A DNA stretch of 34,569 bases from Bacteroidales bacterium (GTDB lineage: Bacteria; Bacteroidota; Bacteroidia; Bacteroidales; UBA932): the NCBI GenBank assembly GCA_028708215.1, contig JAQVZL010000013.1:1-34569 (forward strand). Reading direction: 5' to 3'. The notes beneath the pieces were generated by a model. That model worked only from the letters and a program-made list of their open reading frames with translations, made no database searches and was not told where the DNA came from. The position numbers and the translations under genes were made by a program. How positions within the stretch are numbered: the first letter of the stretch is position 1; each line of letters opens with the position of its first letter. Shown piece after piece: positions 1 to 34,569 of the stretch.

Positions 1-100
1 GGTCGCCACCAAGTGTAAACACTCGTGCTGCCCCTCGACTTGCATGTGTTAAGCCTGCCGCTAGCGTTCATCCTGAGCCAGGATCAAACTCTTCATTGTA
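1..100 (-). rRNA. 16S ribosomal RNA, 5' end only (truncated by window edge)
   Basis: Read on the minus strand, this begins with the conserved 16S 5' segment AGAGTTTGATCCTGGCTCAG (the classic 27F primer site, positions about 76-95). The conserved GAACGCTAGCGGCAGGCTTA and ACATGCAAGTCGAGGGGCAG stretches follow. About 100 nt of the gene are present and the rest lies beyond position 1. The early helix sequence is of Bacteroidales type; GCTAGCGGCAGGC reminds me of Alistipes/Rikenellaceae rather than Bacteroides, but this is recall, not an alignment. The mature 5' end is placed near position 100 by similarity. Confidence 0.97.
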
Positions 101-248
101 TAAATGTTATTTGTTTTTGCCTCCTGACCTGATAAACTTTTTATTAAGTTAATTGACAGAGTTTTTTTAAAAACCTCTACCTTGTTACTCTTATTTATAA
201 TGCTATCAAAGAACTTTCTGTTATACGTTTCTTTTTCGAAACGGGATG

Positions 249-280
249 CAAAGATATGTGACTTTTTTTTACGAAGCAAA
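249..280 (-). promoter_or_regulatory. rRNA operon promoter (Bacteroidota type)
   Basis: On the minus strand, TTTG (277-280) is followed by a 20-base spacer and TATCTTTG (249-256). This matches the Bacteroidota -33 TTTG / -7 TAnnTTTG consensus exactly. Transcription would start near 242, leaving a leader of about 140 nt before the 16S 5' end, as expected for a processed rRNA precursor. The rest of the gap between 101 and 388 shows only AT-rich sequence and no gene. Confidence 0.8.
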
Positions 281-388
281 ATATTTCGATAATTTTTTCT
301 TTATATTACAATCTACCCCACTTAAGTATATGGCTATCAATAAAATAAATTTAAGACAACTCTATTATGAGATTCATATAATTTAGAT

Positions 389-396
389 TAATTTTG
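389..396 (+). promoter_or_regulatory. -7 element for the chromate-transporter pair
   Basis: TAATTTTG matches TAnnTTTG and lies 17 bases upstream of the first ATG at 413, so the 5' UTR would be about 10 nt. No convincing TTTG is seen at the -33 spacing, so this is a half-supported promoter. Confidence 0.45.
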
Positions 397-412
397 TGGC
401 ACAGAAAGTTTT

Positions 413-958
413 ATGAACCAATATCTCCAAATATTTTTTTCATTCGCAAAAATAGGCTCCTTCACCATTGGTGGAGGCTATGCTATGATTCCCCTTATTA
501 AAACCGAGGTTGTAGATAAGCACAAATGGGTTACAGATAATGAGTTTTTAGATTTCCTAGCAATTTCACAATCGGCACCAGGCATTTTAGCAATAAACAT
601 CTCTATCTTTATAGGAGAAAAATTAAAAGGGACTAAAGGTAGCATTGTTGCTGCTTTAGGTACAGCTCTCCCCTCTTTTATAATGATACTTATTATAGCT
701 CTATTTTTTCAATCTTTTAGAGATAATAGAGTTGTCATATCAATCTTCTCTGGAATAAGACCTGCTGTAGTAGCATTAATTGCCGCACCATTAATATCTC
801 TTTCTAAAGGAACTAATCTAAATAGGTACACCTCTTTAATACCTATAATATCTGTTCTCTTAATAGTATTTCTTGATATATCACCAATTTGGATAATAAT
901 TGCAGGAGCACTATTAGGTCTATTTCACTACTATCTTTCCAAAGGAGGTAAAATATGA
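413..958 (+). CDS. Chromate transporter family protein, N-terminal-type half
   Basis: This is a 181-residue membrane protein of the CHR (ChrA) family, which pumps chromate out of the cell or carries another oxyanion. It is the short, single-domain form in which two adjacent genes replace the two halves of full-length ChrA. Visible hallmarks are an early FxKIGSFTIGGGYAMIPL segment (residues about 11-27), the family SQSAPG motif near residue 52, and several hydrophobic helices to the C-terminus. Its stop overlaps the start of the next gene by four bases (ATGA), indicating translational coupling. It is transcribed away from the rRNA operon. Family membership is clear. The chromate substrate is assumed from the family name; many such pairs have no tested substrate. 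Confidence 0.88.
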   Translation: MNQYLQIFFSFAKIGSFTIGGGYAMIPLIKTEVVDKHKWVTDNEFLDFLAISQSAPGILAINISIFIGEKLKGTKGSIVAALGTALPSFIMILIIALFFQSFRDNRVVISIFSGIRPAVVALIAAPLISLSKGTNLNRYTSLIPIISVLLIVFLDISPIWIIIAGALLGLFHYYLSKGGKI

Positions 959-1479
959 TCTACTTAAACCTCTTTATAACTTTTTTTAAGATAGGCCTCT
1001 TTACTTTTGGAGGAGGGTATGCAATGATCTCCCTTATTCAAAATGAAATTGTTGTAAACCATCAATGGATAGATGCTTCTGAATTCACAGATATAATAGC
1101 ACTATCGCAAATGACTCCAGGGCCAATTGGAATAAACAGTGCAACATATATAGGCTATACCGTTACAGGTAGTGTCTTTGGCTCTGCTCTTGCAACATTT
1201 GCAGTATGCCTTCCATCATTCATTATTATTCTACTAATAGCTTTTTTATATAAACAATTTAAAGAGAACAGGTGGACAGAAGCTGCTTTAAGAGGAATAA
1301 AGCCAGTAGTTATAGGGCTTATAGCCTCGGCAGCAATTTTACTAGTCACTCCAGAAAACTTCCCAGACTGGAAATCATGGGTAATTTTTGCTGGAGCTTT
1401 TGCTGCCACATGGTGGGGAAAACAGAATCCAATAAAAGTTATTATTGCAGCTGGAATTTTAGGATATATCCTATATTAA
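955..1479 (+). CDS. Chromate transporter family protein, C-terminal-type half
   Basis: This is a 174-residue partner of the preceding gene and the second half of a two-gene CHR transporter. It repeats the diagnostic pattern: FFKIGLFTFGGGYAMISL near residues 9-26 and ALSQMTPGPIGIN near residues 50-62, followed by hydrophobic segments. The two proteins resemble each other, as expected from an ancient duplication of the CHR domain, and probably insert as a heterodimer. The start codon lies within the last codons of the upstream gene. The stop codon is only three bases from the stop of the convergent DAHP synthase gene, leaving no space for a separate terminator. Confidence 0.88.
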   Translation: MIYLNLFITFFKIGLFTFGGGYAMISLIQNEIVVNHQWIDASEFTDIIALSQMTPGPIGINSATYIGYTVTGSVFGSALATFAVCLPSFIIILLIAFLYKQFKENRWTEAALRGIKPVVIGLIASAAILLVTPENFPDWKSWVIFAGAFAATWWGKQNPIKVIIAAGILGYILY

Positions 1480-1482
1480 AGC

Positions 1483-2571
1483 TCAACTATTCATCACCCT
1501 ATTTTGATGATTTATAGACTCCTGATGAACTGCTTTATACAAACTATTAATAAACTCTTTGCTTAGCCCTTTCAACTCACCCTGTAAAACAGCTTTTTGC
1601 ATAACCTCTTCCCACCTAGAGCTCTGTAGAATAGTAATATTATTCTCTTTTTTATATTTCCCAATAGTCTTAACAACAAACATCCTCTGCTCAATGAGTT
1701 CTAAAAGTTGGCTATCGTAAAGATCTATTTGAGTACGTAACTCTCCCAAAGTATCTGAGAAGGCAAGATTGTTGGAGACACTATCTCTAAGAACAAGCTT
1801 ATTCAATAAATCATTCAATTGAACAGGAGTAATTTGCTGCTCTCTATCGCTAAGTGCAACCTCTGGATTAATATGAGATTCAACCATAAGCCCATCGTAA
1901 TTTAAATCCATAGCTTTTTGCGACAACTCAAAAAGATACTCTTTTGCTCCACCAATATGACTTGGGTCGCAAAGAAGTGGTATTTTAGGTATAGCTCTTT
2001 TTAGCTCTATAGGCAGAAGCCACTTTGGTTGATTTCTATATTGAATATGTTCGTAAGCGCTAAACCCTCTATGGATAGCCCCTATCTTACTTATGCCTGC
2101 TTTAGCTACTCTTTCAATAGCCCCAATCCATAAGTTAAGCTCTGGGTTCACTGGGTTTTTTATAAAAACCATACTATCTACACCATTTAAAGCGTCTGCA
2201 ATTTCCTGCATTGCAAAGGGGTTTGCCGAGGTTCTAGCCCCAATCCAAAGTACGTCTACGCCAAATTTGAGTGCGTCATTTACATGCGATGCGTTGGCAA
2301 CCTCTACAGCGGTAGGCATACCCGTCTCCTTTTTAACGTCTCGCAACCACTTCAAACCCTCTCGGCCTACCCCTTCAAACGAATTTGGACGCGTTCTAGG
2401 CTTCCAAATACCTGCACGGAATATATCTACCTTTTTTAGTTTTGCTAACTCTATAGCTGTTTCCATTACCTGCTGTTCACTCTCGGCACTACATGGGCCA
2501 CAAATAGTAAGAGGGCGACTTTTGTAAAGCTCCCACTGCGAAATCTCTTTTAGGTTAAGTTCTTGTTTCAT
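1483..2571 (-). CDS. Bifunctional 3-deoxy-7-phosphoheptulonate synthase / chorismate mutase
   Basis: This 362-residue fusion carries the first step of the shikimate pathway (phosphoenolpyruvate plus erythrose-4-phosphate to DAHP) and the chorismate-to-prephenate step. Residues about 1-255 are a DAHP synthase of the KDO8P-synthase-like class, with GPCSAES at 25-31 and conserved KPRTRP and DPSHIGG segments. Residues about 265-350 are an AroQ-type chorismate mutase (LRTQIDLYDSQLLELIEQR, then IGKYK). This fusion is usual in Bacteroidota. It is the last gene of the operon aminotransferase-tyrA-this gene, 26 bases behind tyrA. Its expression should therefore be set by the leader attenuator at 4762-4964. 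The mutase domain may also serve as an allosteric sensor of prephenate or chorismate, as in related fusions; that is inference. Confidence 0.95.
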   Translation of the reverse strand: MKQELNLKEISQWELYKSRPLTICGPCSAESEQQVMETAIELAKLKKVDIFRAGIWKPRTRPNSFEGVGREGLKWLRDVKKETGMPTAVEVANASHVNDALKFGVDVLWIGARTSANPFAMQEIADALNGVDSMVFIKNPVNPELNLWIGAIERVAKAGISKIGAIHRGFSAYEHIQYRNQPKWLLPIELKRAIPKIPLLCDPSHIGGAKEYLFELSQKAMDLNYDGLMVESHINPEVALSDREQQITPVQLNDLLNKLVLRDSVSNNLAFSDTLGELRTQIDLYDSQLLELIEQRMFVVKTIGKYKKENNITILQSSRWEEVMQKAVLQGELKGLSKEFINSLYKAVHQESINHQNRVMNS

Positions 2572-2597
2572 TGTAATATAGTTTAGCTTTTATTTAA

Positions 2598-3467
2598 TTA
2601 CTTTAAAATCTTTGTAATAGCATTTGCGCTCTGCATCATCTCAATTAATGCAGCAGAGTTATTCTGCTCAATATGTCTCTTGAAAAGTGTCATTTTCTCT
2701 ATATATGAATCTATTACTTGAGTAATAAACTCCCCATTTTGAGTAAGAATTGGAGCCCACGTTTGTGCGTTACTCTTTGCCAACCTAACAGTAGATTCAA
2801 AGCCACTGGCAGCAAGAGTTAAAATATTCTGCTCGTTCTTCTCTTTTTCCAACACACTTAACGCTAATGAAAAAGAGGTAATATGAGAAATGTGAGAAAC
2901 ATAGGCCACATGAAGGTCGTGGTTACAAGAATCCATCTCAGAAACAGTCATCCCTATAGTTTCAAGCATTTGCCAAACCTCATTTCTTGCTATAGAATTG
3001 CTAAGATTTCCATCACATAAAATTGCATTTTTATCTCTAAAGAGACCATTAATAGTTGCCTGAGGTCCCGAATATTCTGTACCAGCAATAGGGTGAACTG
3101 CTACATAAAACTTTCTCATTGAATGTTCTTTTACACTTTTAGCAATTTTCCATTTTGTAGAGCCCATATCTGCTACTATTTTGTGGCGAGCTCCTTGTTT
3201 TTGCATTCTCTTTATATGATCTAGCACTTGTGGCAATAGATTACATATTGTATCAACTGGAGTGCATAACAAAATTAGATTTGCCCGCTTTACACCCTCT
3301 TCTAAAGAGAGACTCTCATTTGCTAGTCCCATCTTAATTGCAGTTTGTGAGTGCTCTTCGTTTTTATCTACACAAATAATATGGGAGGAATACCCGCTCT
3401 CTTTTAAAGCCATAGCTATAGAGCCTCCAATGAGGCCCATTCCTACAATACAAACTACTCTACTCAT
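2598..3467 (-). CDS. tyrA: Prephenate dehydrogenase
   Basis: This 289-residue cytoplasmic enzyme converts prephenate to 4-hydroxyphenylpyruvate, the tyrosine branch. The N-terminus has a Rossmann NAD(P) site, GMGLIGGS at residues 9-16. The segment VAVHPIAGTEYSGP carries the histidine expected at the active site of the family. There is no C-terminal ACT domain, so feedback control may act elsewhere, for instance through the attenuator or the DAHP synthase fusion. The start overlaps the upstream aminotransferase stop by four bases, and DAHP synthase-chorismate mutase follows after 26 bases. Arogenate specificity cannot be excluded from sequence alone. Confidence 0.93.
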   Translation of the reverse strand: MSRVVCIVGMGLIGGSIAMALKESGYSSHIICVDKNEEHSQTAIKMGLANESLSLEEGVKRANLILLCTPVDTICNLLPQVLDHIKRMQKQGARHKIVADMGSTKWKIAKSVKEHSMRKFYVAVHPIAGTEYSGPQATINGLFRDKNAILCDGNLSNSIARNEVWQMLETIGMTVSEMDSCNHDLHVAYVSHISHITSFSLALSVLEKEKNEQNILTLAASGFESTVRLAKSNAQTWAPILTQNGEFITQVIDSYIEKMTLFKRHIEQNNSAALIEMMQSANAITKILK

Positions 3468-4705
3468 ACTACAAATTCTTTAACAGACTCTTTTAGAACT
3501 CCTAAATTTAACTTGCTCACCCTAGAGTAAGCCTCACTTAAAATCTCTTCACTTGCACAAAGCGAAACTCTTATATATCTCTTGCCCCTGCTACCAAAAA
3601 TAGAACCTGGAGCAATAAAAACGTGGCTATTATATAAAACATCATTGGCAAGTTCCTCTGAGTTTTTATATTTAGAAGGTATCTCTCCCCAAAGAAACAT
3701 CCCCTTTTGGGCCACATCAAAAGAGCACCCCAGCTGCTCCATAAGAGTCTCGGCAATTACTCTTCTTTTACTATAGACTCTGTTTATCTGCTCATACCAC
3801 TCATCTCCACAACTAAGAGCACTAGCTGCTGCCATTTGCAAAGGTTTAAACATGCCCGAATCTATATTGCTCTTAACTTTAATTATTGCTTTTATATACT
3901 CTTTGTGGCCGGCCACCATTCCAATTCTCCAACCAGACATATTGTGAGATTTGCTAATTGAGTTGAGCTCTAAGGCCACCTCCTTTGCCCCCTCTATACT
4001 TAGCAGACTTATATGTTGGTTGTTTAGAATAAAGCTGTATGGGTTATCGTTACAAAGCAAAATATTATGTCTTTTTGCAAAAGCTACTAGTTGTTTAAAC
4101 ACCTCTTTGCTTGCTTTTTGCCCTGTTGGCATATTGGGGTAATTAATCCACATAAGTTTCACCTTAGAAAGATCTCTTTTTTCTAACTCCTCAATATTGG
4201 GGTACCAGTTATTTTCTGGTGTTAGATTGTAATTAACAACCTCTCCACCTACTAGATTGGTAATAGCAGCATAGGCTGGGTATCCAGGGTTTGGAACAAG
4301 AACCTGCTCTGCTGGGTTTACAAACGCCATGCTAATATGCATAATGCCCTCTTTTGAACCCATAAGAGGTAAAATTTCGTTGGATGCATCTAATTCAGTG
4401 TCAAAGTAATTATGATACCATTTTGAAAATGCCTCTCTAAGCTCCTTTACTCCTGCATAACTTTGATAACCGTGGCAATTAGCATTGTGTGCATAACTCT
4501 CAAGAACATCTATTGCCGAATTAGATGGGGCAAGGTCTGGGCTTCCAATTCCTAGATTAATAACATCTATGCCCAATTCACGCATCTGCTCAATTTCTTT
4601 AAGTTTGTGAGAAAAGTAATACTCTTTTACAGCTTCAATTCTTTTAGATCCCTTTATTACAGCAGCTTGGCTGGTTAAATTTGTAGTGTTAACAACTTTG
4701 CGCAT
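3464..4705 (-). CDS. Class I/II PLP-dependent aminotransferase (aromatic amino acid operon)
   Basis: This 413-residue fold-type I aminotransferase probably transaminates phenylpyruvate and 4-hydroxyphenylpyruvate to Phe and Tyr. Visible features are NLGIGSPDLAPS (50-61), NPGYPAY (139-145), NYPNMPTG (188-195), the PLP-contacting aspartate in CNDNPY (D220) and the Schiff-base lysine in SISKSHNMSGWR (K252). Relatives as I recall them start close to the EYYFS segment, so the first 15-20 residues here look like an extension. No better start codon is visible, so the ATG at 4705 is kept. It is the first gene of the operon, about 56 bases past the attenuator T-tract. No prephenate dehydratase gene is present beside it. 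Confidence 0.9.
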   Translation of the reverse strand: MRKVVNTTNLTSQAAVIKGSKRIEAVKEYYFSHKLKEIEQMRELGIDVINLGIGSPDLAPSNSAIDVLESYAHNANCHGYQSYAGVKELREAFSKWYHNYFDTELDASNEILPLMGSKEGIMHISMAFVNPAEQVLVPNPGYPAYAAITNLVGGEVVNYNLTPENNWYPNIEELEKRDLSKVKLMWINYPNMPTGQKASKEVFKQLVAFAKRHNILLCNDNPYSFILNNQHISLLSIEGAKEVALELNSISKSHNMSGWRIGMVAGHKEYIKAIIKVKSNIDSGMFKPLQMAAASALSCGDEWYEQINRVYSKRRVIAETLMEQLGCSFDVAQKGMFLWGEIPSKYKNSEELANDVLYNSHVFIAPGSIFGSRGKRYIRVSLCASEEILSEAYSRVSKLNLGVLKESVKEFVV

Positions 4706-4761
4706 CTCAATTAGTTTAATTTGGGTTGGTTAAGCTTGGTTGGGAGAGGCGGGATACGGGC

Positions 4762-4794
4762 AAAAAAAAAGAGGCTCCCGAACCCGGGGCCTCT
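4762..4794 (-). terminator. Intrinsic terminator acting as attenuator of the aromatic operon
   Basis: On the minus strand the arms AGAGGC-CCCG (4794-4785) and CGGG-A-GCCTCT (4780-4770) form a ten-pair, mostly GC stem with one bulged A and a GGTT loop. A run of about nine T follows (4762-4770). It lies between the leader peptide stop (4817) and the first structural gene (4705), so it should stop most transcripts before the operon. The GGGGC at 4847-4843, inside the leader peptide gene, can pair with GCCCC (4790-4786) of the 5' arm and would break the terminator stem, making it a candidate antiterminator. Confidence 0.88.
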
Positions 4795-4816
4795 CTATTT
4801 TTATTTTTAAATTATT

Positions 4817-4903
4817 TTAATCTACATAACAATAACAGATACGCCCCCTTTTGTAAAAAAAGAAGTAATAAAAAAAGAAGAAATATGAGTTAAAATTTTG
4901 CAT
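4817..4903 (-). CDS. Phe/Tyr-rich attenuator leader peptide
   Basis: This 28-codon reading frame starts at ATG 4903 and ends at TAA 4819-4817. It contains eight Phe and six Tyr codons. Residues 7-17 are eleven consecutive aromatic residues, YFFFFYYFFFY. It lies about 22 nt downstream of a predicted transcription start and about 22 nt upstream of the terminator stem. It is followed by the aromatic amino acid genes aminotransferase, tyrA and DAHP synthase-chorismate mutase. The arrangement is that of enterobacterial pheA/pheST/trp leaders: slow translation of Phe/Tyr codons when charged tRNA is scarce would favour an antiterminator. The sequence observation is direct. The mechanism is inferred from the classical model. 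Confidence 0.85.
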   Translation of the reverse strand: MQNFNSYFFFFYYFFFYKRGRICYCYVD

Positions 4904-4931
4904 CTGCTAATTGTGCATTGTCTTGTTTGTG

Positions 4932-4964
4932 CAAATCTAAGATAATATTTTTAAATACCGCAAA
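4932..4964 (-). promoter_or_regulatory. Promoter of the aromatic amino acid operon and its leader
   Basis: On the minus strand, TTTG (4964-4961), a 21-base spacer and TAGATTTG (4939-4932) match the Bacteroidota promoter pattern. Transcription would begin near 4925, giving a leader RNA of about 220 nt before the aminotransferase start. The remaining gap from 4965 to 5164 holds nothing I can identify. Confidence 0.72.
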
Positions 4965-5164
4965 AAATATGATACAACTTACAAATTGAAACTGTTTACT
5001 GAACTTTACATTTTAACACTAAATGCTTATTATTAAAGTCTTATGTCATTTTAGTTCAATTAAAAATAATTTCATATCTGATTACACGGGATAACCTCTT
5101 TCAATTTTGCATTCAATTATTTAATCCAGAAACTCCAGTTAAGTAGTAAATAGGTTGTGCACAA

Positions 5165-5191
5165 ATAAAAAAACCTGCTGTTAAGCAGGTT
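5165..5191 (-). terminator. Terminator of tRNA-His
   Basis: Minus-strand stem AACCTGCT / AGCAGGTT (5191-5184 and 5179-5172) with a four-base loop, followed by a T run (5165-5171). It lies just after the tRNA 3' end. Confidence 0.85.
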
Positions 5192-5199
5192 AAATTTTG

Positions 5200-5274
5200 G
5201 GTGGATGATGGGGATCGAACCCACGACCTCTAGTGCCACAAACTAGCGCTCTAACCAACTGAGCTACAACCACC
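5200..5274 (-). tRNA. tRNA-His (GTG)
   Basis: Read on minus, the gene has the D-arm GCTCAGTTGGTTAGAGC, an anticodon loop TTGTGGC with anticodon GTG inside the CTAGT/ACTAG-type stem, and a T-loop TTCGATC. A G at 5274 supplies the extra G-1 typical of tRNA-His, opposite C73 (5200). CCA is not fully encoded. In the acceptor stem, position 5 (T, 5269) faces position 68 (T), a T-T mismatch; the other six pairs are sound. Because G-1:C73 is the main identity element for histidyl-tRNA synthetase, the gene is probably functional. Confidence 0.95.
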
Positions 5275-5337
5275 ATGTTAATTCCCACTCTTATTTTTAA
5301 AGGTACTGCTCTATAGCAGTAGTTGAGAATTGGGATG

Positions 5338-5368
5338 CAAAAATACAACTATTTTTTTACAAAGCAAT
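5338..5368 (-). promoter_or_regulatory. Promoter of tRNA-His
   Basis: Minus-strand ATTG (5368-5365), a 19-base spacer and TATTTTTG (5345-5338). Transcription would start near 5331. The leader before the tRNA contains a small hairpin with arms TACTGCT and AGCAGTA (5304-5321). From 5369 to 5547 I see no gene or other signal. Confidence 0.55.
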
Positions 5369-5547
5369 AAAATACTCTGTTTTACTATTGAATAATTTCA
5401 AAAAACTTATCAACTGCATAATAATAGAGACAAAAACAATAGGCAAATGTAAACAGATAAAATTCCAATTAAATTTAATCATAATATATCATTTAAATTG
5501 TTAAAATAAAGTTAAAATTAGATAGCATAATATTGGAATGAAATTTG

Positions 5548-5555
5548 TATTTTTG
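5548..5555 (+). promoter_or_regulatory. Possible -7 element for the carboxyltransferase gene
   Basis: TATTTTTG matches TAnnTTTG about 100 bases upstream of the ATG at 5659. No TTTG is found at the expected -33 position, so support is partial. The sequence between it and the gene is AT-rich and shows no clear structure. Confidence 0.4.
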
Positions 5556-5658
5556 CAGATTAACTTTGAAGAGTTGTAAACTAATGTAAACTTTGGTAGC
5601 ATTTTTGCTAATATATAATGGTTAAAGTAGGTAATAATTCAAAAACTATATAAAAATT

Positions 5659-7440
5659 ATGGCTCGCGAAATTAAATTTTCTCTGTTATACAGAGACATG
5701 TGGCAATCATCAGGTAAGTATGTACCTAAGGTTCATCAATTAAAAGAGATTGCGCCCGTTATTATTGACATGGGGTGTTTTGACCGTGTAGAAACAAATG
5801 GTGGTGCATTTGAACAGGTTAACCTTTTATTTGGCGAAAATCCTAACAAAGCTGTACGTGAATGGACAGAACCCTTTAACAAAGTTGGTATCCAAACTCA
5901 TATGTTAGAGCGTGGACTAAACGGTTTAAGAATGAATCCTGTACCTGCCGATGTTAGAGAACTTATGTACAAAGTTAAAGCTAAGCAAGGGACAAATATC
6001 TCAAGGTCTTTCTGCGGTCTTAACGATCCTAGAAACCTTGAACTATCTGTTAAATATGCAAAATCAGGTGGGATGATTTCGCAAGTTGCTCTTAGTATAA
6101 CTTATTCTCCAGTTCACACTGTAGAGTATTACATGGGAGTAGTAGATAAAGTTGTAGGATTTGGTTGTGACGAGATTTGCCTTAAAGATATGGCTGGTAT
6201 TGGCCGCCCTGCCTTCCTAGGCCGTCTTACAAAAGCTATAAAAGATAAATACCCTCACATAGTTGTACAGTACCACGGGCATACAGGGCCAGGTTTTTCT
6301 GTTGCCTCTATGCTAGAAGTGGCACGTGCAGGTGCAGATTATGTAGACGTTGCAATGGAGCCTCTTGCATGGGGAATGGTTCACCCAGATATTATCACCA
6401 TACAAGCAATGCTTAAAGATGCAGGATTCCTAGTTAAAGAAGTTAACATGGATGCCTATATGGAAGCACGTAGGCTCACACAAACATTTATTGACGACTA
6501 TCTTGGGTATTTCATTGACCCAGGTAACAAACAGATGACATCTCTACTAGTAGGGTGCGGCCTTCCAGGTGGTATGATGGGGTCACTTATGGCAGACCTT
6601 AAAGGATTCCACGGTGCTATCAATGCATCTCTAAGAAATCAAGATAAAAAAGAGCTAGAATTGAATGAACTTCTTGTTATGATGTTCCAAGAAGTTGAGT
6701 ATGTATGGCCAAAAATGGGTTACCCTCCATTGGTTACTCCATTTAGCCAGTATGTTAAGAATATCTCTCTAATGAACCTTATGCACACTCTTAAGGGTGA
6801 ACCTAGATGGACAACAATAGATAAAGATACTTGGAATATGATTCTTGGTAAAACAGGTAAACTTCCAGGCAAACTTGCCCCAGAGATTGTTCAACTAGCA
6901 AAAGATAAAGGTCTAGAATTCTATACAGGTACTCCACAAGACGCTTTCCCTAACGAGCTAGATAGGTTTAGGAAAGAGATGAAAGAAAATAACTGGGATT
7001 TTGGAGAGGACGACGAAGAACTATTTGAATTTGCAATGCACGAAAGACAATACAGAGATTACAAGAGTGGTATTGCTAAGAAGAGGTTTGAGCAGGAGCT
7101 AGAAGCTGCTAAAGAGAAAGCAGGAGCACCAAAAATTGTAACTCGCCCAGTTGTAGAGATGCCAAAAATAGACGTAGAGAAAATTCTTGAAAAATACCCT
7201 AATGCTAAACCAATACAGTCTCCTGTTAAGGGACAAGTTATATGGCAGTACGATATGGCAGACGCATCTTCTGCACCTAACTTAGGTGAGAAAGTAGAAG
7301 AAGATAAAACTATCTGCTTTGTTCAAGCTTTCTACGGAATAGAGTTAGTTAAGGCTCCTATTTCGGGTAAAATTATTGAAATCTGCTCTAATCATGGCGA
7401 TAGAGTAGAGAAAGGAGAAATTATTGCATTTGTAGAGTAA
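5659..7440 (+). CDS. Carboxyltransferase of oxaloacetate decarboxylase alpha / pyruvate carboxylase subunit B type, with a biotinyl-like domain lacking the lysine
   Basis: This 593-residue protein belongs to the carboxyltransferase family that moves CO2 between biotin and pyruvate/oxaloacetate or a related acid. Catalytic elements are RDMWQS (12-17, the RDAHQS equivalent), the carbamylated lysine in CLKDMAG (K176) and the metal ligands in HGHTGPG (H206, H208). Residues about 440-500 form a charged linker. The last about 75 residues resemble a biotinyl/lipoyl domain. Where biotin carriers have EAMKM, this protein has QAFYG (556-560), so the modifiable lysine is replaced by Tyr559. My recollection is that Bacteroides relatives look alike here, suggesting a family trait and a separate biotin carrier. 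No decarboxylase beta or gamma subunit lies nearby. The exact substrate is uncertain. Confidence 0.82.
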   Translation: MAREIKFSLLYRDMWQSSGKYVPKVHQLKEIAPVIIDMGCFDRVETNGGAFEQVNLLFGENPNKAVREWTEPFNKVGIQTHMLERGLNGLRMNPVPADVRELMYKVKAKQGTNISRSFCGLNDPRNLELSVKYAKSGGMISQVALSITYSPVHTVEYYMGVVDKVVGFGCDEICLKDMAGIGRPAFLGRLTKAIKDKYPHIVVQYHGHTGPGFSVASMLEVARAGADYVDVAMEPLAWGMVHPDIITIQAMLKDAGFLVKEVNMDAYMEARRLTQTFIDDYLGYFIDPGNKQMTSLLVGCGLPGGMMGSLMADLKGFHGAINASLRNQDKKELELNELLVMMFQEVEYVWPKMGYPPLVTPFSQYVKNISLMNLMHTLKGEPRWTTIDKDTWNMILGKTGKLPGKLAPEIVQLAKDKGLEFYTGTPQDAFPNELDRFRKEMKENNWDFGEDDEELFEFAMHERQYRDYKSGIAKKRFEQELEAAKEKAGAPKIVTRPVVEMPKIDVEKILEKYPNAKPIQSPVKGQVIWQYDMADASSAPNLGEKVEEDKTICFVQAFYGIELVKAPISGKIIEICSNHGDRVEKGEIIAFVE

Positions 7441-7460
7441 GAAATCTCTAAATTAAATAC

Positions 7461-7504
7461 AAACCTCCCTCAAAATTTTTAAAGCTTTTGAGGGAGGTTT
7501 TTTT
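7461..7504 (+). terminator. Terminator of the carboxyltransferase gene
   Basis: Perfect 15-bp stem AAACCTCCCTCAAAA (7461-7475) / TTTTGAGGGAGGTTT (7486-7500), a ten-base loop, then further T. It lies 20 bases after the stop codon. Confidence 0.92.
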
Positions 7505-7523
7505 GATTAATTTTTTGGCCTAA

Positions 7524-7780
7524 GACTAAAGTTTCCCACCTCACAACTAGCAGATAACCAGGACATGAAGTAGTGTATTGGTAAAATTCCAGTCGGATAA
7601 TTTTCATCTATCAGATGAATTAGCAACTATTTATAAATGAGACATGTAGCATAGTCAAAAACTCTAAAAATAGCTATTTCAAGACTTCTACACTATACAA
7701 CTCCCTGTAAGTCAGCAATATGCTGATTCATCTGATGAATGATTTTGTGTCAACAAGTTACAGGGTGGGAAACTTTAGTC
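7524..7780. mobile_element. MITE-like element with 17-bp terminal inverted repeats
   Basis: The 257-bp segment begins with GACTAAAGTTTCCCACC (7524-7540) and ends with its exact reverse complement (7764-7780). Inside are further palindromes: TTCATCT-ATC-AGATGAA (7603-7619), TCAGCA-ATA-TGCTGA (7712-7726), TTCATC-T-GATGAA (7727-7739), and an outer pair CCCTGTAA (7703-7710) / TTACAGGG (7758-7765). There is no open reading frame of note. Matching terminal repeats around a non-coding core are the hallmark of a non-autonomous transposable element. No target-site duplication is visible at its edges, and no transposase with these ends is in the window. An RNA-structure or recombination function is an alternative. 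Confidence 0.6.
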
Positions 7781-7970
7781 CCCATTGGGATTAACTCGCT
7801 AAAGTCCATCCCCCCATTGGGATTAACTCGCTAAAGTCCATCCCCCCATTGGGATTACCTCGCTAAAGCTCATCCCCCACTTGGGGATTACCTCGCTAAA
7901 GCTCATCCCCCACTTGGGGATTACCTCGCTAAAGCTCATCCCCCACTTGGGGATTACCTCGCTAAAGCTC
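7781..7970. repeat. Tandem array of about six 32/33-bp units
   Basis: The array follows directly on the inverted-repeat element. The anchor CGCTAAAG recurs at 7797, 7829, 7861, 7894, 7927 and 7960, giving periods of 32, 32, 33, 33 and 33. The first units carry CCCATTGGGATTAACTCG and the later ones CCCCCACTTGGGGATTACC, so there are two sequence types with a transitional third unit. Each unit contains a small inverted repeat, such as ATCCCC-CACTT-GGGGAT. There are no unique spacers between repeats, so it is not a CRISPR array. Plus-strand translation gives a spurious repetitive reading frame. Confidence 0.9.
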
Positions 7971-7973
7971 GGT

Positions 7974-7992
7974 GATCCCAAGTGGGGGGGTC
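7974..7992. repeat. Inverted partial copy of the tandem unit
   Basis: GATCCCAAGTGGGGGGGTC is close to the reverse complement of the CCCCCACTTGGGGATT part of the array units. It closes the array and could pair with the last unit to form a long stem. Confidence 0.65.
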
Positions 7993-8000
7993 TTACAATA

Positions 8001-8120
8001 CAAATAAGAGAAGGGGCTTCCGGCCCCTTATTCTTTTATTTTATGCGCACCACTCAAGCTAGCTTGAAGTGGTGTAGCATCAAATAAAAGAAGCCGCTAT
8101 TTTGCGGCTTCTCTTATTTG
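8001..8120. repeat. 120-bp nested palindrome that can fold as a cloverleaf
   Basis: The outer arms CAAATAAGAGAA (8001-8012) and TTCTCTTATTTG (8109-8120) pair perfectly. Within them lie hairpin GGGGC-TTCCG-GCCCC (8013-8027), a central arm TTCTTTTATTT (8031-8041) / AAATAAAAGAA (8082-8092) capped by CACCACT-CAAGCT / AGCTTG-A-AGTGGTG (8048-8074), and hairpin GCCGC-TATTTT-GCGGC (8093-8108). All segments partition without conflict into a four-way junction. The simpler reading is two related bidirectional terminator hairpins around a third palindrome. Confidence 0.75.
8083..8112 (-). terminator. Terminator of tRNA-Arg
   Basis: Minus-strand stem AGAAGCCGC (8112-8104) / GCGGCTTCT (8097-8089) with a six-base loop and a following TTTATTT stretch. 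It starts about 14 bases after the tRNA 3' end and doubles as one arm of the nested palindrome at 8001-8120. Confidence 0.8.
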
Positions 8121-8125
8121 TGTTG

Positions 8126-8199
8126 TGACCTCGGGGGGATTCAAACCCCCGACCTTCAGAACCGGAATCTGACATTCTATTCAGCTGAACTACGAGGCC
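8126..8199 (-). tRNA. tRNA-Arg (CCG)
   Basis: On minus, the acceptor stem GGCCTCG (8199-8193) pairs with CGAGGTC (8133-8127) with one G-T pair, and the discriminator base is A (8126). The anticodon arm is TCAGA-TTCCGGT-TCTGA with anticodon CCG, reading the arginine codon CGG. The T-arm is GGGGG-TTTGAAT-CCCCC. CCA is not encoded. CGG is a rare codon in the genes of this window. The region beyond its 3' end (7505-8120) carries repeats and a MITE-like element. Confidence 0.95.
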
Positions 8200-8210
8200 A
8201 AAGAAGGTTG

Positions 8211-8218
8211 CAAATATA
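8211..8218 (-). promoter_or_regulatory. -7 element for tRNA-Arg
   Basis: Minus-strand TATATTTG (8218-8211), 12 bases upstream of the tRNA 5' end. An imperfect -33 (TTTT/TTTC) lies near 8237-8241, inside the region also used by the divergent fabD promoter. Confidence 0.55.
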
Positions 8219-8244
8219 GATATTTTAAAATTCATCGAAAAATG

Positions 8245-8252
8245 TATCTTTG
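8245..8252 (+). promoter_or_regulatory. -7 element for fabD
   Basis: TATCTTTG matches the consensus and places the transcript start near 8259, about 17 bases before ATG 8276. It overlaps the GTG at 8252, which argues that this upstream GTG is not the start of fabD. Confidence 0.6.
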
Positions 8253-8275
8253 TGATTCATAAAAAACTGAATATT

Positions 8276-9151
8276 ATGAGAGCATTCGTTTTCCCTGGAC
8301 AAGGGGCACAGTTCACCGGTATGGGAAAAGATCTTTATGAGAACTTTCCTTTAGCTAAGGTGATGTTCGAAAAAGCAAATGAAATTCTTGGTTTTCGCAT
8401 AACAGACATTATGTTTAGTGGTTCTAGTGAACAACTTAAAGAGACTAAGGTTACGCAACCAGCAATTTTTTTACACTCAGTAATACTATCTAAATGCATA
8501 GATAATTTTAACCCCCATATGGCAGCAGGTCACTCTTTAGGAGAGTTTAGTGCTCTTGTTGCAATGGGTGCTATCACATTTGAAGATGGTGTAAAATTAG
8601 TATCTAAAAGAGCTTTAGCTATGCAGAAGGCGTGTGAAAATGCACCCTCTACAATGGCAGCTGTAATTGGCTTTGCAGACAATAAAACAGAAGAAATATG
8701 CAAAGCAATAGATGGGATAGTTGTACCTGCAAACTATAACTGTAACGGGCAACTTGTGATCTCTGGAGAGATAGATGCTGTAAAAAAGGCCTGCGAAGAA
8801 CTTAAAAATGCAGGTGCAAAAAGAGCACTTATATTACCTGTTGGCGGAGCATTCCACTCTCCATTAATGGAGCCAGCAAGAGAAGAGCTTGAAAAAGCAA
8901 TTAAAGAGACAGAAATTAAAAGCCCATGTGGCCCCGTTTACCAAAATGCCGATGCACTCCCCCACACAGACCCTAAAGAGATAAAGAGTAATCTTATAAC
9001 ACAACTTACAGCACCTGTTCTTTGGAGGCAAAGTGTAGAAAACATGGTAAAAGATGGTGCTAATGAGTTTACTGAGTTAGGTCCTGGAAGTGTTCTTCAA
9101 GGATTAATAAAAAAGATTGCACCAGATGTAATAACTAATGGACATCAATAG
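8276..9151 (+). CDS. fabD: Malonyl-CoA:acyl-carrier-protein transacylase
   Basis: This 291-residue cytoplasmic enzyme transfers malonyl groups from CoA to ACP for fatty acid synthesis. Visible are the N-terminal FVFPGQGAQ (4-12), the nucleophile motif GHSLGEFSA with Ser87, the conserved arginine in RALAMQ (about 112), and the catalytic histidine in GGAFHSPLM (His194). Length is normal for the family. An upstream in-frame GTG at 8252 would add eight residues, but it overlaps the predicted promoter -7 box. The ATG at 8276 gives the canonical MRAFVFPGQG start. It stands alone, without other fab genes in the window. Confidence 0.96.
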   Translation: MRAFVFPGQGAQFTGMGKDLYENFPLAKVMFEKANEILGFRITDIMFSGSSEQLKETKVTQPAIFLHSVILSKCIDNFNPHMAAGHSLGEFSALVAMGAITFEDGVKLVSKRALAMQKACENAPSTMAAVIGFADNKTEEICKAIDGIVVPANYNCNGQLVISGEIDAVKKACEELKNAGAKRALILPVGGAFHSPLMEPAREELEKAIKETEIKSPCGPVYQNADALPHTDPKEIKSNLITQLTAPVLWRQSVENMVKDGANEFTELGPGSVLQGLIKKIAPDVITNGHQ

Positions 9152-9218
9152 ATACTACTAGATCCTAAACAAAAGATTTTTAATAGAATAATAGGTAAAC
9201 AACTAATCTACCTACTTG

Positions 9219-9917
9219 TTACTTATTTTCAATAAGATAATTAAATAGAGAGATAACAGATTCTTTTTTAGAGAAATCTATGCTATTTTCTTGAATATAA
9301 TTTGAAATCACTTTTTTCTGTCCAGGAAAAGCTTTTTGGAAATTTCTTTTGGTTGCAAGTACAATCTTGTTTTTATACAGAATATAGAGTAGCTCGGTGT
9401 AGAAATATTCCATATTAGCCACTTTGGACAGTATTGTAAACCTGGATTCAGCTTTATTCTCTAATGCTCCAAGTTTAGAGACAGAAGAGGTCTCAGACGT
9501 ACCACCATAAGCTCCAGCAATCTTCTCACTCCCTATTGCCATTTTCCGCACCAACCCCAAAGATCTCTCTCCATCTGTATTCAAAAGCTCAATATAGAGG
9601 TTGTTCTTTTTCCTAAAAAAAACTCCCTCGGCACTAATCACATCAACCATATTTTCGCTCTCTATTTGTATTGTATCTCCTTCTTGTGATATTATTCTTA
9701 CACTTTGAGTTACTGTATTAATATTAATAGGGCCTGTGTAATGCCTCCCATTATTCAAAATAATACGACCATCTAGATAATTATCAAAAATATACAATTT
9801 ATCAAAGAAGAATTGTCCTTTTACTACCTTTCCCTCTTCTACTTTTATTGTTCCAGATTGTGACCAAGAACACAATACAACAAAGAAAAGAAGAGTAGTG
9901 AAAATTATTTTTTTCAT
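9219..9917 (-). CDS. Exported protein of unknown function
   Basis: This 232-residue protein begins with a clear Sec signal peptide: MKK, a hydrophobic stretch to about residue 17, and a probable cleavage near WSQS-G (residues 19-22). The mature part is rich in beta-type sequence in the first half (repeated short hydrophobic/polar alternation, NNGRHYTGPININT). The C-terminal half is more basic and probably helical. It contains no lipobox cysteine and no catalytic motif that I recognise. It converges with fabD (67 bases between stops). It is divergent from the small unit at 9988-10171. I do not recognise a family; a periplasmic or outer-membrane-facing role is the only supportable statement. 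Confidence 0.7.
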   Translation of the reverse strand: MKKIIFTTLLFFVVLCSWSQSGTIKVEEGKVVKGQFFFDKLYIFDNYLDGRIILNNGRHYTGPININTVTQSVRIISQEGDTIQIESENMVDVISAEGVFFRKKNNLYIELLNTDGERSLGLVRKMAIGSEKIAGAYGGTSETSSVSKLGALENKAESRFTILSKVANMEYFYTELLYILYKNKIVLATKRNFQKAFPGQKKVISNYIQENSIDFSKKESVISLFNYLIENK

Positions 9918-9987
9918 AAATATTTGGTTAACTTTACCTATGTACCAAATTTAGCAAAATTCCTTTTAATATTTAAAAAGAATTTTG

Positions 9988-9995
9988 TATTTTTG
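9988..9995 (+). promoter_or_regulatory. -7 element of a small transcription unit
   Basis: TATTTTTG matches TAnnTTTG. TTTT at 9964-9967, 20 bases upstream, is a three-of-four match to the -33 box. Transcription would start near 10002, about 10 bases before an ATG at 10012. Confidence 0.5.
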
Positions 9996-10011
9996 AGGTA
10001 CAATAGATAGT

Positions 10012-10125
10012 ATGCCAAATTGCAATCAAATAGTAAAAGATATTGAAATTGAGACTGAGCACACAGAGTTCCCTTGTGGAACTTCCTTTGTGAGTTCATT
10101 CAATCATGATATATTACACAATTGA
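10012..10125 (+). CDS. Possible 37-residue small protein, or sRNA body
   Basis: ATG at 10012 opens a 37-codon frame ending in TGA at 10123-10125. The predicted peptide is acidic in its middle (KDIEIETEHTE) with two cysteines (Cys4, Cys22) and no membrane segment or signal peptide. It is bracketed by a Bacteroidota-type -7 box (9988-9995) and a strong terminator (10133-10171), so an independent transcript of about 170 nt is predicted. I do not recognise the peptide. The unit could equally be a non-coding RNA. The spacing to nifJ and the terminator argue that it is not a nifJ leader, though readthrough control is conceivable. Confidence 0.35.
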   Translation: MPNCNQIVKDIEIETEHTEFPCGTSFVSSFNHDILHN

Positions 10126-10132
10126 AATAACT

Positions 10133-10171
10133 ACTCCGCAGATTTTATCTCAGCGGGGTCTTCTTTTTTTT
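10133..10171 (+). terminator. Terminator of the small unit upstream of nifJ
   Basis: Stem ACTCCGC (10133-10139) / GCGGGGT (10153-10159) with one G-T pair, continued by an inner AGAT/ATCT pair, and followed by a T-rich tract (10161-10171). From 10172 to 10282 I see only AT-rich sequence, and no promoter close to consensus for nifJ. Confidence 0.85.
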
Positions 10172-10282
10172 ATACTCAATCTAAAATGAAAAGAGTACTA
10201 CACCGAAAATAAAAAATGATTCACGGCCTATAAATTGTAATAAACAGTAATTACCAATTAATATTAATTATAAAATTAAGCT

Positions 10283-13200
10283 ATGGCAAAAGAGAAAAAA
10301 TTTATTACCTGTGACGGTAATTACGCCGCAGCACATGTTGCATACATGTTTAGCGAACTTGCAGCAATTTATCCCATAACTCCCTCATCTACAATGGCGG
10401 AGTATGTAGATGAGTGGTCTGCTTCTGGTAAAAAGAATCTTTTTGGAGAAGAGATAGAAGTAGTAGAATTGCAGAGTGAAGGAGGCGCTGCTGGAGCTCT
10501 TCATGGAGCATTACAGGCAGGAGTGCTTGCAACTACCTTTACTGCTTCACAAGGTCTTCTGCTAATGATTCCAAACATGTACAAAATGGCAGGAGAACTA
10601 CTACCAACAGTACTTCATGTATCTGCAAGAACACTTGCAGCCCAGTCACTCTCTATTTTTGGAGATCATTCAGATGTTATGGCAACTAGGCAAACAGGCT
10701 TTGCACTACTAGCCTCTAGCAGTGTTCAAGAAGCATTAGACTTAGGCGCTGTAGCTCACCTTGCAACTTTAAAGTCTAGAATTCCTTTCATCCACTTTTT
10801 TGATGGCTTCCGCACCTCGCACGAAATTCAGAAAATTGAAGATTTAGACGCCAACGAGGTGAAAAAAATGATAAGTGAGAAATCACTCTCGGCATTCCGT
10901 AACAGAGCACTTAACCCTAATAAACCAGTTACTAGAGGAACTGCACAAAACCCAGACGTGTTTTTCCAAGCAAGAGAGGCAAGCAATCCTTTCTACGATG
11001 CAGTTCCAGATATAGTAGCTCGCTACATGGGTGAAATAACTGAACTAACCGGGCGCCACTATTTACCTTTCGATTATTATGGAGATGCAAATGCAGAAGA
11101 TATAATTATTGCAATGGGTTCTGTTTGCGAAACTATTCGCGAAGTAGTAGACGCTAAAAACGCCAATGGCGAGAAAGTTGGTCTATTAACTGTACGCCTA
11201 TACAGACCTTTCTCTGCAAAATACTTCTTCCGCGTGCTTCCTAAGAGTGTGAAAAGAATTGCTGTATTAGATCGAACAAAAGAACCTGGCTCTGTAGGAG
11301 AACCACTTTATCAAGATGTTAAGACAGTTATTGCACAAAGAGGTAACAAAATGCCTGTTATTGTTGGTGGGCGCTACGGTTTATCTTCTAAAGATACCAC
11401 TCCAGCCCAGATAGTAGCCGTTTATGATAATCTTAAAATGAAAGAGCCTAAGAATGGGTTTACTATAGGTATCATAGATGATATTAGCTTTAAATCTCTT
11501 CCTTTAAAAGAAGATGTCAATCTTGCTAAAAAAGGTGTTATGGAGTGCAAGTTCTATGGACTTGGTTCTGATGGTACTGTTGGTGCAAATAAAAACACCA
11601 TAAAAATTATTGGAGAGGCTACTCCTAAATATGTACAAGCATATTTCGATTATGACTCTAAAAAGTCTGGCGGATATACTTGCTCGCACCTAAGATTTGG
11701 GGATACACCTATTACCTCTCCTTACTTAGTATCTCATCCAGATTTTGTAGCGTGCCACGTTACTACCTATCTCACAAAGTATAACATTCTAAAAGGAATT
11801 AAAAAGGGAGGAACCCTTCTCCTTAATACACTTTGGAGCAAAGAAGAGACAATTGAAAAGTTACCAGACTTTATTAAAGCAACAATTGCAAAGAAAGAGC
11901 TTAAGTTATATATTATTAATGCTACAATGATAGCAGAAGAGATTGGTCTTGGTAATAGAACCAATACTATCTTACAATCGGCATTCTTTAAAATTGCAGA
12001 CATAATTCCTTATGACCAAGCTGTAATAGAGATGAAGAGTGCTGCAAAAAAATCTTATGGACTCAAAGGCGATAAGATTCTCAACATGAACTATGCTGCA
12101 ATAGAAAGAGGCTCAGAAGTTGAACAAGTAGAAGTACCATGTGAGTGGAATAATATCACCGCTAAATTCCGTCCAGCAAGCTTTGATAGACTTGCTCCAG
12201 ACTGGGTAAGAAATGTAGCCGATGTTGTAAACTCACAAGAGGGTAACGACCTACCAGTAAGCGCTTTCTTAAATCTAGAAGATGGCACAATTCCTGCGGG
12301 AACAGCCGCTTATGAAAAACGTGGAGTTGCTACTCACGTTCCTGAGTGGATTCCAGAAAATTGTATCCAATGTAACCAATGTGCCTATGTTTGCCCACAC
12401 GCTGCTATTAGGCCATTTCTTATGACTGAAGAGGAGCAACAAAAAGCTCCAGAAGGAGTTAAAAAGGTAGCTGGTAAAGGAGGAGTAAAAGAGTATAGCT
12501 TTACTATTCAAGTTACTCCAATGGACTGTACTGGCTGTGGTAACTGCGCTCAAGTTTGTCCTGCAAAAGAGAAGGCTCTTATTATGAAGCCTTTAGAGAG
12601 CCAGATTCATGAACAAGAAAACTTTGATCACTTACACTCAGCTGTAGGATATAAAGATACCATCTTACCAAAAACTCAAAGTGCAAAGAACCTGCAATTC
12701 GCACAACCTCTATTCGAATTCTCAGGAGCTTGCGCAGGTTGTGGAGAGACTCCATATATTAAAGCAATAACTCAACTTTATGGAGATAAAATGATGATTG
12801 CAAACGCAACTGGCTGTTCTTCAATCTTTGGTGGTTCATTCCCATCTTCTCCATATACTACTAACAAAGATGGTAGAGGTCCTTCATGGGCTAACTCTCT
12901 ATTTGAAGATAATGCAGAATATGGCTTAGGAATGCATCTTGGCTCCGAAAGAGTTCGAGATAGAGTTGCTAAATTAATGGCAGATGGAATTGAAAGCAGT
13001 GAGACTTCTGCAGAAGTAAAAGCTCTTTTTGCCGAGTGGTTAGAAAATCGCGAAGACTCTGCTAAATCAAAAGAGGTTGCAGATAAACTTCTTCCTCTTC
13101 TAGAAAATTGCAAATGTGAAATTTGCAGCGAGCTTGTAACTTTAAAAGAGTTCTTATACAAACGTTCACAATGGATCTTTGGAGGAGACGGTTGGGCATA

Positions 13201-13816
13201 CGATATTGGATTTGGTGGTCTAGACCACGTGCTTGCATCTGGTAATAATGTAAATGTACTAGTATTAGATACAGAGGTTTACTCAAATACAGGAGGCCAA
13301 TCTTCTAAATCTACCCCAGCTGGAGCAGTTGCTAAATTTGCCTCATCGGGTAAAAAAGTTCGTAAGAAAGACCTTGGTATGATGATAATGAGCTATGGCT
13401 ATGTTTATGTTGCACAAGTTGCAATGGGAGCAAACCATAATCAACTATTTAAAGTTCTTAGAGAGGCCGAGGAGTATGATGGACCTTCTTTGATTATTGC
13501 TTACGCACCATGTATTAGTCATGGAATAAAAAGCGGTATGGGAGCCACTCAATTAGAAGAGAAAAAAGCTGTTCAAAGTGGTTACTGGCAACTATATCGT
13601 TACAATCCAAAACTAGAAGAAGAGGGTAAGAATCCATTTATTCTAGACAGTAAAGAGCCAGATTGGTCTACATTCCAATCATTCTTAGAGGGAGAGGTAA
13701 GATACTCATCTTTAAGAAAAACATTCCCAGAACAGGCAGAAGAGCTCTTCAAACTTACAGAAGAACATGCAAAAAGGCGCTACAATAAATACAAACGCCT
13801 TGCAGAGCAAGAATAA
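10283..13816 (+). CDS. nifJ: Pyruvate:ferredoxin (flavodoxin) oxidoreductase
   Basis: This single-chain PFOR of 1177 residues oxidises pyruvate to acetyl-CoA and CO2 and reduces ferredoxin or flavodoxin; it is a central enzyme of anaerobes. The N-terminal pyrimidine-binding domain has AIYPITPSSTMAEYVD (about 28-43). Two 4Fe-4S motifs lie at about 693-704 (CIQCNQCAYVCP) and 749-760 (CTGCGNCAQVCP). A further cluster cysteine pair, CAGCGE, is near 816. The thiamine-diphosphate site GDGWAYDIGFGG is near 968, followed by DTEVYSNTGGQ. Length and domain order are those of the homodimeric family. It is monocistronic, with a terminator after it. Confidence 0.97.
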   Translation: MAKEKKFITCDGNYAAAHVAYMFSELAAIYPITPSSTMAEYVDEWSASGKKNLFGEEIEVVELQSEGGAAGALHGALQAGVLATTFTASQGLLLMIPNMYKMAGELLPTVLHVSARTLAAQSLSIFGDHSDVMATRQTGFALLASSSVQEALDLGAVAHLATLKSRIPFIHFFDGFRTSHEIQKIEDLDANEVKKMISEKSLSAFRNRALNPNKPVTRGTAQNPDVFFQAREASNPFYDAVPDIVARYMGEITELTGRHYLPFDYYGDANAEDIIIAMGSVCETIREVVDAKNANGEKVGLLTVRLYRPFSAKYFFRVLPKSVKRIAVLDRTKEPGSVGEPLYQDVKTVIAQRGNKMPVIVGGRYGLSSKDTTPAQIVAVYDNLKMKEPKNGFTIGIIDDISFKSLPLKEDVNLAKKGVMECKFYGLGSDGTVGANKNTIKIIGEATPKYVQAYFDYDSKKSGGYTCSHLRFGDTPITSPYLVSHPDFVACHVTTYLTKYNILKGIKKGGTLLLNTLWSKEETIEKLPDFIKATIAKKELKLYIINATMIAEEIGLGNRTNTILQSAFFKIADIIPYDQAVIEMKSAAKKSYGLKGDKILNMNYAAIERGSEVEQVEVPCEWNNITAKFRPASFDRLAPDWVRNVADVVNSQEGNDLPVSAFLNLEDGTIPAGTAAYEKRGVATHVPEWIPENCIQCNQCAYVCPHAAIRPFLMTEEEQQKAPEGVKKVAGKGGVKEYSFTIQVTPMDCTGCGNCAQVCPAKEKALIMKPLESQIHEQENFDHLHSAVGYKDTILPKTQSAKNLQFAQPLFEFSGACAGCGETPYIKAITQLYGDKMMIANATGCSSIFGGSFPSSPYTTNKDGRGPSWANSLFEDNAEYGLGMHLGSERVRDRVAKLMADGIESSETSAEVKALFAEWLENREDSAKSKEVADKLLPLLENCKCEICSELVTLKEFLYKRSQWIFGGDGWAYDIGFGGLDHVLASGNNVNVLVLDTEVYSNTGGQSSKSTPAGAVAKFASSGKKVRKKDLGMMIMSYGYVYVAQVAMGANHNQLFKVLREAEEYDGPSLIIAYAPCISHGIKSGMGATQLEEKKAVQSGYWQLYRYNPKLEEEGKNPFILDSKEPDWSTFQSFLEGEVRYSSLRKTFPEQAEELFKLTEEHAKRRYNKYKRLAEQE

Positions 13817-13844
13817 CTCCAGCCTTCTGGTATTACTAAATAAG

Positions 13845-13878
13845 AAAAAGAGACTGTTTTATAGACAGTCTCTTTTTT
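13845..13878. terminator. Bidirectional terminator between nifJ and ftcD
   Basis: AAAAAGAGACTGT and ACAGTCTCTTTTTT pair across a short AT loop. T tracts follow on both strands, so it can stop nifJ (plus) and the hut operon (minus), whose last gene ends at 13896. Confidence 0.88.
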
Positions 13879-13895
13879 CATAAAGAAAGAACCAA

Positions 13896-15596
13896 TTACT
13901 TATCTAATGTTTTAAATACTAAAGAGGTAATCTCTTGTTCGCGCTTTATTGCATTGTTCATAATCTCTTGTGCCTCTTTAATAAACCTATTTACAAGCTC
14001 TCTATCTTTAAGGTCTTGTGAATTTATTTTAACATTCATATACCCTCCAAATATAGCAGCTCTAAGAGCAAGTGCACCCACTCCAGCATCGGAAACAGAA
14101 GTTGGATTCCCCTCTTTTACCATTGCCTCAGTAAGGTCAAATGCACTATATGCCACCTGCATTGTTTTAAGAGGAATCTCTATTGCATATTGTATTGCTG
14201 CCTGAATAGCGCTAGTTCTTGCCTCCTTCTCTGCCTCGGTACTCTTTGGAAGGCCAAATGCCTCAATTATTCGTTTAAATGAGTTGGTATCTTCATCTAC
14301 TAAATAGAGCATTTCACTCATAATTTTCTGCCCTTTCTCTGCCCACTCTGCGTAATAATCCCATTTGAGATCCCAACCAGCCTTATGCGAAGAGAGATTG
14401 GCAACCATTGTTCCCAATGCAGCTCCTAAAGCACCCATATAGGCCGATACAGAGCCACCCCCAGGCGCAGTAGACTCACTAGCAGTCTCTTGAGCGAATC
14501 CTGTACAAGTAAGATCTACTAGCCTCTTTTCACTACTGTCTTCTATAAGATACTCTATTACTTTTTCTTTGGCATTAAAGGGTTTAAGATTGTCTAATCC
14601 CATAGATTTCACAGCAATCTTAATAATCTCCTCTTCTGAAATCCCTGCCGAACGGCTCTGTTTAGCTAAGTAATATTTTCCAGCATCTAGTAAAACCTTT
14701 TTAGGCACTAACCCAACTATCTCACTTCCTGTAACTCTAATACCACGTGCTGCAGCTTTACTGGCCACCTCGTCAAAAGCAATATGAACAGGAGTTGCAT
14801 TAATATCTGTTACATTCATTGAAACCTGGGCAATTCCATACTCCTCTATATACCAACCAATAGCTTTACACCCTTTAAGAGTACCTGCTACCCAAACATC
14901 GTTCCCATGCTGGTCTTTAACTACCTTACTAGTAAGAGAAGCTCCCTCTCTTTTTTTACGCCCCTTTTCACGAACATCAAAAGCAATTGCATTAGCTCTT
15001 CTAGTAGAGGTTGTATTTAAATTGTAATTAATTGCAATAAGAAAGTCCCTAGCTCCAATTGCCGTAGCACCAGTGTGAGCAACATGGTCACTAAAAAAAG
15101 CAGGGCCAAAATCTGGTTTCCACTCACTACTCTCAATTTTAACTTTCAATCCCTCATACTCACCCTTTCTACAATTTGCAAGATTCTTTCTTTCTGAAAC
15201 CCTTGCTGCTTTCTCATAGCAATAGACAGGAATTTGCAACTCATCTCCCACCCTTTTGGCAAGCTCTTGTGCGAATTTAACAGTCTCTACCATTGAAACA
15301 CCAGAGATTGGAATAAGTGGGCAAACATCGGTTGCACCCATTCTTGGATGCTCTCCAGTATGATGCCTCATATCAATAACTTCGGCTGCTTTTTTTATTG
15401 CCAAAAAAGCAGCCTCTACCACTTTCTCTGGTTCACCTACAAAGGTCACAACAGTTCTGTTAGTTGCAAAACCAGAGTCTACATTTAAGAGTTTAACCCC
15501 CTCTATTTGCTCAATAACATCTGTTATCTGCCTAATAGATTGCAAGTTTCTCCCTTCACTAAAATTAGGGACGCACTCAATAAGTCTTCTACTCAT
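13896..15596 (-). CDS. ftcD: Bifunctional glutamate formiminotransferase / formiminotetrahydrofolate cyclodeaminase
   Basis: This 566-residue fusion finishes histidine degradation: formimino transfer from N-formiminoglutamate to tetrahydrofolate, then deamination to 5,10-methenyl-THF. The N-terminal transferase (about 1-330) begins with the diagnostic ECVPNFSEGR (7-16) and has HHTGEHPRMGATDVCPLIP. The C-terminal cyclodeaminase (about 350-566) has TASESTAPGGGSVSAYMGALGAAL-type sequence. The layout matches animal FTCD. Bacteroides, as I recall, carries the two activities on separate genes (ftcD, fchA). It is the last gene of the hutH-hutI-MBL-ftcD operon, 21 bases behind the MBL gene. Confidence 0.94.
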   Translation of the reverse strand: MSRRLIECVPNFSEGRNLQSIRQITDVIEQIEGVKLLNVDSGFATNRTVVTFVGEPEKVVEAAFLAIKKAAEVIDMRHHTGEHPRMGATDVCPLIPISGVSMVETVKFAQELAKRVGDELQIPVYCYEKAARVSERKNLANCRKGEYEGLKVKIESSEWKPDFGPAFFSDHVAHTGATAIGARDFLIAINYNLNTTSTRRANAIAFDVREKGRKKREGASLTSKVVKDQHGNDVWVAGTLKGCKAIGWYIEEYGIAQVSMNVTDINATPVHIAFDEVASKAAARGIRVTGSEIVGLVPKKVLLDAGKYYLAKQSRSAGISEEEIIKIAVKSMGLDNLKPFNAKEKVIEYLIEDSSEKRLVDLTCTGFAQETASESTAPGGGSVSAYMGALGAALGTMVANLSSHKAGWDLKWDYYAEWAEKGQKIMSEMLYLVDEDTNSFKRIIEAFGLPKSTEAEKEARTSAIQAAIQYAIEIPLKTMQVAYSAFDLTEAMVKEGNPTSVSDAGVGALALRAAIFGGYMNVKINSQDLKDRELVNRFIKEAQEIMNNAIKREQEITSLVFKTLDK

Positions 15597-15617
15597 TATA
15601 ATTACAAATATTTAAGA

Positions 15618-16265
15618 TCATTTTTCATTTAACAACTCTACACCTTGAGGCATCATTTCTTTAAGCTTAGGTACGTCTATTTCAAAATAGTGAATTGCAA
15701 AAAGTTGCTTGGGCATAACAGTTTTTAGTGCCTCTATAAACATCTGGTCGCTCATTGTATATGGCAAGTTCTTGGGCATAAAGGCTAAATCTATTTCTCC
15801 TAGCTCTTTCATCTCTGGAATATGCTCGGTATCTCCAGCAATATAGAGTCTGTAACCATTAAAATCTAATATATAGCCATTTCCCTCACCTCTTGGGTGG
15901 AAAGGCTCCCCTTGCTCATTTTTATTAACTATGTTGTAGGCATAAACTGCAGTAATCTCTATACCTTCATAATTGTAAGAGTCTCCTTGAGTAAGTGCAT
16001 TTGCTTGTGGTAACTCTGCTTTGCACCCCCTGTTTGTTACAAATAAGGTTTGCTCATTCACTATATGTTTGAGAGCCTCTTTATCTAAATGGTCAAAATG
16101 GTGATGGGTAAGAAGTACAAAATCTGCAGATGGTAGTTTAGAGTAATCTGCAACTTCACTATATGGATCTACATAAATATTCTTCCCTTTCCACTGCATA
16201 AAAAGAGACGCATGACCTAAAATATCAATTTTTATCTCTCCTAATGGTGTGTTAAATTTTTTCAT
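15618..16265 (-). CDS. Metallo-beta-lactamase-fold hydrolase within the hut operon
   Basis: This 215-residue predicted cytoplasmic zinc hydrolase has the metal motif THHHFDH (53-59, the HxHxDH pattern), a later AGDTEHIPE aspartate and a C-terminal AIHYFEID histidine. The sequence resembles the UPF0173/ascorbate-lactonase-like branch (GHASLFMQWKGKNIYVDPY at the start). No signal peptide is seen. It sits between hutI and ftcD, 77 bases after hutI and 21 bases before ftcD, in the same orientation with no terminator, so it is co-transcribed with histidine degradation. No known hut step needs such an enzyme. A repair or hydrolysis role on a pathway intermediate is a guess from context. Confidence 0.8.
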   Translation of the reverse strand: MKKFNTPLGEIKIDILGHASLFMQWKGKNIYVDPYSEVADYSKLPSADFVLLTHHHFDHLDKEALKHIVNEQTLFVTNRGCKAELPQANALTQGDSYNYEGIEITAVYAYNIVNKNEQGEPFHPRGEGNGYILDFNGYRLYIAGDTEHIPEMKELGEIDLAFMPKNLPYTMSDQMFIEALKTVMPKQLFAIHYFEIDVPKLKEMMPQGVELLNEK

Positions 16266-16342
16266 TGTATCTATTTTTAAAAATCATAAACTATTTCTGA
16301 AATTAAAAAATTAATATAACATTATGCTAAATATATTTTAAA

Positions 16343-17656
16343 TTATGTGCCAGTAATAACTTTTCCATTTAATATTAAAGTATCAACTAACGGGGTAGTA
16401 AAGGCATATGGAATATACTCATAAGAGGGAATTGGTTTAGTCACAATAAGATTAGCAACTTTACCCTTAGCAATACTACCATGGCTCTCTGAAAGATCCA
16501 TTGCAAACGCCCCATTTATAGTAGCTGCATTTATCACCTCTTCTGGAGTAAGTTTCATTTTTAGTGCAGCTAGTGCCATCATAAACTTCATATCTCCAGA
16601 AGGAGAAGAGCCTGGGTTATAGTTTGTTGCAATTGCAACAGGCAGGCCATAATTTAACATCTCTCTTGCAGGAGCATACTTCATCTCAAGAAAAAAAGTA
16701 GAGCCAGGCAATAATGTTGCTATTGTTTCACTCTCTTTAAGAGCCTTAAACTCTGCCTCAGCTGTAAACTCCAGATGGTCTGCAGAGATTGCATTATATT
16801 TAGCAGCAACCTGCACTCCTCCAGAAAAACTCATCTGATTTGCATGAATCTTAGCCCTTAAACCATACTTCATTCCTGCATTGAAAATCCTATCTGTATC
16901 TTCAACAGAGAAAAACCCCTTTTCTGTAAAGACATCTATATAATCTGCTAACTCCTCTGTAGCTATAACAGGAATCATCTCATTAATTATCTCATTTACA
17001 TACCCTACTCTGTTATCTTTATAACGCTCAGGCACAGCATGTGCTCCTAAAAAAGTGGTTTTAACAGCAAGAGGAGTCTCCTGAGATATTCTTTTGGCTA
17101 CCCTAAGCATCTTTATCTCATCTTCTGGAGTAAGCCCATAGCCACTCTTTATCTCTACAGCACCTGTTCCAAAACCCATTATCTCCCACGCCCTATTTAA
17201 ACTCTGCCTAAGCAGCTCCTCTTCTGAAGTATTATGAAGGAGCTTTGCCGAGTTTAAAATACCGCCTCCACGCGCTGCTATCTCTTGATAAGAGAGCCCC
17301 CTAAGCTTATCTGAAAACTCCATCTCTCTACTTCCTGCATATACCAAGTGGGTATGAGAATCACAAAAAGCAGGCATAACCATTTTCTCCGAAGCATCTA
17401 TTAGCTTGAGATTAACGCCTGATTGCTCATCAATAATTACAGTGCCATTACTAATAACTATTCCATCTATCTTAATAGAGTAATCCAGTAAATCTCTCAT
17501 TAGACCAAAATGCTCTATTAAATTATTTTTTATAACTATAAATCCATCTCTAATGTTATGCAAGATGCCCATATCACTCCCTGCTTTTGGCAAGGAAATA
17601 GGAGTTCTCTCTGTTTGAATGATCTCTTTGATATTAGTTATTACTATACGGGGCAT
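16343..17656 (-). CDS. hutI: Imidazolonepropionase
   Basis: This 437-residue amidohydrolase opens 4-imidazolone-5-propionate to N-formimino-L-glutamate. The first metal pair is in CDSHTHLVYAGSR (His101, His103). Other family marks are VEIKSGYGLT, TFLGAHAVP, KIHANQMSFSGG, SADHLEF and ATNYNPGSSPS. Length is slightly above the usual 400-415, because the N-terminus carries an extra loop. It lies 42 bases behind hutH and is followed by the MBL hydrolase gene. Confidence 0.96.
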   Translation of the reverse strand: MPRIVITNIKEIIQTERTPISLPKAGSDMGILHNIRDGFIVIKNNLIEHFGLMRDLLDYSIKIDGIVISNGTVIIDEQSGVNLKLIDASEKMVMPAFCDSHTHLVYAGSREMEFSDKLRGLSYQEIAARGGGILNSAKLLHNTSEEELLRQSLNRAWEIMGFGTGAVEIKSGYGLTPEDEIKMLRVAKRISQETPLAVKTTFLGAHAVPERYKDNRVGYVNEIINEMIPVIATEELADYIDVFTEKGFFSVEDTDRIFNAGMKYGLRAKIHANQMSFSGGVQVAAKYNAISADHLEFTAEAEFKALKESETIATLLPGSTFFLEMKYAPAREMLNYGLPVAIATNYNPGSSPSGDMKFMMALAALKMKLTPEEVINAATINGAFAMDLSESHGSIAKGKVANLIVTKPIPSYEYIPYAFTTPLVDTLILNGKVITGT

Positions 17657-17698
17657 AATAAAAAATTTAAAATGAAATAAAATATAAATAGAGTAATC

Positions 17699-19195
17699 CT
17701 AAAAAAGATCAATTTGAGTCTCTTGCAAAAACTTAATTGAGTTATCTATGTGAACATACATAACTTGGTCTTCTTTAATAAATGGAACCCACTCTCTATA
17801 AGATAATACAAAGTTTTCAAGTTTAGAAGAAGATTTTAATGGCCTACGGAACTCTAATGCTTGTGCAGCATTCATTAACTCTATTGCAAGAATCTTCTCT
17901 AAGTTCTCTGCCACAGAGTAGCATTTAGTAGCAGAATTGGCACCCATACTCACATGATCTTCTTGGCCCTGAGACGAGTCTATTGTATCTACACATGCAG
18001 GAGTAGATAACTGTTTATTTTGACTAACAACAGAGGCCTGAGCATATTGAGGAATCATAAACCCAGAATTTAGCCCAGGTCTAGCTACTAGAAACGAAGG
18101 CAACCCTCGTTTTCCTGAAATTAGCTGATAAGTTCTTCGCTCAGAAATACTACCAAGTTCTGCCATTGCAATAGTTAAAAAATCTAAAGCCAGTGCTAAA
18201 GGTTGCCCATGAAAATTCCCTGCAGATATTATAAGATCTTCTTCTGGAAGAATAGTTGGGTTATCTGTAGCACTATTCAACTCCGTTTCAAAAACATTCA
18301 AAGCATAATTTATAGCATCTTTAGATGCCCCATGAACTTGGGGGATACACCTAAAGGAGTATGGGTCTTGCACGTGCTCTTTCTCTCTAGAGGCCAACTC
18401 ACTACCTTTAAGTAGCTCTCTCATATTAGCTGCAGTGGCTAACTGGCCCGAGTGAGGCCTTACCCAGTGGACTCCCTCTGTAAAAGGCTCTACTCTTCCA
18501 TCGTATGCATCTAAAGAAATAGCCGAGATAATATCTGAAAAAGCCGAAAGTTTTTGTGCTTTAAGCATACACCAAACACTATAAGCAAGCATAAATTGTG
18601 TGCCATTCAGAAGAGCTAGGCCCTCCTTAGAGGCTAAAGTAAGAGGTTTCCAACCAAATATTTTATTCATCTCTTCAGCAGAAATTCTTTTACCTTTATA
18701 ATTCACCTCACCTTTACCTATAAGCGGAAGTGACATATTTGCCAAAGGGGCTAAATCACCAGATGCTCCTAAAGAGCCCTGCTTAAAAACAACAGGATAT
18801 ACTCCATTATTAAACATCTCAATTAACCTCTCTACTGTCTCTAATTTAATTCCAGAATAACCATATGAGAGAGATTTGACCTTAAGAGCCATCATGAGTT
18901 TAACAATCTCTTCTGGCACCTCTTCTCCTAAACCACATGCATGAGAAACCACTAAGTTAGATTGTAAAAGAGAAAGCTGTTCACTATCAATTGATACATT
19001 ACACAAAGAGCCAAATCCGGTTGTTATGCCATAAATAGGCACAGTGGTTTGTACCATCTTTTTTTCTAAATAATCTCTACATTTAACAATCCTCTCTTTG
19101 GACTCTTGAGACAACACAATTTTACACTCTTTTTCTAGTAATACTTTAACATCAGACAAGATATTACTCTTTAAACTTATATGAAAACTCTCCAT
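17699..19195 (-). CDS. hutH: Histidine ammonia-lyase
   Basis: This 498-residue enzyme deaminates histidine to trans-urocanate. The self-forming MIO prosthetic group comes from Ala144-Ser145-Gly146 in GSLGASGDLAPLA. YGITTGFGSL (55-64) holds the conserved tyrosine, and FHGQP and QDHVSMG follow later. First gene of its operon. The next enzyme of the pathway, urocanase (hutU), is not in the window, so it must lie elsewhere or be absent. Its promoter -7 element lies 39-46 bases upstream. Confidence 0.96.
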   Translation of the reverse strand: MESFHISLKSNILSDVKVLLEKECKIVLSQESKERIVKCRDYLEKKMVQTTVPIYGITTGFGSLCNVSIDSEQLSLLQSNLVVSHACGLGEEVPEEIVKLMMALKVKSLSYGYSGIKLETVERLIEMFNNGVYPVVFKQGSLGASGDLAPLANMSLPLIGKGEVNYKGKRISAEEMNKIFGWKPLTLASKEGLALLNGTQFMLAYSVWCMLKAQKLSAFSDIISAISLDAYDGRVEPFTEGVHWVRPHSGQLATAANMRELLKGSELASREKEHVQDPYSFRCIPQVHGASKDAINYALNVFETELNSATDNPTILPEEDLIISAGNFHGQPLALALDFLTIAMAELGSISERRTYQLISGKRGLPSFLVARPGLNSGFMIPQYAQASVVSQNKQLSTPACVDTIDSSQGQEDHVSMGANSATKCYSVAENLEKILAIELMNAAQALEFRRPLKSSSKLENFVLSYREWVPFIKEDQVMYVHIDNSIKFLQETQIDLF

Positions 19196-19233
19196 TTAGG
19201 CTAATATTTATAATGATTCTTTATACTTTAGTA

Positions 19234-19241
19234 CAAATATA
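19234..19241 (-). promoter_or_regulatory. -7 element of the hut operon
   Basis: Minus-strand TATATTTG (19241-19234), a good match to TAnnTTTG. The region 20 bases upstream is T-rich but lacks a clean TTTG. Predicted start near 19227 gives a 5' UTR of about 30 nt, too short for a riboswitch. Confidence 0.55.
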
Positions 19242-19284
19242 GAACAATTAGAAGTATTTAAAAAAAAGTTCTATTATCACCAAT

Positions 19285-19313
19285 AAAAAAGGGCCACCAT
19301 AAGGCAGCCCTTT
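19285..19313 (-). terminator. Terminator of the susC/susD operon
   Basis: Minus-strand stem AAAGGGCTGCC / GGTGGCCCTTT (19313-19303 and 19298-19288) with two G-T pairs and a TTAT loop, followed by a T run. It separates the SusD stop (19332) from the hut promoter. Confidence 0.9.
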
Positions 19314-19331
19314 AAAAAACAGTCAAAAATG

Positions 19332-20807
19332 TTAGTAACCTGGATTTTGTTGCTCTCCAATTGCAGGGTTAGCATCAATCTCATCTTGAGCAATAGGTAG
19401 AATAGTCTTGTAGAAAGTTCTATCTATAATTTTGTCACGATGAGGAATTGAAATAGCAGGCTGAATAAAATCATCATTTAGCTCTATTTGCCATCCAAGA
19501 CGCATCATATCCCAATAACGGTTACCCTCTGTGAATAACTCTTTACTCTTTTCATCTATTATCATCTCTAAAGTAATAGTAGCCTCAGTTGCTGGCTCAA
19601 GAGCGGGTGCTCTTTTACGTATTTCATTAAGATAATCTTTAGCTTTTATTTTATTTGGAGATGGTAACCTCAAGGCCGCCTCGGCAGCAATTAAGTATAT
19701 CTCTGAAAGTCTTATAACTTTAACATTAGTAGCAGAGGCTTTTCCTTTATCGCCCTTCATGTCATGACCACCAACATATTTCATACATGAACCAAACCTT
19801 GGTTCAACATCTGTACTTGTCTCGTCTTCTGCCATAACAGACCAGCGTACATCTGTAGGATCTTCATTAAGCCTATCTAGATAGTAATCACTAGCCATAA
19901 ACCACCCACTAGCACCTGTAATATGACCAAGAGGAAGTAAGTAGTAACCTAAAGAGCTACCACCCAAATCGCCTTCATTCTCATTCATTGCAATTTCAAA
20001 AATTGACTCAGAGCCAAACTCATTAGACCACGAATCATACCACTTATCATTGTCATATAGAGAGTATACTCCATCGTTAATAATTGTTTCTGCAGCAGCT
20101 AGAGCAGCAGTGAAGTTATCCATATGAAGGTACACACGCGCCTGAATAGCCATGTTGGCATAATAGTTAATATAGCCCTTCTGTATGCTTTTAGACATCA
20201 AAGGTGCTCCAGCTACTAAATCTGCAACAACTTGGTTGTAAACAGCTTCAACTGTAGCTCTGGTTGGCTGAGCAGCAGCATCTACCACCTTTAATTCAAG
20301 AGGGACCCCAAGAGAAGTTTTATCCATATTGTAAGGCTTTCCATAAAGGCGAACCAAATCGAAATAGATTAAAGCTCTCGCAGTTAATGCTTGACCTTTG
20401 TATTCCAGAAGTTGATTTGTGCCATTACCCGCCGCTTCAATTTTCTCAATATTCTCTAATAAATTATTAACTTGAAGAATACATTGGTATAGGTGATCCC
20501 AATAACCACTATAGCTGCCAGAAGTTTGAGAGTGATTAAATTGATATAGGCCATCTAATCCTCTTCCTGCAGAAGCAATGGCAAAATCGCCACCCTTAGC
20601 ATCGGCATATATTAAGAAATTTCTTCCGTAGTAATTATAAGAGGTCATATTTCTCATAATACCACTCATAGCAACTTTGGCATCGTCAACAGTTAAGATA
20701 GACGTAGCTGAGTCTGCAGAGTTACTTGGTTTTACATCAAGAAAGTCTTCGCATGACGATAGCAACAAAATGCCTATAATTGCAAATATTATTTTATTTT
20801 TTTTCAT
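19332..20807 (-). CDS. SusD/RagB-type outer-membrane lipoprotein
   Basis: This 491-residue surface lipoprotein partners a SusC-type TonB-dependent transporter and delivers ligand to it. The signal peptide ends in the lipobox LLSSC with Cys19 as lipidation site, and EDFLDVKPSN follows directly, typical of SusD proteins. Family features are the TPR-like helical N-terminal half (QALTARALIYFDLVRLYG) and the conserved C-terminal segment ELFTEGNRYWDMMRLGW. It lies 18 bases behind the SusC gene. No glycosidase, sulfatase, peptidase or regulator gene is adjacent, so the ligand cannot be predicted. Confidence 0.94.
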   Translation of the reverse strand: MKKNKIIFAIIGILLLSSCEDFLDVKPSNSADSATSILTVDDAKVAMSGIMRNMTSYNYYGRNFLIYADAKGGDFAIASAGRGLDGLYQFNHSQTSGSYSGYWDHLYQCILQVNNLLENIEKIEAAGNGTNQLLEYKGQALTARALIYFDLVRLYGKPYNMDKTSLGVPLELKVVDAAAQPTRATVEAVYNQVVADLVAGAPLMSKSIQKGYINYYANMAIQARVYLHMDNFTAALAAAETIINDGVYSLYDNDKWYDSWSNEFGSESIFEIAMNENEGDLGGSSLGYYLLPLGHITGASGWFMASDYYLDRLNEDPTDVRWSVMAEDETSTDVEPRFGSCMKYVGGHDMKGDKGKASATNVKVIRLSEIYLIAAEAALRLPSPNKIKAKDYLNEIRKRAPALEPATEATITLEMIIDEKSKELFTEGNRYWDMMRLGWQIELNDDFIQPAISIPHRDKIIDRTFYKTILPIAQDEIDANPAIGEQQNPGY

Positions 20808-20825
20808 TGTAGAATCTGTTTATAA

Positions 20826-23800
20826 TTAGAAACTTAATTCAATACCAAAAGTATATGTTTTCCCAATAGGAACTTCAAATCCCTTTGAACCATATGAGTT
20901 TACTTCTGGATCATATGTATCATGCTTTGCCCATGTCCATAGATTCATCCCTGCAAAATAGACTCTTGCATTAGAAATACTAACTAATTGAGTAAGTCTT
21001 TTAGGAATATTGTAACCAATATTAATATTTTTTAGCCTAATATAATCTCCAGGATGCATATGCCTACTACTTCTTTGAAGCACGTCTGTCATATCTATAG
21101 CAACACGTTGTGGAAGTCTAGCGTCTTTATTCTCTGGAGTCCATCTATGTTTGTACTGCTCTTTAGACATTGTTCTTTCCCAATAATATCCATCATCTGC
21201 ACAGTCTCTTGATGCTGCATCATATGTATAACCTCCAATTTTATATGTAAAGCTAAGAGCTACAGATAACGATTTCCATTCTAAATTAGTGTTAATTCCA
21301 CCAAATAGAGTTGGATGAACATCGCCTAAAATTTTCTCATCTGCATTATTGTGGTTGTAAGTGGCAGGTCTGCCATCTACCATAAGATCTGGAGTTTCTT
21401 CGTTATTTAAGAACCATAGGTTTTTACCTGTTTCTCTTTCAACACCAGCCCACTCTAGGCCATAAATAGCTAAAGTTGATTCACCCTCTTTATAAATAAA
21501 CCTTGTTCTACTGTCTCCACCAGTTGGTTCATACCAAATAATGTTTTGACCACCATATAACTCAGTAACTGTAGAACTAATATGAGAAGCTGTAATACCA
21601 GCACTCCATGTTAGATCTCTATTTTTGATAATATCTCCAAAAAGTTCAATCTCTATACCTTTATTGTTTATTTCACCAACGTTTTTAAGAGTAGAGTAGA
21701 AACCAGTAACTCTTGAAATTGGAACATATTGTAATAGATCTTTTGAATCTCTGTTAAATACCTCAATTGTACCAGTAATTCTTTGGTCCATTAAACCAAA
21801 CTCTAATGCTAAGTTAGAAGTATAGTTAGTCTCCCAACTAAGATTTTCATCTGCTACTGTAGCAATTGTACCTCCAGGAAGTTCCATATACTTGTCTCTA
21901 TAAGTAGTTAGTGAACGCCATCCATAGTTAGAGGTAGGTAATGTACCATTTACACCATACGATGCTCTTAATCTTAAACTACTAATGAAATCAACATTAG
22001 ACATAAAGTCTTCTTTGTCTATTCTCCATGAACCTGCAACTGACCAGAAGTTACCTTCGCGAGTTACGGGAGCAAGTCTAGAAGAAGCATCTCTACGGAA
22101 TGATGCTGAAACATAATATCTATCGTCGTAATTATATTCTGCTCTTGAAAGCGCAGAGACCATAGTATTTCCCCAATAGTAAGCATTTGCATCTAAAACT
22201 CCTGCTGTATTTACTGTATGTAGAGCAGTTGTAGGCAAGTCTGAACCCTCTGCACGTACATAATCTGTCTTATTCTCCTCTGCTTCCCAACCTAGTAAAA
22301 CCCCAACTTTATGCTTTTCTGCAAAAGTTTTATTAAAGTTCAAAGTTGTAGAAGAGACAAGCTTAGTTGTTTGCGTATTCATTTCAACTACACGGCCATT
22401 CCTACTTGAACCATTATAGTGAGTTGGGCTATAATAGAGATGGTCTCTTACATTTGAATTATCATAAGAGAGTACAGACTTCAAATGAAGTTCTGGCAAA
22501 ATCTTTACTGTAATTGCTTCACTAGCAGATAATCTTAAAGTTTTAGAGTAGTTATCCCACTCATTGTCATAGAAAACGGGGTTATAAGCATAACTTCCAT
22601 ATCTATTTGTATATGGCTCCCCAGTATCGTAATGTGTTGGCCAATACATTCCCCACAATAGGTTTCTAGTTTGAAGGAATGGGTTACCACCTAAGTTACG
22701 TGTATCATTGAAACCCTCTTTGTTGCTATTAGCAATATTAATATTTGTGGTAAATTCAACAATTTTACCAATTTTTTGAGTAAGATTTACTCTACCAGTA
22801 ATCCTATCAAACTCATTTGTTTTTATACGGCCACTCTCATTTGTATATGCAATTGAAGTGTAATAGTTAGTTGTTTCAGTAGCACCACTTACAGCTAAAT
22901 CGTATGTTTGATAAACTGCAGTTCTAAAGAGGGCATCTTCCCAATCATAATAACTTCCAGCTCTCTCGCCACCAACCGTAAGAGAGTTTGCAGTATGGTC
23001 TGGAGCAGTAAAGCTATAGCCATGTTGGTTAAAACGTTTGTTTAACTGTGCCAAAGCACGTTGGCTAGATACCTCTTGAGTTCTGCCTTCATAATAGAGA
23101 CCTGCATTAACGAACATCTCGTAATACATCTCAATATTCTCATCTGTACTAGCAGGATCCCAGTTATTGTAAGCCCAATCTGGAGTAATACCTACAGAGG
23201 CTTTAAATTTAACAGTTGGTTTACCTTGTTTCCCTTTTTTAGTAGAAATTAGAATAACACCATTTGCTGCTCTTGAACCATATAGAGCAGAAGCCGCCGC
23301 ATCTTTCAATACTGTAATAGAGGCTATATCGCTAGGGTTAATAGAGGCCATAGCATTACTAGTTGTGTAAATATAGTCACTCATTTGCCCTGCATTACCA
23401 GACTGAACTGGAACTCCATCAATTACATAAAGTGGTTCGTTTGATGCATTCATAGAACCAATACCACGTACTCTGATAGAAGAGGTGGTACCTGCTTGGC
23501 CAGACTGTGTAGTAATTTGCATACCAGCAACCTTTCCAGTAAGAGCTTGCTCAAACGATACCGAAGGAACATCCTCAATAGACTTTTGATTTACAACACT
23601 GGCCGCCCCTGTAAAAGTTCCTTTTGTAGATGTACCATAAGCGACAACCATTACCTCATCTAAACGGGTAAGGTCTGGCTCTAATGAGACATTAATAATT
23701 GCTCTAGAATTTACAGGAATCTCTTGGGTAATAAACCCAATGTAAGAAAAAATAAGCACCGCATCTGGCGATACTCTTTCGATGGTAAATTTGCCATCTA

Positions 23801-23963
23801 AATCCGTTGCTGCACCCATACCTCTAACTCCTTTAACCAATATGGTTGCATAAGGAATAGGAGAGCCATCTTCGGAAGAAGTTACCGTTCCAGTAACTTT
23901 CACCTGTGCCATAGCCATGTTCCCAAGTAACAAAACTAAGACAAGCAAGATAGATTTCTTCAT
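20826..23963 (-). CDS. SusC/RagA-type TonB-dependent outer-membrane transporter
   Basis: This 1045-residue protein imports a ligand captured by the SusD partner. It has a Sec signal peptide (1-20, cleavage after AMAQ) and an N-terminal carboxypeptidase-regulatory-like extension (about 21-98, VTGTVTSSEDGSPIPYATI). A plug domain with LYVIDGVP and ALYGSRAANGVILI follows, then a long beta-barrel ending in YTFGIELSF with terminal aromatic Phe. There is no STN domain, so no trans-envelope anti-sigma signalling is expected. It is the first gene of a two-gene operon with its own promoter (24013-24043). Substrate unknown. Confidence 0.96.
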   Translation of the reverse strand: MKKSILLVLVLLLGNMAMAQVKVTGTVTSSEDGSPIPYATILVKGVRGMGAATDLDGKFTIERVSPDAVLIFSYIGFITQEIPVNSRAIINVSLEPDLTRLDEVMVVAYGTSTKGTFTGAASVVNQKSIEDVPSVSFEQALTGKVAGMQITTQSGQAGTTSSIRVRGIGSMNASNEPLYVIDGVPVQSGNAGQMSDYIYTTSNAMASINPSDIASITVLKDAAASALYGSRAANGVILISTKKGKQGKPTVKFKASVGITPDWAYNNWDPASTDENIEMYYEMFVNAGLYYEGRTQEVSSQRALAQLNKRFNQHGYSFTAPDHTANSLTVGGERAGSYYDWEDALFRTAVYQTYDLAVSGATETTNYYTSIAYTNESGRIKTNEFDRITGRVNLTQKIGKIVEFTTNINIANSNKEGFNDTRNLGGNPFLQTRNLLWGMYWPTHYDTGEPYTNRYGSYAYNPVFYDNEWDNYSKTLRLSASEAITVKILPELHLKSVLSYDNSNVRDHLYYSPTHYNGSSRNGRVVEMNTQTTKLVSSTTLNFNKTFAEKHKVGVLLGWEAEENKTDYVRAEGSDLPTTALHTVNTAGVLDANAYYWGNTMVSALSRAEYNYDDRYYVSASFRRDASSRLAPVTREGNFWSVAGSWRIDKEDFMSNVDFISSLRLRASYGVNGTLPTSNYGWRSLTTYRDKYMELPGGTIATVADENLSWETNYTSNLALEFGLMDQRITGTIEVFNRDSKDLLQYVPISRVTGFYSTLKNVGEINNKGIEIELFGDIIKNRDLTWSAGITASHISSTVTELYGGQNIIWYEPTGGDSRTRFIYKEGESTLAIYGLEWAGVERETGKNLWFLNNEETPDLMVDGRPATYNHNNADEKILGDVHPTLFGGINTNLEWKSLSVALSFTYKIGGYTYDAASRDCADDGYYWERTMSKEQYKHRWTPENKDARLPQRVAIDMTDVLQRSSRHMHPGDYIRLKNINIGYNIPKRLTQLVSISNARVYFAGMNLWTWAKHDTYDPEVNSYGSKGFEVPIGKTYTFGIELSF

Positions 23964-24012
23964 AGAATAGTTTTTTTTTAATTAAAAAATAAGTTTGTGA
24001 CTGTTTCAGGTA

Positions 24013-24043
24013 CGAATTTATAACAAAAAACAACAAGAACAAA
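24013..24043 (-). promoter_or_regulatory. Promoter of the susC/susD operon
   Basis: Minus-strand TTTG (24043-24040), a 19-base spacer and TAAATTCG (24020-24013), one mismatch from TAnnTTTG. Start near 24006 gives a 5' UTR of about 43 nt. Between 24044 and 24227 I find no gene or recognisable signal. Confidence 0.65.
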
Positions 24044-24227
24044 ATAATCTTATAATCTCCTATTAATGCGACTTCCCCTTAGCTAAAAAAAAGACAGATT
24101 GCTAATCATCCATTAATTGTCATTTTACCTTTCAATTTGTTTCATTATAACTCTCAAAAAAACTATTTTATACTATTTATGTCTTTTTTATTAATAAAAT
24201 AGATATACCTAAACGAAAAATCAACAA

Positions 24228-24259
24228 ATAAAAAAGGACCCCCATTTTGGATGTCCTTT
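24228..24259 (-). terminator. Terminator of pnp
   Basis: Minus-strand stem AAAGGACATCC / GGGGGTCCTTT with one internal mismatch and an AAAAT loop, followed by a T run ending near 24228. It lies about 43 bases after the pnp stop. Confidence 0.85.
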
Positions 24260-24301
24260 AAAAATATAACTAGATATTAAATATAGAAAATCTTCTATAG
24301 A

Positions 24302-26524
24302 TTAATTTTTTCTTGGACCTCTATCGTTATATCTACCCCCACGTCTATCTCTATTGCCTTCACGGCCAACTCTATCTGGTCTCGGCTTTCTAACAGGTTC
24401 AACATAACCTTCGGGTTTTTCTAAAAGTGCTTTCCTAGATAATCTCATTTTACCACTTTTTGAATCTACCTCCAGAAGTTTCACCTCTACAATGTCTCCA
24501 ATGTTTACTACATCTTCTACCTTCTCTACTTTATGCCAGTCTAGCTCCGAAATATGGAGTAGCCCCTCTTTACCTGGTAGAATCTGAACAAATGCTCCAA
24601 AATCTAAAACTGAAACAACCTTACCACTATAAACAGTACCCTCTTCTGGAACTGTAGTAATACCCTCGATCCACGCTAGAGCAGCATCCATATTCTCTTT
24701 ATTCTCGCCAAATATTTCTACAACCCCTTTTCCATCTTCTTCTGTAATAGTTACAGTAGTATCGGTAGTTTTTTGGATTTCTTGAATTACCTTTCCTCCT
24801 GTACCAATAATAGCTCCAATAAACTCACCTGGAATAACTATTGAAACAATTCTTGGAGTATGTGGCTTAAGCTCTTCTCTAGGTGCATCTAAAGTTTTCA
24901 TCATCTCTCCCATTATATGAAGGCGGCCTTGCTTTGCTTGCTCTAAAGCTTTTTCAAGAACCTCATATGGGAGGCCATCTACTTTAATATCCATCTGAGT
25001 AGCAGTAATCCCATCTACTGTACCGGTAACCTTAAAGTCCATATCTCCTAGGTGATCTTCGTCGCCAAGTATATCTGAAAGAATTGCGTAACGGCCATCT
25101 CCACCCTCGGAAATAAGACCCATTGCAATACCAGATACAGGTTTCTTAATTTTAATACCTGCATCCATAAGCGCGAGCGTTCCTGCACAAACAGTAGCCA
25201 TAGACGAAGAGCCATTAGATTCTAGTATATCTGAAACCACTCTTACTGCATAAGGGTTCTCTTCTCCTGAAGGAACTACGTTTTTAAGTGCTCTATATGC
25301 AAGGTTACCATGACCAATCTCACGACGGCCAGTGCCTCTATAAGGTCTAGCATCTCCAGTAGAGAAAGGTGGGAAATTATAATGAAGCACAAATGCCTCG
25401 GAACCCTCTACCAATACCTCATCTACAGATTTCATATCTAACCTTGTTCCCAAGGTAACTGTTGTAAGTGATTGTGTCTCTCCTCTTGTAAATACGGCAG
25501 AACCATGTGTTGCAGGCAAGTAATCTACTTCACACCAGATTGGTCTAATCTCATCTGTAGAACGGCCATCTAATCTTATCTTCTCATTTAATACAAGATT
25601 TCTCATTGCCTCTTTCTCTACATCATGATAATAACGCTCTACCATACCACTCTTATCTTCTCTCTCCTCTTCTGGAATAGTAGCTAAAAACTCCTCTTTT
25701 AAAGCGTCAAAAGCATCTGTGCGCTCTTGCTTAGAACTTGGATGTTTAGCAATATCGTAACACTTATCGTAGCAGTAGTTACGAACAGCCTCACGCAGTT
25801 CCTGGTCGTTTTCTTCGTGAGAATACTCTCTTTTTACAGTTTTGCCCACCTCTTCCATAAGCTCAATCTGAGTCTTACACTGAGTTTGAATCTCTTCATG
25901 TGCAAACTTTATTGCTTCAAGCATCTCTGCCTCACTAACCTCTTTAAACTCGCCCTCAACCATCATAATATTATCTAGCGTACCAGCTACCATAATATCT
26001 ACATCTGAAAGTTTCAGTTCAGTAAAAGTAGGATCTATTACAAATTTACCATCTAAGCGAGCAACACGCACTGTAGAGATAGGGCCGTTAAAAGGGATAT
26101 CACTTACAGCAAGTGCAGCAGATGCTGCTAAACCAGCTAAAGCATCTGGCATAATATCTTTTTCTGCAGATATTAGACTTACATTCACAAATACATCGGC
26201 ATGGTAATCTTCTGGAAATAGCGGACGAAGAGCTCTATCTACAAGACGAGATACTAAAATCTCTGAGTCGTTAGGGCGGCCCTCTCTTTTAAGGAACCCT
26301 CCTGGATACCTACCTGCTGCTGCATACTTCTCTTTGTAATCTACAGAAAGAGGCATAAAATCTGTGCCCTCTCTAGCATCTTTTGCAGCAACTACAGTGG
26401 CAAGCAACATTGTCTTACCCATTTTTACCACTACTGAACCGTCTGCCTGTTTAGCAAGTTTTCCCGTTTCAATCTCAATTTCTCTTCCATCTCTAAGTTG
26501 GATGGTTTTTTTTATTATGTTCAT
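24302..26524 (-). CDS. pnp: Polyribonucleotide nucleotidyltransferase (PNPase)
   Basis: This 740-residue 3'-to-5' phosphorolytic exoribonuclease acts in mRNA turnover and RNA quality control. Two RNase PH-like cores are separated by a helical linker (about 230-300). Substrate motifs include [23 protein letters not shown] and [17 protein letters not shown]-type sequence. A KH domain follows (about 560-615, with IIGTGG), then an S1 domain (about 625-696, [16 protein letters not shown]). The C-terminus is an Arg/Gly-rich tail (about 710-740), which probably adds RNA affinity. rpsO lies immediately upstream, the conserved bacterial order, but a terminator separates them. The 5' UTR carries two inverted repeats that could support autoregulation. 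Confidence 0.97.
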
Positions 26525-26646
26525 TATAAAACTAAATGCAACCCGACTCTCCCTGTGAGAGTTTATTAATACTACAAATTCATCAATACCATCAGCCTCG
26601 GGGTGCTCTTGTTTAACAGAAGGTATTATATCAAAATAAGTTTATG

Positions 26647-26654
26647 CAAATATA
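26647..26654 (-). promoter_or_regulatory. -7 element for pnp
   Basis: Minus-strand TATATTTG (26654-26647). A TTTG lies 15 bases upstream, closer than usual, so the -33 element is doubtful. Start near 26640 gives a 5' UTR of about 115 nt, containing inverted repeats AATACC/GGTATT (26622-26627 and 26585-26590) and ACTCTC/GAGAGT (26546-26562). Confidence 0.45.
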
Positions 26655-26708
26655 GCCAGATTAACTGAGCAAATCTATATTTTACAAGAATACTCTTTGT
26701 ATTTAACC

Positions 26709-26734
26709 AAAAAAAGGTGCCAATGGCACCTTTT
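26709..26734 (-). terminator. Terminator of rpsO
   Basis: Minus-strand palindrome AAAAGGTGCCA / TGGCACCTTTT followed by T, directly after the rpsO stop. It indicates that pnp is mainly transcribed from its own promoter, unlike the E. coli rpsO-pnp arrangement with readthrough. Confidence 0.9.
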
Positions 26735-26738
26735 AACT

Positions 26739-27014
26739 TTATTTTCGAAGTTTTAACTCCTTAATTATATTTCTGTATCTCTCAATATCTGTCTCTTTTA
26801 AATAATCTAAAAGACGGCGTCTTTTCCCTACCAGCTTAAGCAAAGATCTTTGAGTAACAAAGTCTTTTTTGTTGCTTCTAAGGTGATTGGTCAAATGAGC
26901 GATACGGTATGAAAATAAAGCTACCTGACCCTCTGGGGAGCCGGTATCTGCATTAGACTTTCCGTATTGTCCGAAAATCTCTTGCTTTTTTTCTTTTCCA
27001 AGATAAGTTGCCAT
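26739..27014 (-). CDS. rpsO: 30S ribosomal protein S15
   Basis: This 91-residue ribosomal protein binds 16S rRNA in the central domain. Conserved segments are DTGSPEGQVALFSYRIAHLTNHL and KDFVTQRSLLKLVGKRRRLLDYLK. The ATG at 27014 (MATYLGKEKKQ) is chosen. An upstream in-frame ATG at 27026 would add MLST and exceed the usual 88-90 residues. The 5' UTR from the predicted start near 27055 contains CCCAATTTTGGG, a small hairpin that may serve feedback control, although E. coli-like S15 control is not demonstrable here. Confidence 0.96.
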   Translation of the reverse strand: MATYLGKEKKQEIFGQYGKSNADTGSPEGQVALFSYRIAHLTNHLRSNKKDFVTQRSLLKLVGKRRRLLDYLKETDIERYRNIIKELKLRK

Positions 27015-27061
27015 TGTACTAAGCAATTGATATTTATAATTCTACCCCAAAATTGGGAGTG

Positions 27062-27092
27062 CAAAGTTAGATATTATTTTTGACTACGCAAG
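27062..27092 (-). promoter_or_regulatory. Promoter of rpsO
   Basis: Minus-strand CTTG (27092-27089), a 19-base spacer and TAACTTTG (27069-27062). It interleaves with the divergent plus-strand promoter at 27079-27109. Confidence 0.7.
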
Positions 27093-27109
27093 TAATTTCT
27101 CTACTTTTG
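27079..27109 (+). promoter_or_regulatory. Promoter of the YgjP-like metallopeptidase gene
   Basis: TTTG (27079-27082), a 19-base spacer and TACTTTTG (27102-27109), an exact match to the Bacteroidota consensus. Start near 27116, ATG at 27141. The two polymerase footprints overlap with that of the rpsO promoter. Confidence 0.78.
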
Positions 27110-27140
27110 CTCCCAATAAGCTCTAACTACATCCAATTTT

Positions 27141-27890
27141 ATGCCAGCTCAAAAGATTATTAAACATCCTATTATAGGTGAATACAAAATTATTAAAAAA
27201 AATAGATCCCGTGTTATAAGGCTATCCATTAATGAGTCTAAAGGAGTTAGAGTAACTATCCCAATTTTCACCCCTTTCAATGAAGCTTCAGACTTTCTTG
27301 AGTCCAATTTAGAGTGGGTGCTTAAATCTTTAGAAAAAGAGAAGCAAAAAAAGAGGAAACAGGCTCTTAATTTAAATAGGAGTCACTCTATAAAATTGAT
27401 AAATGGAGAACTCTCTTTTTTTGAAGATAAAAACTTAACATCTTGTAAGTGCAATACCCCAATTAAATTAGATAAAACAGCAAATAATAGCTCTACATCT
27501 TGGTTAATTACCTTTGCCAAAGGAGTTGATTCTATAGAGTTAACTCCCTATATAATAACTGCTCTTAAAGATGCTGCCAAAGAGTATCTCCCAAATAGAG
27601 CCCAATACTTTGCAAATAGATATGGGTTTAGTTATAACAAGCTCTTCTTGAAAAACAATAAGAGTAATTGGGGAAGTTGCTCATCTTTAAATAATATCAA
27701 CCTCAATATTCACTTAATGAGACTTCCCTCTGAACTATGCGACTATGTAATACTACATGAGTTAACCCATTTAAAACATCGGAATCATGGAAAAGAGTTT
27801 CATAAATATCTCAACTCGCTTTGCGGAGGAAAAGAGAAAGAGCTCTCTAAAAAACTAAAAGAGTTCTATCCAACAATTTTATTCCAATAG
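27141..27890 (+). CDS. YgjP/DUF45-type M48-like metallopeptidase
   Basis: This 249-residue predicted cytoplasmic zinc peptidase has the family motif WGSCSSLNNINLN around residue 175. The zinc motif is HELTH (His206, Glu207, His210), extended by the family's conserved NHGKEFH (215-221). There is no signal peptide or membrane helix. YgjP-type proteins are widespread and often linked to restriction-modification loci, but no such genes lie here and the substrate is unknown. It is transcribed alone from an excellent promoter that interleaves with the rpsO promoter, and ends in a bidirectional terminator. Confidence 0.88.
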   Translation: MPAQKIIKHPIIGEYKIIKKNRSRVIRLSINESKGVRVTIPIFTPFNEASDFLESNLEWVLKSLEKEKQKKRKQALNLNRSHSIKLINGELSFFEDKNLTSCKCNTPIKLDKTANNSSTSWLITFAKGVDSIELTPYIITALKDAAKEYLPNRAQYFANRYGFSYNKLFLKNNKSNWGSCSSLNNINLNIHLMRLPSELCDYVILHELTHLKHRNHGKEFHKYLNSLCGGKEKELSKKLKEFYPTILFQ

Positions 27891-27921
27891 AAAAAGCCAG
27901 CATATTATTTACTGGCTTTTT
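27891..27921. terminator. Bidirectional terminator
   Basis: AAAAAGCCAG (27891-27900) and CTGGCTTTTT (27912-27921) form a perfect stem with an 11-base loop. It serves the metallopeptidase gene on plus and the envelope operon on minus. Confidence 0.9.
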
Positions 27922-27952
27922 AAATTAGATATGTTACTTAATCTAAGATCTA

Positions 27953-28228
27953 CTATTTCTCAATAAGATCACTTATTCTTTTGAAAAAAGCGTCTACGCC
28001 TGTAAGTAAATCTCTGTTTATTGCCTTATAATGAGCTTTTACATTCTCTTTATCTGGCTTATTAACTCTACTAAAAAGTTCATCTCTAAACTCAACAGCA
28101 TCGTTAATAATAGCAACAGCATCTTCTGCTTTATTTTCTTGATTGATGTAAAGGAATGTCCAGCAATCCGAAATAACCTCCGATACTAGATAATCAATAT
28201 CCTTTTTTATAACTCTTAAACTTGCCAT
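27953..28228 (-). CDS. Small conserved-looking protein of unknown function
   Basis: This 91-residue predicted cytoplasmic protein is mainly helical and charged, with no signal peptide or membrane segment (MASLRVIKKDIDYLVSEVIS start). It contains a single Cys22-Trp pair and a C-terminal FFKRISDLIEK helix. It is the last gene of the four-gene minus-strand operon, 43 bases after the epimerase, and just before the shared terminator. I believe similar short proteins occur in other Bacteroidales, but I cannot name a family or function. Confidence 0.75.
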   Translation of the reverse strand: MASLRVIKKDIDYLVSEVISDCWTFLYINQENKAEDAVAIINDAVEFRDELFSRVNKPDKENVKAHYKAINRDLLTGVDAFFKRISDLIEK

Positions 28229-28271
28229 AATTATAATAAATTTCGGACAAAGGTAATAAATTTATTCAAAA

Positions 28272-29429
28272 TTAAATTTTTGTAATTCCAATGCCTGGCT
28301 TATCAGACAATGTAATCTTGCCATTTACAATTTTCATCCCATCAAATTGATCATTTGAGATTAATAAATTGCCGTCTAGATCTGCCCATTCAGTTTCAGG
28401 AGCAAGTTGAGCTGCTGCCGATATAGCACATGAAGTCTCTGTCATACAACCAATCATAATTCTCATATGAAGTGCTTTTGCAAGAGATATCATTTCGCGA
28501 GCCTCTCTCATACCTGTACACTTCATAAGTTTAATATTTATTCCATGATAGGCACCTTTCAAATGTTGAACATCTGTTAAACGCTGGCAAGCTTCATCTG
28601 CAATTATAGGAAGCGGGCTTCGTTCTGTTAACCAAGCAGTTTCATCTAATTGGTATTTAGACATTGGCTGCTCAATCATATTAACATTTCTCTCATTTAA
28701 CCAATGAATCATATCTAAAGCATAATGCTTGTCTTTCCACCCCTGGTTTGCATCTATACAAATAATAGCATCTGTTACAGAGCGAATAGTGTTAATCATC
28801 ATCTTATCTGTAGCCTCATCTCTGCCTAGCTTAACCTTTATAACATTATAAAGAGAAGCCTCTCTAGTTTTTTCTTTAACCTTCTCTTCCGAAGCTAAAC
28901 CAATAGTAAATGATGTATCGGGAGTGGTTTCTGAATCGAACCCCCAAATTTTCCACCACGGCTGACCCATAACCTTACCAACAAGATCATGCAAAGCAAT
29001 ATCTATAGAAGCTTTTGCTGCCGTATTATTACTAGCTAAAGAGTCTAAATAGATCATTATGTCTTGAATACGAAAAGGAGAATCAAATTGAGACAAATCT
29101 ACTCTTTTCAAAAAAGCCATCACAGATGCCTGGTTCTCACCTAAATATGGAGGCATAGAGGCCTCTCCATAACCTGTGTATCCATTCCATGTAATCTGAG
29201 TAAGCACTATTGGAGTGGTAGTTCTAGTAAAGTTAGCTATAGTAAAGGGGTGGTTTAATTTTGCATCAAAGGGCATCCAAGACAACTCTATTTTATTACT
29301 CCCTCTTTTTTTTGCCGAGGTACCTGCTGAACGTGCAAAAATATCTGCTGGGTTAGTAAGTGCAGCAGCCGCTGTTAATAAACCTGCAGACTTAATGAAA
29401 TTTCTTCTTGTAGTCATTTTATTATCCAT
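28272..29429 (-). CDS. Tat-exported dipeptide epimerase (L-Ala-D/L-Glu epimerase type)
   Basis: This 385-residue enolase-superfamily enzyme of the muconate-lactonizing/dipeptide-epimerase group inverts the second residue of dipeptides such as L-Ala-D-Glu from murein. Catalytic residues are K198 and K200 in IKVKLGRD, metal ligands D226 (CIDANQGW), E253 (MIEQPM) and D278 (IIADEACQ), and the second base K300 in INIKLMKCTG. The N-terminus MTTRRNFIKSAGLLTAAAAL is a twin-arginine signal peptide (RR at 8-9), so the folded enzyme should be exported. Well-known family members are cytoplasmic. It lies 13 bases after the NlpC/P60 gene, in a peptidoglycan-related operon. Confidence 0.9.
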   Translation of the reverse strand: MDNKMTTRRNFIKSAGLLTAAAALTNPADIFARSAGTSAKKRGSNKIELSWMPFDAKLNHPFTIANFTRTTTPIVLTQITWNGYTGYGEASMPPYLGENQASVMAFLKRVDLSQFDSPFRIQDIMIYLDSLASNNTAAKASIDIALHDLVGKVMGQPWWKIWGFDSETTPDTSFTIGLASEEKVKEKTREASLYNVIKVKLGRDEATDKMMINTIRSVTDAIICIDANQGWKDKHYALDMIHWLNERNVNMIEQPMSKYQLDETAWLTERSPLPIIADEACQRLTDVQHLKGAYHGINIKLMKCTGMREAREMISLAKALHMRIMIGCMTETSCAISAAAQLAPETEWADLDGNLLISNDQFDGMKIVNGKITLSDKPGIGITKI

Positions 29430-29442
29430 TTCTTTTAATTAT

Positions 29443-30651
29443 TTATTTAACAAAATACCAAGGGTGCTCTTTAATTGAGATAATATCTGAATCTTTATCT
29501 ATCTCTGTTAGGAGTCTATTAGCTCTTACTAAGCGAGTAGAGCCTTTATAGTAATTATATGCATCTGGTAAAAGAGAGTTAATTCTAACAGATGTTGCCG
29601 AATGAATAAATTCTCCGTTGGAAATATAAATTCCCACATGAGTTATTCTTTCTCCTCTCTCTTCTGTTGCCTTAGAACCAAAGAAAAGAAGATCGCCAGG
29701 GTTTAAATTATCGAACCCTGCAGAAATATCTATATCTACACCCGTCTTAGCCTGTTGAGAAGCATCTCTCTCAATAATTACCCCATTAAGATAGTAGACA
29801 GTCTTTGTAAAACCAGAACAGTCCATTGCCTTAATAGAAGTTCCACCCCACATATATGGAAAGCCTATAAACTGCTTAGCTGTTGCAATAATATTTTCTG
29901 GAGAGGGATCTCTACTCTCTAGCCATTTATCAAACGGCTCTACATCTGATCTATCTACATATGCAATCTTGCCACTAGGCAAAAGAACTTTATAAAAACC
30001 ACCTAAGCGCCCTTGAGCACGAACTATATTACCCCACACACCATCTGATATTACAGCTGAACTACGCGAAGGCAACTCTCTAAAAAGAGTGTAATTTGTT
30101 GTCACTATCATTTTGGGAGCGGCAGTCCACTCGTTATACTCAGCTTCATTCATTGGATGAATACTACCAGAAGAGACCCATGCAATATATCCCTCGGGAG
30201 TAATTGCTCTAGTCCAGCCACCCCTTTTTTCTAAAATTCTTAGCGGCATACCCATTAAAGTTTGAGTTGCAGATTCAGTTGAGTAACTAGCGCCATAACG
30301 GAAATTAATTACAGATTGTGCAGTAATACCAAAAGTCTTATCGCCAAGAGAAGGGTGAGGCAACAGAACCATACTATCTAACACATCTATATTGTTCTTT
30401 TTAAGTGCAGCTATCAAAGCCTCTTTAGCCTCTGGCTCTGTTGTAGAACCCTTAAGAATAGGAAGAGACGCTATCTCTTTATCTATAATTAATTTTGGCT
30501 CATAAGTTTTAAGTCTCCTATCTGGAGCAAACTCTTTTTTTACCTGCTGTGAAACTGAGTCGAACTCTTTTAGTAGCTTCTCGTTATTATCTCCAGACGA
30601 GCAAGATAACACAACTGCACAAACTAATAATAATACAAATCTTTTTTTCAT
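29443..30651 (-). CDS. NlpC/P60 family (C40) peptidoglycan endopeptidase lipoprotein
   Basis: This 402-residue cysteine peptidase probably cleaves the D-Glu-diamino acid bond of murein stem peptides. The signal peptide ends in a lipobox (VLSC, about residue 17). Two SH3b-like regions follow (about 105-235, with RILEKRGGWTRAITPEGYIAWV and LGGFYKVLLPSGKIAYV). The catalytic domain has Cys278 in MDCSGFTK, His338 in THVGIYIS and His350 in GEFIHSA. Layout matches Bacteroides murein-tripeptide endopeptidases with SH3b repeats. It sits between the GHL10 lipoprotein and the dipeptide epimerase, supporting stepwise breakdown of peptidoglycan fragments. Confidence 0.93.
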   Translation of the reverse strand: MKKRFVLLLVCAVVLSCSSGDNNEKLLKEFDSVSQQVKKEFAPDRRLKTYEPKLIIDKEIASLPILKGSTTEPEAKEALIAALKKNNIDVLDSMVLLPHPSLGDKTFGITAQSVINFRYGASYSTESATQTLMGMPLRILEKRGGWTRAITPEGYIAWVSSGSIHPMNEAEYNEWTAAPKMIVTTNYTLFRELPSRSSAVISDGVWGNIVRAQGRLGGFYKVLLPSGKIAYVDRSDVEPFDKWLESRDPSPENIIATAKQFIGFPYMWGGTSIKAMDCSGFTKTVYYLNGVIIERDASQQAKTGVDIDISAGFDNLNPGDLLFFGSKATEERGERITHVGIYISNGEFIHSATSVRINSLLPDAYNYYKGSTRLVRANRLLTEIDKDSDIISIKEHPWYFVK

Positions 30652-30675
30652 TTTTTTAAATATTTTAGTCTAAAT

Positions 30676-32214
30676 TTATTTTCCATTTATAAAGGGCTTT
30701 ACCTTAATAGCCTTACTCTCATTATATAACCTATCTAAAGCAGCAACATAATAGTCATACTCATCTTTCGCAAATGAACTCAACATATATGACTCTTCTC
30801 CCGTAATAGTAACAATTGCACTCCCATTCCCAAAATTAGGCCTAGCTCCTTTTGCAAACTTATAGATAATATGGTACTTTACGTTATGAACACTATTATC
30901 GCTGTAAGAAACATTATCCCAGATAATCTTTGCGCCACCTTGTACGCTCTCCATTTTAACATTAGTTGGAGCAGAAGGAGCCTTTTCCGGAAATCCTCTT
31001 AGAGAAGGTACAAGCACAGGGTTCGGATAAAGTTCTGCCATAACTTCATTTATACCTAACCTATTCTCCTTGAAGTTTTTAGCATTAAAATAACAGACAC
31101 CTTGATAGGCTGGCATCTCTCTTAAAATCATAGCTTGCTGTTTAATTTGTCCTGCACTACGCCACGCTTCAATTTTTGCATCTTTATCTAATCTATACGT
31201 ACCCAACCCTCCATATATAGGAGTTCCAGCACTATAGTCTTGCCACCATTCTGCAAGAATATTAAAATCTGCAGCTTCATATCCAATATTAAAATAGAGC
31301 TGAGGCAAAACATAATCTAACCAACCCTTTTCCATCCAAAAAAGAACATCGGCATGTAAATGGTCATAATTGGTATAACCATAGCTTTTAGTATCTGAGC
31401 CCCTAATGTCGTCCCTCAGATTTCGCCAAACTGCATAAGGGCTAATGCCAAATTTTACATACGGTTTAACTGACTTTATTGTATCTCTAAGCATCTCAAT
31501 TACAAAATTGACGTTTTCTCTCCGCCATGCCATTTTATCTTTAGCAGCATATCCTCTTGAATGTAAAGAGAAAGAGATAGAGTCTTCAAAATCATTATTA
31601 GGGTAAAAATAGTCGTCAAAATGTATTCCGTCAATATCGTAATCTGTTACTAGTTCCTTAATAACCTTTACCAAAAACTCACGAGTTTCGGGATATGCTG
31701 GGTCAAAATAAAGCTTCTTCCCGTGCCGAACAAAAATATTAGGCTTAAGATTATAAATATGATTAGGAGAGATATCTACTAAATTAGCTGTGTCTTGCGA
31801 GACTCTATATGGATTTAACCAAGCATGTAACTCCATTCCTCTTTTATGTGCCTCGTTTATAGCAAACTCCAACGGGTCGTAATGAGGGTCGGGAGCAATC
31901 TTTTGATCTCCCGTAAGGTAAATTGACCACGGCTCATATTTAGAAAGATAAAAAGCATCGGCAGTAGGTCTTATTTGTAGAACAATAGCATTAAAATTCA
32001 AATTTTTAAATAAATCTAAGTACTCTATAAGTTCTGCTTGCTGCTCTTGCGAAGATAACCCTGGAGAAGAAGGCCAGTCAATATTATTAACAGTAGCTAC
32101 CCATGCAGCTCTCCACTCATGTTTCCCATCGTACCCCTTTTCTACAGTGCAAGATGTAACACAAACCACAATAGATATAAATGGTAAAACTAGGTATTTG
32201 AAAAATTTGTTCAT
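30676..32214 (-). CDS. GHL10/DUF187 glycoside hydrolase-like lipoprotein (DigH-like)
   Basis: This 512-residue lipoprotein has a signal peptide ending in VTSC (Cys22). A GHL10 (DUF187) TIM-barrel follows (about 32-385): EWRAAWVATVNNIDWPS at the start, IVLQIRPTADAFY, HAWLNPYRV, and the acidic IDGIHFDDYFYP motif near residue 200. Residues about 410-508 form a fibronectin type III-like domain (APSAPTNVKMESVQGGAKIIW). The E. coli relative DigH (YddW) cleaves peptidoglycan glycans stripped of stem peptides, so peptidoglycan glycan is the likely substrate. It is the first gene of the envelope operon and lies 24 bases ahead of the NlpC/P60 gene. Confidence 0.9.
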   Translation of the reverse strand: MNKFFKYLVLPFISIVVCVTSCTVEKGYDGKHEWRAAWVATVNNIDWPSSPGLSSQEQQAELIEYLDLFKNLNFNAIVLQIRPTADAFYLSKYEPWSIYLTGDQKIAPDPHYDPLEFAINEAHKRGMELHAWLNPYRVSQDTANLVDISPNHIYNLKPNIFVRHGKKLYFDPAYPETREFLVKVIKELVTDYDIDGIHFDDYFYPNNDFEDSISFSLHSRGYAAKDKMAWRRENVNFVIEMLRDTIKSVKPYVKFGISPYAVWRNLRDDIRGSDTKSYGYTNYDHLHADVLFWMEKGWLDYVLPQLYFNIGYEAADFNILAEWWQDYSAGTPIYGGLGTYRLDKDAKIEAWRSAGQIKQQAMILREMPAYQGVCYFNAKNFKENRLGINEVMAELYPNPVLVPSLRGFPEKAPSAPTNVKMESVQGGAKIIWDNVSYSDNSVHNVKYHIIYKFAKGARPNFGNGSAIVTITGEESYMLSSFAKDEYDYYVAALDRLYNESKAIKVKPFINGK

Positions 32215-32247
32215 AACACTTATGATTTACTTAACACGCATATAAAA

Positions 32248-32255
32248 CAAAGATA
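32248..32255 (-). promoter_or_regulatory. -7 element of the envelope (peptidoglycan) operon
   Basis: Minus-strand TATCTTTG (32255-32248), about 34 bases upstream of the GHL10 start. It abuts the divergent -7 box at 32257-32264, so the two promoters must overlap. No clear -33 TTTG. Confidence 0.55.
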
Positions 32256-32256
32256 C

Positions 32257-32264
32257 TATATTTG
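32257..32264 (+). promoter_or_regulatory. -7 element of the yhcH-like / yhcC-like pair
   Basis: TATATTTG, 17 bases before the ATG at 32281, in a back-to-back arrangement with the minus-strand -7 box. Confidence 0.55.
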
Positions 32265-32280
32265 TGCAAATTTATTAGTT

Positions 32281-32727
32281 ATGATATTAGATTCTTTAAA
32301 AGGTTTTGAAAGGTATTTAAATTTTCACTCTAGATTTGCAAAGGCATATGAATATATGGTAAAAACAGACTTAGATAAATTAGAAAAAGGAGAACACCCC
32401 ATTCTAGGTAAAGAGATCTATTGTACAATTTGGGAAGGTGAAGGTAAAGGAATTGAAATTCCAAAGCTAGAAGTACATGACTCTTATATAGATATTCATA
32501 TTTTATTAGAAGGAAGCGAAACAATAGGAATTAGAGATAGAAGCAAATGCAACGGAGAGAACATCTCTTATAACCACCAAAAAGACATAGCATTTTTAGA
32601 AGAAATCCCAGAAAATTTTATTAGCCTTTCTCCAGGTAATATTGCTGTAATTTTCCCTCACGACGCCCACGCTCCACTAATTGGCGAAGGGATTATTAAA
32701 AAAGCAATTATTAAGGTACTTCTATAA
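32281..32727 (+). CDS. YhcH/YjgK/YiaL family protein (DUF386)
   Basis: This 148-residue cupin-like protein belongs to the family that includes YhcH of the sialic acid operon and the beta subunit of evolved beta-galactosidase. Conserved features are EVHDSYIDIHILLEGSETIG near residues 64-83 and FPHDAHAP near residues 126-133, which hold probable metal-binding histidines. Members are thought to act on sugars or sugar acids, for example as epimerases, but function is poorly defined. Its TAA overlaps the next ATG by one base (TAATG), so the pair is translationally coupled. Confidence 0.88.
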   Translation: MILDSLKGFERYLNFHSRFAKAYEYMVKTDLDKLEKGEHPILGKEIYCTIWEGEGKGIEIPKLEVHDSYIDIHILLEGSETIGIRDRSKCNGENISYNHQKDIAFLEEIPENFISLSPGNIAVIFPHDAHAPLIGEGIIKKAIIKVLL

Positions 32728-33665
32728 TGAGATTTAATGGAAACAGAAGATTTAACTCATATGTAGGATATTTTCGAAATAAATATGGAAGTAGACTTCA
32801 AAAAATTGTTGTAGACGCAGGCTTTTCATGCCCAAATAGAGATGGGTCTATAGCAACCGGAGGCTGCACATATTGTAACAACGATGCCTTTCACCCATCT
32901 TATAGCAGTCCCGATAAGAGCATAATCCAACAACTAGAAGAGGGAATAGAGTTTCATAAAAAGCGATATAGAAAAGCAGAGAGATATCTTGCATATTTTC
33001 AGCCATACTCAAATACTTACTCAGAAGTTGAGCATTTGCAAACTCTATATAGAGAAGCCCTATCCCACCCTCTTGTAGCTGGAATAGTAATAGGAACACG
33101 CCCAGATTGTATAGACCAACAAAAACTTGAGTTACTAGCTAATCTATCTAAAGAGCATGTAGTAATTGTAGAGTACGGAGTTGAATCTATTTACGATACT
33201 ACTCTAAAAAGAATAAATAGAGGGCACAACTTTGCTGCCGCAAAAGAGAGTATAAAAAAAACTGCCGAGGCAGGAATAGACCAAGGAGCACACTTTATAT
33301 TTGGACTACCTGGAGAGAGCAAACAACAGATGCTTGAATATGCAACAGAAATTAATAAGCTACCACTAAACTCAGTTAAGTTTCACCAACTTCAAATAGT
33401 TATAGGAACGCAAATGGAGAGAGAATTTGAAAAGAACCCTCAAGAGTTTGTACAATGGACAATTGGTGAGTATATAGATTTTTTTATAGACTTCTTAGAG
33501 TTATTAAAACCAAATATATTTATTGAACGTTTTGCAGGGGAAGTCCCTCCACGTTTTATCAAGTCAAACCCCTGGGGCTTAGCAAGAAATGTAGAGTTAA
33601 TAAATATGCTCGAAAAAAGATTAGAAGAGAGGGATACATATCAATCAAGGCTCTTTAATGCATAA
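32727..33665 (+). CDS. YhcC-like radical SAM protein (TIGR01212 type)
   Basis: This 312-residue radical S-adenosylmethionine enzyme has its cluster cysteines at C35, C47 and C50 (CPNRDGSIATGGCTYC), the spacing of the YhcC group rather than the usual CxxxCxxC. The neighbouring segments GTRPDCID and EYGVESIYDTTLKRINRGH belong to the Elp3-like radical SAM core. There is no added HAT domain at the C-terminus. The reaction of this family is not established to my knowledge. It is coupled to the YhcH-type gene by a TAATG overlap. Confidence 0.9.
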   Translation: MRFNGNRRFNSYVGYFRNKYGSRLQKIVVDAGFSCPNRDGSIATGGCTYCNNDAFHPSYSSPDKSIIQQLEEGIEFHKKRYRKAERYLAYFQPYSNTYSEVEHLQTLYREALSHPLVAGIVIGTRPDCIDQQKLELLANLSKEHVVIVEYGVESIYDTTLKRINRGHNFAAAKESIKKTAEAGIDQGAHFIFGLPGESKQQMLEYATEINKLPLNSVKFHQLQIVIGTQMEREFEKNPQEFVQWTIGEYIDFFIDFLELLKPNIFIERFAGEVPPRFIKSNPWGLARNVELINMLEKRLEERDTYQSRLFNA

Positions 33666-33676
33666 CCATTTTTAAT

Positions 33677-33684
33677 TATCTTTG
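33677..33684 (+). promoter_or_regulatory. -7 element for the partial lipoprotein gene
   Basis: TATCTTTG, with TTTA at 33654-33657 (three of four matches to TTTG) 19 bases upstream. Start near 33690, ATG at 33728. Confidence 0.55.
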
Positions 33685-33727
33685 TAAATTACAATAGTAG
33701 TAGGTACAAAGCATAATAAATAAATAT

Positions 33728-34569
33728 ATGAGAAAACCAGGCCCCATCTTACTTCATTTAACATTTTTGTTATTACTCTCTACTACACTTCAGTCGTGCA
33801 AATACTTAGAATTTCGTTCTAAAGACAACTTTGTAGCTCAAGTAGGTAGCAACTATCTATACGAAAAGGATATTCAGAATCTTATCCCCCCTGGCACCCC
33901 AAACAACGATAGTATCACTATGTTAAGGCAGTATATAAACTCATGGGCACTAAAACATCTACTCCTCGCTAAAGCTCAAGAAGAGTTATCAAAAGCCGAT
34001 AAAGATGTAGAGCGTGAGTTGGAGGAGTATAAAAACTCACTTATTGCCTACAGGTACGAAAAACAATATATTGAAACAAGATTAGACACACTTATAACAG
34101 AACAGGAAGCAAGAGAATTTTACATAAACAACTCTCAAAATATAGAGCTACACAATTCAGTAGTAAAAGGGCGAGTAATAAAAATTGCCTCCGATTCACC
34201 AAACCTCGAGAGAATAAAAAATTTATATAAAGCAAACTCTCTGGAAGAGATAGACGAATTGGAGCAACTCTGTTACAACTCTGCAGACAAATTTACCAAC
34301 TTTGAAAATAGATGGGTAGACCTCTCTGCTGTAGCAAGAGAATTACCAATAGACCTTTACTGGTGCGAGAATGAACTCAAAACAGCTAACTTCATTGAAA
34401 CTAAAGATTCTTTGTACAATTATTTTGCTTTCTTTACAGAAAGATTTGCCCCAGGCGAGACTCCTCCTTTTGAATTTTATCTCCCTAAAATCAAAGAGAT
34501 TATTATTGGAAAACGTAAACAAAGCCTTATTAAAGAACTTGAACAAGAGCTTATAAAAGAAGCGCTAAT
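33728..34569 (+). CDS. Lipoprotein resembling periplasmic PpiC/SurA-type peptidyl-prolyl isomerases, 3' end missing
   Basis: The frame runs open from ATG 33728 to the window edge (280 codons, no stop). The N-terminus is a lipoprotein signal peptide ending in LQSC (Cys24). The region after it, FVAQVGSNYLYEKDIQNLIPPG, is the usual opening of Bacteroidota SurA/PpiC-like chaperones, and a helical LRQYINSWALKHLLLAKAQEEL segment follows. The charged central part (EYKNSLIAYRYEKQYIETRLDTLITEQEAREFYINN) fits the family. The isomerase domain itself is poorly conserved or partly beyond the edge, so it may be a chaperone only. Separate promoter predicted 44 bases upstream. Confidence 0.75.
   Translation, partial: MRKPGPILLHLTFLLLLSTTLQSCKYLEFRSKDNFVAQVGSNYLYEKDIQNLIPPGTPNNDSITMLRQYINSWALKHLLLAKAQEELSKADKDVERELEEYKNSLIAYRYEKQYIETRLDTLITEQEAREFYINNSQNIELHNSVVKGRVIKIASDSPNLERIKNLYKANSLEEIDELEQLCYNSADKFTNFENRWVDLSAVARELPIDLYWCENELKTANFIETKDSLYNYFAFFTERFAPGETPPFEFYLPKIKEIIIGKRKQSLIKELEQELIKEAL

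Follow-up and report, generated by a model that had tools for sequence, protein, structure and literature searches.

The aromatic amino acid operon of a Bacteroidales bacterium is preceded by a short leader frame dominated by phenylalanine and tyrosine codons, a G-rich element, and an intrinsic terminator whose 5' arm can pair with that element. We conclude that this arrangement is very probably a sensor of charged tRNA-Phe and tRNA-Tyr that works by ribosome-mediated transcription attenuation. By sequence comparison, it belongs to a widespread Bacteroidota group of Phe/Tyr leaders that resembles enterobacterial phe attenuation and falls outside RF01859, with a function in the cell that we infer from its parts. 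The locus lies in a 34,569-nucleotide stretch (assembly GCA_028708215.1, contig JAQVZL010000013.1) that is referred to here as the window.

The leader region and its operon

In the window, promoter, leader, antiterminator element, terminator, and operon follow each other in that order, all on the minus strand. The putative promoter (4932 to 4964) consists of TTTG at 4964-4961, a 21-nt spacer, and TAGATTTG at 4939-4932, which we take to be the Bacteroidota promoter form. In the 84 leaders compared below, TANNTTTG lies no more than 90 nt 5' of the leader start in 65 cases, compared with 4.7 expected from mononucleotide shuffles, and in those 65 its median distance to the start codon is 28 nt. 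The leader frame that follows (4903-4817, MQNFNSYFFFFYYFFFYKRGRICYCYVD) has 28 codons, of which 14 encode Phe or Tyr, and occupies the place where relatives also carry aromatic leaders. Eleven of these codons are consecutive (residues 7 to 17, positions 4853 to 4885) and form the presumptive sensor. An earlier note on this DNA had described the promoter and the frame in these terms, and both were confirmed from the sequence. A tRNA-His gene (5199-5273, minus strand) with a terminator-like site of its own (5172-5191) is located upstream of the leader promoter.

The intrinsic terminator (4762 to 4794) folds with a free energy of -18.5 kcal/mol. The hairpin of ten pairs (4794-4770) followed by nine T (4770-4762) was recovered as the earlier note had described it, with the refinements that the hairpin contains one bulged A and that the first T is itself paired within it. 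An inverted-repeat pattern scan reported a plus-strand repeat and missed this minus-strand terminator, which is visible in folds; the bulged A is probably responsible for the miss. The antiterminator element GGGGGC (4843 to 4848), which is backed by pairing tests and by comparison across the family, contains GGGGC (4847-4843), whose complement, GCCCC, lies at 4790-4786 within the 5' arm of the terminator. The partner strand was located by sequence, pairing test, and duplex prediction, the last giving five contiguous pairs and one pair beyond a mismatch at -12.8 kcal/mol. Measured against shuffles, the pairing in the window is weak (p 0.04). The element begins 4 to 5 nt past the 11-codon run, at the short end of the family range, and the window copy is atypical among leaders in having its element so close to the run and only five contiguous pairs. 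Because of this proximity, a ribosome stalled on the final one or two codons of the run would mask the element.

The first operon gene in the window is a class I/II aminotransferase (3464 to 4705, minus strand; Pfam PF00155), for which no NCBIfam model reached its cut-off among the 25 matches listed. It is followed on the same strand by tyrA, encoding prephenate dehydrogenase (2598 to 3467; NCBIfam NF006307 above cut-off, Pfam PF02153 and PF20463), and by a DAHP synthase fused to chorismate mutase (1483 to 2571; Pfam PF00793 and PF01817). The position of the leader upstream of aminotransferase, tyrA, and DAHP synthase/chorismate mutase, as first proposed, is therefore correct for the window, but relatives usually have it before pheA: in most of them, the order is pheA, aminotransferase, and then tyrA and/or DAHP synthase/chorismate mutase, with the leader 5' of pheA. 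In the window's genome, the sole prephenate dehydratase match is on another contig (locus L036, 1132-2064, contig C56 of genome G000), and because pheA lies elsewhere, the leader adjoins the aminotransferase. Only 75 bases separate the detached gene from a preceding same-strand gene, presumably a peptidase-like one, and this gap leaves little room for such a leader there.

Occurrence among relatives

The survey of named loci was based on an alignment of the aminotransferase scanned against genome contigs, from which the best 80 matches listed were taken. These loci rank highest in similarity to the aminotransferase of the window, so that the set leans toward close relatives; its rows are phylogenetically dependent. 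Of the loci, 78 had at least 160 nt upstream and were counted. The detector required a short frame with at least 7 Phe/Tyr in 12 codons and a terminator within 140 nt downstream. Leader and terminator precede the operon in 58 of the 78 named loci from the best 80 matches listed, and the leader frame, with the terminator ignored, in 64 of these 78. We also used a sample drawn evenly from the class, in which the aminotransferase was found at cut-off in 41 of 197 genomes, the window's own included; among the other 40 loci, leader and terminator were detected in 21 at a threshold of at least 6 Phe/Tyr and in 18 at a threshold of at least 7. Within the window's family, the aminotransferase occurs in 16 of 59 genomes, again including its own. 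Fourteen of the other 15 loci were taken, one genome with a fragmented gene being excluded, and in 12 of them the upstream DNA was long enough to assess; leader and terminator are found at 7 of these 12 (L022, L023, L026, L028, L032, L033, and L034). The leader of L028 was spotted by eye, as the pheA start there had been called too early. Conservation in relatives had been set beforehand as a test on which the attenuator reading could fail, and across the named, class, and family loci the leader is kept.

No leader was seen upstream of four loci of the same family (L027, L029, L031, and L035). At a further family locus, L030, an element/arm match and a terminator precede the aminotransferase (oriented positions ~100-220) with no aromatic run; the leader there has possibly decayed or been re-tuned. 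In the other two surveys, 20 of the 78 named loci (best 80 matches listed) and 19 of the 40 class loci fall below the thresholds. These include loci with a clear leader and no called terminator (L044, L049, L057, L085, L090, L093, L121, L126, and L128), loci with fewer Phe/Tyr codons than the threshold (L078, L096, L105, L111, L136, L151, and L154), and loci that yielded no aromatic leader (for example, L084, L113, L132, L134, L137, L139, L142, and L143). All nine named loci, from the best 80 matches listed, in which the aminotransferase does not directly follow pheA are below the threshold; the window and L034 carry leaders although their aminotransferase is not directly preceded by pheA.

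Gut species are among the carriers, with leaders found in Phocaeicola vulgatus (L066), Bacteroides fragilis (L082), Bacteroides xylanisolvens (L102), and Bacteroides finegoldii (L110). A more distant member, Phaeodactylibacter xiamenensis (L068), has a clear leader and terminator, with a pairing p of 0.06. At least two Phe together with at least two Tyr codons are present in 82 of the 84 leaders compared, and Trp is present in 9 of the 84. Several leaders (L136, L151, L154, L140, and L146) mix Trp with Phe/Tyr, as in TYFWFYP. Such codon content suggests that some of these mixed leaders may sense all three aromatic amino acids.

Antiterminator pairing, folding model, and alternative readings

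The pairing set comprised 84 leaders, namely, 62 from named loci (best 80 matches listed), 21 from class loci, and that of the window; loci with fewer than 6 Phe/Tyr codons had been dropped beforehand, and related sequences were not thinned. In 68 of the 84, the complementarity between the sequence past the run and the terminator 5' arm exceeds that obtained with 200 shuffles of the spacer at p<0.05, and no significant element was found by this test in the other 16. The pairing is specific to the partner: the mean element/arm score of matched pairs is 21.0, compared with 15.36 (sd 0.34) for permuted partners, and the maximum of 5,000 permutations is 16.55. Since the 68 significant leaders hold 45 distinct element/arm pairs, such as GAGCGGGA/TCCCGCTC, GAGCAGGAT/ATCCTGCTC, AAGTCGGTT/AACCGACTT, and CTGTGAAGCGGGA/TCCCGCTTCACAG, element and arm change together. 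The pairing that had been proposed for the window, GGGGC with GCCCC, is kept across the family by partner-specific complementarity.

The position of the element also scales with the ribosome. In the 68 leaders, it starts at a median of 11 nt (sd 2.6, range 5 to 16) after the last Phe/Tyr codon of the dense stretch, and its distance from the stop codon has an sd of 13.1. A ribosome whose A site holds the final codon of the run has its leading edge ~10 to 12 nt downstream, so that the median corresponds to about the front of a ribosome stalled at the last aromatic codon. In 16 of the 68 leaders, the element begins 3' of the stop codon, and elsewhere its G-rich core occurs in all three frames, so that what is conserved is the RNA and not the peptide.

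From these parts we infer where transcription starts, that the leader is translated, that the ribosome stalls and transcription terminates in the cell, and that the operon responds to Phe and Tyr. RNA polymerase would start roughly 20 to 25 nt 5' of the leader frame, with the ribosome following. When Phe- or Tyr-tRNA is short, the ribosome would stall within residues 7 to 17, leaving GGGGC free to pair with the nascent 5' arm of the terminator; with this antiterminator formed, the terminator would not form and the operon of aminotransferase, tyrA, and DAHP synthase/chorismate mutase would be read. When both tRNAs are plentiful, the ribosome would clear the run and cover the element, the terminator would form, and the RNA would end near 4762. 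In the absence of a ribosome, the codon run could itself pair with the element and serve as a weak protector. The anatomy is that of an attenuator, with a leader of cognate codons, an intrinsic terminator between the leader and the first gene, and an antiterminator exclusive with that terminator. The pairing of the antiterminator is taken from comparison, that of the window being weak (p 0.04), and its dependence on stalling is taken from the model.

In our model of the switch, only RNA 3' of the ribosome is folded, before the terminator 3' arm exists. For the window, the predicted antiterminator probability is 0.99 to 1.0 for stalls at Y7 to F15, 0.4 at F16, and 0 from Y17 on, and ten relatives that were modeled gave a curve of the same shape. 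Since the zero past the run follows from omitting the covered RNA, the model is a consistency check and not a proof. With that reading, the earlier argument that GGGGC is free when the ribosome stalls early and is covered otherwise is consistent with the position-by-position folding.

The behavior of ribosome-free RNA adds a possible protector. While the arm has yet to be transcribed, pairing of the element with upstream RNA, run included, is predicted at a probability of at least 0.5 in 78 of the 84 leaders, and reordering the synonymous codons of the run lowers this upstream pairing slightly (0.747 to 0.706, p 1.5e-7). The run was seen directly as the partner of the element only in the window's fold, in which 4857-4865 (minus strand) pairs with 4852-4844 in the ribosome-free minimum free energy structure. 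For the region 5' of the run, pairing with the element shows little enrichment, reaching p<0.05 in 9 of 84 leaders, and the view that no protector exists, drawn from that region, was dropped once the run was included. Once the 5' arm is made, the ribosome-free antiterminator is predicted at a probability of at least 0.5 in 61 of the 84 Bacteroidota leaders, in contrast to 0.0 in E. coli pheL and trpL, the two usable leaders of that comparison; hisL was unusable as a control, since the element finder chose a 5-nt match 44 nt past its run. The value is 1.0 for the window, 0.05 for the B. fragilis locus, and 0.09 for the B. xylanisolvens locus, and by these predictions termination of an untranslated leader probably differs between species. 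The parts and logic first described for this DNA stand, and the protector pairing is a prediction made here that was absent from the earlier note.

Translation of the leader might instead act by another route, such as Rho-dependent termination, translational coupling, or RNA stability, with the terminator being secondary. In many loci no more than about 30 nt separate the end of the hairpin from the called pheA start, and the hairpin could affect initiation there, but in the window it ends 64 nt before the aminotransferase start (4705). More generally, partner-specific pairing and ribosome-scaled spacing are needed by attenuation and are not predicted by the other routes, which we consider very unlikely to be the main mode of control.

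We give still less credence to a chance origin of the Phe/Tyr frame in T-rich sequence, in which case the hairpin would be a terminator with no regulatory role or mark where a small RNA ends. Phe codons do arise easily in T-rich DNA, and such strings are rare but not unique in the window's genome: eight successive Phe/Tyr codons occur at two sites in 1.9 Mb, namely, the leader (four overlapping matches) and one other, and the same pattern read backwards, used as a control, has three matches. However, when the 493-base region was dinucleotide-shuffled 2,000 times, no shuffle contained a short frame with at least eight Phe/Tyr codons in a row, and a terminator of -15 kcal/mol or better arose in only 1 of 300 shuffles. 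Applied to 409 other gene starts of the named loci, the detector found no leader with terminator at 7 or more Phe/Tyr codons and one at 6, and with the terminator ignored it found 3 at 7 or more, compared with 58 and 64, respectively, of the 78 operon starts (best 80 matches listed). The Tyr codons that accompany Phe in 82 of 84 leaders also speak against chance, and the upstream tRNA-His has a terminator-like site of its own. On the control starts and the shuffles, the chance and unregulated-terminator readings were rejected.

That the leader encodes a functional aromatic-rich micropeptide and not a sensor, for example, a small membrane peptide, is scarcely credible, since for all the hydrophobicity of the run, the residues after it are unconserved, the G-rich element is found in every frame or beyond the stop, four scanned leader peptides had no NCBIfam match, and that of the window had no Pfam match.

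Known attenuators and wider meaning

The closest described counterpart of the leader is the enterobacterial pheL-pheA attenuator (RF01859), which likewise has a short leader with a Phe run, an element just after it that pairs with the terminator 5' arm, and a terminator preceding the pheA gene. Analyzed with the same code, E. coli pheL shows the same anatomy, with its element 8 nt past the run. Its leader has Phe and no Tyr codons, whereas the Bacteroidota leaders have both. That the locus follows enterobacterial phe-type logic, as had been suggested, is supported by the conservation, the partner-specific pairing, and the folding model. RF01859 is the nearest leader family, scoring 28.3 bits (E 0.011) on the leader against a curated gathering score of 55, which does not make the leader a member; on the opposite strand nearby it scores 20.2 bits. 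The leu/phe leader of Lactococcus (RF01743), which is likewise named for two amino acids, scores 15.0 bits on the leader region against a curated 70, again short of membership. T-box riboswitches gave no match, either across the window at gathering score or within 4700-5200 when E values as high as 10 were allowed, and no Rfam family reached its curated score on the window leader or at the leaders of 15 relative loci; the T-box and the known Rfam leaders were rejected on this basis. Away from the leaders, riboswitches were seen at gathering score in two relative loci, FMN in L026 (11948-12108) and SAM-II in L033 (13681-13739).

Bacteroid-trp RNA (RF01692) is listed for Bacteroidetes as a predicted cis-regulatory motif (PMC2864571). 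It differs from the Phe/Tyr leader in its operon and its codons. One match (G121:C22:211689-211813) lies just 5' of trpE (G121:C22:211930), together with a WWW leader and a terminator. The family matched 3 of 99 class genomes in a search whose filters lose weak matches; it had no match in the window or leader region and none in the window's genome at E up to 1. Among 20 of 30 trpE-family loci inspected directly (L190 to L209; ten weak partial matches omitted), 15 have a leader with at least 2 Trp and a terminator, and a tandem-Trp example is MNKNNWWWLSTHS upstream of trpE in L209. The Rfam Bacteroid-trp family thus probably misses many Trp leaders. Leaders with at least 4 His in 12 codons and a terminator precede hisG in 15 of 28 class-sample loci (L160 to L187, of 30, the two lowest-scoring being omitted), as exemplified by MKTTNTHHHSHHAHIV, 128 nt 5' of the called hisG start in L163. 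A His attenuator in Bacteroidota is probable from these sequences. The window's own genome has no His leader at hisG (L169) and no TrpE-family match.

Attenuators in Bacteroidetes/Chlorobi were reportedly predicted "in some cases" by Vitreschak and co-workers in 2004, and it is possible that part of the Bacteroidota attenuators were predicted then. The theory of attenuation is the subject of PMC1183508, and PMC4833913 treats leader genes near start codons. The legend of Fig. 6b in PMC6429828 describes candidate uORFs rich in Phe/Tyr that adjoin genes of shikimate metabolism; those uORFs come from five bacterial genomes, and in the sections of the paper that deal with them Bacteroidetes are mentioned solely as a symbiont partnered with one of the five. 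Small frames that resemble leader peptides have been noted within long 5' UTRs of B. thetaiotaomicron (PMC7366714). Among the matches listed, the open-access literature held no description of Phe/Tyr attenuation in Bacteroidota. The earlier note's word "undescribed" can accordingly be kept with respect to Rfam at curated score and to open-access descriptions among the matches listed, but not for the type of mechanism, which is already known.

Taking the Phe/Tyr, Trp, and His leaders together, we are inclined to a joint reading in which attenuation of aromatic and histidine biosynthesis is phylum-wide in Bacteroidota, evolved apart from that of enterobacteria, depends on ribosome and polymerase running close together, and uses a dual Phe/Tyr run whose codons may double as protector. 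Bacteroidota largely initiate translation without Shine-Dalgarno pairing. If the phylum-wide reading is true, ribosome and RNA polymerase would move closely together in these bacteria. A dual Phe/Tyr attenuator that recurs across Bacteroidota would also stand against the suggestion, made on the four attenuator motifs that Rfam then had in the part of PMC3766115 concerned, that amino acid attenuators possibly arose in gamma-proteobacteria and underwent very few transfers, a passage that adds the Firmicutes. As a rule for annotation, the combination of leader and terminator finds unannotated leader genes and the 5' ends of operons. Since attenuation needs a ribosome that keeps pace with the polymerase, each leader would be a natural reporter of transcription-translation coupling, and through these leaders the question of coupling in Bacteroidota becomes directly testable.
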